From: Bradyrhizobium guangdongense
GTDB taxonomy: Bacteria > Pseudomonadota > Alphaproteobacteria > Rhizobiales > Xanthobacteraceae
Direction: 5' to 3'
DNA: 64,000 bases
NCBI RefSeq assembly: GCF_004114975.1
Contig: NZ_CP030052.1
Location: forward strand, 186,001-250,000
The notes under the pieces are model-generated. The model saw only the letters and a program-made list of their open reading frames with translations, searched no databases and was not told the DNA's origin. How positions within the stretch are numbered: position 1 is the stretch's first letter; each line of letters begins with the position of its first letter. The position numbers and the translations under genes are program-made. Positions 1 to 64,000 of this stretch are shown in pieces.

Positions 1-2
1 CT

Positions 3-476
3 GTTATGGAGGGGGCCGCCGATCGCGTTGGCGCATTCTCACACGGTTACACCTACTCGGGTCATCCGATCGCTGCCGCCGCCGCCAACGCAGTGCTCGA
101 TATCGTTGAAAAGGAGCAGCTCAGCAATCGCGCCAGGGTGGTCGGCGCGCACTTTCAAAAGCGGCTTAAGGAAAGGTTCGCTCAATTGGAGATCGCTGGC
201 GAAGTTCGCGGCGTCGGCTTGCTCGGCGCTATCGAGTTTGTCGCGGACCGTCACACGAAGCGACGGTTCGACGCCCAGCTCAAAGTCGGCGCCCGCATCT
301 CGAAGGCTGCTCGCGAGCGGGGACTTATTGCTCGGGCAATGCCGCATGGCGATATTCTGGGTTTTGCTCCGCCTCTTGTCGTCTCGGAAGGCGAGATTGA
401 TGAGATTGTCGAGCTTGCCTATCAGGCAACCAGGCAAGTCATTGACGAACTCGCCAGGGAGCCCGCAAGCGTTTAG
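3..476 (+). CDS. Class III PLP aminotransferase, C-terminal part (5' end outside window)
   Basis: The reading frame is open from the window edge to a TAG at 474-476, giving about 157 residues of the C-terminal half of a class III (omega) aminotransferase. The segment GYTYSGHP near the start is the family's conserved motif whose Thr contacts the PLP phosphate from the neighbouring subunit, and a small C-terminal domain follows (GEVRGVGLLGAIEFV, then a final helical stretch). The catalytic Lys lies before the window and cannot be checked. The enzyme would move an amino group between an omega-amine or amino acid and a keto acid in the cytoplasm; the substrate cannot be told from this part. An in-frame ATG at 6 is internal, not the start. 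IS66 debris begins about 430 bp downstream. Confidence 0.85.
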   Translation, partial: VMEGAADRVGAFSHGYTYSGHPIAAAAANAVLDIVEKEQLSNRARVVGAHFQKRLKERFAQLEIAGEVRGVGLLGAIEFVADRHTKRRFDAQLKVGARISKAARERGLIARAMPHGDILGFAPPLVVSEGEIDEIVELAYQATRQVIDELAREPASV

Positions 477-603
477 AAACTCCGCATTCCACGCCCGGCA
501 CGTGTCGCACATCGGGCGCGCTTCATGAGTGAAGGTCATCCTCACCGTGAGGCGACCCGATCCGTTCTGAGCTAACTCAAGTAGCACCGGGCCGCCGCGG
601 CAA

Positions 604-807
604 ATGCCCAGTTACACGGACTTTGTCAATCCTAGGAACTACGTCCGAATGGGGCAGGTCGCGCGCCCTAACGACCCAATGGTGGTGCGGAAGGTGCTGG
701 CAAACGCGAGCGGAGAGATCTTCTCGCCCTTCGACTGGGCGCAAGCCATTTATCGCACCTCTGGCGGCGGTGGCCCTTCAGTTCATCTGAAGAAGGAGAG
801 CAGGTGA
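604..807 (+). CDS. Hypothetical small protein, doubtful
   Basis: A 67-residue frame starting at ATG 604. I do not recognise a family. No good ribosome binding site precedes the ATG (the upstream bases are GC-rich, CCGCCGCGGCAA). It lies between the aminotransferase and an IS66 remnant, so it may be the leftover of a longer gene cut by transposition. The region 477-910 holds nothing else I can support. Confidence 0.25.
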   Translation: MPSYTDFVNPRNYVRMGQVARPNDPMVVRKVLANASGEIFSPFDWAQAIYRTSGGGGPSVHLKKESR

Positions 808-910
808 CTCTGTGGTATTCCTCCGTTGCGGGCCGTCTTGTTTGACGGACGCGAACGCTGCAGGTCCTACGGGTAATCCTGGGAGAAGCACTATGCCGAT
901 TTCGAGGGGC

Positions 911-1159
911 GGAGGTGATCACATCGGCCGAGCGGCGGCGCCGGTGGTCGCAGGATGAGAAGGAACGGCTTGTTGCAGCACTGGGCGAGGATGTGACCGA
1001 GACGTTGGGAGATCCCGCGCCGGTTCAAGGTCATCGAGACCGTGCGAGAGAAGTTCACTTGCCGCGATTGCGAGAAGATCAGCCAGCCGCCGGCACCGTT
1101 CCATGCCACGCCGCGCGGCTTCATCGGTCCGCAATTGCTGGCGACGATCCTGTTCGACA
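911..1159 (+). pseudogene. tnpC: IS66 remnant: tnpA start fused to tnpC zinc-finger region (5' exon of split tnpC)
   Basis: The frame from about 915 reads SAERRRRWSQDEKERLVAA, typical of the IS66 TnpA N-terminus, then jumps to TnpC (LGEDVTETL, and in the next frame RFKVIETVREKFTCRDCEK with the CxxC zinc-finger pair, ending GPQLLATILFD). An internal deletion has therefore joined tnpA to tnpC, and a frameshift separates the two TnpC pieces. The gene breaks off at 1159 exactly at the 3' end of a group II intron. The continuation (KFGMHIPLNQ...) resumes at 4900; joining 1159 to 4900 restores the FDKFG codons. Confidence 0.8.
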
Positions 1160-1230
1160 GTGGGGTCGAGGACTGGCGCGCCGCTTAACCAGTTTTCCCG
1201 GTCATGCACGTTTCCAGCCCCCGCCACATC

Positions 1231-1265
1231 GCACGCAGCATGCAGATTTCCCGCACTACGCGCTC
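1231..1265 (-). ncRNA. Group II intron domain V-like hairpin
   Basis: On the minus strand the segment starts GAGCGCGTAGTGCGGGAAA and folds back on TCTGCATGCTGCGTGC. It shows the catalytic AGC triad at the 5' base, a two-base bulge on the 3' arm and a GAAA-type loop, the hallmarks of domain V. It lies just after the maturase stop codon (1298-1300), as expected. The distal sequence 1160-1230 would contain domain VI. Confidence 0.65.
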
Positions 1266-2419
1266 CCATTTGCTTCATGACAAGGCTTATGGACCTATCA
1301 TGTTGGAGCAGCTTTTACTTCGGCGGCACTCGCCCGGTAGCCGTTGAACAGCTTCAAGGTGTCGTACAGCCACGAGTTACTCCACTGCTTCCAGCCGAAG
1401 CCCTTTTGTTTCCGTGCCTTCGCCAGATGGCGTCTGACCTTCCTCTCTACCCAGTCTCTGATGTAGGGAAGCATTTACTGGAATCGCCTATCCGGAAGTA
1501 GTTTACCCATCCTCGGAGCTTTGGATTGATCAGGCTTATCACCCGACTAATCGGTTGCGACCGATAGCTGCCAAACACTTCCTTGAGCCCCCGCAGAAGC
1601 GCCGTCCGCTTTTTGAGCTTGGGCGTGTAATACGGCCGCATCACTCCGCGCAGACTGCGGAGATAGCGGAAGTCGATTCCCAGGAAGCCGAAGCTCTCGC
1701 CTCGGGCCAGGTCAACTATGCGACTCTTCTCATCATTCACCTCAACCTGTAACTTGGCGAACTCCTCCCGCAAGCGCTTGTTTATAGCGCCGAGCAGCCA
1801 GTCATGTCGCTGGTGGGCATAGATCAAGACAACCATATCGTCAGCAAAACGTGCATATTCGATATTGGTGTACTTGCCGCGACGTGTAACTTCACGTGCT
1901 CGCTCCAGCATCTTGTCCACCTCATTGAGGTAGAGGTTACTGAGCAAGGGTGAAAATTACGCCGCCTTGCGGAACGCCTTTCTTGCCAGAAGCTTTCAGC
2001 ACAAGCCGCAGAAGATGCATGACGTCCCCATCATCAACCCGCAGGGCTACCTTCTCCAGAATCCGATCATGCCGGACGTTGTCGAAGTAGGCCCGCAAAT
2101 CAAGATCGAGAACCCGCGTCTTCCGCTCAGCTATTGCTTTAGCAACTCGCTTGATCGCTTCATGTGTTGTCCGCTTGGGAACGATCCCGGTTGGAAATCC
2201 GCCTCGAATACAGGTTCGAGTATGAGCTTGAGCGCCCCTGTACCTCTCTGTCGCGGATAGCCGGAATCGACAGAACGCGGACCTTGGAGCCCCCGTCCTT
2301 CGGTATTTCCCGCTTCCTTGATGGAAGTGGCTTATAAGTGCGCTCGATCAGTTCGTCTCGTAATTGCTCGAGCAGAGACTCCACGCCTCGCGCTTCGATG
2401 GCTTCGAACGTCACCCCGT

Positions 2420-4216
2420 TATAGCGCGACAATCAGGATGAGAGCGCGCATTGCCTCGCCTTAATTGTTACCGGATGCTGAGCCGTTGCCTCACGTAAAT
2501 TGCTCCCCTGGATCGGGAACAAGCGGGGGCGCAGATGGGGTGGCTGAGCATGGCAACGCGGAAGGAACTGACGGCGGCGGCGGGCGCGCGCTATCGGCGT
2601 TCGGATCGTGCGAAGAAGGCGCGGATATTAGACGAGTTCGTCGACATCACCGGATTCCATCGCAAACATGCGATGCGTCTACTTCGAGGCCAGGAAGACG
2701 TAAGCGCAGGCCGACGGGCGCGACGTCGGATCTATAATGAGGCGGAACACAACGCGCTCTTGCTGCTTTGGGAGGCGTCAGACCGGATCTGCGGGAAGCG
2801 GCTGAAGGCGTTAATGCCTGCGCTGATTGAAGCGATGGAACGGCACGGCCACCTCGACCTTGCTCCCGAGATCCGCGACAAACTTTTGGCAATGAGTGCT
2901 GCGACGATCGACCGCGCGTTGGCACGGGTCCGAGAAGGATTAGGTCGCAAGCGCCGACGGCACGCGACGCACTCGTTGCGTCGCAGTATTCCAATACGGA
3001 CGTCGGCAGATTGGAACGATCCGGCGCCGGGGTTCGTCGAGGCTGACCTTGTAGCGCATAGCGGTCTATCGGCGCGCGGCAGCTTCATCCAGACCCTCGT
3101 GCTCACCGACATTGCTACCGGCTGGACGGAGTGCGCTCCTCTGATCGTGCGCGAACAAACACTGTTGAGCACGGTGTTGACGGAATTGCGCAAACAATTG
3201 CCTTTTGCGCTGATCGGCCTCGATACGGACAATGATACGGTGTTCATGAATGAGACGCTGAAAGCCTACTGCGATGCGGCCAACATCGTCTTCACGCGTT
3301 GCCGGCCCTACCGGAAGAACGACCAGGCGTTCGTCGAGCAGAAGAACGGTGCCGTCGTGCGCAGGATGGTCGGCTATCGTCGGCTCGAGGGCCTGGAAGC
3401 GGCCAAGCTGCTGGCTGAACTCTATCGATCGGCGCGGCTGTTCGTGAACTTCTTCCAACCCTCATTCAAACTGATGGCCAAGCAGCGCGACGGTGCTCGT
3501 GTGCGTAAGACATACAGCGCACCGGCAACGCCACACCAGCGCTTGGCCGCCGACGCCCGCACGCCCGATGCGATTCGTCACCATCTCCAAGAAATCTATG
3601 CCGCTCTCGACCCGGTCGCGTTGTTGCGCGACATCCGCGGCGCGCAGGAACGCCTCGCGGCGCTCGCTGATACGCAGCCAATCGCCCATCCTGCTGCGGC
3701 ATCGCAACCGATCGATCTCTTCCTGGCAAGCCTACGAACCGCCTGGAAAGACGGAGCTATGCGACCGACGGATCGGCCAATCGTGAAAGCGAAAAGAGGC
3801 CGGCGGCGTCCCGACCCGCTCATCCGGGCAACGCTAGATTTGCGAAAATGGTTTGAAGCCGAGCCTTGGCGGACTGGTAGCGAACTGCTCTCCCGGTTGC
3901 AGGCGGAATATCCTGGAGCCTATCCGAACAAGCTTCTTCGAACGCTTCAGCGTAGGCTTAAATCCTGGCGCAGCGAGCAAGCGAACGCGTTGTTGTTCGT
4001 TCCTACGGAGGAAACGCTGCTGGGGCATGAGGTCACAACAACCCAATGATGTGGCAGACGCCAGCGGAGGAGGCCGGGCGCTCCGAAACCCCGGCCATCT
4101 CCGCACCCGGCCTCCTCCTCAACCCAAGCCGGGAGCAAAATAAATGAGGCAACCGATCGCACTCGGGAGCATCGATAGGTGAGGCAATACGGAGTCTCAC
4201 CCTGATCGCCGCCGCG
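2420..4216 (+). mobile_element. Complete integrase-type IS (ISNCY-like) with 8-bp target duplication
   Basis: The element is flanked by the direct repeat CACCCCGT (2412-2419 and 4217-4224). Both ends carry related inverted repeats: the left reads GCGACAATCAGGATGAGA then ATTGCCTCGCCT, the right on the other strand GCGGCGATCAGGGTGAGAC then ATTGCCTCACCT, and both have a second inner copy of the form GTTGCCTCA...TGCTCCC. One long transposase gene fills it. The exact duplication and open frame suggest a recent insertion into the intron maturase gene. A degraded relative lies at about 47.25-48.0 kb. Confidence 0.85.
2550..4049 (+). CDS. Integrase-core (DDE) transposase
   Basis: About 499 residues from ATG 2550 (MATRKELTAAAGARYRRSDR); a GGGGTGG stretch sits 7 bp upstream. 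An in-frame ATG at 2535 is possible. An N-terminal helix-turn-helix region (GFHRKHAMRLLRG) is followed by a retroviral integrase-type core: GFVEADLVAHSG gives the first Asp, IGLDTDNDTVFMNETL the second, and KNDQAFVEQKNGAVVRRMVG the Glu. This family is usually listed with unclassified (ISNCY) elements. It is intact and alone between the inverted repeats, so it is likely the functional transposase. Confidence 0.85.
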   Translation: MATRKELTAAAGARYRRSDRAKKARILDEFVDITGFHRKHAMRLLRGQEDVSAGRRARRRIYNEAEHNALLLLWEASDRICGKRLKALMPALIEAMERHGHLDLAPEIRDKLLAMSAATIDRALARVREGLGRKRRRHATHSLRRSIPIRTSADWNDPAPGFVEADLVAHSGLSARGSFIQTLVLTDIATGWTECAPLIVREQTLLSTVLTELRKQLPFALIGLDTDNDTVFMNETLKAYCDAANIVFTRCRPYRKNDQAFVEQKNGAVVRRMVGYRRLEGLEAAKLLAELYRSARLFVNFFQPSFKLMAKQRDGARVRKTYSAPATPHQRLAADARTPDAIRHHLQEIYAALDPVALLRDIRGAQERLAALADTQPIAHPAAASQPIDLFLASLRTAWKDGAMRPTDRPIVKAKRGRRRPDPLIRATLDLRKWFEAEPWRTGSELLSRLQAEYPGAYPNKLLRTLQRRLKSWRSEQANALLFVPTEETLLGHEVTTTQ

Positions 4217-4899
4217 CACCCCGTCTATTCCCGGTGCGCCGTCGTTTTCTTTCGCCATCTCATACGCTGCGCGCAGGGTCTCCATCTTGCACACGTGGAC
4301 GTATAGACCCCAGAAACGCCAGGACGGTTCAGCCTTCGCCTTGACGTATAGTCTCCGCCTCAGGTCTTGCAAATCGATGGACGCCTTTATCATCTCGTCC
4401 TTGCCTTCCTTACGTTAGAGACATCACAAATGGCAGGGACCCTTTGCTCCACGGGAGTTACTCCGCTTCATCGCTACTCCAGTCCCGGCCGCCACCTTCT
4501 CATCTTCGGTCGATTTCCCGGGATCTCCGGTTATACGACCTACCTTCTTCCGGCGATTTCTCTCCGGGATGAAGGCTTCTCCAGTTGCTCGGCATGTCCT
4601 TGTCACCGTGCTGTCGCTTTCACCCCGCCGAAATGACCCGTCGTGTCAGTTAGCATTCGATGGATCATGCTGCCTTCGCCCCTAAACTGCAGGCTCGACT
4701 TTCGGTTTTCAGCATTTTCGAGGCCACAACGCGTTCTCTTTTGATACGGCCCGATGACTCGTGGTCTCCCCAAGGGAGTTTTGTCGATAGGCTTCAAAGG
4801 TTCTATTTCTATCTCCTCTGCTACCCACACTACGGGGAGCTAACTTTTTCCCCGGCAGGACTTACTCCTGCTGAACATGCCAGCCTTCGCTGGACGCAC

Positions 4900-5832
4900 A
4901 GTTCGGCATGCATATCCCGCTCAACCAAGTGCGAGAGGATCGACCTGCCATTGTCGACGCTCGCTGACCAGGTCGGCCACGGAACCTTCGCCATCATGCC
5001 GCTCTTCCAGCTGATCGAGCGTCATGTACTCGCAGTCGAGCGCCTTCATGGCGACGACACCACCATCCGCGTCCTGGCGAAGGGCAAGTGCACGACCCGC
5101 CGGAGCTGGAGTTATGGGCGGGATGACCGGCCCTTCGGTGGGCCGGCGCCGCCGGCTGCGGTCTATTACGCCTCACCCGACCGGCGAGGCCAGCATCCCC
5201 AGAGGCATCTGGCCGCCTTCGCCGGCATCCTGCAAGCCGATTGCTATAGCGGCTTCGAGCCGTTGTTCGACCCGCAAAGGAAAGCGATGCCGATCACGCC
5301 GGCATTCTGCTTCGCGCATGCGCGGCGGGGCTTCTTCGAGTTGGCCGATATCGAGAAGAACGCCAGGGTAGGCAGCAAGGGTAAACCAGCTCCCCGATCG
5401 CGCTAAGCCGCTGCTCGACGACATGCACGCCTGGCTGCTGCGCGAGCGAGAAACCCTCTCGCGCTCCTCCGAGGTCCTGAAGCCCACGAATTACATGCCA
5501 GGCGCTGAGCCGACTTTGCCCGCTTCCTCGACGATGGCAGGATCTGCCTCAGCAACAACGCCGCCAAAAGAGCGTTGCGCGGCATCGCCTTGGGAAGGCG
5601 CAATTGGACCTTCGCCGGCAGCCTGCGCGGCGCCGAACGCGCCGCCATCATGCTGACGATGATCACCACCTGTCGTCTTAACGATGTCGATCCCAAAGCC
5701 CGGCTCTCCGACGTCCTCGCCCGGATCGCCGATCTTCCCGCTTCGCGTCTGCGCGAACTGCTGCCTGGGAATGGAAGCTCCCGCGCCAAGCCGACTAACT
5801 GTAACCGGCATGAGCTCCCACGACCGCAGTGA
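4900..5832 (+). pseudogene. tnpC: IS66 tnpC, 3' exon, frameshifted
   Basis: Begins at the intron junction with KFGMHIPLNQ-type sequence, then IDLPLSTLADQVGHGTF, GDDTTIRVLAKGKC, the DDRPFGGPAPPA motif, the second catalytic region GILQADCYSGFE, CFAHARRGFFELADIE, and after frameshifts near 5390 and 5505 the C-terminal segment RGIALGRRNWTFAGS and LNDVDPKARLSDVLARIADLP. The catalytic frame is interrupted more than once, so no transposase can be made. This is the same element as the fragment at 911-1159. Its end near 5830 abuts a second IS66. Confidence 0.8.
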
Positions 5833-6456
5833 TCATTGAGCGCGGGCGTAGCGGATCGGCATCCAGTATTGCCGCAAGGCTTCGACCGCCGCGGGAATAT
5901 CGGCGTGGGCGTTACGCAGAAATTTCTTGGTCTCGCGGCCGCTTCGTGGTGGTCCAAGCAGCGGTCGGCCCTGATCGTCGCGACAGTGCAGCAGGATAGG
6001 TAGAAGTAGGCCGTGATTGACGTTGCCGGTGTCCAGCAACGGTGCCCACGCCAATAGCTTGAGCCGCATCGCGGCGTAGAAGCCTTGGCACCATGGTCGC
6101 GGATCCACGTCTCCACTGGGTTTACGCCGGTGCATCGGCGCGAACCTGTCGGGTGCGGTCGAGAGGGTGTTGCTGATGTCGTTGTGACGCAGGGCGACAG
6201 CCGATATGGCTGCAAACTCCGGGGTGCCGCTGTGGTTGAAGGCATCGGCATCGATGGCGAGCAGCGGGCAGATCCAGTCGAGTGGGCTCATCGACACCGG
6301 TCCGGCCACGATTGCGGCGACGTAGCCGTCGAGCATGGGGAGATTGGTGGCGGCAGGTTGCTGATCGACCCGAGCCTGCAGCCATCGCTCGAGCTCCTCA
6401 AGTGGCATCTCGGCTGCGGCCATTGACGACGCTGCTTTATGACGACGCGGGCTCAT
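5833..6456 (-). CDS. UPF0149/YecA-family passenger protein of IS66
   Basis: A 207-residue intact frame. The centre has the UPF0149 signature MLDGYVAAIVAGPVSMSPLDWICPLL followed by an all-helical region. No catalytic residues are known for this family. It overlaps the stop of the upstream tnpC by the 4-bp ATGA arrangement (6453-6456), so it is probably translationally coupled to the transposase operon. Such passenger genes are common at the 3' end of rhizobial IS66 elements and their role in transposition is unknown. It stays open although tnpC is broken. Confidence 0.75.
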   Translation of the reverse strand: MSPRRHKAASSMAAAEMPLEELERWLQARVDQQPAATNLPMLDGYVAAIVAGPVSMSPLDWICPLLAIDADAFNHSGTPEFAAISAVALRHNDISNTLSTAPDRFAPMHRRKPSGDVDPRPWCQGFYAAMRLKLLAWAPLLDTGNVNHGLLLPILLHCRDDQGRPLLGPPRSGRETKKFLRNAHADIPAAVEALRQYWMPIRYARAQ

Positions 6457-8010
6457 GCCGCGGCCTGTGCGGTGCGCTGGCGCGCCGCCTTCCAGTGCCA
6501 GGCGAGCAGTTCGTGCAGTTGATGGCTCTTGGTTCCACCGGAGACGATGCGCTCCAGCACGTCGGTCAGATAGGCTTGCGGATCGAGCTCATGGAGCTTT
6601 GCGGTGTTCACGAGCGACGCGAGGATGGCCCAGCTCTCGGCACCACCTTCGCTACCGCTGAACAAGGCGTTGCGTCTTCCCATGGCAATCGGGCGCATGG
6701 AACGCTCGACCGTGTTGGAATCGACCTCGACGCGGCCGTCGCTGAGAAACAGCGTCAGTCCGTCCCAGTGATTGAGCGCATAGTTGATCGCCTCTGTCAG
6801 CTTCGATTGGGAAAACAGCTGACCTACCATCTCAATCAGTCGCGCATTGAGCGCCACCATCAACGGGGCGCTCCTGGTGCGGCGGGCGGCCAGCCGCTGC
6901 TCCGCACTGCTGCCGCGGATCTCTGCCTCGATCGCATAGACCGCCTGCAGCCGTTCAATCACGTCGCGCGCGAATGGCGACTGCGTGGACTTGTACACCT
7001 CGACGAATTTGCGTCGAGCATGGGCGAGACAAAAGGCGAGCTGGATCGCGCCGCCATGACGGCGGGCCAGCGCCTTGTAGGCGGCATAACCGTCCACCTG
7101 CAGAACGCCGCAAAAGCCCATCAACTGTCCGGCGATCTCCTCGGTGCCGCGGCCGTCGGCGAATACGTAGGTAACCGCCGGCGGCGAGGGGCCACCCCAT
7201 GGCCGGTCATCCATAGCATGCGCCCAGAACTGGCAGATGCGGGGACGATGTCGTCCTGGATCAAGCACCGGCATCGGCGTCTCGTCGCAGAACACGCGCG
7301 GCGCAGCCTGAATGATCCGCAGCTGCAGCTCATAAAGGCTCCTGAGCCACAAGGCGGTACGTTTGACCCAACCGCGAGTGTCGCGCGGTCAAGATGGATG
7401 CCGTGGCCGGCCAGGATCTGAACTTGCCGGTACAGCGGCAAATACCGGGCGAACTTCGAGACCACCACATGGCTCACGAGGGCCGTCGACGCCATGCCGC
7501 CCTCAATCAGGCGCGGCAGCACTTTGGCTTGGACCACGCCATCGGTGCAGCCGCGGCAGCCGTATTTGGGACGGATCGTGCGCAGCACGCGCAGGAGCGC
7601 CGGGATCACTCCAACACCTCGCTGACGTCCTCGCCGATCTTGTGAAGCTGGCCCTGGCAGCACGGGCAGGCCGTCACCTCCGGCTCCAGGACCTGCTCAC
7701 AGCGCGGCAGATGCTTGGGCAACGCGCCGATGTTGCGGCGCGCCTTCTTACGTAGCTTATCGGACGGCTTCACCGCAGGTGCATCGTCGTTGGCAGCTGC
7801 CGGCGGCGTGACACTGGTCTCAAGATCGTCAAGCTCAAGCTCAAGCTGCTCGGCCACGAGCGTGGCAAGCCGTTCCGAGCGCTTCCCGAAGATCATCTCC
7901 TTGAGCGTCTGCATCGCAACACGCAGCTTCTCGTTCTCGGCGTCGAGCGCGAGCACCATCTCTGTTAGAGCGGCGGGATCAGTCGAGAGGACGTCCGGGC
8001 GAATCGCCAT
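6453..8010 (-). pseudogene. tnpC: IS66 tnpC (second copy), two frameshifts
   Basis: Starts MAIRPDVLSTDPAALT at 8010 with the coiled-coil N-terminus and MIFGKRSERL motif, then CPCC zinc-finger residues. One base is missing near 7608 (after GEDVSEVLE) and another near 7380 (after LDRATLA); each time the next frame carries on with normal TnpC sequence (IPALLRVLRTIRPKYGCRGC; then LYELQLRIIQAAPRVFCDET). The last third with DGYAAYKAL and SNTVERSMRPIAMGRRNALFSGS is open to 6453. A pseudogene by two single-base deletions, so decay is fairly recent. Confidence 0.85.
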
Positions 8011-8060
8011 AAATGGACCATACATCCGCGCGGCGCAGGCTCCAGCGAAATCCTCTCCTC

Positions 8061-8414
8061 TCAGCCGACAACGGCCGGCTGCTTCACCGGCTTGGGCGAG
8101 ACGCGCGTCCACTCGAGTCCGTCGAGCAGCATCGCGAGCTGTGTCGCAGTCAGATGCACCACGCCTTCGCGGATCGGCGGCCAGGTGAAGTGCCCCTGGT
8201 GCAACCACTTCGTCATCAGCACCATGCCGCTGCCGTCCCACGCCAGAAGCTTCACTCTGTCCGTGCGTTTGCTGCGGAACACGAAGACGTCCCCACAACA
8301 CGGATTCGCACGCAGCGCTTCGCTCACCAGTGCCGACAGCGTATGCACCGACTTGCGGAAATCGACCGGCTGTGTCGCCAGCACCACCTTGAGGTCAGAG
8401 CGTAGCGCAATCAC
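8061..8414 (-). CDS. tnpB: IS66 TnpB (Orf2) accessory protein
   Basis: 117 residues, normal length for the family. The diagnostic motif is ATQPVDFRKSVHTLSALV near the N-terminus, then FRSKRTDRVKLLAWDGSGMVL and FTWPPIREGVVHLTATQLAMLLDGLEW. TnpB is needed with TnpA and TnpC for IS66 transposition, though its biochemical activity is not established. It overlaps tnpA by the ATGA type (8411-8414), a normal IS66 operon. Confidence 0.9.
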   Translation of the reverse strand: MIALRSDLKVVLATQPVDFRKSVHTLSALVSEALRANPCCGDVFVFRSKRTDRVKLLAWDGSGMVLMTKWLHQGHFTWPPIREGVVHLTATQLAMLLDGLEWTRVSPKPVKQPAVVG

Positions 8415-8842
8415 CGGATACCCCGAAGCGCCGCCAGCACGGTCGACAGCGTCGCCAGCTCAACGTCCGGCTCGACCCGGATGCGCGCCCCGTTCACCTC
8501 GATCTCGACAACTCCGCAAACCTTGGCCGGCGGCGCGGCGATCTCCAAAGGCCTCGTCTGTAGCCCGGAAATACGTTCATGCTCGCCCGCTGTCCCGCGA
8601 TCGATCCCCGGACCAATTTGGATTGGCACGAAGTTCGGTGCCTTGCCCCCCACCGCCGCCGCAACTTGGCGGCGCCACACCGTAAGCAGCCCGCGCGAAA
8701 CGCCATTGCGCCGCGCAACCTCGGAGATGTTCGCACCCTCCTCAAAGCTCTCCGCCACGATCCGGGCCTTCTCCTCGCTCGTCCACCGACGCCGTCGGCG
8801 CTCCCCGGTGATCACTGAGCGTGCTGCCGGTTTGATGGACAC
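8411..8842 (-). CDS. tnpA: IS66 TnpA (Orf1) helix-turn-helix protein
   Basis: 143 residues. RRRRRWTSEEKARIVAESF then NISEVARRNGVSRGLLTVWRRQ is the homeodomain-like helix-turn-helix of the IS3/IS66 Orf1 family, presumed to bind the element ends. The C-terminal part VEIEVNGARIRVEPDVELATL is the conserved TnpA tail. First gene of the tnpA-tnpB-tnpC-UPF0149 operon on the minus strand. The start (8842) lies close to the presumed IS end; just outside is an IS3 fragment. Confidence 0.88.
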   Translation of the reverse strand: MSIKPAARSVITGERRRRRWTSEEKARIVAESFEEGANISEVARRNGVSRGLLTVWRRQVAAAVGGKAPNFVPIQIGPGIDRGTAGEHERISGLQTRPLEIAAPPAKVCGVVEIEVNGARIRVEPDVELATLSTVLAALRGIR

Positions 8843-8851
8843 CCCGTTAAG

Positions 8852-8945
8852 CTAATCCCACCTTGCGCTCCATCTCGACCGAGCTGATATAGCCGATGGC
8901 CGAGTGTCCGCGGTGTTCGTTGTACAACAACGTTTGAGAACGGCC
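8852..8945 (-). pseudogene. IS3-family orfB C-terminal scrap
   Basis: About 30 codons reading YNEHRGHSAIGYISSVEMERKVG, the typical C-terminus of IS3-family transposases (YN-RRRHSAIGYLSPxEFE). The rest of the element is absent. It abuts the IS66 start on one side and the recombinase region on the other, so the IS66 probably landed in or next to an older IS3 copy. Confidence 0.7.
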
Positions 8946-9012
8946 ACAGGACCGTTCTTCGCGAGGTTCTTTATCGGCATCATCCATGGTTTGGGCGCCG
9001 AGTTTGCGTTCA

Positions 9013-9510
9013 TGGAGCCGTCGACAAGGCTTTGATGTTGTTTTTCGCTGCACCTTGGACGGATCGCAAGGAGATCGTTGGCTGGAAGTGCCAGCAGGGA
9101 TGTTCGACCGGACGGCATGCCCTGACGCCGAGCTTTTGACAGCTCAACCGTTTGTCAGCATCGATGCGCTTGCGGCGCTTTCTGCGCTTCTCGATCTGGC
9201 GTTGAAGGATCGAACGCCATCAGCTGCCCTGCTTTCTGGCGCATCCAGAGGCTCTCACGGTCAGAATCGGGGAGCGACTCATGTCACGCCAGACGGCAAT
9301 GCCAGGGAGCGGATACCGACACAATCAACAACCGCGGCCGCAGCAGATGGATCTGTTCGGGAGCGGCCTGTCGAGCGGCGCCACCGGTGCGCCCACATGG
9401 TCGGAGCTTCCGGCGGAAGCGCAGGCGGCCCTTACGAGTCTGATGACGCAGTTGATCCTCGACCATGCCGCGACGACAGCGACGCCGCGCGCGAAGGAGG
9501 TCGGTCATGA
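9013..9510 (+). CDS. Uncharacterised ORF accompanying serine recombinase, 5' truncated
   Basis: The frame reads RRQGFDVVFRCTLDGSQGDRWLEVPAGMFDRTACPDAE and VSIDALAALSALLDLAL, an acidic protein I associate with small ORFs found upstream of large rhizobial recombinase genes (possibly DUF5372; recalled, not checked). No start codon with ribosome binding site fits and the 5' part is cut by the IS debris before 9013, so it is probably a fragment. The 3' portion overlaps the next small ORF in another frame and may be non-coding. Confidence 0.4.
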   Translation, partial: WSRRQGFDVVFRCTLDGSQGDRWLEVPAGMFDRTACPDAELLTAQPFVSIDALAALSALLDLALKDRTPSAALLSGASRGSHGQNRGATHVTPDGNARERIPTQSTTAAAADGSVRERPVERRHRCAHMVGASGGSAGGPYESDDAVDPRPCRDDSDAAREGGRS

Positions 9511-9517
9511 TCTCTGA
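9281..9517 (+). CDS. Small ORF upstream of recombinase
   Basis: 78 residues (MSRQTAMPGSGYRHNQQ...), with a central PTWSELPAEAQAALTSLMTQLILDH segment that looks like a short helical domain. The stop overlaps the recombinase start (ATG 9507), implying co-translation. Function unknown; this pairing of a short ORF with the large recombinase supports it being real. Confidence 0.45.
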   Translation: MSRQTAMPGSGYRHNQQPRPQQMDLFGSGLSSGATGAPTWSELPAEAQAALTSLMTQLILDHAATTATPRAKEVGHDL

Positions 9518-11932
9518 CAAGGTCAGGCCTCATCATCTGGAGAAGGGGATACTTTACGTGCGTCAATCCTCAGCACATCAGGTGCTACACAATCGCGAGA
9601 GCGGCGCGTTGCAATACGCCATGCGGGACCGACTGACGGCACTCGGATGGTCAGAGGTTGAAGTGATCGATGATGATCTCGGTCGCTCAGCCGCCGGCGG
9701 CGTACAACGCGCCGGCTTCGAGCGGATGGTAGCGGAGGTTTGCCTCGGTAAAGTTGGTGCGGTTTGCGCCCGCGAAGTCTCGCGCTTCGCTCGCAACAGA
9801 CGGGATTGGCAGCAACTCATCGAGATGTGCCGCGTGGTCGATACCGTTCTGATCGATCAGGAGACGATCTACGCGCCAAGGCACGGTAACGATCGCCTGT
9901 TGCTCGGGCTCAAGGGCAGCCTCAACGAGTACGAGCTGGATCTGTTGCGCCAGCGCTCGCTCTCGGCCCGCTACGAGAAGGCGCGCCGGGGCGAGTTGGT
10001 TGTGGCAGCGCCCGTCGGCTTCGTGAAGGCCGGCGACCGTTATGAGAAAGATCCGGATCGGCGTGTCCAGGAGCGATCAAGCTGGTGTTCGACAAGGTCG
10101 AGGAACTCGGCAGCGCGCGACCGTTCTGCTGGCTCCACGAGTACAATCTCGATCTGCCGGTGAAGCGGACCAACGGCGCAACGGCCTGGCGGCGACCGAG
10201 CTACTCCGCCATCCACCGGATCATTGAGAACCCGGTCTACGGCGGCGCCTATGCCTATGGTAAGACGGCTGTCGCGGCGGGATACAGCGCCGTGGGTGTG
10301 AGCGTGAAGATCCGCCGCAGGCGCGGAGCGAATGGCTGGCGCTGAAGCCCAACACCCACGACGGGTATGTGAGCTGGGAGAGGTTCGAGGCGATCCGCAC
10401 CATGGTCAGCAGCAACGCTCCCACCGGTCGGCATCACGGCGCGCCCAAGCATGGTGACGCGCTGCTGGCCGGTCTGATCCGGTGCAAGCGCTGCGGTCGC
10501 AAGCTCACACTCCGGTACTCCGGCATGAACCACCATATCCCGCGCTATAGCTGTAGCCGCGCCTGGATGGACAATGGCGGCCCTCACTGCATCGGCTTCG
10601 GCGGACTGCCCGTCGATGATGCAATCGAGGAAGCACTGCTTGGCGTCATCGGTCCGGGCGCTATCGCCGCCGCAACCGCTGCCGCCAAGGAAGCCAGGGG
10701 AACGGCGCGATCAGGTGCGCGATGCTCTCAGTCGCGATCTCGAAGCGGCGCGCTATGCCGCCGACCAGGCTTTTCCGGCAATACGATGCCGCTGACCCCG
10801 CGAGCCGGCTGGTGGCGGGCGAGCTTGGAGCGCGCTGGAACAGGACGCTCGCTCACGCAGCGGAGGTCGAGGGCAAAATCGCCACGCATAATGCGGCGAT
10901 GCCTGCCCCCATTGCTGATCCAGCCTCGCTCGGCGTTCTGGCCTCGAACCTCAGAACGGTCTGGGATGCGCCGACGACGGATGCTCGCCTCAAGAAGCGC
11001 ATTGTGCGCACCCTCATCCATGAGGTCGTAGCCGATATCGATGATGCGGCCTCCGAGATCGTCCTCGTCGTCCACTGGGTTGGCGGCGTTCACAGCGAGA
11101 TACGCCTGCCCAAGCGTGAGCAAGCGCGCTATGAGGCCACTCGGGCTCGTCGGCGATATGAGGCTGTCGATCCCGACAATCGCCTGGTCGCCGGCGAGCT
11201 GGAGCGACGTTGGAATGAACGTCTGCTGGCCGTCCGCGCGCTCGAGGAAGAGCGCGGTGCACTGTTGGCCAAGCCGGAGAGTCCTCTGAGCGAGGCGGAT
11301 CGCGAGCGGCTGCTTGCGCTTGGCTCCGATTTGGAGCGGGCCTGGAACAGTCCTGGGGCGACGCCTGCCACGCGCAAGGGGATCATCCGAACCTTAATCC
11401 ACGAAATCGTTGTATGCGTCGGCGATGCGGCAATTGAGCTTGTGATCCACTGGCAGGGCGGCGATCACACAGCGCTAGAGACCAGAAAGAACCGCACGGG
11501 CCAACACCGCTGGAGCACATCCGCAGATGTCATCGATCTCCTGCGTGTTCTGGCACGCCAGATGCCCGACGGCACGATCGCGGCGGTCCTCGACCGAGCG
11601 GCAAGTCGACGGGGCACGGTAACAGCTGGACCCGCGCCCGCGTTCGTCACTTGCGCAACCAGCAAGCTATCGCACCCTACCGGGAAGGCGAACGCATGGA
11701 GAGAGGAGAAATTACTCTGGATGAAGCCGCCGCTGCGTTGACGGTCAGCCCATCGACGGTTCGCCGTCTGATCGCGGAGCGAAGCTTGCCCGCGCACCAG
11801 CTGTGCAAGGGCGCACCCTGGGTGATCAAGGCGCCTGATCTGGAGCACCCCGAGGTCAGGAACGCCGCGCAGGCGCGGCGCTTCCGGCGCCCGTCGTCTG
11901 GCGATCTCCGCCAAAGAGAGCTTGAACTATAA
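9507..11932 (+). pseudogene. Large serine recombinase, multiply frameshifted, with duplicated C-terminal module
   Basis: N-terminal resolvase domain: YVRQSSAHQVLHN holds the catalytic Ser, then AREVSRFARNRRDW and LKGSLNEYELDLLRQRSLSAR. A recombinase domain (WRRPSYSAIHRIIENPVYGGAYAYG), a zinc ribbon (LIRCKRCGRKL ... RYSCSR), a coiled-coil region and a C-terminal helix-turn-helix (ITLDEAAAALTVSPSTVRRLI) follow. Frame changes are needed near 10070, 10340, 10700, 10780 and 11635. The coiled-coil module occurs twice in tandem (about 10776-11105 and 11143-11480: RLVAGELGARWN and RLVAGELERRWN; RTLIHEVV and RTLIHEIV), which is not usual. Not functional as it stands. Confidence 0.75.
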
Positions 11933-11959
11933 TGGCATAACGAGGTGGGCAGTATGAAT

Positions 11960-12307
11960 CGGACTCGGGCGGCCCGAACAGGAGCAAATTGGCACCCTTA
12001 CCCAACCAGCTGTCACCGGCGGCGAGCGCCATCACCTGCGCCTTGGAGATCATCGGCACGGCCTCGAAGTCGAAGCCGCCGAAGGTCTTCCCAGCAGACA
12101 GCCGCGCCTCGACGAGATGGCGCTCGGTGAGCCGGCGACCGCGTTCGGCGATCTCGTGCTCGGCAATGGTGGCGAGGAAGCGGGCCGCTGGCCAACCTTC
12201 CTTGTCGGACTGCTCGGCAAATTGCGCCCACAGCACCTTGATGGCCGGGAGGCGGAGCTCGTTGAGCAACAGATTGAGGCGCGCGGTATCAACGGTATTG
12301 GCTACGC

Positions 12308-12311
<4 letters not shown>
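11960..12311 (-). pseudogene. istB: IS21 istB, truncated N-terminal part
   Basis: Starts MSVANTVDTARLNLLLNEL at 12311 and runs to LGKGANLLLFGPP, ending inside the Walker A loop where homology to the complete copy (48.5-49.3 kb) stops near 11960. The start overlaps the istA stop as in intact IS21. Nearly identical to the later copy, so the two were the same element recently. Non-functional because the ATPase core is lost. Confidence 0.8.
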
Positions 12312-13857
<1,546 letters not shown>

Positions 13858-13997
13858 TGACGAAACAGTGGATCAACATGCCGTAAGCCCTGTGCAAAAA
13901 AGCGGGCTTCCTGCCCGAACTATTTATTGGGAACGGCGTGCGCGGATCTCATCATGGCGTGGCTGCAACAGCAGTCCACTCGCGAGAGGCCGGATAC

Positions 13998-14172
13998 ATT
14001 TATGCAACTGGAAGCGCTGCATCGCGAATCCGTGCCAGATGGTCGGCTCGAGGACACGCCTGATCAATCAGACGCGGGCTTTCTGCCTCGAGTACGGTGT
14101 ACCTTTGCGTCAGGGTGCCGGAATATTCAATCTCGAGTTGCCGCGCGTTTGAATGACGAAGGAAACGCGCTT
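13998..14172 (+). pseudogene. Inverted middle piece of an IS110 transposase
   Basis: On the plus strand this reads GSRTRLINQTRAFCLEYG and LRQGAGIFNLELPRV, the piece that normally follows the first domain of an IS110 transposase. The N-terminal part sits next to it on the minus strand and stops at exactly this point (EDQVDLQA). Inverting this ~170-bp block would join LQA to LHR of the block. Small matching arms (AAGCG and CGCTT) flank the block. Confidence 0.65.
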
Positions 14173-14548
14173 GAAGATCCACTTGGTCCTCCTCCTTCAC
14201 GGCAACGAAGCGCATTGTCGGTCGCGTAGCGGCCTCAGCGATCGCCTCGGCGTCGATGATATCGTTCTTGTTTGACTTCACGTAGGGCTTCACGAATTGC
14301 ACGGGGATCAGGCGCACCTTGTGACCAAGTGCCTGTATCTTCCGGGCGAGCCACTGTGGACCGACGCAGGATTCCATGCCAACTATGCTTGGTTGTGCGC
14401 GCGCAAAGAACTGAAGAAGGGTGTCCCCTCGAAAGCGAAATTTCTGAACAGGTGTGCCGTCGCAGCTCAGGCCAACGACGTGGAATAGGTTCTTGCCAAT
14501 GTCGATTCCATAGACAGCCGCGGGTCGCGGCAAATTGCGATCGGCCAT
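14165..14548 (-). pseudogene. IS110-family transposase, N-terminal fragment
   Basis: Starts MADRNLPRPAAVYGIDIGK at 14548. It contains the DEDD (RuvC-like) domain residues: D in GIDIGK, E in VGMESCVG, and the D pair in SNKNDIIDAEAIAEA. After EDQVDLQA the coding switches strand. The rest of the transposase is not contiguous, so the copy is dead. Confidence 0.8.
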
Positions 14549-14614
14549 GATACTCTCCTCTTTAGTCTGCCCTTCCTATGATGAGGGAGGAGGACGGGGC
14601 GGTCCATCCCATTA

Positions 14615-15538
14615 ATGGTGACGCCCGCGGGCAAGCGGAAAGCTGTCGCGTATCTCATGGTTGCCCACGGGATGAGCGAACGGCGGGCGTGTAAAGCCAT
14701 CGGCTGCTGCCGCATGACCATCAGATATCTGACAATCCGGGCGGACGATGCCGTCCTACGGCAGCGCATGCGGGCGATCGCCCACGAACGCCGTCGTTTT
14801 TGTTTGTCGGCGCCTGCACGTGCTGCTCAACCGGGAGGGCTACCTGGTCAAACCACAAGAAGCTGTTCCGGGGAAGAGAGGCTTGCGGTACGCCGCCGCG
14901 GCGGCCGCAAGCGGGCCGCCCTTGGGACCCGGGCGCCAATGACGGTGCCGATGGCCCGCAACGATCGCTGGTTGCTCGACTTCGTGTCGGATCAGCTGAC
15001 CTGCGGCCGCCGCTTCAGCGTCCTCACCGTGGTCGATGACTGCACCCGCGAGTGCTTGGCGCTAGTCGCCGATACCTCGCTCTCCGGCATCCGCGTGGCG
15101 CGGGAACTGGACCGGCTGATGTTCGAGCGCGGCGAGCCCAGGATGGTGGTCAGCGACAACGGCACCGAGCTCACCAGCAACGCCATCCTGACATGGGCCG
15201 ATCAAAGCCCCGTCGGTTGGCATTACATCGCGCCGGGCAAGCCCATGCAGAATGCGTTCATCGAGCGCTTCAATGGCCGGCTGCGGGACGAACTGCTCAA
15301 CGAGACGCTGTTCACGTCACTGGCGCAGGCCCTCGTCGCGCTCGGATGCGGGCGGGCCCACTACAACGACGCACGACCACACTCTCAGCTCGGATGGAAA
15401 ACGCCGTCCGAGTTCGCCGACACCTGCCATCCGCGACGGGATCTGGCGCTGTGCGTTATGCCGAAGGCTCTGCGCCAGCTCCCGTCGCTCCCCCAACTGG
15501 GCAAATCCAACGACCGGGGCGAACTCAGGGCTGGATAA
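14615..15538 (+). pseudogene. IS3-family transposase OrfB with a locally shifted stretch
   Basis: Helix-turn-helix-like start ([21 protein letters not shown]), then the integrase core: [42 protein letters not shown] with the second Asp, and [18 protein letters not shown] with the Glu. Between about 14798 and 14900 the frame is wrong (the other frames encode [14 protein letters not shown] and NHKKLFR), so one or more compensating indels alter about 35 residues. The open frame is long but the protein is probably inactive. No orfA was found upstream. Confidence 0.75.
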
Positions 15539-15547
15539 AACTTGGGG

Positions 15548-16101
15548 CAAGGTCAGCACGTGCGGATGCAGGTCAATGTGTTGGGTGCCGAGCGTCGGCG
15601 GCGATGGAGTTACGACGAGAAGGTCCGTCTGTCGAGGAGACGTTTGCAGGCCGGCGAGACGGTCTGCGGCGTCGCGCGCCGGCATGGGGTGGCTCACGAC
15701 TTCCAGCTCTTCGAACGTCAGCGCCAACTGCGCTTGCGGGTAAATCCGCGCACCGTCGTCGGTTTGCCACAGCCTCTTCCGCCGCCAGCTCGTCCCCGGT
15801 GGCGTCAGATCTGACGCTTTAGCTTGGCGATCTGCAACTTCTGCTGCGCAATCAGTGCCTCGCATAGCTTGCTGTTCCGGCAGGCGCGCCAAGCCGCCTG
15901 GGCGGTGATGCGGTGCCAGCTCTGGTTCCTGTCGAGATCACACGTGCACCGGCATCGATCAGCACGTCGCAACTGGCGTCTTCGCCTCCTAAGCAACGCG
16001 CAACGGCTGGAATCATCGAGATCGAGCTTAGCGGCGGCTGTCGTGTTCGCGTTGATCGCGACGAGCTGCAGCGGGTTTTTGAGCTTCTGCGACGACGATG
16101 A
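15548..16101 (+). pseudogene. tnpA: IS66 tnpA, frameshifted
   Basis: The first part (VNVLGAERRRRWSYDEKVRL ... VCGVARRHGVAH) is the TnpA helix-turn-helix; the last part, in another frame, is ALVPVEITRAP ... IIEIELSGGCRVRVDRDELQRV. The middle (15700-15910) is rearranged: it contains a reversed piece reading LCEALIAQQKLQIAKLKRQI on the minus strand, which belongs to the IS66 tnpC coiled coil. A scrambled copy. Confidence 0.6.
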
Positions 16102-16445
16102 TCCCGCTCCCGAGCGGCGTCAGGGTATGGATCGCGACTGGCCACACCGACATGCGTCGGGCCATGCAAAGTTTGGCGCTTGCGGTTCAGGAAAGCTTGG
16201 AGCGCGATCCCCATGCCGGCGATCTCTATATCTTATGGGGCCGCCGCGGCCTTCTGGTCAAGATTCTCTCGCATGACGGCTTGGGCATGTCGCTCTATGC
16301 CAAGCGCCTGGATCACGGCAGGTTCATCTGGCCGTCGACGTCGGTCGGCGCGGTGTCGATCTCGGCAGCGCAAATGGCTTACATGCTCGAGGGCATCGAC
16401 TGGTGGACTCCCCAACTGAGCTGGCGGCCGCAGAGCGGGGGCTAA
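16098..16445 (+). CDS. tnpB: IS66 TnpB
   Basis: 115 residues, full length. PSGVRVWIATGHTDMRRAMQSLAL is the N-terminal motif of the TnpB subgroup with GHTDMR in place of PVDFR; YILWGRRGLLVKILSHDGLGMSLYAKRLDHGRFIWP and ISAAQMAYMLEGIDW follow. Overlaps tnpA by ATGA. The only open gene of this IS66 copy. Confidence 0.85.
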   Translation: MIPLPSGVRVWIATGHTDMRRAMQSLALAVQESLERDPHAGDLYILWGRRGLLVKILSHDGLGMSLYAKRLDHGRFIWPSTSVGAVSISAAQMAYMLEGIDWWTPQLSWRPQSGG

Positions 16446-16485
16446 TCCAGGAAAATCCTCATATTGCCGACATTTGGGAGTCCCA

Positions 16486-16675
16486 ATGCATTCAATCTGT
16501 GATTCACTGCGTCGCATGAATGCGGATCGCGACGCCGCTCCGGATGACGTTGCCGCCCTGAAGGCGGCGCCGGCAGCCGAGCGCGCTAAGGGTACGGAGA
16601 TCGCCGCCGAGCTCGCGGTCGCCCGTGCGAAAGCGTCGGAAGACGCGCCGAGTGGCCAGACCTTCCCGGAGCACC
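16486..16675 (+). pseudogene. tnpC: IS66 tnpC N-terminal stub
   Basis: ATG 16486, then DDVAALKAAPAAERAKGTEI and AAELAVARAKASED, the coiled-coil start of TnpC. Homology stops at about 16640-16675, where sequence resembling the downstream end of the neighbouring IS3 element appears. About 85% of tnpC is missing. Confidence 0.65.
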
Positions 16676-16762
16676 TGAACTCAGGACTGGATAACACTTG
16701 GGGGCGAGGTCACGATAAATGTCAGTGGCTAGTTTGATGATGTTGTCGCAGCCGCTACCGCC

Positions 16763-18267
16763 GGGAATGTCCGAAGTTTTGTGTAAGCGATTTCTGTGAA
16801 GGTGGGTTTTGCGTTTGAGACATTGAAAGCTGGCATCGACGGCATGGCCGATAATTCTGCTTGGCCGGACCGAGCGGTCAAGCCCCGAAGCCGCGCAGCG
16901 GCGCGCCGCAGGCGCGGGGCTTGACGGCGAAGGTTCGGTCCAAACGATCATGGTCGGCGCCGTGATGTCGGTTGTGATCATCAGCGCGCTGTTCCGGGAA
17001 ACCGCGCGCCGAAGTGGATGGCGAACTGCCCCATCGCGGCAGTCCATTCAACCGGTCGCCGCCAATAAACGCCAGCGTTCCTGAGGGCGAGATACAACAG
17101 CTTGAGCGCCGCCTCGTCGGTCGGGAAGCTGCCGCGGGTCTTGATGATCTTGCGCAGCGAACGATGTAGCGCCTCGACCCCGTTTGTCGTGTAGATCATC
17201 TTTCGGATGCCAGGCGCGAAGGCGAAGAACGGCACTACGTGCTCCCACGCTTTGCGCCAGATCTGGCCAATGGCGGGATAGCGCTTGCCCCATTCGGCCT
17301 CGAACTCGGCAAGCCTCAGCGCCGCCGCGTCGGCACTCTCAGCCCGATAGATCGCCTTTCGAGGGCAGGATCGCCTTGCGGTCCTTCCAGGAGACGAAGG
17401 CAAGGCTGTTACGGATCAGGTGCACGATGCAGGTCTGCACCAGCGTCTGCGGGTAGACCGATGTGATCGCCTCGGGAAACCCCTTCAGCTCGTCGACGAC
17501 GGCAATCAGGATATCGTTGACGCCGCGCGCCTTGAGTTCGTTGACGACCCGCAGCCAGAATTTGGCGCCCTCGGTCTGCTCGATCCAGAGCCCGAGCGTC
17601 CTTCTCGCCATCGGCATTGTAGGCGAGCGCAACGTAGACCGCCTTGTTCTTGACCAGCCCTTCGTCGCGTATCTTGACCCGCAGCGCGTCAAAAAAGACG
17701 ATTGGGTACACGGCGTCGAGCGGCCGGCTCTGGCATTCCCGGACCTCATCGAGGACGGCGTCGGCCACCCGGCTAATGAGATCGGGCGAGACCTCGGCGC
17801 CTTAGAGCTCGGCCAGGTGGCCCTGGATCTCCCGCACCGTCATGCCGCGGGCATAGAGGCTCAGGATCTTGTCGTCGAAACCATCGAACCGGGTCTGCCC
17901 CTTGGCGGTCAACTGCGGCTCGAAGCTGCCGGCCCGATCGCGAGGCACGGTAATCTCGATCTCGCCATCCTCCGTCAGGATCGTCTTCGAGCTTGTCCCG
18001 TTGCGGCTGTTGCCTGAGCCCCGGCCGGCAGGATCACCCTTCTCGTAGCCCAAATGCTCGGTCAGCTCGGCTCCAAGTGCGCGCTCGATCAAGGCCTTCT
18101 TGAGCTGCTTGAACAGCCCATTCTCGCCGGTCAGGTTTTCGGGCTTGCTGTAGTTCGCAAGAAGCTGGTCCAGCAGTTCAGGGGTAATCGTCGTATCGGT
18201 GGTCATGTGAGTCTCCAATTAAGGTAAACTCACAGAAACCTCCTTACACATCGTTCCGGACACCCTC
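16763..18267 (-). mobile_element. IS256-family element with exact 8-bp target duplication
   Basis: Imperfect inverted ends: left GGAATGTCCGAAGTTTTGTG...TTTCTGTGA and right (minus strand) GGGTGTCCGGAACGATGTG...TTTCTGTGA. The 8-bp sequence CTACCGCC occurs directly outside both ends (16755-16762 and 18268-18275), a target duplication of the size typical for IS256. The exact duplication implies recent insertion, although the transposase has frameshifts. A solo end of the same element type is at 47.99 kb. Confidence 0.85.
16981..18218 (-). pseudogene. IS256 (Mutator) transposase, frameshifted
   Basis: Starts METHMTTDTTITPELLDQLL at 18218; N-terminal SRNGTSSKTILTEDGEIEI and VPRDRAGSFEPQL. A stop follows GHLAEL (17802), then [31 protein letters not shown] (first DDE Asp region) in the next frame, a shift near 17600, [15 protein letters not shown] with the second Asp, and near 17345 another change into AFAPGIRKMIYTTNGVEALHRSLRKII with the conserved N-x-x-E region. 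At least three lesions; no functional protein. Confidence 0.85.
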
Positions 18268-18365
18268 CTACCGCCCCGCTCGCAGAGGAGGTCCGTAACG
18301 CACAGAGCCGTGGCACGAGCCACTATCGGTCGCAGCTATTTTATCAGACAAGACTCTGCATAAGA

Positions 18366-19256
18366 GTCGTTGAGGTCCGCGATCGCCTTGCGGATGGCCC
18401 CGTTGAGTTCGTCAAGCGAGAAGAAGCGCCGGTTCCGCAGCCGCGCCAGCACAAACCGCTGGACGATCTGCACCGCCACTTCCACCTTCGCCTTGTCGCG
18501 TGGTTTGCGCGGACGCGTGGGCAGGATCGCGGTGCCGTAGTGCTCGGCCAGCTCCTGGTAGGTGCGGTTGATGCCCGGCTCATAGCGACAGGTGGCGGTG
18601 ACGCCGGCCTTCAGATTGTCGCAGACGATCGCCTTCGGCACGCCGCCGATCGCGCGCAACGTATTGGCGTGCAGCCCGATCCAGTCGGCCAGCCCTTCCG
18701 ACCAACGCGCCTCGGCAAAGGTGTAGTTGGATGCTCCTAGCACCGCGACGAAGACATGGGCCAGCCGCTGCGCGCCGGTCGCGGCGTCGAACACCGGCAC
18801 CGTGTCGCCCGCGAAGTCGACGAACAGCTTCTCTCCAGGCCCATGCGTCTGCCGCATGGTCGGCGAGATCGCCTCGCTCCATTCCCGGTAGAGATCGCAA
18901 AACCGGCTGTAGCCATAGCCGTCGGCGTGCTCCGCGCGATATTCCTCCCACAACAGGAGCAACGTCACGCTGCGCCGCTTCAGCTCCCGGTGCACCGCCT
19001 TCCAGTCGGGCAACGGCCGCGCCGGCTTCTCCTCGAATGTCGGCGGCGTGAACAGCCGGCGCTCGAGTTCGCCGTCGTCCATCCCTTCCGGCACCGGCCA
19101 GGTGATGCCGATCACGGCAGCCCGCCGCAGATACTCGCCAACCGTCGATCGGCTGATGCCGACCGTGACGGCGATCTGCCGCTCGCTCACGCCAAGGGCG
19201 TGCCGCAGTCTCAAAACTTCTCGAACCTTCCGCATCGGCGCTCTCTCGGCGGGCAT
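18366..19256 (-). pseudogene. istA: IS21 istA, 5' half (separated from its 3' half at 29069)
   Basis: From 19256: EVLRLRHALGVSERQIAVTVGISRSTVGEYLRR is the IstA N-terminal helix-turn-helix, and VDFAGDTVPVFD then VCDNLKAGV give the first two acidic residues of the DDE core; DKAKVEVAVQIVQRFVLARLR precedes the break after ADLND at 18366. The remaining residues (SYAESCLIK) are not IstA. The missing half starts at 29069 on the plus strand with RIMRKLGVSR, and joining 18366 to 29069 restores the frame without loss. This is strong evidence that the intervening DNA was inverted. Confidence 0.85.
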
Positions 19257-19340
19257 CAGACCTTCCCTTGCTTGGTCGCAAAGGTGGGCTGGTCCGCGAT
19301 TCGATCGCCGTCTTCGAGAGCGTCAGGCGGTCTCAACAGG

Positions 19341-19408
19341 GTGGCCGGCTTCGATCGGAATGGGTGGCCGACTTCCGTCGGAATCGGTGGCCGGATTGCG
19401 TCGGAATA
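19341..19408 (-). repeat. IS21 left-end tandem transposase-binding repeats (inner set)
   Basis: Three tandem copies of a 21-23 bp unit of the form GTGGCCG(G/A)(C/A)TT-N-GATCGGAAT (19341, 19364, 19387), as IS21-family ends carry. The right end at 30524-30626 has comparable units. Both ends read in the same direction here, although IS termini should be inverted relative to each other, which fits the proposed inversion. Confidence 0.7.
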
Positions 19409-19416
19409 CTGGAGGG

Positions 19417-19474
19417 TTCAAATAGGTCCCGCGTCGCAGATCTCGCCGCAAGTCCAGCGCGGGACCTATTTGAA
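19417..19474. repeat. Perfect 17-bp inverted repeat (hairpin)
   Basis: TTCAAATAGGTCCCGCG at 19417-19433 and its exact complement at 19458-19474, with a 24-bp loop. It lies between the inner IS21 end repeats and the IS91-like element. It does not precede a T-tract and no gene ends here, so it is more likely a trapped mobile-element end or small palindromic insertion than a terminator. Confidence 0.75.
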
Positions 19475-19526
19475 GCTGGATTGAACGAAGCCGCGTCTTG
19501 TGAGCGAGGACCTATGGGGGCTCGAT

Positions 19527-19766
19527 CTAGGCGCCGGTAGGCGCGATTGACCCGATGTCGGGCCCGCGAGCGAGTGTGGCCGCAGATTGCCGTTGATATT
19601 GGCAGCAGAGGATGCCGGCGTCGATAGCGTCGAACGGCGCGTCAAGCCCAAGCGGCTGACTATCGCCCGTTCGCCGCGCGTTGTGAGCGTGCTTGATCGT
19701 TCCGACGGAGAACGTCGGCATGGCGATGCCTGCAGTGGGAGCGAACAAGTCGAGGTAGTCGGTCAT
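19527..19766 (-). CDS. Small ORF coupled to IS91-like transposase
   Basis: 79 residues (MTDYLDLFAPTAGIAMP...). Its ATG overlaps the transposase stop in the ATGA arrangement (19763-19766), a sign of translational coupling. No recognisable domain; it may be just the 3' end region of the element that happens to be open. Confidence 0.35.
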   Translation of the reverse strand: MTDYLDLFAPTAGIAMPTFSVGTIKHAHNARRTGDSQPLGLDAPFDAIDAGILCCQYQRQSAATLARGPDIGSIAPTGA

Positions 19767-20956
19767 GATGTATCGCAGCGAGGTGCTGCGCGTCGCGGCG
19801 TTTGCGCACGCGGCACAGGCCCAATCTCGACCATGCGGCCTCCGCAGATGGGGCACAAGTCGAGGCGGTGACCAATGAGGATGGCGCAGCGCTCACGATA
19901 GTCGACAGCTTCGGCAGGCGGAGGCGGCTCTGGCGCCTTTAGCGCCGCTCGGATGCGCGCGAGTTTGGCGACGCGGCAGGCGTTCGCCAGGAAGCCAAAA
20001 TGACGGATGCGGCGAAACCCCTTCGGCAATACGTGGAGCAGAAAGCGACGAAGGAACTCCTCAGTGTCGAGCGTCATCACTTTGGATCTGTTGCCAGCGC
20101 GATAATCCTTCCACCGGAAGCGGACGTGGCCCTGGTCACAGGTAAGGAGCCGGCCGTTGGCGATTGCAACGCGATGGGTGTAGCGCCCGAGATAGGCCAG
20201 AACCTGTTCTGGTCCGCCGAAGGGACGCTTGGCGTAGACGACCCACTCGACCTTGCGGAGGGCGGTTAGATGGCGGGCGAATGCCGCTGGCTCGACGAGG
20301 TGCGCGAGATGGCCGAAGAACTGGAGCTTGGTGCCATTGAACGCCGCCTGCAGGCGCTCCAGGAACAGCCGACGATACAATCGTGACAGGACGCGAACGG
20401 GAAGGAAGAAGCCGGGGCGACAATGAACCCAGCTTCCATCAGGGGCGATCCCGCCGCCTGGCACGAGGCAATGGGCATGCGGATGATGCGTCAGGGTCTG
20501 GCCCCAGGTATGGAGAATGGCGATCATCCCGGTCTCGGCACCGAGATGCTTCGGGTCGGCGCTGATGAGACGGATCGTCTCGGCTGCTGCCTTGAGCAGG
20601 ATGTCGTAGACCGCCGTCTTGTTCTGCAGCGCGATGGCGGCCACCGGCGCCGGCACGGTGAAGACGACATGGAAATAGGGGACCGGCAGCAGGTCGGCCT
20701 GGCGCTCGGCGAGCCATTGGGCGCGCGCGAGCGCTTGGCACTTTGGACAGTGCCGATCGCGACAGCTGTTATAGGCGACGCGGACCAGGCCGCAGTCGTC
20801 GCACCGCTCGACGTGGCCGCCGAGCGTCGCTGTGCGACACGCCTCGATGGCCGCCATCACACGGCGCTGATCGGAGGACAGCCGAGGACCCTGCGCGGCA
20901 CGGAAGGCGCCGCCGTGGCGGCGGAGGATGTCCGCCACCTCGAGCACGGGGCGCAT
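19763..20956 (-). CDS. IS91-family HUH transposase
   Basis: 397 residues. The N-terminal zinc-binding region has ERCDDCGLVRVAYNSCRDRHCPKCQ; the HUH motif is THHPHAHCLVPGG; the catalytic Tyr motif is YLGRYTHRVAIANGRLL. A second Cys cluster LCPICGGRM lies near the C-terminus. These are the features of rolling-circle transposases of the IS91 group, which nick and rejoin single strands at ori and ter ends. Full length and intact. Starts 9 bp after the stop of the upstream tyrosine recombinase, in one operon. Confidence 0.9.
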   Translation of the reverse strand: MRPVLEVADILRRHGGAFRAAQGPRLSSDQRRVMAAIEACRTATLGGHVERCDDCGLVRVAYNSCRDRHCPKCQALARAQWLAERQADLLPVPYFHVVFTVPAPVAAIALQNKTAVYDILLKAAAETIRLISADPKHLGAETGMIAILHTWGQTLTHHPHAHCLVPGGGIAPDGSWVHCRPGFFLPVRVLSRLYRRLFLERLQAAFNGTKLQFFGHLAHLVEPAAFARHLTALRKVEWVVYAKRPFGGPEQVLAYLGRYTHRVAIANGRLLTCDQGHVRFRWKDYRAGNRSKVMTLDTEEFLRRFLLHVLPKGFRRIRHFGFLANACRVAKLARIRAALKAPEPPPPAEAVDYRERCAILIGHRLDLCPICGGRMVEIGPVPRAQTPRRAAPRCDTS

Positions 20957-20965
20957 ATGCGCAGC

Positions 20966-21826
20966 TCAGTCGGGTGGGATCACCCTGACGGAGAGTCCAT
21001 CGAATGGGCTGGTCGTGCGGGCGAGCAGGTTGGTCGCAACCTGAGCGTAGCGCGCGGTCGATCCCAGGTCGGCATGTCCGAGCAGAACTTGAATGATGCG
21101 AATGTCGATCCCGCTTTCCAGGAGATGGGTCGCAAACGAGTGCCGGAGCGTATGGACAGTAATCGGCTTGGCAAGCCGAGCGCGGCGGCGGGCGGCGCGG
21201 CAGGCCGCCTGGACGCAGCGGACGCTGACATGTTCACTTGGGTCTTGGCCTGGAAATAGCCACAGCCCCGGTCGGGCTCGCATCCAGTACGTACGCAGAA
21301 TCTCCAGCAGTCGCGGAGAAAGCATCGCGTAACGATCCCTGCCGCCCTTACCGTTCTCGATGTGGATCAACATTCGCTTGCTGTCGATCGAGCTCACCTT
21401 CAGGCGGACGACTTCACTAACCCGTAAGCCAGCCGCATAAGCCGTCGCCAGCACGACGCGATTGCGCACCCCTGTAACCGCGTCCAGGAAGCGCTCGATC
21501 TCTTCGGCACTAAGCACGAGCGGGAGCTTGTCGGGCTTCTGGCCACCAATGATCCGCTCGAATGCCTCCGTCTGCCCGAGTGTGACGCCGTAGAAGAACC
21601 GCAGCGCGCAGGCCACCTGATTGATGTGGGACCACGAGCGCTTTTGGCCGATGAGATGTAGTTGGTAGGCGCGGACCTGCTCGAAACTCAACCGGTCCGG
21701 GGCATAGCCGAAATGGCGGCTAAACTTTGCGATCGCATAGATATAGGATTGTTGAGTCGACGGCGACAGATTGCGGACCGTCATGTCCTCGATCATGCGC
21801 TGCCGAAGAGGGCTCATCGTAGCCAT
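20966..21826 (-). CDS. Tyrosine recombinase/integrase of the IS91-like element
   Basis: 286 residues from ATG 21826, chosen because CAGGAGA lies 5 bp upstream; a longer open frame to 21868 lacks such a site. N-terminal SAM-like core-binding domain (RNLSPSTQQSYIYAIAKFSRHFG), then the catalytic domain with Arg in YAAGLRVSEVVRL, HTLRHSFATHLLESG (H-x-x-R), LGHADLGSTARYAQV with the second His and the Tyr nucleophile. All active-site residues are present. Integrases paired with IS91-type transposases are a known arrangement; the pair is intact. Confidence 0.88.
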   Translation of the reverse strand: MATMSPLRQRMIEDMTVRNLSPSTQQSYIYAIAKFSRHFGYAPDRLSFEQVRAYQLHLIGQKRSWSHINQVACALRFFYGVTLGQTEAFERIIGGQKPDKLPLVLSAEEIERFLDAVTGVRNRVVLATAYAAGLRVSEVVRLKVSSIDSKRMLIHIENGKGGRDRYAMLSPRLLEILRTYWMRARPGLWLFPGQDPSEHVSVRCVQAACRAARRRARLAKPITVHTLRHSFATHLLESGIDIRIIQVLLGHADLGSTARYAQVATNLLARTTSPFDGLSVRVIPPD

Positions 21827-21938
21827 CTGGGTCTCCTGTCTTGAGAGGGGTGGTGCGAAGACCAACATCCTCTCAGACAGGACACCTCAGTTCAGCAGGT
21901 TTGCCCCCTACTGCCGCGTAGCGGGTTCGTTCAATCAG

Positions 21939-21971
21939 TGGCCGGCTTGCATCGGATTACGCATGCTGGGG
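21939..21971 (-). repeat. IS21 outer left end with 7-bp target duplication copy
   Basis: Reading minus strand, TGCGTAATCCGATGCAAG... is the outer IS21 terminus; the right terminus at 30626, read inward, is TGCGTATTCCGACG. Just outside, this end has TGCTGGG (21965-21971) and the right end CCCAGCA (30627-30633), which are reverse complements. They would be a 7-bp direct target duplication if 18366-29069 were flipped back. Confidence 0.8.
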
Positions 21972-22100
21972 CCGGCAGCCATGGCGACGGGCGACGTCTG
22001 TGACAACCGCCCCCAGCTCGAGGCTTTCCGCGGCAATCTGTGCCTTCAATTCATCCGGCCACCGCTTGCGACCTGCGCCAGCGAACACTTCAATACGCGG
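21965..22100 (-). pseudogene. tnpA: IS66 tnpA, N-terminal part (rest at 30623)
   Basis: Reads RIEVFAGAGRKRWPDELKA then QIAAESLELGAVVTDVARRHGCRPQ, the TnpA helix-turn-helix, cut by the IS21 end. The rest of a TnpA of this type (QQVHDWRRRARLGQLVLP) begins right behind the IS21 right end at 30623 on the opposite strand. The element's outer end is probably near 22116 (ATAAGACGACC). Confidence 0.75.
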
Positions 22101-22254
22101 TGACAACGGTCGTCTTATGGTAAGCGCGAATTTCTCCGCACCTTTTGCTTTTGAGTGCCGTGATGCATGAGGTGTCCACCAAAATAGGTGGACACTGAAC
22201 CTCCTCCGAATGAGTGGACACCTGTAGTAGGCTCGTTGAGCCCGGAGGTGTCGA

Positions 22255-22566
22255 ATGGAACGTCAACGTCGGTCGTTTACCGAGGATTACAAGCGTCGGG
22301 CCGCCGAACTGGTCGCGTCGAGCGGTCGCTCGATCGGGTCGGTTGCTAAGGAGCTCGGTCTGCGGGATTCGGTGCTGCGACGGTGGGTAGATAAGCTCCG
22401 GCAGGAGCCGGGATCGGCGGCGTGGCGACCCACCACGCAGGCGACGCCGATGCCGGCGGACCAGGCTTCGGAGATCGCCCGCCTACGTCAGGAGAACGAA
22501 CGGCTGCGCATGGAGCGCGACATTTTAAAAAACTGTCCAGCGTCGTGGCGCGCCTGCGCGGAATAG
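22255..22566 (+). CDS. IS3-family OrfA, C-terminus altered
   Basis: About 103 residues. FTEDYKRRAAELVASSGRSIGSVAKELGLRDSVLRRWVDKL is the OrfA helix-turn-helix; the leucine-zipper region ASEIARLRQENERLRMERDILK follows. Normally the frame continues to the frameshift signal for OrfAB; here it is cut after ILK by the inserted IS110, and the last residues (NCPASWRACAE) come from the insert. Confidence 0.75.
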   Translation: MERQRRSFTEDYKRRAAELVASSGRSIGSVAKELGLRDSVLRRWVDKLRQEPGSAAWRPTTQATPMPADQASEIARLRQENERLRMERDILKNCPASWRACAE

Positions 22567-22766
22567 AAACAGCCTTGTGCTATCCTTTAGCTCGGAGGGT
22601 AGCGGCCGTCAGCTTATTGGAGGCGCTGTCCCCGTTAAAAAACGTGGTCCATGGGCGCATGCGGACTTGAGAGTGGTGACGCCGTTTCGACGGCGATCCC
22701 GATTAGGAAGATGACAAATTGGCATAGCCCTGACCCTCCAGCCCATCATCGGACGGAGGAGTTGCG

Positions 22767-24133
22767 ATGCCTAACAGGACAACCGACCGCGGCCCGGACC
22801 TAAAGCTGGTCAACCTCGGCGCGGCCCTATCGATATCGGATCAAAGATGCACATGGCCGCGGTAAACCCGGCCTGCACCGACAAGCCAGTGCGTGCATTC
22901 GGCACATTCACGCAAGACCTGCATGAACTGGCGGACTGGTTCAAGATGTGCGGCGTGACCAGTGTCGCGATGGAATCCACTGGGGTCTATTGGATCCCAG
23001 TCTACGAGATCTTAGAACAGCGCGGGTTTGAGGTCATTCTGGTCAACGCGCGGTACGCCAAGAATGTACCTGGCCGTAAAACCGATCTCAGCGATGCCGC
23101 TTGGTTACGCCAGCTCCACTCCTATGGCCTGTTACGGGGCAGCTTCCGACCCGATGCCGAGATCGCAACGTTGCGAGCCTATCTACGCCAGCGCGAGCGG
23201 CTCGTGGAATATGCTGCCGCCCATATCCAACATATGCAAAAGGCTCTGATGGAGATGAACCTGCAGCTCCATCATGTTGTGTCGGATATCACCGGCGCGA
23301 CCGGCATGCGGATTATCCGAGCCATTGTTGCAGGCGAACGCAATCCCGACGTCCCGGCAACCTATCGGGACGTGCGCTGCCACTCATCGATCGAGACGAT
23401 CCGCGCAGCGCTCGTAGGCAATGACCGCCACGAACATGTTTTCGCGTTAGCTCAATCACTGGAGCTCTACGACGTTTATCAGGCAAAGATGCTCGACTGT
23501 GATCGCAAGCTCGAAGTCCTGATCAGTGCATTGAACACCAAAGGAGCAAGACCGGTCGGAAACCTAGCCAAGCCGCGCGTAAAGACCAAGCAGGTCAACA
23601 CCCCCACCTTCGATGTCAGGACCGCACTGTACAGAGTGCGGGGCGTCGATTTGACTGAGATCCACGGGTTGGGTCCGTCGCTCGCATTGAAGCTCATTGG
23701 CGAGTGCGGTATCGATCTAACGGCATGGCCGAGCGCCAAACACTTCACTTCCTGGCTCTGCCTCGCACCCGGCAACAAGATCTCCGGCGGCAAGGTGCTG
23801 TCTTCGCGCACACGGAGATCTTCAAGTCGCGCAGCTGCGTTGTTGCGTTTGGCAGCCACAACCGTGGGGCGGAGCGAGACAGCGCTGGGAGCATTCTATC
23901 GCCGGTTGTCAGCACGTGCGGGTAAATCGAAGGCGGTGACGGCGACGGCTCGCAAGATTGCGGTTTTATTCTACAACACACTCCGGCACGGCATGAGCTA
24001 CAAGGATCCTGGCGCCGACCAATATGAGCAGCAATATCGTAGCCGCGTCCTCGCCAACCTACAGCGCCGGGCGAAATCGCTAGGCTTCGTGTTGCAGGCC
24101 ATCCCGGGCGACGCCAATCCGGCTGTTTCTTAG
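22767..24133 (+). pseudogene. IS110-family transposase, frameshift at the first catalytic Asp
   Basis: The usual start is ATG 22767 (MPNRTTDRGPDLKLVN), but near 22829 one base is lost, so the conserved IDIGSKMHMAAV region (first Asp of the DEDD site) is in another frame. The remaining frame opens at ATG 22847 and runs 428 residues with E in MESTGVYW, D in KTDLSDAAWLRQL and the C-terminal domain (GLGPSLALKLIGECG; CLAPGNKISGGK). A protein from 22847 would lack the first catalytic Asp. Confidence 0.75.
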
Positions 24134-24166
24134 GAAGTCGATCGCGATCTTCGTCGGAACCCGGAC

Positions 24167-24834
24167 ATGAGCTTCCGCTTCATCGAAGACCATCGCGAGA
24201 CCTATCCGGTCCGCCTGATGTGCGCCGTGCTCGAGGTCTCGCCGGCCGGCTATTACGCCCGGCGCGAGCGCCCGGTGAGCGAGCGGGCAAAATCAAATGC
24301 CACGCTCCGGGCAGCGATCCGGCTGGTCCATCAAGACAGCAGCGGACGCTACGGCAGCCCCCGCGTCCATGCCGCCCTGCGGGCGCAGGGCCGTGGTCCC
24401 AGTCGCGGTCGAATTGAACGGATGATGCGTCGGTACGGTATTCGCGCCATCATGGCACCGCCGCGCCGTGTGCGCACCACCGACAGCCGCCACGGTCTGC
24501 CGATCGCACCGAACCTGATCGCGCGGGACTTCACCGCGGAAGACCCGAACCGGGTCTGGCTCGCCGATATCACCTATATTCCGACCGCTGAAGGTTGGCT
24601 GTATCTGGCGGCCGTCATGGACCTGTTCAGCCGAAAGATCGTCGGCTGGGCCATGCGGGATCATATGCAGGTCGAACTTGCATCTGCCGCCCTGACGATG
24701 GCGATCCAGCAGCAACTCGCGCTCAAGTCCAGAGCGATATCTTCGCCTTCATCGAGGGCTTCTACAACCGAACCAGGCTCCATTCCGCCATCGGATATAT
24801 CCCCCCGATCGAAATGGAGCTAAAAGCCGCTTAA
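24167..24834 (+). pseudogene. IS3-family OrfB with core deletion
   Basis: MSFRFIEDHRETYPVRLMCAV opens the usual OrfB. The HTH_21 region SSGRYGSPRVHAALRAQG and first Asp motif VWLADITYIPT are intact. After MAIQQQLA about 60 residues are missing, including the second Asp and the Glu, and the frame shifts; the true C-terminus (SDIFAFIEGFYNRTRLHSAIGY) is read in another frame to 24834. Dead. Confidence 0.8.
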
Positions 24835-24854
24835 CCCGTCCACTTTTTCGAGGG

Positions 24855-25146
24855 AAGATCAGGATCGCTTATTATGGGCAATACACCCGCTCAGCGCTTT
24901 ATCCGTTGGCGCGCTACATCAACCAGACGTTAGGTATTTGGTTGAAGCGAAAGTACAAGCGCTTCCATCACCGTTTAGGACGCGCGCGTCTCTTCCTGGA
25001 GAAGATCGTGCGTGAGAACCGCAGGCTCTTTGTGCATTGGCAACTCGGCGGTGGCGGCAAGCTTGCCTGATGGGAGCCGGGTGAGGCGAGAGTCTCACGC
25101 CCGGTTCTGCGAGAGGCTGGAGGTGAAATCCCTCCGGCCTACTCAC
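24855..25146 (+). mobile_element. Group II intron, 3' end only
   Basis: Holds the maturase C-terminus (IRIAYYGQYTRSALYPLARYIN to a TGA at 25068-25070), domain V (25074-25107: GAGCCGGGTGAGGCGAGAG pairing with TCTCACGCCCGGTTC) and a domain VI stem (about 25111-25140). The intron ends near 25146 where IS66 tnpC sequence (CCACCATCCGG) begins. All upstream parts were lost, the break coinciding with the IS3 right end. This intron differs from the one at 1.16-4.90 kb. Confidence 0.8.
25074..25107 (+). ncRNA. Group II intron domain V
   Basis: A 34-nt hairpin with the 5' AGC triad, GAGA-type loop and a bulge in the 3' arm, directly after the maturase stop. Matches the bacterial domain V pattern well. 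Confidence 0.8.
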
Positions 25147-25148
25147 CC

Positions 25149-26007
25149 CACCATCCGGATCCTGGCGAAGGGCAAATGCACGACCGGCCGGATCTGGACG
25201 TATGTGCGGGATGACCGGCCGTTCGCCGGGCCTGCGCCGCCGGCGGCGGTCTATTATGCCTCGGGCAACCGACGGGGCGAACATCCTCAGAGGCATCTGG
25301 CCGCCTTCGCCGGCATTCTGCAGGCGGATTGCTATGGCGGCTTCGAGCCGTTGTTCGATCCAAAAAGGAAAGCAATGCCGATCACTCCGGCATTTTGCCT
25401 GGCCCATGCGCGGCGGGGATTCTTCGAGCTGGCTGACATCGAGAAAGCCGCCCGGGAAGGCAAGGGCAAACCGGTCTCCCCGATCGCGCTGGAGGCGGTC
25501 AGGCGTCTTGACGCCCTGTTCGAGATCGAGCGCGCCATCAACGGCCGTGGTGCCGACGAGCGGCGTGCTGTGCGCCAGGAGCGGAGCAAGCCGCTGCTCG
25601 ACGACATGCACGCCTGGCTGCTCCGCGAGCGAGAAAGCCTCTCCCGCTCCGCCGAGGTCCTGAAGCCCATGAACTACATGCTCAAGCGCTGGGACGGCTT
25701 CGTCCGCTTCCTCGACGATGGCAGGATCTGCTTGATCAACAATTGCGCTGAGCGTGCATTGAGAGGCATTGCCTTGGGAAGGCGCAACTGGACCTTCGCT
25801 GGCAGCCAACGTGGCGCCGACCGTGCCGCTATCATGCTGACGATGATCACGACCTGTCGCCTCAACGACGTCGATCCCAAGGCTTGGCTCGCCGACGTCC
25901 TCGCCCGGATCGCCGATCTTCCCACCTCGCGTCTGCGCGAACTGCTGCCCTGGGAATGGAAGCTCCTTCACCAAGCCGGCAAGTCCGCCGATCAGCAAGC
26001 CGCCTGA
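25149..26007 (+). pseudogene. tnpC: IS66 tnpC, C-terminal two thirds (3' exon after intron)
   Basis: Open from the intron junction: TIRILAKGKCTTGR, DDRPFAGPAPPAAVYY, second catalytic region GILQADCYGGFE, LAHARRGFFELADIE, then INNCAERALRGIALGRRNWTFAGS with the catalytic Glu, to the stop at 26007. The N-terminal part is not adjacent, so it is a fragment, although the coding part is undamaged. Very similar to the copy at 4900-5832. Confidence 0.85.
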
Positions 26008-26128
26008 CCTTCACGCAACGCCATCGTAGAACTCGCCGTGCTCGCGCGCATGCGTCAATCAGGCGGCCTTCGTCGTATGCGTACGCTCCTCAAGCGGTGG
26101 AATTGGTGAAAGCTCCTGTCGCGGCTTA

Positions 26129-26712
26129 GCCCCGGCGGATACCGACAGGCTTGGCACCACGATCGATGATTTCGGCGCGAAAGCCGTCGCCGTCGTACCC
26201 TTTGTCACCAATGAGGGCAGACATCGGTGGCGCGAGTTCCAAAAGGGCCGGCGCTGCGGCTATATCTGCATCCTGGCCTGGAGTGAGATGAAATGCGCAA
26301 GGTCTGCAGTCAGGGTCGCTCAGCGCATGGATTTTCGTGGTCCGCCCACCGCGCGAGTGGCCGATCGCTTGTTCATGCTCCCCCCCTTTTCCGCCGCTCG
26401 CCGAGCGATGCGCTTGATCGAGGTGGAGTCGATGGATAAAGTCACGCCGTCCTTGCCACAGCGGGCGAGCGCTTCAAAGATCGCCTGCCAATGTCCACGC
26501 TTGGCCGAGCGATTGAACCGATTGTAGATCGTTGTGTAAGGACCGTAGTCGGGCGGACAATCGCGCCAGCGTGCGCCGCACTGAAGCATGTGAATGATAC
26601 CGCTGATGATGCGCCGATCGTCATCGCGCGCCGGGCCGGTCTGGTTCATCGGCAGATGCGGCTCTATCTGAGCCCACTGCTTGTCGTTAAGCCAAAACAG
26701 CCCTTTGCGCAT
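26129..26712 (-). pseudogene. IS5-family (IS427-type) transposase, truncated
   Basis: From 26712: LNDKQWAQIEPHLPMNQTGPARDDDRRIISGIIHML, then VTLSIDSTSIKRIARRAA. After a frame change near 26330 (many IS427 members fuse two frames by frameshifting) it continues HALSDPDCRPCAFHLTPGQDADI and LIGDKGYDGDGFRAEI, stopping at 26129. The C-terminal Glu region is absent, so it is truncated. The element's outer end (GGGTCTGTACC on the minus strand) is near 26775, immediately after the stop of the C45-type gene. Confidence 0.8.
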
Positions 26713-26777
26713 CGAAGTCCCCCGTGCCGAATCAACTCGGTGCGAGGGAATCAGAACCGGCTAATTAGGTACAGACC

Positions 26778-27872
26778 CTAAATCCAAAGATCAAATCGCT
26801 CAAGCGGCGCGCTGCACGGGGGTCCGTCAGTGGCGAACAAAACACGCTTGCTTAGATCCATAATGATGGCGGAAAGGGTACTATTCGGATACTGCGTATC
26901 CTGGTTCGGGTGACAGCAAATGGATGCCGGGTAAGAGAAATGGTCTTTGAGGCCCAACAAAATATGATCCACATCCACCTGCCCGAGCCTTGAGCGCAGA
27001 TGTCGACCAAAGCGACGGGACCGAAACGGACTGTCGGGCACAAAGCGCTCCCATTCTGAAGGTATTCGTGTTCCCGGCTCAAAATGATTTGCGTGTGAAA
27101 TTACCCCATCCTCAGGATAAATGTACCGTTTGTCATTGGGGGAGCTCTCAATGTTGATAATCTCGCCATCAGCATGGCCAATCAGGTAGTTCATAGAGAT
27201 GTTTCGATCAGCGCGGATAATCGCGCTTATCGCGCGGTCGAATGTCGGCGCCTGAAGGATGGACCGGCACCTCAGCTTAAACGGGGCGGTCATGAGTGCC
27301 GAGCCATCAATAGGCGAAACCAAGCTGTTGCAGACTAGCCCGATCCCAGCTTCATTCAGTCCCGCTATGGGGCCGGCGCAGCCTGCTTCGAAGATGCCCA
27401 GCCATTGCGGGTTAGCGGGCGTCACTACTTTGCCTACAAAAAGGGTGCCCCGAACTGCCGCTTGCCCATCGATCGTTTGCGCCAGCATTGTTGTATTTTG
27501 CGCGGTTACCTCGGGCATTAATCCGGCAGACGTGCAGCCATCCAAAATCCCATACGATAGATCGGCGGCTCGACGTGCCATCAGGCGTAGCCAAATCTCA
27601 TGCCGGACGTTAAGCATCACAACCGTATAGAGGGGCATAAAGGCAGCGTCGGCAATTCCCCTCAGCTCTTCAACGTAGTCGGGTCGTAGATCTTCAAGGA
27701 AGCGCAACCAACCAGTTGCTTCAGCTTGAATTTGCGCAAGATTAGTTCCGTTAGCGCAAAAGCGTTTTAAATAAAAGTCAGCATTGGCCGCGATTTCCGA
27801 TCGCATCAGCTCTCCTTGCTGCTGTCCCCTTTCGCGGGGTATCGCAGTAAAGACGGTAAGCTTAAGACTCAT
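26778..27872 (-). CDS. C45-type Ntn hydrolase / acyl-CoA:amine N-acyltransferase homologue
   Basis: 364 residues from ATG 27872, set by AAGGAGAT 8 bp upstream; the open frame runs further but lacks such a site. YGILDGCTSAGLMPE at about residues 107-121 matches the self-cleavage site of the peptidase C45 / isopenicillin-N acyltransferase family, where the chain is cut before the Cys (Cys113) to expose the N-terminal nucleophile. An alpha-beta-beta-alpha core is suggested by IAGLNEAGIGLVCNSLV and MNYLIGHADGEIINIESS. Family members hydrolyse or form amide bonds between acyl groups and amines. The substrate is unknown. It ends at an IS5 remnant; a GNAT-like gene lies 275 bp upstream on the same strand. 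Confidence 0.75.
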   Translation of the reverse strand: MSLKLTVFTAIPRERGQQQGELMRSEIAANADFYLKRFCANGTNLAQIQAEATGWLRFLEDLRPDYVEELRGIADAAFMPLYTVVMLNVRHEIWLRLMARRAADLSYGILDGCTSAGLMPEVTAQNTTMLAQTIDGQAAVRGTLFVGKVVTPANPQWLGIFEAGCAGPIAGLNEAGIGLVCNSLVSPIDGSALMTAPFKLRCRSILQAPTFDRAISAIIRADRNISMNYLIGHADGEIINIESSPNDKRYIYPEDGVISHANHFEPGTRIPSEWERFVPDSPFRSRRFGRHLRSRLGQVDVDHILLGLKDHFSYPASICCHPNQDTQYPNSTLSAIIMDLSKRVLFATDGPPCSAPLERFDLWI

Positions 27873-28147
27873 TGAAAGATCTCCTTGCATTGGTATGTCC
27901 GCTTCTACGCGGTGGGCGGAGCGACGCGATAACTCGGATCGAAGTCGTGAGCCTTGTACGGTGACCCGGATGGTGTATAGAGATCCGATGGAGAGGCTGC
28001 TGGTAGCTGAAGTGCTTGGCACGCTCATTAACTCACAAGCGTATGGCATCTAGTCTAGAGAGCGGCAATCGGTGGGGCGTTAGCTCAAGACCTTCGTCGC
28101 CGGTATTGTTCCGGCCCGCAGCCCGCAAATGCAACGACGTTAGACGA

Positions 28148-28828
28148 TCAGTTCAGGTCCGGCGTTACGTCTAACAATTGCTTAAGTTCATAGCCTGTCA
28201 TCCAGAACAGCCAATCGTTAGCGACGATATTCTCTTGCACCAGGTGAATGTCTGCTCCGCCTGGTTCATTGTGAACCGGATCATAGACGTTCTTATCCAA
28301 CGACCACCGCCCAGCTAGGCCACAGAGAAAGTCGGGAGCCCACATCGCAAGACTGACGCCACGCATAGTCCCCGTCATGATCTTGAGCAGGCCCGAGCCC
28401 CTGAAGTCGGGGCGGATCCAGATATCCCCGTGGTACACCACTTTACCTGTAATGCTGCGCGCCATCTGAGCAGTACAAACGCAGCGATCTTCAGGATGTG
28501 CATCTATCGTCGGATTCGCATAGAAGAACTTCAGCGTTTCGAGGTGTGCTGCAAGGGTGGTTTGCGACAGGTCATAGAAGCGCGCGGCCTCGACGAGCGC
28601 CACTTTGTTTTCCTTATCAAAACCCACAAGCCAATACCCTTCGCCCGTTCGAATCGGTGAGCGGTCTGGCCGAAAGATGGGATAAGTATTGGGTTTGTCT
28701 GCTAGCGAGGCTGTGATCGCGATGTACTCGTTGAAATCACACCCAATGGAAAGCCTGATGCCCATTTTCGCGGCCGCGTCATCGTAAACCTGGAGAAAGC
28801 GCAGCAAGGGATTCAAGGTGTATGTCAT
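28148..28828 (-). CDS. GNAT-like acyltransferase (putative)
   Basis: 226 residues from ATG 28828, with AGAGGA about 9 bp upstream. At residues 135-155 GDIWIRPDFRGSGLLKIMTGT resembles GNAT motif A, where an R-x-x-G-x-G/A loop binds the CoA pyrophosphate; the loop here is RGSGLL. The rest (YPIFRPDRSPIRTG, YWLVGFDKENKVALVEAARFYDL) is not recognised. No signal peptide. Same strand as the C45-type gene downstream, so they may be one unit. A role in acylating an amine together with the C45 enzyme is inference. Confidence 0.55.
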   Translation of the reverse strand: MTYTLNPLLRFLQVYDDAAAKMGIRLSIGCDFNEYIAITASLADKPNTYPIFRPDRSPIRTGEGYWLVGFDKENKVALVEAARFYDLSQTTLAAHLETLKFFYANPTIDAHPEDRCVCTAQMARSITGKVVYHGDIWIRPDFRGSGLLKIMTGTMRGVSLAMWAPDFLCGLAGRWSLDKNVYDPVHNEPGGADIHLVQENIVANDWLFWMTGYELKQLLDVTPDLN

Positions 28829-29068
28829 ATTTGTTAGTCCTCTGTGTGAGGCTGGTTGTATCCTTTTATCGATCCTCACTGCTCGGCCGCAAGAGATTCC
28901 TGCCTATCTACTCTTGTAGGGTGAGTGATCTAGGCCGACCGCTCGTAGCTAGGAAACGTTCTCTTCCTGGATTGCCTAAGGAAAACCATGCTGTGAAAGC
29001 GACGGCCGTGCGGACGGCATGTCCTATCGTTAGGAGCAATAGGATTGAGGCGACGCCGATCCTATGCC

Positions 29069-29719
29069 AGGATCATGCGTAAACTCGGCGTGAGCCGCAA
29101 CGAGCTGTTCGCACAGATCGACAAGCCGGCGCTCAACGCCCTGCCGCCGATGCCATATCAGTATGCCGAGTGGAAGAAGTGCCGAGTCGCGCCCGACTAT
29201 CACGTCGAGATCGCCGGTCACTACTACTCGGTGCCCTCGCGTCTGATCCGCGAAGAGCTCGAGGCGCGCGTCACCGACAGGACGGTCGAGATCCTGCACA
29301 AGGGCAGCCGGGTTGCCAGCCACGCCCGCTCTGACGTACCCCAATGCCACACCACGATCCCGGAGCACATGCCGAGCGCGCACCGGCGTTATGCCGAATG
29401 GACCCCGGCGCGGATCAAGCGAGAAGCCGCCAAGATCGGCCCTGCCACGATCGCTCTCGTCGAAGCAATCATGAAAGCCAAACCACACCCCGAGCAGGGC
29501 TTCCGGGCTTGTCTCGGCATTTTGCGGCTCGCGCGCAGCTACGGCTCGGCCCGCATCGAGGCCGCCTGCCAGCGTGGCAACGACATCGGCGCGACCACCT
29601 ACGGCTCGATCAAGTCGATCCTGCAGCACGGGCTCGATCGCGCCTACGCCAACGAGAGACCGCCAGACGGCCCACCGATCCGACACGGCAATATCCGCGG
29701 CACCGATTACTACCAGTGA
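29069..29719 (+). pseudogene. istA: IS21 istA, 3' half (partner of 18366-19256)
   Basis: Begins AGGATCATGCGT, reading RIMRKLGVSRNELFAQIDKPALNALP, the normal continuation of the half gene that stops after ADLND at 18366. It runs through EIAGHYYSVPSRLIREELEARVT, a C-terminal beta-barrel region, to GNIRGTDYYQ. The frame open upstream of 29069 is accidental. Followed by istB after 14 bp. Confidence 0.85.
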
Positions 29720-29733
29720 AGAAAGGAGAGACG

Positions 29734-30495
29734 ATGTTGACACATCCCACCCACGACCGCCTCGTCGCGCTCGGGCTTACCGGCATGGCGAAGGCCCTCG
29801 ACGAACAGCAGCGACAACCCGACATTGCCGCGCTGGCCTTCGAGGAGCGCCTCGCACTGCTCGTCGACCGTGAAGCGACCGAGCGCGAGAACAAGCGGCT
29901 GGTTGCTCGGTTGCGGTTCGCAAGTCTCCGGCAGAACGCCGTCGTCGAGGATATCGACATGAAGGCGCCGCGCGGGCTCGACAAGCCGCTGTTCCAAAAG
30001 CTCGTCGCTGGCGAGTGGATCGACCGGCATCAGAACCTGCTCATCATCGACCCGACCGGCGTCGGCAAGAGCTGGATTGCTTGCGCCTTGGGCCACAAGG
30101 CCTGCCGGGACAACCGCTCCGTGCTTTATCAACGGCTGCCGCGGCTGTTCGAGGCGCTCACTCTCGCGCGGGGCGACGGCCGCCACGCTCGCCTGCTCAG
30201 GACCCTGGCGCGCGTCGAGCTTCTGGTCCTCGACGACTGGGGACTTGCCCCGATGACTGCCGAGCAGCAACGCGACCTGTTGGAGATGATGGAGGATCGC
30301 CATGGCCGCGGCTCGACCTTGGTGACAAGCCAGCTCCCGGTCGAGCATTGGCACGAGCTCATCGGCAACCCAACCATTGCCGACGCTATCCTCGATCGCC
30401 TCGTACACAACGCCCACAGGCTCAATCTCAAGGGCGAGAGCCTGCGCAAAGCCGCCGCCAAGCGTCAGACGCTTGACGACGAGCCCGCCAACTGA
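29734..30495 (+). CDS. istB: IS21 IstB, AAA+ helper ATPase
   Basis: 253 residues from ATG 29734 with AAAGGAG upstream. N-terminal helical domain (RLVALGLTGMAKALDEQQ), Walker A in IDPTGVGKSWIACALG (the usual GPTGVGKS has Asp in place of the first Gly), Walker B LLVLDDWGL, and the sensor region STLVTSQLPVEHWHELI. IstB activates IstA and selects the target. The frame is intact, but its istA partner is split. Confidence 0.88.
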   Translation: MLTHPTHDRLVALGLTGMAKALDEQQRQPDIAALAFEERLALLVDREATERENKRLVARLRFASLRQNAVVEDIDMKAPRGLDKPLFQKLVAGEWIDRHQNLLIIDPTGVGKSWIACALGHKACRDNRSVLYQRLPRLFEALTLARGDGRHARLLRTLARVELLVLDDWGLAPMTAEQQRDLLEMMEDRHGRGSTLVTSQLPVEHWHELIGNPTIADAILDRLVHNAHRLNLKGESLRKAAAKRQTLDDEPAN

Positions 30496-30523
30496 CCTGA
30501 TGACGACGTCGTCGCGAGACCCC

Positions 30524-30633
30524 GCCTCGGCAGGCGGCCGGGATCATCGGAATCCACGGCCGGCTTCAATCGGTACAGGCGGCCGGCTTCGCCCGGAATC
30601 CGCGGCCGACTTCGTCGGAATACGCACCCAGCA
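30524..30633 (+). repeat. IS21 right-end repeats and target duplication copy
   Basis: Several units of the form GCGGCCGGCTTCN-CGGAAT, ending TCGGAATACGCA at 30626. The outside flank CCCAGCA (30627-30633) is the counterpart of TGCTGGG at 21965-21971. Confidence 0.75.
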
Positions 30634-30877
30634 GGTGCACGACTGGCGACGCCGGGCACGTTTGGGCCAGTTGGTGCTGCCGACTTCGGAGACGCTGTCG
30701 TTCGTGCCGGTGGTATCGGAATCGGCGCTACCGGCGGCCGCAGAGCCGACCAGGTCGCCGGAAGCAGCCATTGTGACGGTTGAGCTCCAGGGAGCACGCG
30801 TGGAGGTGCGGGGGGCGCCTGGCCTTGCTGTGTTGAGCGACGTGTTCTTAGCGCTTCGACGGACACGTTCATGCTGA
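30623..30877 (+). pseudogene. tnpA: IS66 tnpA, C-terminal part
   Basis: Reads TQQVHDWRRRARLGQLVLP and AIVTVELQGARVEVRGAPGLAVLSDVFLALR, the second half of TnpA. The N-terminal half is at 21965-22100 on the opposite strand. The long open frame extending upstream crosses the IS21 end and is not a real start. Confidence 0.8.
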
Positions 30878-31224
30878 CGCCGCCCGCGAGCCTCATGCTT
30901 TACGTGGCGACGCAACCTGTAGACTTCAGAAAAGGTGCGGAGGGCTTGGCGCTGTTGGCGAAGGAGACGCTGGGCCATGACCCGATGAAGGGTGTGCCGG
31001 TGGTGTTCCGTGCGATGCGCTCTAACCGGGTGAAGATCGTCGTCTGGGATGGCAGCGGCCTTGTGATGTACTGGAAGCGGCTCGATGGCAGCGGCTTCAA
31101 ATGGCCTCACATTGTGGCCGGCGTGATGCGGATGAATGCCGCCCAGCTGTCGGTGCTTCTGGCTGGCATGGATTGGACGCGCATGCATGCGCCTCGCGAC
31201 GCACCGCCGAAAGCACTTGCGTAA
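30871..31224 (+). CDS. tnpB: IS66 TnpB
   Basis: 117 residues. ATQPVDFRKGAEGLALLAKETL then VVFRAMRSNRVKIVVWDGSGLVMYWKRLDGSGFKWP are the family motifs. Overlaps tnpA by the ATGC-TGA arrangement. Intact. Confidence 0.9.
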   Translation: MLTPPASLMLYVATQPVDFRKGAEGLALLAKETLGHDPMKGVPVVFRAMRSNRVKIVVWDGSGLVMYWKRLDGSGFKWPHIVAGVMRMNAAQLSVLLAGMDWTRMHAPRDAPPKALA

Positions 31225-32667
31225 AGATACAAATCTTCGCTGCATCGGGGCGCGAAGCATGGCAGACTCGGGGCAATGAGTGATTTGCCTGATGAACTGC
31301 CGAGCGATCCGGCCGAGTTGCGGGTCTTTGCCGCGGCTCTGCTGGATCGCTGCGCCAGGCTCGAGCGGTTGCTCAAGCTTGCAAAAGATGCGCAGTTCGG
31401 TCGGTCCTCGGAAAAGCTGGACGCTGATCAGCTGCAGTTTGTTCTGGAGGATATCGATCAGGCCGTCGCCGCCCTCGAAGCAGCCGAAGATCGCCCCAAT
31501 CCCAGAGTTTGCGAGAAGAGAGCTGCCGCGCGCAGAGCCAACAGGGTTTAACTTCCGTGGCATTTGCCGCGCATCGTCGAAATCCTGATGCCAGCGGAGA
31601 CCAGTTGCCCGTGTTGTAACGGCGACCTCTTCGAGATCAGTCACGATGAGAGTCAGAGGCTCGATGTCGTTCCGGCGCAGTATCGCGTCATCGTAACCCG
31701 CCGGCCCAAGCTGGCCTGCCGCGCCTGTCACGGCGTCGTCCTCCAGCAGGCTGCGCCCGAGCGACTGATCAGGGGAGGATTGCCCACCGAGCGGCTGGTC
31801 GCGCATGTGATCGACGCCAAGTATCATTGGCATTTGCCGCTTTACCGCCAGGCGCAGATGTTGGCGACCCACGGAATAGCGCTGGATCGTTCCACGCTCG
31901 CCTTCTGGGTCGGCTATGCGGCCCAGGAATTGAAGGCATCGTCTGCGCCAGCTTCTGCTCGCCTCCTCGAAGCTCTGTGTCGATGAGACTCCCGCACCGG
32001 TGTTAGATCCGGGGCGCGGCAGGACGAAAACTGGCTACTTCTGGGCGCTGTCACGCGATGACAGGCCCTGGGCCGGACCTGACCCACCTGGGTGGTTTAC
32101 GCTTATGCACCGGGCCGTGGAGCCGTCCGGCTTGAGGCTGCTCGAAGGCTATCGCGGCATCATCCACTGCGACGGAGCTTACAAGACGATGATCCGAGAG
32201 AGGCGTGCGGACGCCCTGTCCGGGACGCTCGCCTTCTGGTCGCATCTGCGGCGCCAGTTTGTGAAGATCGAGCGCGAGGCTTCGCCGGCGCCAGCTCCGG
32301 TTGCCCGCCAGGCTCTTGAACGCATCGCCCAGCTTTACGCAGTCGAGAAGGCCCTCCGCGGCCGATCGGATGCGGAGGGCTGTGCCGGCAGGCAGGCGCA
32401 TGCTCGGCCTCTCGCTACAGCCTTGAAGCAGTGGGTTGAGGCCAAGCTTGATCACCTTGCACCGAAGAGCGACACGGCGAAGGCCTTGCGTTACGCGCTC
32501 CGTCATTGGAGCGGCCTGACACTCTACCTTGATGACGGGCGCATCGAGATGGACACGAATGCTGTCGAGCGTGCGATGCGGCCGATCAAGCTCAACGCCA
32601 AGAACTCTCTTTTTGCCGGGTGCGACGAGGGCGCCGAGGATTGGGCAGTCCTGGCTTCGTTCATTGA

Positions 32668-32699
32668 GACAGCCCTATGCCGCGCGCGGCATAGGGCTG
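32668..32699. repeat. Perfect 32-bp palindrome at the left border of the RIT element
   Basis: ACAGCCCTATGCCGCG followed directly by its exact complement CGCGGCATAGGGCTGT. The half-site CTATGCCG also occurs in the RIT terminal repeats (ACTATGCCGA). No counterpart is present at the right border, so this is about 29 bp of extra sequence between tnpC and the repeat. Confidence 0.85.
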
Positions 32700-32823
32700 T
32701 TTATGCCGCCCGCCGAACTATGCCGAGTCGGGTCGTTTTCCCCAGATTTCTGGCTGACCGGCGTTTGGTCGGTTCGGCATAGTTCGTTCTGTGCCTCCGC
32801 TTTCAACAGCGGAGAACAGGAAG

Positions 32824-34062
32824 ATGGAAGTTGAAAAGTACTTGGGCAGAAGCCGGCTGTACCGGCGTCTCAGAAGCGGGCCGCACGGACAACTCGTCGA
32901 GCGCTACGCCGCTCGTCTCATCGAAGAGAGGCTCGTTCGGCACGGCACGTGGCGTTGCCTCAACGTGGTTGGCGGGCTCCTGAGTTGGATGGCGGGCCGT
33001 CGCTACAAGCTGGTCGATCTCGATGAGCAGGTCGTTGAGCGGTACCTCCGGCATCGAGGCGGAAGGCAGTCTATCCAACCCGGTGACCGGGCCGCGCTCA
33101 AGCGATGGCTGTCGGTGCTGCGCGAGGAAGGCGTGATCGCGCCGTCGGTGCTGCCGCCTCTCACCCCGCACGAACGGATCTTCAAGGAGTTCGATGCCTA
33201 CCTGCGATCAGAGCGCGGCTTGGCCCCGAGGTCCATCGTCCGCCATCTCCCGGTCATCCGCAGGTTCCTGCACGAGGTGTGCTCCGGCGGCGCCGCCCTG
33301 GGCAAGATCAGCCAAGAGGACGTGATCCGCTACATTGAGCGCCACGCCCAGGATTGGAGCCCGGGAACAGGCAAGGCGATGTGCTGGTCGTTGCGCGCCT
33401 TTCTCCGTTACCTCCACCATCGGGGGCTGAACGCGCGCCCGTTGGCGGATTGCGTTCCATCGATGCGGCGATGGAAGCTCGCAACTCTGCCGACCTATCT
33501 GCCTGCGGCACAGGTGCGGAAGGCTCTCGACGGTTGCGACCGAGAGACAGTGATGGGACGGCGGGACTACGCCATTCTGTTGTTGCTAGCCAAGCTCGGC
33601 CTGCGGGCCGACGAGGTCGCGACGCTCACCCTTGATGATATCGACTGGCGCGCCAGCGAGATACTCGTTCGCGCCAAGGGCCGACAGCGTGCACGGATGC
33701 CGATACCGCCAGACGTTGGCGCGGCCATCGTTGCATATCTCCGCAATGGCCGCCCAAAGTCGTCGTGCCGACGATTGTTCGTCCGTACGCTCGCGCCACA
33801 CGTCGGCTTTGCTTCCGGATGTGCGATCACCATGATCGCCAAGGCCGCTCTCGATCGCGTTGGAATCGAAGGTTGCGCACATCGCGGCGCCCATATCTTC
33901 CGACACAGTCTCGCTACCGAGCTTCTCCGATCTGGCGCCACCTTGTCGGAGATCGGACAGTTGCTGCGGCACGAGAACCACGACACTACCCGGATTTACT
34001 CGAAGGTCGACATCGATGCGCTGAGAACATTGAGCCTGCCCTGGCCGGGAGGCGTGCAATGA
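32824..34062 (+). CDS. RIT tyrosine recombinase A
   Basis: 412 residues from ATG 32824. N-terminal extension, a core-binding domain (FDAYLRSERGLAPRSIVRHLPVIRRFL), and the catalytic domain with Arg in LAKLGLRADEVATLTL, HIFRHSLATELLRSG (H-x-x-R), LLRHENHDTTRIYSKVD with His and the Tyr nucleophile. All active-site residues are present. The stop overlaps the next start (ATGA at 34059-34062), the usual RIT arrangement, so the three proteins probably act together at the terminal repeats. Confidence 0.9.
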   Translation: MEVEKYLGRSRLYRRLRSGPHGQLVERYAARLIEERLVRHGTWRCLNVVGGLLSWMAGRRYKLVDLDEQVVERYLRHRGGRQSIQPGDRAALKRWLSVLREEGVIAPSVLPPLTPHERIFKEFDAYLRSERGLAPRSIVRHLPVIRRFLHEVCSGGAALGKISQEDVIRYIERHAQDWSPGTGKAMCWSLRAFLRYLHHRGLNARPLADCVPSMRRWKLATLPTYLPAAQVRKALDGCDRETVMGRRDYAILLLLAKLGLRADEVATLTLDDIDWRASEILVRAKGRQRARMPIPPDVGAAIVAYLRNGRPKSSCRRLFVRTLAPHVGFASGCAITMIAKAALDRVGIEGCAHRGAHIFRHSLATELLRSGATLSEIGQLLRHENHDTTRIYSKVDIDALRTLSLPWPGGVQ

Positions 34063-34984
34063 CCAATCTGCGCGCCGCACTCGATAAGTACCTGAGCATG
34101 CGCAAGGGTTTGGATACAAGTACGAGCACCAGACCCGTCGGCTCGCCGACTTCGTCGCCTTCATGGAGAAGCGCAAGGCGAGGATCATCACGACGAAGCT
34201 GGCCATGGAATGGGCAACGCTGCCGCCCGATCGTCATGCATCCTGGGCGCTGCGATTGAGCGACGTGCGCGGGTTCGCGCGCCATGTCGCCAACTTCGAC
34301 CCGAGAACGGAGGTGCCGCCCGTCGGCATGCTGCCCGGATGGAAGCGCGCCAAGCCCTATGTTTACAGCGACGCGGAGATCGATGCGTTGCTGACGGCAG
34401 CGCTGGCTCTGCCACCAGCGGACGGGCTGCGCCGATGGACCTACCATGCCTTGTTCGGGCTGATCGCGGTGACGGGCATGCGTATATCCGAGGCGATGGG
34501 CCTGGAGCGTGATGACGTCGACCTCGACGCCGGCGTGCTGACGGTCCGGCTGACCAAGTTCGGCAAGTCGCGGCTCGTGCCATTGCATCCGACGACGAGA
34601 ACCGCGCTGCGCGACTACGCCCACCGGCGCGATGCGCTGCTCGGGTCACGCTGCGGCTCGACCTTCTTCGTTGCCGAACAGGGAGGCCGCTTGCTGCACC
34701 AGTACGTTCATCGCGTCTTCTGGCGATTGTCCAGAGAGATCGGGCTGCGGCGCCCAGGTGATCGTACCGGGCCACGCGTGCATGACTTCCGTCATCGCTT
34801 CGCCATCCGGACGCTGCTCAACTGGTATCGCGAAGGCAAGAACGTCGAGCAACAACTCCCAGTGCTCTCCACTTACCTCGGCCACGTCTGCGTGCGCGAC
34901 ACTTACTGGTATCTCTCGGCCTGCCCCGAGTTGATGGAGGAAGCCGCGCGGCGTCTCGATCGGCGATGGGAGGTGACGCCATGA
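34059..34984 (+). pseudogene. RIT tyrosine recombinase B, single-base deletion near the start
   Basis: From ATG 34059 the frame reads MTNLRAALDKYLSMRKGL, then shifts; one G is missing near 34113, after which the frame GYKYEHQTRRLADFVAFMEKRKAR continues intact to TGA 34984. The catalytic domain is complete: VTGMRISEAMGL, VHDFRHRFAIRTL, TYLGHVCVRDTYWYLS. A shorter protein could start at ATG 34163, lacking about 35 residues of the core-binding domain. Probably inactive; this may have frozen the element. Confidence 0.8.
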
Positions 34985-35982
34985 AGCCCGCTTGCAATGT
35001 CGCCACGTTGATCGAGCGCTTCTTCACCGAGCGCCTCATGCGCCAGCTCAATGTTAGCGGCAACACGATCGCCTCCTACAGAGACACGTTCCGGCTGCTG
35101 TTCATGTTCGCTCGGGTGCAGCTGCGCAAGTCCCCATCGGCCCTGACGCTCGCCGATCTGGATGCAACGTTCATCGGCGCGTTCCTCACCGATCTCGAGG
35201 TAACGCGCGGCGCCAGTGCGAAGACGCGTAACCTGCGTCTGACGGCCATCCGATCCTTCTTCAGGTTCGTGTCCTTCGAGGAACCGGCACACAGTGCGCT
35301 GATCCAGCGCGTGCTCGCCATACCGAGCAAGCGTCACGACAAGCGAAAGGTGCACTTCCTGACGCGCCCCGAGATCGAGGCGGTTCTCGCAGCGCCCGAT
35401 CGAACGACGTGGCTTGGCCGCCGCGATCACACCTTGCTGTTAGTCGCGGCCCAGACAGGCTTACGCCTCTCAGAGCTGACTGGCCTTGACCGGGATGCCG
35501 TCCACCTCGGGTCTGGCGCACACGTGCGATGCGTCGGTAAAGGGCGGAAGGAGCGGACCACTCCGCTGACCACACTCGCTCGGTGTGCGCTCCAGGCATG
35601 GCTCAAGGAACCGTTGCGGAAAGGAGCAACAGCGTTGTTCCCGAACGTGCACGGGGGCCGGCTCAGTGCCGACAGCGTCCAGTCCCTGCTGGGAAAGCAT
35701 GTTCGTGTCGCTCACAAGAGTTGCCCGTCTTTGAAGGCCAAGAGCGTGTCGCCGCACGTGCTGAGGCACAGCGCTGCGATGGAACTGCTGCAAGCCGGCG
35801 TCGACTGTTCTGTGATCGCGCTGTGGCTCGGTCATGAATCGGTCGAGACGACGCAGACGTACCTGCACGCCCACCTCGCCCTCAAGGAAGCTGCCCTGGC
35901 GAAGCTCAAGCCGTACGAGCGCGGCAAGCTAACCCGCTTCCAGCCGAACGACCGCCTGCTCGCCTTTCTGGAGGCGCTCTGA
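34981..35982 (+). CDS. RIT tyrosine recombinase C
   Basis: 333 residues from ATG 34981, with GGAGGTGA 5 bp upstream and an ATGA overlap with gene B. Core-binding domain TIASYRDTFRLLFMFARVQL; catalytic residues in AQTGLRLSELTGL (Arg), SPHVLRHSAAMELLQAG (H-x-x-R), LGHESVETTQTYLHAHL (His and Tyr). Intact. Confidence 0.9.
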   Translation: MKPACNVATLIERFFTERLMRQLNVSGNTIASYRDTFRLLFMFARVQLRKSPSALTLADLDATFIGAFLTDLEVTRGASAKTRNLRLTAIRSFFRFVSFEEPAHSALIQRVLAIPSKRHDKRKVHFLTRPEIEAVLAAPDRTTWLGRRDHTLLLVAAQTGLRLSELTGLDRDAVHLGSGAHVRCVGKGRKERTTPLTTLARCALQAWLKEPLRKGATALFPNVHGGRLSADSVQSLLGKHVRVAHKSCPSLKAKSVSPHVLRHSAAMELLQAGVDCSVIALWLGHESVETTQTYLHAHLALKEAALAKLKPYERGKLTRFQPNDRLLAFLEAL

Positions 35983-36244
35983 ACGACCAGACTATGCCGA
36001 ATGGAATGGGGCTGCCCTGCACGCGATCGGCGGTGCCAGCGTGACAACGGCGTGCCATACCAACTCCGTTCGGCATAGTTCGGCGGGCGGCATAAACCTG
36101 TAAGCTCAATGGCGTCAGTGCCGAGCACTGGCTCGCTGATGTTCTCGCCAATCTCGTCAATGGTTGGCCTGCGGCGCGACTGGACGAACTGCTCCCTTGG
36201 GCATCGATCTACACGATGCTTCCATACGATCCGAGGCTGGCGGC

Positions 36245-36846
36245 ATGAGCCTGAACACGACCGCGGTCCGGATCAAGGTGACCTCAAGGACGTGAAACCG
36301 GAGGTGATGCGTCGCCTCGTCGTACCCGTCACCCTGCGCTTGGATCGGCTGCATCTGTCGCTTCAGGCGGCATTTGGCTGGACGAACAGCCACCTCTTCG
36401 AGTTCTTCGCTGGTGAGGTCCGTTGGGGGATTCCAGATCCTCACAACGATTACGCCCACCAGCCCATGGATGCCAGCAAAGCGCGGCCTTGCGATGTCGT
36501 TCGCGAGACTGGCGCCAAGACGATCCATTATCTCTATGACTTCGGCGACAGCTGGGACCATGTGATCAAGCTCGAAAAATGGTTCGAGAACACCACGACG
36601 GAGGGACTTCCCTTCTTGCTCGAAGCCGCCGGTCGTTGTCCTCCGGAAGACGTCGGCGGTGCGCCGGGTTATGCCGAATACCTTGAAGCCATCAGAGACC
36701 CTGCCCATCCGGACCACGAACATATGCGCCTCTGGGGTCCGGCGCGGTTCGATCCCAACATCGTCGACCGGAAGGCGCTCGAAGCCGCCGTCAACGCGCT
36801 GTCCGACACATGGAAACCGCGGCGACGCGCGACGCGAACAAAATAG
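36245..36846 (+). pseudogene. Plasmid pRiA4b ORF-3 family passenger protein, frameshifted
   Basis: ATG 36245 overlaps the tnpC stop. It reads MSLNTTAVRIKVT, then one base is missing near 36282; in the other frame LKDVKPEVMRRLVVPVTLRLDRLHLSLQAAFGW continues, with HYLYDFGDSWDHVIKLEK and CPPEDVGGAPGYAEYL, all typical of the pRiA4b ORF-3 family found as an IS66 passenger. Function unknown. The 3' part is intact to 36846. The IS66 right end (CGCTTAC) is at about 36885. Confidence 0.8.
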
Positions 36847-36887
36847 GCGTCAAGGGCCAGTCAAAAGCCGCAGAACTGCGCTTACGG

Positions 36888-38171
36888 TTAAGGCAACGCA
36901 GCCGCGGATAAAATGTCCTCCAAATTTCGTAGTCCGATTCGCGGCGCATTGATCAGAACAGCCATGTTTCCGGGCCTGTGCTGATTCTTCCACATCTTCG
37001 TATGCGCTCGCGCAACTTCCTCCCACGGCAGGACCTCGCTCATACTCGGGTCGATTCGGCGATCGAGCACAAAACGGTTCGCAGCATTTGCCTGTTTGAG
37101 ATTCGCGAAATGAGAACCTTGAATTCGCTTCTGGCGCATCCAGATATAACGGGCATCGAAGGTAAGATTGAAACCTGTTGTGCTGCCGCAAACGACTACC
37201 ATGCCACCGCGCTTTACGACGATCGTCGAGACGGGGAATGTTTGCTCACCTGGATGCTCGAACACAATATCGATATCGCGCTTTCCAGTAACATCCCAAA
37301 TTGCCCTTCCAAACCGCCGCACCTCCTTGAGCCAAGGCCCGTATTGAGGTGAATTTACTGCCGGCATAGGGCCCCAGCAATTGAATTCAGTGCGGACTAT
37401 AACACCCTTTGCACCAAGCGATCTTACATAATCGGCCTTAGTCCGATCGGAAACGACTCCGATTGCATTGGCGCCGCATGCTGTTGCAAGCTGCACTGCA
37501 GATACCCCGAGCCCGCCCGTAGCACCCCAAATCAGCACGTAGTCGCCAGCCTTTAGAATGTGCGGCGGGTGTCCGAACAACATCCGGTAAGCCGTTGCAA
37601 GCGTTAGCGTGTAGCAACAGGCCTGCTCCCAGCTGAGGTGAGCTGGCTTCGGCATCAATTGCCGTGGCTGCACGCGGCAGAACTGGGCGTAAGAACCATC
37701 AGGCGTCTCGTATCCCCAGATCCTCTGGGAAGGTGAGAGGAGCGGTTCGCCACCATTGCAATCCTCATCATCCCCGTCGTCCTGATTGCAGTGGATGACC
37801 ACCTCGTCCCCAACCCTCCACCGGCGCACCCTTGCTCCTACCGCCCAAACCACTCCAGCCGCATCCGATCCGGCCACATGATAGGAGCATAGGTGCACAT
37901 CAAAGGGGGACATCGGCGCCCCTAACGCCGCCCACACTCCGTTATAGTTGATGCCTGCAGCAGCGACCATGACCAATACTTCATCCTCGCCGATCGGCCA
38001 AGTCGGCACCACTTCTACCAGCATCGAACTCTCTGGCGGCCCGTGGCGCTCGCGCCGTATGGTCCACGCGTACATACGTTCGGGAACGTGTCCGAGGGGC
38101 GGCACTTCGCCGACCTTGTACAAATCCTTCTGGCGGGAGGCCTGTCGTGATGTATTGGGGTCCAACTTCAA
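36888..38171 (-). CDS. ccr: Crotonyl-CoA carboxylase/reductase homologue
   Basis: About 425 residues, full length for the family. GEVPPLGHVPERMYAWTIRRERHGPP and VLVMVAAAGINYNGVWAALGAP mark the MDR fold; YVLIWGATGGLGVSAVQLA is the NADPH-binding loop; CNQDDGDDEDCNGGEPLLSPSQRIWGYETPDGSYAQF, IVFEHPGEQTFPVSTIVVKRGGMVV and GSHFANLKQANAANRF are near-diagnostic for Ccr, which reduces enoyl-CoA with NADPH and can carboxylate it (giving ethylmalonyl-CoA from crotonyl-CoA). GAGGAG is followed by TTG at 38171 and TTG at 38165; the second has better spacing. A sigma-54 promoter lies about 90 bp upstream. An IS66 end abuts the stop codon. Confidence 0.88.
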   Translation of the reverse strand: MKLDPNTSRQASRQKDLYKVGEVPPLGHVPERMYAWTIRRERHGPPESSMLVEVVPTWPIGEDEVLVMVAAAGINYNGVWAALGAPMSPFDVHLCSYHVAGSDAAGVVWAVGARVRRWRVGDEVVIHCNQDDGDDEDCNGGEPLLSPSQRIWGYETPDGSYAQFCRVQPRQLMPKPAHLSWEQACCYTLTLATAYRMLFGHPPHILKAGDYVLIWGATGGLGVSAVQLATACGANAIGVVSDRTKADYVRSLGAKGVIVRTEFNCWGPMPAVNSPQYGPWLKEVRRFGRAIWDVTGKRDIDIVFEHPGEQTFPVSTIVVKRGGMVVVCGSTTGFNLTFDARYIWMRQKRIQGSHFANLKQANAANRFVLDRRIDPSMSEVLPWEEVARAHTKMWKNQHRPGNMAVLINAPRIGLRNLEDILSAAALP

Positions 38172-38256
38172 CTCCTCTGCGCTGTGATGTGGTGCGCGGG
38201 CAGAGTGCTCTCCGCCTTAGTACAGTCGTCGGCCTGCGCAGCCTCTCCAAGCAAGC

Positions 38257-38272
38257 AGCAATTAACGTGCCG
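38257..38272 (-). promoter_or_regulatory. Sigma-54 (-24/-12) promoter of ccr
   Basis: On the minus strand CGGCACGTTAATTGCT matches the consensus TGGCACG-N4-TTGCW at every position but the first. It lies about 90 bp upstream of the ccr start, in the correct orientation. I found no exact NifA site (TGT-N10-ACA) upstream, so the activator is open. Confidence 0.75.
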
Positions 38273-38279
38273 CCACAGT

Positions 38280-38682
38280 GAGAGGAGTAGACGGAGGCAA
38301 ACGCTTAACGTGGACACGATGCAAACGGGACAGCTTCACCTTGCACCAGGATCGTCGACCGCGCCTGTCGAGGCTGCACGAAACGCTTCCATTGGAGACT
38401 TCGACTTCTAAGTCTATCTGCCACCATCCTAGCACTACGACGTCGGTAAGTCGGAGTGGACACCTCATCGAACGGTAGACCCATCCAGCCGCTTCGTCGC
38501 GGCCACAGTCAGCGTAGAGAGGACCAATCAACCCTTCTGTCATCGCGCATCCCGAACTGACGACCTTGCGACAGAGGAGATCCATGACGGCAACCAATTG
38601 TAGCTAGCGACCCTCAAGCCGAGGGCCCACGGGCAGAACAGTGCCTTTTCAGATGCGGGGTTTTGTTCCGTCTCGAGTCCTC
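38280..38682. other. Intergenic region, no gene recognised
   Basis: Between the ccr promoter and the 3' end of the acyl-CoA ligase gene. Short open frames exist on both strands but none has a ribosome binding site or family resemblance. No terminator hairpin with a T-tract was seen. Confidence 0.4.
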
Positions 38683-40224
38683 TCAAATCCTGCGTCCTGA
38701 CTTCTCCCAATAAGGATCTTTCAGCAGCCTCTTGAATAACTTGCCAGACTCTTCACGCGGAAGGCTGGTCCGGATCTCGATTATTTTCGGAATCTTGTAG
38801 TCCGCCAACACCGTCTTCAACTTCTCGCGGATGTCATGGACTCTAAGCACCTCCCGTCGGCGCGGTTCGATCACCGCCATCAGTGCCTCGCCAAAGTCCG
38901 CGTCCGGAACGCCAAACACAGCACAGTCTTGAACGCCCGGTATCATATGGAGAGCCGCTTCGATCTCCGCGGGATAAATGTTGACACCGCCTGAGATTAC
39001 AACCTCCCGTTTTCGGTCACAAAGAAATACATATCCATCAGCGTCGATATAACCGAGGTCACCGGAAGCAGTGAAACCGTCGTCATCGGCCTCGGCAGAG
39101 CTCCCAGGTCGATTGTGGTACTTGAACCGTGGGTACCATACGTTGCGTGAACAGATTTCTCCTATTTGTCCGGCCGACAATTCTCTTCCGTCTGCACCAA
39201 TCACACGCAGCTGAACGTGCTCTAGCGGCTTGCCGACCGTTCCCGGCTTTGCAAGTGATTCTCGCGAACTCGCAAATGTTACCGCACCGGCCTCCGTCGA
39301 GCCGTAGAACTCGCATATAATGGGGCCCCACCAATTTATCATGGCATTCTTCACGATCGGGGGGCAGGGCGCAGCCCCGTGGACTACGTGTCGCAAGGAC
39401 GCGAGATCATAGCTTCGTCGAATACTGTCGGGCAGCTGCAGAAGGCGAATAAACATAGTCGGCACCATCAAGATGGTGTCGATCCTCTCCGCCTCTATCA
39501 GCCGCAACAACTCTTCAGGCTCGAACCGCGGCATCAGCACAAGCGCACCACCGCGGCGGCTGAACCACATTCCAAATAAATTCGGCGCTGAATGATAAAG
39601 CGGGCCTGGGAGTAGCGCGCGAGTGCCAGATCCATAGACTATGGCTCGCATTTCCTCCAATCCGATCGCCTGCTCGCTGGTTGGTGGGCTACGACGCACG
39701 CCTTTAGGACAACCAGTCGTTCCTGAGGTGTAGATCATCGTCATCGGCTGCCGCGCGGGCGCTCCTGCAAAGAGCGGCTGATCCGCTATCCACTCTTCAA
39801 AATCCCGCGCGAAGTGCGGCACTTTGAGGCGCGTCCCTTCAATCTTGTACGCCTCTGCTACTTCGGGCGGCGTCGGAACGCTTAGAATTGGCAATCTGCT
39901 AGCGAGATCGGCATCCAACAAATGCAAGAGGTCCGCGTGGCCTATTAGCAAACGTGCTCCACAGTCGGCCAGAATGTACCCGATCTCCTGTCGCTTGAAA
40001 TGCCAGTTTACAGGTACTGCAAGGGCTTCGGCTCTCATGATCCCATCGGTAACTTCGACGAATGCGATATCATTCCGCATTAAGATGCATACACTGTCCC
40101 CTTTCCCAATGCCGAAGCGCTTGAGCCCCCCAGCAACGCGAATTGCGCGATCTGAAACCTCAGAATGACGGCGGCGCCTCTTACCTGAGATAATACCCCG
40201 AAATCGTTTAGACGGCTGATACAT
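38683..40224 (-). CDS. Acyl-CoA ligase / AMP-forming synthetase
   Basis: 513 residues from ATG 40224 with AAAGGAAG 6 bp upstream. ANL superfamily motifs in order: MTMIYTSGTTGCPKGVRR (A3 P-loop), LPGPLYHSAPNLF, CEFYGSTEAGAV (A5), ASGDLGYIDADGYVFLCDR (A7/A8), ISGGVNIYPAEIEAAL, and the C-terminal catalytic Lys in PREESGKLFKRLL (A10). Such enzymes activate a carboxylic acid with ATP to its CoA thioester; the acid cannot be predicted. It lies upstream of ccr on the same strand, each with its own sigma-54 promoter, so the two may act in one pathway feeding reduced or carboxylated acyl-CoA units. Confidence 0.88.
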   Translation of the reverse strand: MYQPSKRFRGIISGKRRRRHSEVSDRAIRVAGGLKRFGIGKGDSVCILMRNDIAFVEVTDGIMRAEALAVPVNWHFKRQEIGYILADCGARLLIGHADLLHLLDADLASRLPILSVPTPPEVAEAYKIEGTRLKVPHFARDFEEWIADQPLFAGAPARQPMTMIYTSGTTGCPKGVRRSPPTSEQAIGLEEMRAIVYGSGTRALLPGPLYHSAPNLFGMWFSRRGGALVLMPRFEPEELLRLIEAERIDTILMVPTMFIRLLQLPDSIRRSYDLASLRHVVHGAAPCPPIVKNAMINWWGPIICEFYGSTEAGAVTFASSRESLAKPGTVGKPLEHVQLRVIGADGRELSAGQIGEICSRNVWYPRFKYHNRPGSSAEADDDGFTASGDLGYIDADGYVFLCDRKREVVISGGVNIYPAEIEAALHMIPGVQDCAVFGVPDADFGEALMAVIEPRRREVLRVHDIREKLKTVLADYKIPKIIEIRTSLPREESGKLFKRLLKDPYWEKSGRRI

Positions 40225-40310
40225 CGCTCTTCCTTTAGTGGAGAAGGGCGACGTCGACGATCCGGCCGTTGGCTGGACATGCCCGAGACACGTGCCCTGC
40301 CTTGCCTCAG

Positions 40311-40326
40311 AGCAAAGCGCGTGCCG
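40311..40326 (-). promoter_or_regulatory. Sigma-54 (-24/-12) promoter of acyl-CoA ligase
   Basis: Minus strand CGGCACGCGCTTTGCT fits GGCACG-N4-TTGCW with correct spacing; only the leading T is C. Predicted start of transcription near 40300, about 75 bp before the ATG. No exact TGT-N10-ACA upstream; the nearest look-alike is TGT-N10-CAC around 40409. Confidence 0.72.
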
Positions 40327-40748
40327 ATTTCATACAAATTGGGACAGTGTAGAAACGCAAGAGACACCTCAGCTGCTCTGACAACTACTATGCTTTTTCT
40401 GACACTCGTGTTTGTCCGCCGCACGCGGGTACCTTTTCATCCGGCTTCACCACTCTGGAGCCCGCGTCGACATTATGGCAAGGCGCGTCGGCCCCCTTTT
40501 CCTGCAACACAAGCTCGCAATCGGAGAACTAAACTCAATCCCATTCGATGTGTTGGAATCGGCTTACTGACCGGCGACGACTTATCTGATGTCGGTCCAC
40601 AGACTTGGTTGTCCCAATATCGCGATCATGATGATGATGGAGATCGACCTGAAGTCGCTGACGAGGGTCGAAATACAGTGCAGGCTAGCTGCGAACCCGG
40701 GTCGTGTTGGCTTTCTTGCAGAGGGCAGAACCAGAAGGAGACGACCAC

Positions 40749-40868
40749 ATGGACCTGAAGTCCGAAATGGGAGAAGTGGCGGCGCCCGATTCCCGCATCG
40801 AAGCCGGTGATCGCGCGAGGGAAACTGCCCCAAGACGACCAACCATCGGAGTTTTCGCGGCACGGTAA
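40749..40868 (+). CDS. Short ORF with good ribosome binding site, possible gene remnant
   Basis: 39 residues, MDLKSEMGEVAAPDSRIEAG... ending FAAR. AGGAGACGACCAC precedes the ATG. The composition looks protein-like and may be the N-terminus of a lost gene, but I cannot assign a family. The rest of 40330-41420 has no gene I can support. Confidence 0.3.
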   Translation: MDLKSEMGEVAAPDSRIEAGDRARETAPRRPTIGVFAAR

Positions 40869-41420
40869 AGGCCAGCGGCGGCCGGTATCGACATGCACCG
40901 CATTCGCCGGCCTTCCGGCTCCCCGCGCCTCGGATCAGAGAGATTCAGGCTCGACCGATCCGTACGTCTTGATCGACATTCGCGATGCCGTCGGATTTTA
41001 GGGCTCCCCAAGGATCGTTTCGTGTGCGGACACACAGTAGTAGCCTCAAGTCATGCTTTGGGCCGCAGCGCGCCGATGTTGCCGATGCGTCCTGGCCACC
41101 CAGCCGCAAGGAGCCATGACTACAAGCTGCATGGCGCCAAATCGCTATTCACGTTTAACATTGCGAGGCAAACGCCGAACTGGCACTGCGAATAACCCGA
41201 AAGAAACACCTAGATACTACTCAGTAACTGGTTTCAAGTTATTATTACAGCCGCCTCAGGCTTTGAACCGCAGGAGGTCATGGCCCGAAGCTGACTTGAG
41301 GCTTTAATCGTTAGGTTGTTTGGACCACAAAGAGTTGACCGTGACACTCTGCGCGGCTGGTTGGATTGACCGCAAGTGCCAGCCCTGAGTGACCCAGCAG
41401 CCCCGCTCTTCCCAACGGGG
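40869..41420. other. Intergenic region, no gene recognised
   Basis: No ORF with a ribosome binding site, no IS similarity I recognise and no strong hairpin. GC content and codon pattern look eroded, as in a former coding region. Confidence 0.4.
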
Positions 41421-41422
41421 AC

Positions 41423-41438
41423 TGTCGCAGATGCGACA
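41423..41438 (+). promoter_or_regulatory. NifA upstream activator site
   Basis: TGTCGCAGATGCGACA, an exact TGT-N10-ACA with additional dyad symmetry, centred about 87 bp upstream of the predicted transcription start of the sigma-54 promoter at 41492. Confidence 0.75.
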
Positions 41439-41491
41439 GCTGTCCGCCTCATGGCGCCTTCCCTTCGGCAAATTCACTCAGACTTTCATTG

Positions 41492-41507
41492 TGGCACAGG
41501 TTTTGAA
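41492..41507 (+). promoter_or_regulatory. Sigma-54 promoter upstream of MATE exporter
   Basis: TGGCACAGGTTTTGAA: perfect -24 element and correct spacing; the -12 element is TTGA in place of TTGC. With the exact NifA site about 60 bp upstream this is a likely NifA/RpoN promoter despite the weak -12. The leader to the exporter start is about 425 nt. Confidence 0.65.
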
Positions 41508-41546
41508 AGGACTTGCTCATCTGCCGGGACGGTAGAAAACGCCCCA

Positions 41547-41945
41547 ATGACAGAGCACTACCTTACGGCACTTCGGCGCATCCTACACTGCGCACTTAAC
41601 CTCAAGACTAGCTGGACAGCGTTAGCGATACTTTCTTGGAGAGAGAGACGCACCAGCGCGCGGCGCTCACTATGGCGGCTTCCGTACGTTCATCATGTCT
41701 TCTTCCAAACCAACATGCACCTTAGCACGTTGATCGCGTTTTCGTTGTCAACGGACACAGGCTCGCTTGGGCCTACCAATGACGGCACTAGCATCGAACC
41801 GGGGCACCGTATCCTGAGGGCTGCGACGCACCTGGTTCTACCTTCTTTACAGAATCAACACCTTTTGCACTCGACGCCCAACATCGCGGGACCGTGGGCT
41901 CGAGGCGGGCAGGCGTCTTCACCGAGCACGAAATACACCAAATGA
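41547..41945 (+). CDS. ORF in the leader of the MATE gene, doubtful
   Basis: 132 residues, MTEHYLTALRRILHCALNLK.... No family recognised and amino acid use is atypical (rich in Arg, Ser, Thr, His). Its stop overlaps the MATE start (ATGA at 41942-41945), which is the only argument for it being translated. Confidence 0.25.
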   Translation: MTEHYLTALRRILHCALNLKTSWTALAILSWRERRTSARRSLWRLPYVHHVFFQTNMHLSTLIAFSLSTDTGSLGPTNDGTSIEPGHRILRAATHLVLPSLQNQHLLHSTPNIAGPWARGGQASSPSTKYTK

Positions 41946-43333
41946 AGCAGCTTTCTGCCTTGCGTCGCAATCCAAGGACACGAACGGTTTTGAGTAGATT
42001 CGCTGTCGAGCTCCGTGCGACCGCGGTGTTGGCTTGGCCAATGGCACTGGCGCAGCTTGCTCAGGTCGCAATGATGGCGACGGATCTTGCCTTTGTTGGT
42101 CGTCTTGGGCCCCGGGAGCTCGCGGCCGCAGCATTGGCCACCACCCTGTATGTCATAAGCTTCACGTTCGGCGCCGGGTTACTGACGCCGATCGCACCTT
42201 TGACGGCACAATCTCTTGCCGGCAAGGGTGCGGCCGATGTGCCGCGTGCACTGCGCATGGGGCTTTGGCTGGCCCTGCTTTTCTCGTTGCCTATTATGGC
42301 TGTTTGTACGGCAGGCGAACAAGTTCTGCTCGCCCTCGGTCAGGAACATTGCGCAGCACGGCTATCTCAGCAGTACCTGCTTGGACTCGCGTGGGGCGTG
42401 ACGCCAGCGCTGTGGTTTCAGGCCATTCGACATTTCATGGGCGCAGTGGGACGGCCGCAACCGATCTTCCGAATTACCCTGGCCGCTATCCCGGTCAACG
42501 CGGCCATTGTTTATCTTCTGGGCTTCGGAAAGCTCGGGCTGCCACCACTAGATCTTCTTGGCGTCGGCATTGCGACCGCCCTCGTAAATTGGGGCATGTT
42601 CGTAGCAGCTCTATGGCCCGCAATAGCTTGCCGCCCGTTCCGCGACTACCAGGTGCTTGCGCACCTGTGGCACTTCGACTGGCCGCTCCTACGAGCGATC
42701 ATTTTGATCGGAGCGCCGATCTCGGTAGCAGTCATCATGCAATACGGCGTGTTCGCCGCCGCCGCACTCCTTGTAGGTAGGATCAGCCCGAGCGCGCTTG
42801 CCGCTCATCAGATTACGATGCAGATCGCCACAATCGCCTACACGGTGCCCTTCGGCATCAGCATGGCGGCCGCAGTGCGGGTCAGTCATGCGGTCGGGCA
42901 CAATGACGCCTCCGGTATCAAGCGCGCAGGCCTGGCTGCGATCCTGCTCGGTGTTTTGGCCTCTGCGCTTGTGACGGTTGGGGTCATTGCGACGCGTTTT
43001 CGGATCGCCGCGTTTTTCTTAAACAAGTCACTGAACGACACGGACACGGCAATCGGACTGACGTCATCCCTCCTTATGGTTGCCTCAAGCTTTTTCGTAG
43101 CTGATGCAGCGCAGGTCATTGCGGGTGGCGGGCTCCGTGGGCTGAAAGACACGGCAAAACCGCTTCTGTTCGCAATCTTTGCGTACTGGCTAATCGGCTT
43201 CCCGGTCAGTTTCGCCTTGAGCTGGGTCTTTGGTGCAATTGGAGTCTGGATCGGGTTATCCGCCGGCGCAATTACCTATGCAGGTTTCCTCGTCACCCGT
43301 TTTCTGTTGCTGGCAAGTCGCTTTACTGTATAG
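41942..43333 (+). CDS. MATE-family multidrug/metabolite exporter
   Basis: 463 residues from ATG 41942. About 12 membrane spans in two homologous halves. LAWPMALAQLAQVAMMATDLAFVGRLGPRELAAAALA is the MATE N-terminal signature with the conserved Asp in TM2 region; the second half opens LIGAPISVAVIMQYGVFAAAALLVGRISPSALAAHQI, and GGLRGLKDTAKPLLFAIFAYWLIG is also typical. These NorM-like proteins export organic molecules in exchange for H+ or Na+ across the inner membrane. The NifA/RpoN promoter upstream suggests export during nitrogen fixation, perhaps of the product of the ccr and acyl-CoA ligase genes (inference). Confidence 0.88.
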   Translation: MKQLSALRRNPRTRTVLSRFAVELRATAVLAWPMALAQLAQVAMMATDLAFVGRLGPRELAAAALATTLYVISFTFGAGLLTPIAPLTAQSLAGKGAADVPRALRMGLWLALLFSLPIMAVCTAGEQVLLALGQEHCAARLSQQYLLGLAWGVTPALWFQAIRHFMGAVGRPQPIFRITLAAIPVNAAIVYLLGFGKLGLPPLDLLGVGIATALVNWGMFVAALWPAIACRPFRDYQVLAHLWHFDWPLLRAIILIGAPISVAVIMQYGVFAAAALLVGRISPSALAAHQITMQIATIAYTVPFGISMAAAVRVSHAVGHNDASGIKRAGLAAILLGVLASALVTVGVIATRFRIAAFFLNKSLNDTDTAIGLTSSLLMVASSFFVADAAQVIAGGGLRGLKDTAKPLLFAIFAYWLIGFPVSFALSWVFGAIGVWIGLSAGAITYAGFLVTRFLLLASRFTV

Positions 43334-43552
43334 GCCGCTCCTATGCCTCTTAAACCCAAGGAGAAGATTCCGTGCTCGCGCGTGCCTCCGGGGTGAACTT
43401 CATGTTCGGCCTTTAAGCAATGAAACGCTGACTGCAGCAGCATTTTTAGCGTTTCGACGGGAGATACTCTCATTACGAAGGCCGCCTTACGAATCGGAGG
43501 AGGCCGCCGGCCACGAAAACAGTCATACAAAAACGGGGTTGCACACCGTCCT

Positions 43553-43631
43553 CACCATGAGCTTACCATCGGGGCTCCCAGTGACTGAATACATCCGTCA
43601 CAATCTGAGCCCCGATGGTAAGCTCACGGTG
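43553..43631. repeat. Long inverted repeat spanning a small ORF
   Basis: Arms of 25 bp (43553-43577 and 43607-43631) with one mismatch, 29-bp loop. The left arm starts CACCATGAGCTTACC and contains the start codon of the 57-residue ORF; the right arm encodes SPDGKLTV. The hairpin would hide the start codon in mRNA. Confidence 0.85.
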
Positions 43632-43730
43632 CGGGCGTCGAAACTAGCGGCCGGGATGACGCAGCCGGAACACCAGGACGAATTCCTGTGCGAAGTCCCG
43701 GAGGGTGCGAAGTTCGTATGGGATCAGTAA
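43557..43730 (+). CDS. Small hypothetical protein (57 aa)
   Basis: MSLPSGLPVTEYIRHNLSPD ... FVWDQ. No family recognised and no clear ribosome binding site (CGTCCTCACC before the ATG). Both arms of a strong inverted repeat are inside the frame, so translation may be controlled by RNA folding, or the frame may be an accident of a palindromic insertion. Confidence 0.4.
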   Translation: MSLPSGLPVTEYIRHNLSPDGKLTVRASKLAAGMTQPEHQDEFLCEVPEGAKFVWDQ

Positions 43731-43989
43731 ATCGAGGGTGTGAGTGACGCTCGATGTAGATGTGATCTGTACTGCGGCCATATTCCATAGCTCGTGTGGC
43801 AGCGAGCGAACGGGGCCTTCGTTCAGAACCGTCGCTCATATAAGAGCGCGTATTCCGCTTTTAAATGACAACGGGCAAATATCCCGGCCTCCTCGGTTGT
43901 TGATTTACTCAGCGCAGCGGCAGGGCGCTATTTTCGCGCCGTTGGCGCACGCGCAACAATAGTCCCCTTCCTACAAGGAAAGAGCGATC

Positions 43990-44148
43990 ATGGCTAAAGT
44001 CCCTCCATTCCATTCGATCAAACCCTATTCAACGAATGTCTATCATGACAACGACAAGTGCACTGAAGGCAACAACATCGAATGGCAGTATCGCCTTCTG
44101 GCGCAGCCGGTCGGCCCCGTTGCGAGCCACTGCATCCGGCTTGCCTGA
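43990..44148 (+). CDS. Small conserved-looking protein (52 aa)
   Basis: ATG 43990 preceded by AAGGAAAGAG. MAKVPPFHSIKPYSTNVYHD then NDKCTEGNNIEWQYR. The core MAKVPPFHS...H-N-x-CTEGNNIE resembles small proteins I recall from rhizobial nif regions; the C-terminal HCIRLA keeps one of the Cys residues. Function unknown. Too short for ordinary gene finding but the ribosome binding site and codon use support it. Confidence 0.55.
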   Translation: MAKVPPFHSIKPYSTNVYHDNDKCTEGNNIEWQYRLLAQPVGPVASHCIRLA

Positions 44149-44379
44149 CTTCAACGGTGGTCGTGGTGTACGGCGCAAGCAGTCCCACGCTTCGTGATTA
44201 TCCAATGCGGCACCGAACAACCTTGTTGGGGAGCACGTCCGCTTCCATCACCATCGGAAGCAATATTCGCGCTTTGGCGGCCTTCTTTCCGGCGATAGTT
44301 AGCGCAAAACGCCGACAAGTCGCATCCGATATGGATTCTAGCCTGCCCGAGCCGCCCCTGTCTTCAAAGGCTCGGGTCC

Positions 44380-44395
44380 TGTCGCAAACGCAACA
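44380..44395 (+). promoter_or_regulatory. NifA upstream activator site
   Basis: TGTCGCAAACGCAACA, an exact TGT-N10-ACA, about 190 bp upstream of the predicted transcription start behind the sigma-54 element at 44553. Confidence 0.7.
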
Positions 44396-44552
44396 CTATA
44401 GCGACCGTATCGCACCACGCTCCTCGGCGGCAGGTATTCTAATAAGTTGGGCAGTTCCGAGGTCTGTTTGGGCGAGCTACGAGATCGGTTTGCCCTTAGC
44501 AAGTCGGCACATGCAAGACAACTGTGGGTCCACGCTGCTTCAGGCCAGCCTT

Positions 44553-44568
44553 TGGCAAGGATTTCGCA
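44553..44568 (+). promoter_or_regulatory. Sigma-54 promoter of the 44610 gene
   Basis: TGGCAAGGATTTCGCA: GG and GC pairs at correct spacing, two mismatches to TGGCACG-N4-TTGCA (C6 to A, T13 to C). Transcription would start near 44579, 31 nt before the ATG. Confidence 0.6.
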
Positions 44569-44609
44569 GGAGATCCCAGCAGATATTGCCGGATTCGCCA
44601 AGAGAGCCG

Positions 44610-44831
44610 ATGCCCATCAATGATGAATTGGCTGCCATGCGTAGTCATCGTAACCGCATTCACCGCTACAGCCAGCTCCTGGAACGCGAGCTGCCAGAGC
44701 ACGATCGCAGCTATTTGGAAGGACGCTTGTCTGAAGAATGCCGCGCGCTTAGACGCCTGACAGACGCCGTTTTTCCCATCGCGCTTGGACTCCCGCGCAG
44801 AATTACTCTTTCCGTACGGTCAGCCGAGTAG
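44610..44831 (+). CDS. Small helical hypothetical protein (73 aa), probable NifA/RpoN target
   Basis: ATG 44610, preceded by AAGAGAG. MPINDELAAMRSHRNRIHRY then SQLLERELPEHDRSYLEGR and LSEECRALRRLTDAVFPIAL: two amphipathic helices, similar in style to small conserved rhizobial proteins of unknown function. The promoter and activator site directly upstream support it as a real, symbiotically expressed gene. Confidence 0.6.
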   Translation: MPINDELAAMRSHRNRIHRYSQLLERELPEHDRSYLEGRLSEECRALRRLTDAVFPIALGLPRRITLSVRSAE

Positions 44832-45096
44832 AGTAGGCGGCTAGCACGTGGCTAAAATCCAGGTCACGCTGCCCGACTGTGCCATACCGTAAACCCAACG
44901 GCTCGCCACTCGTAAGCTAGTCCCCCGTGAAGTAACGCGAACAGCCTGAAGTTACGGGCTAGTTCGAGGAATGCCGGCGATTGATTTTGCCGGCAATCGC
45001 GATGGCGAGGCCGATTTCCTTGCAAGATCGAATGAGGTATTCCGTCGAATTCAATCGTGATCCTCTGCTCGTCGGAGTGCATGAGCGGAGGTTTTG

Positions 45097-45766
45097 ATGC
45101 GGCCACGGGAGCGGCGCGAGACCGGCGAGCAGGATCTGTTTCGCTCCCTGCTCGATCAGATCATCGATAGAAAGCATTCGCTGGCGACGCTGGCGCGCAC
45201 GGTGGATTGGGGCTTCCTGGAGCAGGCGTTCGGAATGGTCTACACGGACGGTCCTAGCCAGTCGCCGCTGCCGACGCGCTTGATCGCAGGGCTCGGGATC
45301 CTTAAGCACACCTATGACCTGTCCGACGAGGTCCTGTGCGAGCGCTGGGTGGAGAACCCCTATTACCAGTTCTTCTGCGGCGAGGAGTTCTTCCAGCACC
45401 GGCTACTGGTGTTCGATCACTCGTCGTTGAGGCGCTAGCGCAACCGTATGGGCGAGGAGCGGCTTCAGGCCCTGCTAAGAGAGCCTGTCGGTTGCCGTCA
45501 GGACCAAGGCGATCGAACCGTCGGAGTTCTCCCGGGTGATGGTCGACACGACGGTGCAGCCCAAGAATGTGATGTTTCGGACTGATGCCAAGCTTCTGAA
45601 CCGAGCGCGCGAGAAGCTGGTGCGGCTGGCGCAGCTCACCCGGGTGCGTTTACTCCAGTCCTATGCGAGGGTGGGCAAGTTCGCCCAGATAAAACATTAG
45701 CGCTACGCCCATGCCAAGCGGTTCAAGCGTGCCAGGCGGGCGCTGAGACGATGCGTACCTATTTCG
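45097..45766 (+). pseudogene. IS5-family transposase N-terminal half, stop codons
   Basis: RPRERRETGEQDLFRSLLDQIID, TLARTVDWGFLEQAFGMVYTD, LIAGLGILKHTYDLSDEVLCERWVENPYYQFFCGEEFFQH. A stop interrupts after SSLRR (45438); then GEERLQALL, a frame change, FSRVMVDTTVQPKNVMF with the first Asp, LLNRAREKLVRLAQ, another stop after FAQIKH, and FKRARRALRR, where homology ends. The C-terminal half is missing. Confidence 0.8.
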
Positions 45767-46010
45767 GCCGGGTAATGTGTCATTGTCAAGCTCACATTTT
45801 TGAACTCTCCAACGGCAAGGTGGTAGCGCTCGTGCCGTCGCAGCTGGTCAGGGTTGCGGAGACGGCACGGGCGCGGGTGATACATGGTTTGCCGGCCAGG
45901 CTTGGGATCGCTCGGACCGGTTGACGTCGTCGCTGGGGTCATGGTCCTTTCCGAGGTCGCGCAGCGCCTCATGATGATGTCCGGGTCGGGTGCCTCAACG
46001 TCTGCAGCGG
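45767..46010. other. Unassigned region between two IS
   Basis: A minus-strand open frame (to 45972) reads CRLRNPDQLRRHERYHLAVGEF but I recognise no family. It may be part of a lost IS. Confidence 0.3.
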
Positions 46011-46115
46011 AGTACGGTCAAGCCGCCACCAGCCGAATGAACGAGGTCGCCACAACACCGTCCCAGCTGGACATCGCCAGTCCGGCGGACCGGACCAGGA
46101 ACTTCACAAATCGGA

Positions 46116-47144
46116 TCAGGCTTCCTTCGCCTGGCCCCAGTCGAACGATGTGCCGTCTACCCAGATACAGTGAAGAACTAGGGCGATCTTCCGCGCGATA
46201 GCAACCTTTGCCTTTCTCATGCCAATCCGCTTGGCAAGCTTCATTCCCCAAGCCTTGAGAGAAGACCATTTCTTCGTCCGATAAAGCAGAACTGTCGCCG
46301 CTTCGAACAGGTAAGTTCGGAGAAGACGGTCGCCCCATCGGGATATCTTGCCATTGATATCCGTTTCGCCAGACTGACTGCGCCGCGGTGTAAGACCCAG
46401 ATAGGCGCCGACGCTCGATGCTGATCGGAATCGCGATGGGTCATCGATCGTATGCCGGAACGTCAAGGCAGTCACCACACCAACACCAGGAACCGTCATT
46501 AAGCGACGCGTCGTCTCATCCGACCTCGCAAGCTGTCGGACTTCATCGTCGAACTTGCTTTGCTGCTTGCAGATCTGCTCATGGATCGACAGAAGCGGCG
46601 CGATCACACCGAGGAGCTGATGACCGTCAGCCAACAGGTCACGGACCAGATTGCGGAACTGCAGGCCTATCGCGCGTGGAAACAGCAGCCCGGATTCTTT
46701 GATCAGGCTGCGGACCTGGTTTTCGATATCTCGACGAATGGCCACGAGCCGGGATCTCGCGACGAGTATCGCGCGAATCTTCTGACTTTCCTCGCTCTTG
46801 ACTTTGACTTCTCGATACCAGCCAACTCGCACCAGTTCGGCCAGACCTCGAGCATCATTCTGATCGCTCTTGTTCATGCGTACCGACAAGGCCGCGTGGG
46901 CATGCCGAGCGTCGATGCAAACCACCGGAAGATCGACCCTGCGAAGTTCATGCCACAGCCAACTCGCCATCGCGCCGGTCTCAAAGCCGATGCGCTCCGC
47001 CTGTGGCGCCCGCTTGCGAAGCAGTGCCGTGAGCGCCCCCGGGTCGGACTTGGCCTTCCCCTCGAACAAGACCTCGCCCTCTTCATTGACCACGCACATC
47101 GAAGTTTCTTTTTGCGATACATCGAGTCCGACATATTGCTTCAT
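46116..47144 (-). CDS. IS110-family transposase, intact
   Basis: 342 residues. DEDD domain: D8 in [14 protein letters not shown] in [12 protein letters not shown], and the D pair in [17 protein letters not shown]-terminal domain: [37 protein letters not shown] and the conserved Ser in [21 protein letters not shown]110 transposases use a RuvC-like site and this Ser, guided by a structured RNA encoded in an end of the element. The ends are not precisely defined; the tip of a second copy lies at 48.03-48.2 kb. Confidence 0.9.
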
Positions 47145-47252
47145 GACAGGTTCTCCGAATCGGTTGATTGCGAGAGCTCGATTCTAATGGAGCTTTTCGT
47201 GCCCACGAGCGCTGACCGCAATTACGTCATCGTTTGCAATATTGACCCCCCG

Positions 47253-47985
47253 TATTGCCTCACCTGAGGATGTTACTTTCGCTTGACGGATGTAGACCCC
47301 ACTGTCAGCCGGTCCGAGGTTGCGTCATTGCTCGCAGGATCGGAGGGACTGGGGGACGTCGCGGAATGCCCATCACACGCAGCGGCGGCCCCAGTCCCGG
47401 GATCACCGGCCAGTGCCGCACCCTCAGCCGTGCGCGGGATGATCGTCTCGGCTGCTTTGCGTCTGAGCGATCGCAACAATCGCTGCACGATGGTGTGCTG
47501 CGGCGGACCGAATTGTTCGGGGCGTTGTTCAGCGAGGCGACCGAGAATTGCCAGCGCGGTTAGACGGGGCTCGGCCGCCAGCCAGCGCTCGATGTCGGCG
47601 AGGTGCGGATCGAGCATTGATGGCATTCTCATGCGCTTTTTGTATGGCTTGTGCAGACGCCGATGGATGATGCGCTGCTCCCCCAAATGCACATCATTGC
47701 CGAGCCTCTTCGCGAACGCTGCTGCGTTCGTTGTCGGTACCGGTGGGCTGGCTGCTGCCACGAGCTTGCCCGCTCGGGCGTCGACGCGCGTGCCGAGCTC
47801 CGCCTGGGCGTCTCTCATCTCGGCCAGCAGGGCCACAGGATCGAGCGTGCGATAAAGCTCTCGAAGACGCCGTTTGACGACCTTGCTCAACCTCGGATGC
47901 GCCAGTGCGCGTTCATAGGGCGTGGCTGGAACATGATAGCGCTTGATCACTTTGGCGCCCTCGCGTCGCTTGTCCTTCAGCTTGG
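47253..47985 (-). pseudogene. Integrase-type IS (relative of 2420-4216), C-terminal remnant
   Basis: Reads KVIKRYHVPATPYERALAHPRLSKVVKRRLRELYRTLDPVALLAEM and IERWLAAEPRLTALAILGRLAEQ, the C-terminal third of the family of the intact transposase at 2550-4049 (there: TYSAPATPHQRLAA, ALDPVALLRDIRGAQERLAAL). The terminal sequence CCGTATTGCCTCACCT (47251-47266) is shared with the right end of the intact element. The catalytic core is gone; the break at about 47986 is an IS256 end. Confidence 0.8.
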
Positions 47986-47986
47986 G

Positions 47987-48030
47987 GAATGTCCGAAGTT
48001 TTGTGTAAGCGATCGACGACGGCAATCAGG
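47987..48030 (+). repeat. Solo IS256 end fused to internal IS256 sequence
   Basis: GGGAATGTCCGAAGTTTTGTG then TAAGCGAT is identical to the left end of the IS256 at 16763, followed directly by CGACGACGGCAATCAGGATA, which lies about 730 bp further inside that element (17494-17513). A deletion derivative of IS256. Confidence 0.75.
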
Positions 48031-48200
48031 ATAGAAGGCAAAGGTAGCCGTTGCCCGGAAGATCGCCGTAATCCTGCACTGTATCTGGGTCGACGGCACA
48101 TCGTTCGACTGGGCCAGGCGAAGGAGGCCTAACCCTATTTTTTAAGTTCCTGGTCCGGCCTGCCGGACTGGCGATGTCCGCTGGGACGGTGGTCGTGGCG
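48031..48200 (+). pseudogene. IS110 transposase 3' tip and end
   Basis: Reads [20 protein letters not shown] then TSFDWA, matching the last residues of the intact transposase at 46116-47144 in the opposite orientation; the following ~80 bp also resemble the sequence after that gene. Only the end of the second copy is left. Confidence 0.75.
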
Positions 48201-48289
48201 ACGGCTCCAGCATCTGCTGGTGGGCTTCGATCGGAATGCTGCTGTATGTTGGAGGGCTCTCGAAAAGATCCCCCTGACGACGCAGTTGC

Positions 48290-48400
48290 CCAGTGTCGCC
48301 CGATCAAGCCGCAGGCCCTGGCGCGCATAGATCTCGGACTGGCGGTAGAACGGCGTATGGTCGCCAAACTTGGAGACGATGTAGCGCGGCAATCTGGGTA
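48290..48400 (-). pseudogene. tnpC: IS66 tnpC scrap
   Basis: RYIVSKFGDHTPFYRQSEIYARQGLRLDRATLGN, the conserved segment before the catalytic domain of TnpC. Nothing else of the element is recognisable nearby. Confidence 0.7.
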
Positions 48401-48524
48401 GGAGGTGCGCGGCGATCAGGATGGCGAGGCAGTGTCGCGGCCTGATGATGATTGCCGCGATGATTGTCGCGCGCAAGAGTTTTGTTGAACTCTGATTGTC
48501 GCGCAGCGTCAATCAGCGACGGTT

Positions 48525-50935
<2,411 letters not shown>

Positions 50936-51069
50936 TCATCTCCGAGCACGTCGGCTCTTTGGCTCTAGCTGGTTTCCTGATCCAGATCTGTTCGATCGTT
51001 GCGCCCATTCGGGTCGTCGCCTTCTCACACCCCCTTCGCCAACGTCAGGCTATTTCGTGCTGCATGCAG

Positions 51070-52095
51070 TCATGCCGTCACTGCCTGCGCTGGGTTCCGA
51101 TAATCCTCCTTCCGGGTGAGCATGGCCCAAATCGTCCGAGCCATCTTGTTCGCCAAGGCGATCGCCACAAGCATGCGCGGCTTCCTCGCCAGCATCTGCG
51201 CCAGCCAGGATCCGCTAGGGATCGACTTGCGCCCGAGCCAGTTCAGCCGCGACATCGCCCCAACGATGAGCAACTGGCGAATGTCCGCCTGTCCTTCCTT
51301 CGAAACGCGTCCGAGCCTTTCCTTTCCCCCTGAGGAATGTTGCCGTGGGACCAAGCCGAGCCAAGCCGCGAAGTCTCGGCCACGTCGAAAGGCCGCCATG
51401 TCGGGCGCGAAAGCCTCGATCGCGAGTGCGGTCAGCGGGCCGACCCCCGGCATTGTCTGCAGCCGCTGCGCCGTGACCGTCCGCGTCGCCAACTTCTTGA
51501 GCTGCTCTGCCTTGGCATCGATCCGCTCCGTCTTGTAGGCGATCTGATCAATGAGACTCCGACATTCCTCGCGGACCAGTTCTGGTAGATCGCTGTTCGG
51601 ATCTTCGAGGATTGCGTCAATGCGTTTAAGTTGTTCGATTCCTTGCGGGATGATATGGCCGAATTCGTAGAGAACAGAACGCAGCGCATTCACCAGATCG
51701 GTGCGCTGATGAACAAGGCGCTTCCGAGCCCGAAAGAGCACTGCCCTGGCCTGCTGTTCTTCCGATTTCGGCTCGACGAAGCGCATCTCGGGGCGCTGTG
51801 CCGCGATCACGATTGCTTCGGCATCAGCCGCGTCGTTCTTTTGGCGTTTCACAAAAGGCTTCACATATTGCGGAGCGATCAGTTTCACTTCATGGCCGAG
51901 CTTGACCATCTCCCGTGCCCAATAGTGGGCGCTGCCACAGGCTTCCATCACCACCACTGCCGATGGGTGGCCCGCCATGAACTTCCGAAACTGAAGCCGC
52001 GACAGTTTCTTTCGAAATTTCAAGTGTCCCGCCATTGACGCCCCGTGGAGCTGAAACACATTCTTGGCTAGATCCACTCCGATCACCGTATCCAT
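51070..52095 (-). CDS. IS110-family transposase, intact
   Basis: 341 residues from ATG 52095 (MDTVIGVDLAKNVFQLHG). DEDD residues: D in VIGVDLAKN, E in VVMEACGSAHYW, D pair in KNDAADAEAIV. C-terminal domain [37 protein letters not shown] and the Ser in RVSKEGQADIRQLLIVGAMS. Different subgroup from the 46116 copy. The ~280 bp upstream (52096-52380) is non-coding and highly structured, the usual place of the guide RNA in IS110 elements of this kind. Confidence 0.9.
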   Translation of the reverse strand: MDTVIGVDLAKNVFQLHGASMAGHLKFRKKLSRLQFRKFMAGHPSAVVVMEACGSAHYWAREMVKLGHEVKLIAPQYVKPFVKRQKNDAADAEAIVIAAQRPEMRFVEPKSEEQQARAVLFRARKRLVHQRTDLVNALRSVLYEFGHIIPQGIEQLKRIDAILEDPNSDLPELVREECRSLIDQIAYKTERIDAKAEQLKKLATRTVTAQRLQTMPGVGPLTALAIEAFAPDMAAFRRGRDFAAWLGLVPRQHSSGGKERLGRVSKEGQADIRQLLIVGAMSRLNWLGRKSIPSGSWLAQMLARKPRMLVAIALANKMARTIWAMLTRKEDYRNPAQAVTA

Positions 52096-52309
52096 CAATT
52101 TGCCGTCCTCTTCGCTTCGGGGTTCAAACACTGCGTTCTTGGCACATTACGATGCCGTCTGGGGAGGGCGGCAACCATCCCATCTCATCTGGTGATCTGT
52201 GATGTGTCGGCCGGGCACGCGAGTGATTCCTCTTGGCGGAAGAACCACTTGCATAATCCCGACCGGCCGCGATCACCAGTCGGCGCGGTCCTCCTAGGGA
52301 TCGCGCCGA

Positions 52310-52364
52310 CGCTGGGCTCGTAACTCCGGTCGGGCTACGCCCTCCCTACGTCACGAGCCCAGCG
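52310..52364. ncRNA. Strong stem-loop in the 5' non-coding end of IS110, candidate guide (bridge) RNA part
   Basis: CGCTGGGCTCGTAAC (52310-52324) pairs with GTCACGAGCCCAGCG (52350-52364) with one mismatch over 15 bp and a 25-nt loop. It lies upstream of the transposase start in the non-coding end. Assignment to the bridge RNA is inference from known IS110 organisation. Confidence 0.45.
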
Positions 52365-52379
52365 AAACTCTCTCACCTT

Positions 52380-53004
52380 GATTGACGCTGCCTTCCATCC
52401 TGATCGCCGCGCGACAAGACGATCACGTGCGCAATGGCCGCTTCGGTCGGCGGCCCGCTGAGTACGACGTGCTCCGGCGCATGCGCCTGCACGACAGTGC
52501 CGGAGTAGCGGCGGCAGATGTATTTCGGGCGGCGTGTGACCAGCACGCGCCATTGCGCCGGGATCACGTCAAGGCGCTTGCTGACGTCCTCGCCGATCTT
52601 CGTCATGGTCCGCAACCGCACGGGCAGAGCGTGCTCGCAGGCTCGATGATCCGTTCCACGCGCGGCAAATGGGCAGGCAAGCAGCCGCGATTGCGATGAG
52701 AACCTTGATCCGGTACGCTCCGCGATCGGCCCTTGATCACAGCCTCGGCTCTCTCCTGCGCCGCGTCCAGGATGCCTTGCGCGATCTCCACGTCTTCCAA
52801 CGGTAAATGATACTGATCTGGCCGCAGCTTCTCGGATTTCGCGCCGAACCTGTCGCGCCGCAATTCGCCGAGGATGACCTCCAGCCGACGCTGCGCTTCC
52901 TCCGACGCCGCCAGCGCCCCCTGATGCTCGCTCAAGGCCGCCCGCGTTTGCGCCAAAAGGGCTTTCAGTTGTTCATTTTCGTCGCGCAGCGCCGCGATGC
53001 TCAT
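52380..53004 (-). pseudogene. tnpC: IS66 tnpC N-terminal part, frameshifted
   Basis: From 53004: coiled-coil MSIAALRDENEQLKALLAQT, LRRDRFGAKSEKLRPDQ, HLPRVERIIEPASTLCPCGCG; a frameshift near 52610, then MTKIGEDVSKRLDVIPAQWRVLVTRRPKYICR, after which it stops near the structured IS110 end. The catalytic part is lost. Confidence 0.8.
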
Positions 53005-53073
53005 GCGCTATTTCGAGCACATCGCCGCCGCGCGTGCCACGCTCAAAATAGCTGCCGAGTCATTCTGCCGCAG

Positions 53074-53391
53074 TTATCCCGCCGCCTGGGGGCGCCGTGC
53101 TTCTTCCGGGCGGACCAACCTCCAATCCAGCCCCTCGAACAGTGCCGCGAACATCGCCGGTGATATCCGCATCACGCCGTCTGCGATCGTTGGCCAAACG
53201 AACTTGCAACCTTCAAGACGCTTGTGCACCAACACCAGGCCCGTTCGATCCCAGACAAAAGTCTTGATCCGGTCCGCTCGTTTCGATCGGAACGCGAAGG
53301 CGCCTCCGCTGAATGGATCAAGACGAAGTATCTCCTGCACTTCGCCGTAAGCCCATCGTGGCGACAGTGGAAGTCGATCGGCCGGTTGCAA
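53074..53391 (-). pseudogene. tnpB: IS66 tnpB, N-terminus altered
   Basis: DPFSGGAFAFRSKRADRIKTFVWDRTGLVLVHKRLEGCKFVWP and MRISPAMFAALFEGLDW are normal TnpB. The N-terminal ATRPVDFRKG-type motif is out of frame (LQPADRLPLSPRW in its place), showing an indel near 53340. The tnpA upstream (to about 53560) is reduced to short scraps in several frames. Confidence 0.7.
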
Positions 53392-53560
53392 TGTAACTCT
53401 TATCAGCAGCGGCCGCGATCATCGTGACGCTCGCACCTTGCGGATCACCCCGGACAGCTGCTCGCCATCTGTCGCCGTATCCGTCTGCAACACGACATCG
53501 TCGATTGCGGCGTCTCAAGCTTGATCGCGGAACTTGACACTCCTCCGACGCATCTCCCAC

Positions 53561-54081
53561 GATCAGCGGCGCGAATGTCGGATGCGACTCGGATAAGTCG
53601 CCGAGAGTCTGTTATCCCGTGTCGCGGTGGCCGAGGGGCGCGCAAGCACGGAGCGACGCGCTAGCAGATCTACGATTGGCGACGGCAGTTTCGGGAGCGA
53701 GGCGTGTTGCCGCCGTGCGAGGCGGCTCTCAGCCTCCGAACGCACGCGGCGCCCCGAAGGTCCTCCAAGAACCTCCAGCCGGCTCACCGACCTCGCCGAT
53801 GAGACGTCCAAATGGACATCCTTTTTGCCGTCTAATCCCATCTAAACCTCGATCCAAGCCGGACGCTTCTTCGCACAGCTATCCGCTCTCGCTAAGCGCT
53901 TACGCGCTCTCGTTCCGCATTCAACAAAAGCCTATAACGGCGTATACATCCGGGCCGCAGCCGGCACGCACTGTCAGCTATCATTTGCTACACGAGCCAA
54001 CACGCAACATCGAGCGCCGCAGGCGCCTTCGTTCGCCTCGAATTCCGACGCCTGCGCGCCATGCTCGCACTATCTCTTCAC
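53561..54081. other. Region with no recognisable gene
   Basis: Open frames here on both strands have unlikely compositions (Ser/Arg/Pro rich) and no ribosome binding sites. Probably eroded DNA at the edge of the IS cluster. Confidence 0.4.
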
Positions 54082-54102
54082 AACCTGACACTACGTCAGG
54101 TT
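54082..54102. promoter_or_regulatory. Operator-like inverted repeat upstream of the outer membrane protein gene
   Basis: AACCTGAC-ACTAC-GTCAGGTT, perfect 8-bp arms with a 5-bp spacer, 105 bp before the ATG of the next gene. It has the form of a dimeric repressor site; the regulator is unknown. Confidence 0.45.
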
Positions 54103-54206
54103 CGGCTCTGCTATCGTCGAGCTCTGTTGCACTTCAGGTACAGCAATTCGCGTAAGCGCTGATACAACGGCCACACTGGGGGCCATTAAAGAGAGTAACA
54201 ACCGAA

Positions 54207-54932
54207 ATGAAAAAGCAGTCACTCGTTTGCGCGAGCATTCTTGCGATGGCCGCTGCGACGTCCGCGTCTGCCGCAGATCTCGCCGCGCGTCCCGCATTTC
54301 CGAATACGCCGACGCCCAGCCCGGCTGTCATCGCGCTCTACGACTGGAGCGGCTTCTATGCCGGCGTCAATGGCGGCTGGGGCTCGAGCCATAACTCCTG
54401 GGATTTTCTCGGCTCTATCCCCGAGGGCTCTCACGACGCAACCGGCGGCACAGTAGGGGGCCAGATTGGATATCGTTGGCAATTCGGCAATACCGTGCTC
54501 GGACTCGAAGGGCTGGGCAACTGGGCCGATCTCAGCGGCTCAAACGTTAGCATTGCCAACCCGGGCACCACCAATCACACAAACATCGACGGTTTCGGCT
54601 TGCTGACCGGCCAGATTGGCTATTCGGCCGGCAACGTACTGCTCTACGCCAAAGCGGGCGCGGCTGTGGTAGGGAGCACTTATCGGATCACTAATTCGGC
54701 TGGCTTTCTGGGCGACGCGGATACCACACGTTGGGGAGGTACGGCCGGTGCCGGTCTTGAGATTAGCCTAACACCGAACTGGTCAGCTGGCATCGAGTAC
54801 GACCACGTGTTCATGCCGGCTAGTGACGTTAGCTTCGCAACAGGACTAGGAAACGACCGCATTCGTCAGGACTTTGATCTCGTCACCGCCCGCCTCAACT
54901 ACAAGTTTGGCTGGCCACTCGCGAGCAAATAA
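54207..54932 (+). CDS. Outer membrane beta-barrel protein (Omp25/RopB-like)
   Basis: 241 residues from ATG 54207 (AAAGAGAG about 10 bp upstream). A signal peptide is clear: MKKQSLVCASILAMAAATSA followed by SAADLAA, cleavage probably after SAA or SASA. The first strand WSGFYAGVNGGWG is the hallmark of the small alphaproteobacterial Omp25/Omp31/RopB family; alternating strands (GGTVGGQIGYRWQFG, WSAGIEYDHVFM) end with the barrel C-terminus FDLVTARLNYKFGW. Length fits an 8-strand barrel. Roles are structural or host-interaction related; specific function unknown. A terminator follows. Confidence 0.85.
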   Translation: MKKQSLVCASILAMAAATSASAADLAARPAFPNTPTPSPAVIALYDWSGFYAGVNGGWGSSHNSWDFLGSIPEGSHDATGGTVGGQIGYRWQFGNTVLGLEGLGNWADLSGSNVSIANPGTTNHTNIDGFGLLTGQIGYSAGNVLLYAKAGAAVVGSTYRITNSAGFLGDADTTRWGGTAGAGLEISLTPNWSAGIEYDHVFMPASDVSFATGLGNDRIRQDFDLVTARLNYKFGWPLASK

Positions 54933-54958
54933 GGATCTCAGTTTCTCAATCAATGATC

Positions 54959-54988
54959 GAGGGCCCCGGCGCCTGCCGGGGCTCTTTG
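54959..54988 (+). terminator. Rho-independent terminator of the outer membrane protein gene
   Basis: GAGGGCCCCGGC-GCCT-GCCGGGGCTC followed by TTTGT, 26 bp after the stop codon. Strong GC stem with a short T-rich tail. Confidence 0.8.
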
Positions 54989-54989
54989 T

Positions 54990-55377
54990 CCAGGGTCATC
55001 GTCCTGTATCGCCGTCGGCCTTTCAATAGGTGTTATCAGCTCTCTTGATCCATGAGGGCTGCGTATAATTAGGCTCGCTTCGCCCGGCGATCACGGTCTG
55101 GCCTCCGACGAGTCCCTATATCGCCGCCTCAAGCTCGATGTTGGAAGCTTGATATTGCCACGGCGAGCCGTCCGGCATCGGCAACAGTGCGCATGCCAGC
55201 CGTATTCAAGCCGCGCTTAGTGAATGGCCTCCTGACCAAACCGCAACAGCGTCGCACCGGCTCGACGATTCTCCCTCGCTCGACGAGGGACTACCAACGC
55301 TGAGAGGTTTAATATTCCGCATGGTGGAGTATGTCACGTGCACCAGCCATATTCATGGACAAAGTGAAGGTGCGATC
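54990..55377. other. Intergenic region upstream of the diaminobutyrate-type aminotransferase
   Basis: Contains a good -10 like box (TATAAT at 55069-55074) without a convincing -35 and about 300 bp from the start codon. The nearest NifA-like site is TGT-N10-ATA near 55139, not exact. No gene seen. Confidence 0.35.
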
Positions 55378-56658
55378 ATGAATAACTCTGCCGACCCCTC
55401 ACGTACTCTTCGAACGTTAGAAACGTTGGAATCCAACGTTCGCCTGTACTCGCGTCTCTTCCCAGCGTGCTTTAGTCATGCGCGCGGGCCCTTTCTGCTA
55501 AGCGAGACGGGCGAACGGTTCATCGACTTCTTTTCCGGGGCTGGAGCGCTCAATTACGGCCACAACAATCATCAGCTAAAGGCAGCTATTACAGAATATC
55601 TGGGATCTGATGCTGTCGTTCACGGCCTCGATATGGCCACTCCGGCCAAGGTCGACTTTATGGAGACTTTCAACTCAGTTATTCTTCGTGAGCGGGGCTT
55701 GGATTATCGATTTCAATTTACTGGACCTACAGGTGCCAATGGCGTTGAGGCGGCATTGAAGCTGGCGCGTAAAGTAACCGGGCGCCACAACATCATTTCA
55801 TTCACACGTGGTTATCATGGCCTCAGTCTCGGCGCCGCGGCTGCGACCAGCAGTCGCTTTCTTCGCGAAGCCAGTGGAGTCCCCCTGTCCGGCGTCACGA
55901 TAATGCCCTATGATGGTTATCTTGGAGATGAGATTGATACGGCGGAGCACCTGCGGAACATATTGCTGGACTCTAGCAGCGGCATCGATGCGCCAGCCGC
56001 CATTCTCCTTGAAACAGTACAGGGGGAGGGCGGCATCAACGTCGCTCAAAAGGAATGGCTACGATCCGTACAAGCCCTAGCGGCAGAGATTGGAGCCATA
56101 TTTATCGTCGACGATATTCAGATGGGTTGCGGCCGTACTGGCGATTTCTTCAGCTTTGAGTTCGCCGAGTTGTCACCAGATGTCGTAATATTGTCGAAGT
56201 CCTTAAGTGGATATGGTCTGCCGTTATCCATGTTGTTGATCAAAGAGGCAATTGATATATGGGAACCGGGAGAGCACACGGGCACCTTTCGAGGAAATAA
56301 CCTAGCGCTTGTCTCTGCAACTGCAGCTTTGAATATCTACTGGCGCACTGAGATCTTTTCGCAAAGCATTTATCGACTGGGAACGCTGATGCGTCACCGG
56401 CTTAATGCTATTGCGCGCGCGCATGGAGACCACTTCACTGTCCGCGGCCGCGGAATGGCGCTCGGCTTTGATTGCCGAAATACTCACCTCGCTGAGACTG
56501 CAGCACGCAAGGCGTACGATAGGGGCCTCATCATTGAACGATGCGGCCCGGCGGACGAGGTCATCAAATTCTTTCCTCCGCTAACGATCGACCCGGAGAC
56601 GCTGACTAAGGGTTTGGACATCTTTGAAGATAGCTTAGCGGAAGCAGCCCCGCTCTGA
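55378..56658 (+). CDS. ectB: Diaminobutyrate-2-oxoglutarate-type aminotransferase
   Basis: 426 residues from ATG 55378, with GAAGGTG 6 bp upstream; length fits EctB (about 425). Class III aminotransferase motifs: FIDFFSGAGALNYGHNN, TGPTGANGVEAALKLARKVTGR (PLP phosphate loop), VDDIQMGCGRTGDFFSFE with the Asp, and Lys274 in VILSKSLSGYGLP. These closely fit the EctB family, which makes L-2,4-diaminobutyrate from aspartate semialdehyde and glutamate. ectA and ectC are absent nearby, so ectoine is unlikely; diaminobutyrate may feed another amino acid-derived product. Convergent with an aspartate kinase gene that could supply aspartyl phosphate. The symbol rests on family resemblance only. Confidence 0.8.
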   Translation: MNNSADPSRTLRTLETLESNVRLYSRLFPACFSHARGPFLLSETGERFIDFFSGAGALNYGHNNHQLKAAITEYLGSDAVVHGLDMATPAKVDFMETFNSVILRERGLDYRFQFTGPTGANGVEAALKLARKVTGRHNIISFTRGYHGLSLGAAAATSSRFLREASGVPLSGVTIMPYDGYLGDEIDTAEHLRNILLDSSSGIDAPAAILLETVQGEGGINVAQKEWLRSVQALAAEIGAIFIVDDIQMGCGRTGDFFSFEFAELSPDVVILSKSLSGYGLPLSMLLIKEAIDIWEPGEHTGTFRGNNLALVSATAALNIYWRTEIFSQSIYRLGTLMRHRLNAIARAHGDHFTVRGRGMALGFDCRNTHLAETAARKAYDRGLIIERCGPADEVIKFFPPLTIDPETLTKGLDIFEDSLAEAAPL

Positions 56659-56674
56659 CATGACATCTGCATCG

Positions 56675-56697
56675 GGCCTCGCTGCCTCGGCGAGGCC
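56675..56697 (+). terminator. Terminator-like hairpin after the aminotransferase gene
   Basis: GGCCTCGC-N7-GCGAGGCC, 17 bp after the stop. Good stem but no T-tract, so confidence is moderate. Confidence 0.45.
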
Positions 56698-57238
56698 TCA
56701 CGCCAGACGCTTGATCACCGCGGCAGGCTAGCACCTGTTCCGCATCTCGCTGGTGCTACACTTCGAGTACCACGACCGTCTAACTCTTGTTTCTCCCTGA
56801 ACATGTTCCAGCTTCAGTCGACTAGCTCCCTGGGGACGGGCCTAGTCGTCGGGCAGGTCGCCTACCCGCATCACACTGCGGCCCAGGTCAACCTGGACTC
56901 GGATACGGATACGCTAACCGCCCGCACTCACGGTGAGCCCGGCTACAGAACCAGTAGGCTAACGAAGGCCGTTTGCATGTTGGGCGCGCGGTAATTGGTT
57001 GCGCATCACTTGCCTGGCAGGCACCTGGCAGATCGTGCGTTCTGGCGTTGCGTAACTCAACTGCCCAGTAGCGGAATGCACTTATCGAAGGATCGGTCCG
57101 CTCGGCGATGGTCATCGTGACAAGCCATCTCAAGACTTCTACAAGGGAGGTGAAGTTGCCGCTGACGACTCATTTCCGCGGTGAGTAGCCGGCTCTCCCG
57201 ACCTGCAGCGCGGTATATCGCCAATCAGGAGGTGATGG
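56698..57238. other. Intergenic region with a doubtful 63-aa ORF
   Basis: ORF at 56803-56994 (MFQLQSTSSLGTGLVVGQVA...) has no ribosome binding site and no family I know. No terminator with a T-tract was seen at the aspartate kinase end. Confidence 0.3.
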
Positions 57239-58324
57239 CTAGTGAGGTGCTTCCACCCCACTAGTGCGGAGCTCTGCATGGACCCTCTGAGCACAGTAAG
57301 AAGCGGCCTCAAGATCTCGCAATTCGTATGTCTTTGGCTTGGACCCGGTGAGCGCTAAAACAACAATCTTCTGCGCACTCCTCACGGGGTGGATGCCTTC
57401 CCGATGCAGAGCGGTAAGCGCGGCCTCCGCGTCATGCGTCAAATACCCCTCGGGGCTTTCATCCTGCTCGAGATCGATCCACATGATACCAAGCCTTCGT
57501 AAAACGTCTTCAGCATTACGTTTTTCGAAGACGCTTTGAAATGCAACCCGTGTTGCTGACGGGTTGATGACCACGCAAACCCCGCCTCCTGCGTCAGTCA
57601 CCAAAGTACCGGCCATCTCATTCGGCAGTAACGATTTGCAGGAGATGGCTATTCTCCGGCCGGCAGCATAGTCGATTGCGCCATGGTGAAGCACTTTCGC
57701 CCCGCAGCGTGCTATCCGACTTGCGTTGGCATAGGAGACTGTCGGGAGCAGCCTTGCTTGCCTCACAATCCTCGGATCGGCGGAGTAGATGCCACAGACA
57801 TCCGAGTAGACTTCGCAAACGCCACTTCCCACCATATCGGCGGCTATTACCGCAGTCAAATCCGAGCTATTGCGGCCGAGCATTGAGACCCGTCCACCTT
57901 CATCCAGACCCTGCGCTCCGGCAAGGATTACCACGCGGCCATAATCGAGCGCCTTTAGCAGCGGTTTGTTGTCGACCTCCTCGATGACCGTCCTACCTAG
58001 AACCAAGGATGTCTTGATTCCAATCGAATAGCCAAAGAGCGATGATGTCGGCACCGAGTGTCTTTGCAATGCTGCCTCAAGAAGTCCAGCGGAAATCATT
58101 TCTCCCGCTGTCAGGACGGTGTCCAAGGCAACGGTGCTGCAGATTTCATTCACAGAGAGCGCTAGAGACTTCAGTACGTCCGTCTGGCCGTGCATCGCGC
58201 TAACGACGACCACGACTTGCCGCGCGTCATTTGCAAGCCTATCTACTATATGTCTGGAGACAGCGCGGTACGCCTCCGCATCACGAAAGCTCGATCCCCC
58301 AAACTTCATTACTTTGATTGACAT
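57239..58324 (-). CDS. Aspartate kinase, short form
   Basis: 361 residues from ATG 58324 (MSIKVMKFGGSSFRDAEAYR); an in-frame GTG at 58351 is an alternative, and neither has a strong ribosome binding site. KFGGSS is the nucleotide-binding start; LTAGEMISAGLLEAAL, GRNSSDLTAVIAADMVG, CEVYSDVCGIYSADPRIV are catalytic-domain motifs of aspartokinases. The C-terminal part (ATRVAFQSVF to SGVEAPH) is about 100 residues, shorter than the usual double ACT region, so feedback control may be weak. It resembles specialised kinases in diaminobutyrate or ectoine clusters. Convergent with the aminotransferase; together they could channel aspartate to diaminobutyrate. Confidence 0.8.
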   Translation of the reverse strand: MSIKVMKFGGSSFRDAEAYRAVSRHIVDRLANDARQVVVVVSAMHGQTDVLKSLALSVNEICSTVALDTVLTAGEMISAGLLEAALQRHSVPTSSLFGYSIGIKTSLVLGRTVIEEVDNKPLLKALDYGRVVILAGAQGLDEGGRVSMLGRNSSDLTAVIAADMVGSGVCEVYSDVCGIYSADPRIVRQARLLPTVSYANASRIARCGAKVLHHGAIDYAAGRRIAISCKSLLPNEMAGTLVTDAGGGVCVVINPSATRVAFQSVFEKRNAEDVLRRLGIMWIDLEQDESPEGYLTHDAEAALTALHREGIHPVRSAQKIVVLALTGSKPKTYELRDLEAASYCAQRVHAELRTSGVEAPH

Positions 58325-58620
58325 GCGCCGTGGCCCAACGTGCGAGATCACTTGCTTTAACTCACCCGGCGCCGCATTAGATCAGACGACGAGCCGCTTC
58401 GCGCGCTCGACATCCGGCTGCTTCTTGAGAGCTGCTCCTCGCGCTAGGCTTGTCATCGTCGCAGCAATAGCTGTACCACGAGATAGCTCACGATTAGCGC
58501 CGCCCGGCATCTCGCTGGCGGCTTGGGCGTGTTGCGGCAGCACAGGACGATGCACCTAAACAATGGCGCGCTAGTTGCCTGAGACCTCCATCCCGCGTTG
58601 TTCGATGTCGCCCATCTTGA
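58325..58620. other. Intergenic region, no gene recognised
   Basis: Short open frames only. Should hold the promoter of the aspartate kinase gene but I see no clear -35/-10 or -24/-12 on the minus strand. Confidence 0.35.
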
Positions 58621-58621
58621 T

Positions 58622-58637
58622 TGTTGCGGTTGCCACA
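58622..58637 (+). promoter_or_regulatory. NifA upstream activator site
   Basis: TGTTGCGGTTGCCACA, an exact TGT-N10-ACA, about 140 bp upstream of the predicted transcription start of the sigma-54 promoter at 58744: the classic spacing. Confidence 0.78.
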
Positions 58638-58743
58638 AAGGTCGATCGGGCCGCTAGTTCACACACCGCAGCGAGCTCCGTCGTACTGCATCACTACCTG
58701 AGATCATCAACAAGGGACATGAGCGGCATCCGGCGTACTGGCT

Positions 58744-58759
58744 TGGCACACCTCTTGCT
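58744..58759 (+). promoter_or_regulatory. Sigma-54 promoter upstream of rpoN1
   Basis: TGGCACACCTCTTGCT, matching TGGCACG-N4-TTGCW at all but one position. It points toward rpoN1, whose start is 827 bp downstream with no convincing gene between, so the transcript either includes a long leader or encodes a small RNA or peptide. Confidence 0.8.
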
Positions 58760-59586
58760 GATGCTTCCACTGAACAGATCTCGGGAGGCCTCTTGCTCAG
58801 TCCGTTGAATGATGTCCGGCACGCCGCGTTGTTGCTGCCCGGTCTCCGGCACTTGCCGCCCCAGACCTGCGATGGAGCGACGTGTTTCGCCCGGTTCACT
58901 CGAACGGGCGACCCACTGCGCCGAGCCAGAATTTGGCCAAATACGGCCTTGCACGGAAGAGCTCGCCTCTGGGAACGCGTTCCCAAGATGGTGCTGCGAC
59001 CGCAGCGGCAAGCGGAGCGTTGCAAAAAGCGCTCCGGACCCTATGCCACCCTCGGCGGGGACAGCACCAAGCGATTATATGCGCTCTACCTCAGCCCGGG
59101 CCCCGCCGGGACACAAAGCCCTCGCTTTTTTTCAGCTGGAGCGACCACCGCCGGTAAGCAGTCCGGTCCTGCGCCTGTTAACAATCGAGGCGCGCCAATC
59201 GTGTCAGGCCAAGAACGTATTGTGTGGAAAGGCCGGACGATGACACACGCCTGCGGCGTAGGTCGCCGCGACAACTTCGATGCGAAACCCGGCAAAAACT
59301 ATGGCCTCTGGCAATCAGAACGCAGATTCTATTTGCCAACTGGACAGTTCATTGTCGTGGCGCCCTCGTCTCGGTTCACCAGAACCAGACTATCAACAGC
59401 AGGCCGCATCCTTGGCCTCCCCACAGGCGGCCATCAAACATTCTATGAAGATAGAGCGAGAGGGGACTCTGCGCCTGTAGGGCGGGAGATCGCCTTGCGC
59501 TTCCATATCCACAACCGTCTGCGTGCCGAACATCAATTGGTAACTCGCATACAGACGCCGTACATCAGCCGGGGAGAGACCTTACA
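58760..59586 (+). other. Long region between NifA/sigma-54 promoter and rpoN1
   Basis: An open frame crosses it (58793 to 59590) but has no family resemblance or ribosome binding site and a Pro/Arg/Gly-rich composition. A perfect 16-bp palindrome TGGGAACGCGTTCCCA sits at 58970-58985. It could be a long 5' leader, a non-coding RNA, or the remains of a gene. Confidence 0.4.
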
Positions 59587-61191
59587 ATGAGCCTGGGATA
59601 TCAGCAGAATGTTCGGCAATCGCAATCAGCCGTACTATCGCCGCGCCTGGCGAAGGCGATAAAGCTGCTGAAATTGTCTAATCTCGATCTGGCTGATTTC
59701 GTGGAGGAGGAGCTCGAGTGCAATCCATTGCTGGAGCGCGACATAGACATGCTGACGCAAGAGGATGCCGGAACAACGACCGACCTCTTCAGCGAAGCCA
59801 GCGGTCCGGACGACGCTAGTGATCTTGACAGCGACGCGTTCGACAATAGCCAACAAGACGGCTTGAGCGTAGACCCTGGCACTCGCCCCGAGCTCGACGC
59901 GGCGCCCAGCCCGGAGCTTGACGATCTTCATTCCGAGCCATTTGATGAGGACATTCCTCAGAATTCGGACCAAGATCGGCTGGACGTCGGCACAGAGGCG
60001 TCCCGCAGCCGATCTTGTCAGGAAGACTATAATCTAGAGGCGTGCGTACCGAAAGAGATCACCCTCCGCGATCATTTGACCGAGCAGCTCGGACTCGCGC
60101 TGACGTCGCCCACAAAGCGACTCATGGGACGCTATCTAATCGACCTCGTCGATGACGCCGGATACTTGCCGCAAGACCTAGGAAATGCCGCCAAACGGCT
60201 GGGGGCCTCGCAAACAGATGTTGATCTCGTTCTGGCAACATTGCAGACGTTTGACCCTCCTGGCGTCTTCGCTCGTTCTTTGAAAGAATGTTTCGCGATC
60301 CAGCTGCGCGAGCGCAACCGCTATGACCCAGCGATGCAGGCACTGGTTGAGAACCTCGCTCTTGTACCTGAGGGGGTTCCTGCCCTGCGCAGCGTTTGCG
60401 GAGAGAGCGATGAGGACATCGCCGATATGATTGCGGAACTTCGGTCACTCGACTCGAAGCCGGGACATAAGTTTGGTTCGGTGCGCCTGGAACTTTTGAT
60501 CCCAGATGTCTTTGTTCGCCGGGGTCATCACCACAATTGGGTAGTCGAGCTGAACAGTGAAGCGTTTCCCAGCATTTCGCTGAATCAGGTTTATTATCGC
60601 GATTTCAAGGGCAAAATGCGCAACCGTAATGACAAGGCCTACCTGGCCAATAAGTGGTCTGATGCACGCTGGCTGGTAAGTTCACTTGAGAGACGTGCGA
60701 ACACAATCTTGAAAGTTGCGAGCGAAATTGTGCGTCAGCAACATGACTTTTTCTCCTACGGCGTAGAGCATCTACGACCCCTCAATCTGAAAGCAGTGGC
60801 CGACGCCGCGGGGGTGCATGAGTCCACCGTTTCACGCGTAACGAACAACAAGTACATGGCCTCCAATCGTGGACGGTTCGAGCTCAAATACTTCTTCAAA
60901 CCATCCATTGCTTCAGCCGTCGGCGAGACGGCTCACTCGGCAGAGGCTGTTCGCCACCGCATTAAGAGGCTCATCGACTCCGAGGCCCAAGCATCAGTGC
61001 TCTCAGATGACGCAATCGTCGAGCTATTGCGTTCCTCTGGGATCGATATAGCGCGCCGGACGGTCGCAAAATACCGTGGCAAAATGGGCATCCCTCCGTC
61101 CGTGGAGCGACGGCGCCAGAAGCAAGCTGCTCTCGGCTATGTTTCCTCAACGACTCCGCTCAATTCCCCAGACCGTACGGAGGCGGCTTGA
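59587..61191 (+). CDS. rpoN1: RNA polymerase sigma-54 factor
   Basis: 534 residues from ATG 59587, with GGGGAGAG upstream. Region I: RQSQSAVLSPRLAKAIKLLKLSNLDLADFVEEELECNPLLE, Gln-rich and Leu-rich, contacts activators. Region II (about residues 50-155) is long and acidic. Region III: core-binding motifs, the HTH LKAVADAAGVHESTVSRVTNNKYM, and the RpoN box ARRTVAKYR near residues 489-497, which reads the -24 element. All parts are intact. It directs transcription from -24/-12 promoters with activators such as NifA. Rhizobia of this group carry two rpoN copies; the location among symbiotic promoters and IS suggests the rpoN1 type (inference). Confidence 0.93.
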   Translation: MSLGYQQNVRQSQSAVLSPRLAKAIKLLKLSNLDLADFVEEELECNPLLERDIDMLTQEDAGTTTDLFSEASGPDDASDLDSDAFDNSQQDGLSVDPGTRPELDAAPSPELDDLHSEPFDEDIPQNSDQDRLDVGTEASRSRSCQEDYNLEACVPKEITLRDHLTEQLGLALTSPTKRLMGRYLIDLVDDAGYLPQDLGNAAKRLGASQTDVDLVLATLQTFDPPGVFARSLKECFAIQLRERNRYDPAMQALVENLALVPEGVPALRSVCGESDEDIADMIAELRSLDSKPGHKFGSVRLELLIPDVFVRRGHHHNWVVELNSEAFPSISLNQVYYRDFKGKMRNRNDKAYLANKWSDARWLVSSLERRANTILKVASEIVRQQHDFFSYGVEHLRPLNLKAVADAAGVHESTVSRVTNNKYMASNRGRFELKYFFKPSIASAVGETAHSAEAVRHRIKRLIDSEAQASVLSDDAIVELLRSSGIDIARRTVAKYRGKMGIPPSVERRRQKQAALGYVSSTTPLNSPDRTEAA

Positions 61192-61307
61192 TCCTATTGA
61201 AGGATTTCGTTCACAGCGGCGGAGAAACGCATAGTTGAGCTGTCAGGCAGGACCATCAAGCTTGCTAGGCGCCGGGGATTGCCCCCAACCGCCTAAAGCC
61301 CTTAGAT

Positions 61308-61352
61308 TGAAGACGGCCAATTGGGGCGTTAAGTCGCCCCGACGGCCGTTCT
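61308..61352 (+). terminator. Hairpin downstream of rpoN1, possible terminator
   Basis: ACGGCC-AATT-GGGGCG-TTAAGT-CGCCCC-GA-CGGCCGT: a two-part stem. It is about 115 bp after the stop and followed by TCTGCT, only weakly T-rich. Confidence 0.4.
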
Positions 61353-61420
61353 GCTAGGCTCAGGGGCAACGGCTGCATCCTTTCGCAGCCCCGATGGCCC
61401 CGCGTGAGCGTGATCCTCTC

Positions 61421-61771
61421 TCAGGCTGCTACGCGATTTTCATAAGCAAGAAATGGGTTGACTGGTTTAAGCAGGGCATCCGAAGCATCGATTGGAGCTC
61501 TGCCGCTAAATTGCTTGGTCAACCCTGCACTGATGAACCATAAGATGCCATCGGCGAGCATCCTGTGGGACGCTTGAACACTTCGTCTCACAAGATCGCC
61601 GTGTTGATGCCTAGGCCGCTCCTCGACGGGTAGATACCGCGCCTCAAATGCTGAGAAACGAAGAGACGTTCGATCCAATTGACGCAAGCTCCGCTGCCAG
61701 CACCCTGCCGGGGCATGGTGTAGCTGACGGTAGGTTACCTGCGATTTTCCGGCAGGCGGGTCGGAAGGCAT
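61421..61771 (-). CDS. Hypothetical ORF, doubtful
   Basis: 116 residues, MPSDPPAGKSQVTYRQLHHA ... LAYENRVAA. No family recognised. It begins just past the stop of the IS256 remnant and may be chance coding. Confidence 0.2.
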   Translation of the reverse strand: MPSDPPAGKSQVTYRQLHHAPAGCWQRSLRQLDRTSLRFSAFEARYLPVEERPRHQHGDLVRRSVQASHRMLADGILWFISAGLTKQFSGRAPIDASDALLKPVNPFLAYENRVAA

Positions 61772-61774
61772 CAG

Positions 61775-62010
61775 CCTGCCACGTCGGGCAGACCGACGAT
61801 GAATTCATCGCTTAATGGCGCGATGCTTTCCGGCGTCATGTAGCGGGCGCCTGGACCGCACATTCGTCGTTCTGCTCGACAGGGTCGCATCGATTAGGTC
61901 GGCGATTGCGTCTCCGTTAGGGAAGATGCCGACGACCTCGGATCGCCGCTTGATCTTGCCGTTGAGGCGCTCGATCGGATTGGTAACCGGTATTTGAGTT
62001 TCTCGGTGCC
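61775..62010 (-). pseudogene. IS256 transposase C-terminal remnant
   Basis: VTNPIERLNGKIKRRSEVVGIFPNGDAIADLI carries the conserved N-x-x-E-R region of Mutator transposases; after a frame change the end ARYMTPESIAPLSDEF and VGLPDVAG follows to a stop near 61770. A different subgroup from the 16763 element. Everything upstream is missing. Confidence 0.75.
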
Positions 62011-62235
62011 GATGTCCCGCTGCGATATTCAAGATAGTGGCGTATGGTGCAACCATCGGGAGAGAGGCACCGGGAGCACCAAGGTGCGGGCAGGCCGATG
62101 CATACGATCAGCCACGAGCTCGGGTTAGTAGCTGGCCGCCTCTGCGACCAGCCCGGTTGCGCTGAGAGCGCGCATCCGTAGTTGTCGTGTCGCCCGTAGC
62201 TCCCGTCATGTGGTCTGATTTGGCAGGAGGTGCAA

Positions 62236-62720
62236 GTGCGACGGGTGATTGACATCGACGTCCGAACCTCGGAGAGGTGGTGGTTTGGGAGGATGGCAGC
62301 CTCCGACATGCGGGCCGTATTGATATAGACGCGGACTGCGTTGGACGGTTTTGGCAAGACCCTGCTGGCCAGTGATGCGGTGGTGGTCGAAGCGACCGCG
62401 AACAGAGTGGCGGTGTCGCCGGTTCTGGCGTCGTTCGTGGCACGCGTGATTGTCGCCAATTCGCATCAGGTGAAGGCGATCGCCCAGGCTCAAGTCGAGA
62501 CCGACAAGATCGATGCCGGCACACTCGCGTGTCTGCAGGCGCCCGCGGCACCTGCCGCAGATCCGGACGCCTGACGCAGAGACGGAACGCAAGCGTCGGC
62601 TAGCGGCGCGGCGCTACCAGGTCGTGCGGCATCGCGCGGCTCAAGAACGAGGTGCAATCGATCCTGCACGCGCACCTGATCCCGAAGTGCTCCAGGCCTG
62701 CTCGCGGTCCCCGAGATCGT
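62236..62720 (+). pseudogene. IS110-family transposase N-terminal remnant, frameshifted
   Basis: VIDIDVRTSEVVVWEDGSLRHAGRIDID, then FGKTLLASDAVVVEATANRVAV (E region), VIVANSHQVKAIAQAQVETDKIDAGTLACLQ (D pair in TDKIDAGTLA). After a frame change near 62530, TPDAETERKRRLAARRYQVVRHR, then homology fades near 62720. Several lesions; C-terminal domain missing. Confidence 0.75.
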
Positions 62721-63100
62721 CCGCGCCACTTGTCGGGCCAAGCGCGCGTCCGCCGGGTTTCAGCAACGGTGCGCTTGATCTAACACCAGGCAGTACGATT
62801 ATTGTTAGTTTTGCGCCAGCTGCCCATGTTAGATGTCCAACGATGGCAGCATGGGCGCTGCAACTGCTGCCGCGCATACCGTCATGGACCGCCTACATGC
62901 GGCAAGAGCCTCTCCCTCATAGCGCCAGGACCTATCTCAGGAGATTGAGCGTCACTCTCAAGCTTCTGGGCAACGGCCCAAATGTTCTGCGGCCGAGGCA
63001 ATGCTGCGAGCAGGAGCATAGTCTCTCCCACACTCCTACATCACCAGAACCAAAACGGCAGAGCAACCTAGTCGGCAGTTGGTCCCGTTGTCATAAGGCG
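62721..63100. other. Intergenic region, no gene recognised
   Basis: No ORF with family resemblance. A near-match to the NifA site, TGT-N10-ACG, lies at 62827-62842, about 285 bp before the predicted start of the downstream sigma-54 promoter. Confidence 0.35.
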
Positions 63101-63116
63101 CGGCACGCTACTTGCT
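63101..63116 (+). promoter_or_regulatory. Sigma-54 (-24/-12) promoter
   Basis: CGGCACGCTACTTGCT: all consensus bases except the leading T. Transcription would start near 63127. Downstream are a 165-residue ORF and then the cold-shock gene. Confidence 0.75.
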
Positions 63117-63167
63117 TAACGGCCAATGAGAATAGATGCATTGGTCTCTCGCGAGAACAGGTGCTCG

Positions 63168-63665
63168 ATGACTTTTGTCAGGATACTTCTGCCAACACTT
63201 TGGCGCCGAGGCGCTGCAATCGCAAGCGGCGGTGCATCTTATATCCGAAGTAGCGACATGAGCTCTCGCTTGGATTCCATGCGAGCGGCCACAGCTGCCC
63301 CCACTAGCGCCGTGTCCGCTTTCACCGCCGTAGATCTCATCCAAACCGACCGGCGCACTTGCTCGACCGCTTTGCGCCGAGCGGTGCGCCTGACGGCGAA
63401 TGACGGTCACCACCACCTTTCACTCTTCTTCCAACCTGCGTCGCTCGGACATGCGATAATGACGCCTTGCGTTGAGCAACGGCAAGCTGACAGTGCACCA
63501 AAGTCCGCAATCTTGTCGCGCCGCGATCGCACTTTTCATGGAGCACAAGCGAGCGCATCAAGTGAGATACGCAATTGTATGGCATACCGACGGCTTTTTA
63601 CCTTCTTTCGCAATCTTACATTGTTCTACAGCGCCCTTGCGTGCGGCATGAGCTTCGCTGGCTGA
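63168..63665 (+). CDS. Hypothetical protein behind a sigma-54 promoter
   Basis: 165 residues from ATG 63168, chosen because AGGTG lies 4 bp upstream and the earlier ATG 63126 is at the transcription start. MTFVRILLPTLWRRGAAIASGG could be a weak signal or membrane segment. No domain recognised; composition is Ala/Arg/Ser rich, so it may be non-coding leader. Confidence 0.35.
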   Translation: MTFVRILLPTLWRRGAAIASGGASYIRSSDMSSRLDSMRAATAAPTSAVSAFTAVDLIQTDRRTCSTALRRAVRLTANDGHHHLSLFFQPASLGHAIMTPCVEQRQADSAPKSAILSRRDRTFHGAQASASSEIRNCMAYRRLFTFFRNLTLFYSALACGMSFAG

Positions 63666-63709
63666 GTGCGTACTTTTTGTTAGCTTTTGAAGACGCCGGA
63701 GTTCGACAC

Positions 63710-63916
63710 ATGGCAACAGGTATCGTGAAATGGTTCAACGCAAGAAAGGGATATGGCTTCATCAGACCGGATGACGGAGGTCCGGACGTATTCGTACACG
63801 CCAGCGCGGTCGCAAAAGCCGGAAGAAGCGACTTAGCCGAAGGCATACGAATTTGCTACGAGCTCAGGACCAGTGCGGCAGGCCGAACCTTTGCAGAGGA
63901 CCTCAGCATCCCCTAG
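63710..63916 (+). CDS. Cold-shock domain protein (CspA family)
   Basis: 68 residues from ATG 63710. Single OB-fold cold-shock domain: GIVKWFNARKGYGFIRPDDGG with RNP1 (KGYGFI) and VFVHASAV with RNP2, ending GRTFAEDLSIP. Such proteins bind single-stranded RNA or DNA and act as RNA chaperones. Preceded at about 590 bp by a sigma-54 promoter; there may be an own promoter in the AT-richer region 63600-63700. No clear ribosome binding site (GGAGTTCGACAC precedes the ATG). Confidence 0.9.
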   Translation: MATGIVKWFNARKGYGFIRPDDGGPDVFVHASAVAKAGRSDLAEGIRICYELRTSAAGRTFAEDLSIP

Positions 63917-63975
63917 ACCCTTTGTCCGCCCTGTGAGGTGACGGGCGGCCCCGCGGCAAGCTCCTATCGAGGGTT

Positions 63976-63994
63976 GCGCCGGATGGTCCGGCGC
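63976..63994 (+). terminator. Hairpin after the cold-shock gene
   Basis: GCGCCGGA-TGG-TCCGGCGC, perfect 8-bp stem, 60 bp after the stop. No T-tract before the window ends, so only a possible terminator. Confidence 0.4.
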
Positions 63995-64000
63995 CGAACC

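Follow-up and report, generated by a model that had tools for sequence, protein, structure and literature searches.

Sigma-54-type promoters at ccr, acyl-CoA ligase and MATE exporter genes in a candidate specialised-metabolism region of a Bradyrhizobium guangdongense symbiotic plasmid

What bacteroids make and export beyond nitrogen is poorly known; precedents for NifA-controlled metabolite pathways include the rhizopines, the NifA regulon of Mesorhizobium loti, and matE/ectB of P. phymatum. The rhizopine (mos) of Sinorhizobium meliloti L5-30 is a small molecule whose production in nodules is under NifA; among its synthesis genes are, according to the available text of PMC6668481, homologues of an aminotransferase and of a transmembrane transport protein. 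The NifA-RpoN regulon of M. loti R7A takes in diterpenoid, P450, methyltransferase, and OmpW units, and some such units are preceded by nif gene fragments (PMC3538637, available text). On plasmid pBPHY02 of P. phymatum, which carries a ddl-MATE-NRPS-SDR cluster and an ectB-GNAT pair, the matE, ddl, ectB, and GNAT transcripts are NifA-dependent in nodules; in nodules of the nifA mutant, matE, ectB, and the GNAT gene were changed by -8.2, -7.6, and -8.1 log2 units, respectively, and 2,4-diaminobutanoate decreased (PMC8305402, available text).

The locus described here lies in a window of 64,000 nt (the whole stretch of DNA that was analysed: Bradyrhizobium guangdongense NZ_CP030052.1, positions 186,001-250,000, forward strand, GCF_004114975.1) on a 982 kb symbiotic plasmid of this peanut-nodulating Bradyrhizobium, amounting to 11.6% of the genome. 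The system proposed for it is comparable to mos by logic only (a nodule small molecule under NifA, with aminotransferase and transport genes), whereas mos represents inositol-amine chemistry and no CCR, acyl-CoA ligase, or AAT is mentioned in the available text of PMC6668481. The M. loti regulon likewise has symbiosis-island metabolic genes behind TGGCACG-N4-TTGAA or TTGCW-like boxes, but Table 1 of PMC3538637, in the text available, contains neither a ccr nor a MATE unit. The chemistry encoded on pBPHY02 differs in being AMP-binding (NRPS-sized) and ATP-grasp; its ddl gene has a 17.0-bit box, and its MATE was rejected as an orthologue of the one in the window and is regarded as an analogue because the two align at only 23% identity. 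The original prediction that the system had not been described holds for the ccr-ACS-MATE cluster itself, of which no description was found in the literature searched (mostly outside subscription papers), but not for its kind. The cluster is not named in the available text of PMC4842269 and PMC4999443, word finds for crotonyl, nifA, and transcriptome gave nothing in the main text of the peanut-plasmid papers PMC7324677 and PMC13429744, and in the available text of PMC12628762, a methanol-growth survey, ccr is used only as an ethylmalonyl-CoA-pathway marker.

Genes and promoters of the ccr, ACS, and MATE units

Family profile matches placed ccr, the acyl-CoA ligase (ACS) gene, and the MATE gene in the predicted enzyme and exporter classes, and the enzymes of the region are intact and under purifying selection (ccr among those computed). 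The crotonyl-CoA carboxylase/reductase gene ccr (36888..38171, minus strand; RefSeq start 38165) matched TIGR01751 with 580 bits (cut-off 379), the ACS gene (38683..40224, minus strand) matched NF009071 with 752 bits (cut-off 701), and the MATE exporter gene (41945..43333, plus strand; longest ORF from 41894, RefSeq start 42041) matched PF01554 and TIGR00797. All predicted promoter boxes were found at their positions and in the right orientation (letters read, scanned, and coordinates rechecked). The -24/-12 boxes of ccr (CGGCACGTTAATTGCT, CGGCACG-N4-TTGCT, 38257..38272, minus strand, 101 nt before the longest ccr ORF) and of ACS (CGGCACGCGCTTTGCT, CGGCACG-N4-TTGCT, 40311..40326, minus strand, 102 nt before the ACS ATG) each scored 15.2 bits. 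The MATE unit is preceded by an exact NifA-type UAS (TGTCGCAGATGCGACA, TGT-N10-ACA, 41423..41438, plus strand), at -69 relative to a nifH-type -24/-12 box (TGGCACAGGTTTTGAA, 41492..41507, plus strand) that reads TTGAA, that is, GA instead of GC at -12. M. loti and R. etli nifH promoters likewise have A in place of C at this position and read TTGAA (PMC3538637, available text).

The MATE box is the sole TGGCAYR-N4-TTGAA on the plasmid and recurs at 21 of the other 23 MATE loci; in 19 of the 21 boxed loci an exact TGT-N10-ACA precedes the box by 59-101 nt, and two exact UAS sites were found at none of the MATE loci. Among 20 lower-ranked MATE paralogues, hand-picked from the lower part of the homologue list and not at random, the box was found once, together with one near-miss (L171); comparison with the 21/23 by Fisher's test gave 5e-9, the related rows not being independent. 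Three MATE loci examined for nearness to ccr (G038, G108, and G131) also have the TTGAA box and enter neither count. NifA is a well-supported candidate activator of the MATE unit, for which the predicted nitrogen-fixation link stands, the UAS and the nifH-type box being kept in the genus. For ccr and ACS that link is weaker: neither box has an exact TGT-N10-ACA UAS within 300 nt, and control by NifA is only likely.

An identical ccr box was found in 62B, another peanut plasmid, and a strong 17.6-bit box stands at ccr in four further orthologues (80% identity); the ccr box of B. rifense has an exact UAS at -126. No strong box was present in G193, G131, or G108, which have a ccr of the same clade. 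At ACS, none of 23 other, non-identical loci showed a box of at least 12 bits within 1.4 kb. An ACS tree included two wrong-frame ORFs (rows L088 and L095) and is not drawn on here.

The solved structure nearest to CCR is 4gi2 (753 bits), which we take to be the ethylmalonyl-CoA-pathway CCR of R. sphaeroides; the motifs NYN, WGYE, and GSH, presumably those of the catalytic pocket, are common to both in the alignment. In contrast to that enzyme, the ccr of the window is plasmid-borne, has a sigma-54 box, and belongs to a genome in which the pathway partners were not found: PF01642 (MM-CoA-mutase family) gave four matches genome-wide, in two adjacent pairs and with no lone one, which were read as methylmalonyl-CoA mutases, and PF19315 (mesaconyl-CoA hydratase) gave only two weak fragments (27.8 and 26.1 bits, cut-off 26.5), each in a frame with a stop. 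In the tree, ccr fell in a separate, long-branched clade of nine rows (100/100). Given the missing mutase and hydratase partners and the separate clade, an ethylmalonyl-CoA-pathway role for ccr is disfavoured.

Extent of the region in the window and in relatives

The system had been called small, which proved too narrow: boxes also stand at an aspartokinase-like gene, on the rpoN side, and at dctA, as well as at Ldh_2, CmcI-type, TauD, and BKACE genes in relatives. The aspartokinase-like protein (57239..58324, minus strand; 'uridylate kinase' in RefSeq) matched NF005154 with 209 bits, under the cut-off of 376, and its gene has a 15.9-bit box (TGGTACAGCTATTGCT, 58463..58478, minus strand) that is the same in 62B. 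The divergent rpoN-side box (TGGCACACCTCTTGCT, 58744..58759, plus strand, 17.6 bits) lies 843 nt before rpoN, and a single UAS (58622..58637, no strand assigned) stands between the two boxes, 159 nt from the aspartokinase box and 122 nt from the rpoN-side one. The diaminobutyrate transaminase EctB (55378..56658, plus strand) matched TIGR02407 with 583 bits. A C45/AAT-type enzyme (26778..27872, minus strand; PF03417, with an invariant DGCTS around the expected nucleophile) was present in 11 of the 11 genomes having a ccr of at least 80% identity (265 genomes searched). The region also encodes a conserved hypothetical protein, hyp (28148..28828, minus strand). In the window, the 600 nt preceding each of hyp, C45, ectB, and ompW contained no box above 7 bits.

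The RG-G motif of hyp is reminiscent of GNAT, and this short motif is contained in the family consensus; hyp had no Pfam match above cut-off, and a profile search put unrelated chains first, its sole diamine-acetyltransferase match (E = 1.3) being ranked under them. With 152 homologues in Bradyrhizobium, hyp is widespread in the genus and thus not specific to the cluster. It lies close to ectB on several Rhizobium plasmids; a nifH-type box stands at ectB of pRLN3, NGR234 has no box at ectB or hyp, and the hyp box of B. rifense has a UAS at -109.

On 62B, a separate box (13.6-17.6 bits) stands at each of the Ldh_2, CmcI-type methyltransferase, TauD, and BKACE genes near ccr; no exact TGT-N10-ACA was found within 300 nt of five 62B boxes, and this plasmid has ccr without a close C45 or MATE. 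The gene order in G255 is hyp-C45-amidase-ccr-ACS-MATE, and its BKACE box has a UAS. The genes ccr and ACS adjoin there and in B. rifense (G093), where in both cases a MATE unrelated to that of the window occupies the same slot; a MATE is also near ccr in G131 and G108. Judged from gene content and promoter boxes, the metabolic region is larger than originally noted, sigma-54-marked, and mosaic, comprising ACS, CCR, C45, hyp, aspartokinase, EctB, and MATE.

Proposed pathway and alternative explanations

With slightly better than even confidence, ccr, ACS, and MATE are taken to be parts of a specialised-metabolism region that sigma-54 drives on the symbiotic plasmid of peanut Bradyrhizobium and that bacteroids turn on together with the nif genes. 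On the best reading of the sequence, bacteroids would produce a specialised metabolite, perhaps an acylated amine, and export it, in a logic like that of the rhizopines. ACS would convert a carboxylic acid into its CoA ester, CCR would reduce or reductively carboxylate an enoyl-CoA, the C45/AAT-type enzyme and/or hyp would transfer the acyl group to an amine acceptor, which could be 2,4-diaminobutyrate supplied by aspartokinase and EctB, and MATE would export the product. That the product itself is an acyl-diaminobutyrate is a tentative suggestion and rather doubtful. The wider proposal is put forward with similarly low confidence: a NifA-switched bacteroid pathway might use the AAT-type or GNAT-like acyltransferase to couple an acyl-CoA made by CCR with 2,4-diaminobutyrate derived from aspartate, with MATE export, as a new rhizopine-like class of nodule metabolites whose diaminobutyrate core (aspartokinase, Asd, EctB, and hyp) would be common in parts to Rhizobium, Sinorhizobium, and Bradyrhizobium symbiotic plasmids. 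Two conserved features, the NifA-type promoter of the exporter and a ccr driven by sigma-54, indicate a specific product that can be tested for. Such a product could bear on competition, on how long nodules persist, or on compatibility with the host, both in peanut and in other Bradyrhizobium symbioses, and the ccr and exporter genes are knock-out targets for metabolomics.

The units might instead be sigma-54-controlled without forming one pathway, MATE being a general NifA bacteroid exporter and ccr/ACS having a role in the metabolism of acyl-CoA or poly-hydroxybutyrate, such as that of a crotonyl-CoA redox sink. This is possible, if on the unlikely side. In its favour, the single metabolite system of the original prediction is loosened by the MATE promoter also occurring without a ccr of the window's clade (of the 21 boxed MATE loci, all non-peanut, G193 alone has one in its genome), and the closest solved homologue of CCR is 4gi2. 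Against this stand the recurrence of ccr-ACS-MATE adjacency in G255 and B. rifense, where a different MATE fills the slot, the nearness of MATE to ccr in G131 and G108, the separate CCR clade in a genome without ethylmalonyl-CoA-pathway partners found, and the co-occurrence of C45 with ccr. A further alternative, quite improbable, keeps the boxes of ccr and ACS as genuine sigma-54 promoters and has them activated by a different enhancer-binding protein (NtrC, DctD, or some regulator encoded on the plasmid), which would make the nitrogen-fixation link indirect. The missing exact UAS at these boxes and at the five 62B boxes fits such an activator, but an exact TGT-N10-ACA within 300 nt is likewise absent from the boxes of nifB and dctA, which this plasmid also carries, and UAS sites do occur at the ccr and hyp boxes of B. 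rifense and at the G255 BKACE box.

Chance motifs picked from 64 kb are hardly credible as an explanation. The PWM weights were assumed and not fitted, the window sites were chosen post hoc, the window has no excess of sites at lower PWM scores (below 12 bits), and the 73-aa gene's box alone is unremarkable. However, YGGCAYR-N4-TTGCW was found 41 times in the whole genome versus 7 times for the reversed control pattern; 19 of the 41 sites are on the symbiotic plasmid, among them those of nifH, nifD, nifB, and dctA and the ccr and ACS boxes, and boxes are conserved across orthologues. In the PWM scan, six sites of at least 14 bits were found in the window (1.7 expected). Simulated sequence gave p ~1.8e-3 per 300 nt for a box scoring 15.1 bits or more; over real fetched loci, themselves rich in such promoters, the rate was 9.5e-3. 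Chance was rejected for ccr, ACS, and MATE on the genome site counts, the MATE paralogue contrast, and the Fisher test, and the predicted sigma-54-type promoters are retained for these three units.

The 73-aa gene and the MATE leader

The fourth predicted promoter, that of the gene for a 73-aa protein (44610..44831, plus strand), is weak. Its -24/-12-like box (TGGCAAGGATTTCGCA, TGGCAAG-N4-TCGCA, 44553..44568, plus strand) scored 13.6 bits. The protein belongs to a genus-wide small-protein family (no family above cut-off) and is matched at 1e-5 in 205 of the 265 genomes. The closest relative, G113 (74% identity), has a GG-N10-GC box at the equivalent position and does not keep the UAS-like site (TGTCGCAAACGCAACA, TGT-N10-ACA, 44380..44395, plus strand); seven further relatives (L185-L191, 55-59% identity) showed no box of at least 10 bits within 500 nt.

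Between the MATE box and the MATE homology lies a leader of about 440 nt (41508..41944, plus strand); the distance from box to MATE match is 463-611 nt in 20 of the 21 loci and 214 nt in one. The leader was rejected as a gene (no consistent ORF, 1-nt indels, and near-neutral divergence across loci) and as a known RNA (three loci searched against Rfam gave nothing up to E 0.1), and it did not resemble the nif-region loci with which it was compared. The window as a whole gave three Rfam matches, all under their gathering scores, the best of which reflects an inverted repeat.

Promoters of the MATE, ccr and ligase units

Every sigma-54-type −24/−12 box and NifA-type TGT-N10-ACA site (UAS) placed by the original prediction at the crotonyl-CoA carboxylase/reductase gene (ccr), the acyl-CoA ligase gene (ACS), the MATE exporter unit and the 73-aa gene was found at its position when the sequence was read, scanned and rechecked. 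Strong support was obtained for regulation of the exporter by its putative sigma-54/NifA-type promoter. MATE matches at 1e-100 occur in 250 of the 265 Bradyrhizobium genomes compared, and TGGCAyr-N4-TTGAA lies upstream of the gene in 21 of the 23 best non-peanut loci (463–611 nt from box to matched start in 20 loci, 214 nt in one). Exactly one TGT-N10-ACA precedes the box by 59–101 nt in 19 of these 21, and a further, inexact UAS copy is often visible; the leader diverges at about the rate of four-fold sites. In a hand-picked control of 20 lower-ranked MATE paralogues, box and UAS were present together in one and as a near-miss in another. TTGAA is an attested −12 variant, since A replaces C at −12 in the nifH promoters of M. 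loti and R. etli (PMC3538637); this type of box occurs once on the plasmid.

For ccr and ACS, the pattern YGGCAYR-N4-TTGCW was counted genome-wide, giving 41 sites versus 7 for the reversed control pattern. Nineteen of the 41 lie on the plasmid versus about 0.8 expected from an even spread of the control count, among them the boxes of nifD, nifB, nifH, dctA, ccr and ACS and one 843 nt before rpoN. The first base of the box is C in nifH, nifD, ccr and ACS of this genome. An exact UAS stands 113 nt upstream of the nifH box and 116 nt upstream of the nifD box; none was found within 300 nt of the ccr, ACS, nifB and dctA boxes. Scored with a promoter PWM whose weights were not fitted, the window holds six sites of at least 14 bits (1.7 expected), by itself a modest excess. 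A 14.2-bit box (TGGCATGAACTTCGCA, 46940–46955, minus strand) falls within an IS110-family transposase ORF and is probably a chance occurrence. Judged from sequence, support for ccr and ACS promoters of sigma-54 type is good, the plasmid count being the sole evidence for ACS, and support for NifA as their regulator is moderate.

The dctA gene (C2:277459, on the symbiotic plasmid outside the window) has its sigma-54 box 565 nt upstream, and a dctA-like gene of genome G255 also carries one (L121:1906).

Distribution of ccr and its neighbours

The window ccr is the sole match in its own genome at 1e-150. At this threshold 29 of the 265 genomes have a match (7 essentially identical, 4 at 80%, 3 at 77%, 15 lower). 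A single clade of 9 rows (100/100) unites the peanut copies, that of 62B (another peanut plasmid) and those at 80% and 77%, and lies far from the other 15 rows. The box is present in 6 of the 9 rows; no box of at least 12 bits was found within 1.4 kb in the other 15, and on the tree the box history takes two changes rather than one. The 62B box is identical to the window's, and the common DNA block stops 32 nt past it. Identity of ccr at second codon positions and four-fold sites is 0.967 and 0.765 to 62B, and 0.915 and 0.404 to G255.

The AAT-type enzyme C45 was found at 1e-60 in 12 of the 265 genomes, namely all 11 with a ccr of at least 80% identity plus G139, which has no such ccr and whose C45 shows 41% identity. 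G255 and B. rifense both have the conserved hypothetical gene (hyp), C45, an amidase, ccr, ACS and a MATE; the amidase of B. rifense is fragmented. In both genomes strong boxes mark ccr and precede the MATE gene, which has no BLAST-level similarity to that of the window. On 62B, boxes precede Ldh_2, a CmcI-type methyltransferase, TauD, BKACE and ccr; none stands upstream of its SDR, AMP-ligase and BioF-like genes, and a close C45 is absent. Two further genomes (G108, G131) group the diaminobutyrate transaminase EctB, hyp, MATE, a methyltransferase, ccr and two enoyl-CoA-hydratase-like genes, with a TTGAA box at MATE and no strong box at ccr. That the ccr, ACS and MATE units would form one pathway appears somewhat more likely than the contrary. 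No description of this cluster was found in the literature listings and papers searched. In G209, ACS is present beside ccr only in pieces (L102 2775–3740) and may therefore have been lost or misassembled there.

The 73-aa gene belongs to a family present in 205 of the 265 genomes, and its closest relative keeps a box at the same place; we would not build on this gene. Between it and MATE, a strong inverted repeat (43546–43638) yields sub-threshold Rfam microRNA matches.

The window occupies positions 186001–250000 of C2 (981,946 bases) in an 8.44-Mb genome. The same plasmid bears nifDKENX, nifB, nifH and fixAB about 100 kb away, and a 9.1-kb region of the window shows 100.0% identity across six peanut-associated plasmids.

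Diaminobutyrate genes and the P. phymatum cluster

The window also holds EctB and an aspartokinase-like gene behind a sigma-54 box, a single UAS lying between the divergent boxes of this gene and the rpoN side (58463–58759); 62B likewise has the aspartokinase box and UAS. Homologues of hyp follow ectB within about 610 nt in R. leguminosarum pRLN3, R. binae and R. bangladeshense; in NGR234 the distance is 16 kb, and no box was found at ectB or hyp. The pRLN3 neighbourhood includes nifHDKEN, Asd and an aspartokinase homologue (44%), and its ectB is preceded by its own TGGCAyr-N4-TTGAA box with no exact UAS. According to PMC10228743, diaminobutyrate in pea bacteroids is the product of R. leguminosarum Dat, for which its authors saw no NifA site. 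Adjoining nifHDKEN on pRLN3 (L204 10934–17433), TlpA, ectB and an ATP-grasp unit have one sigma-54 box each, with hyp placed between ectB and the ATP-grasp gene.

The nodule transcripts of P. phymatum ectB, matE and ddl are NifA-dependent, as reported in PMC8305402. On pBPHY02 (L202 16022–24630), ddl, MATE, an AMP-binding gene (~1445 aa) and an SDR are clustered, and ddl is preceded by a strong sigma-54 box; this looks like an unnamed natural-product cluster.
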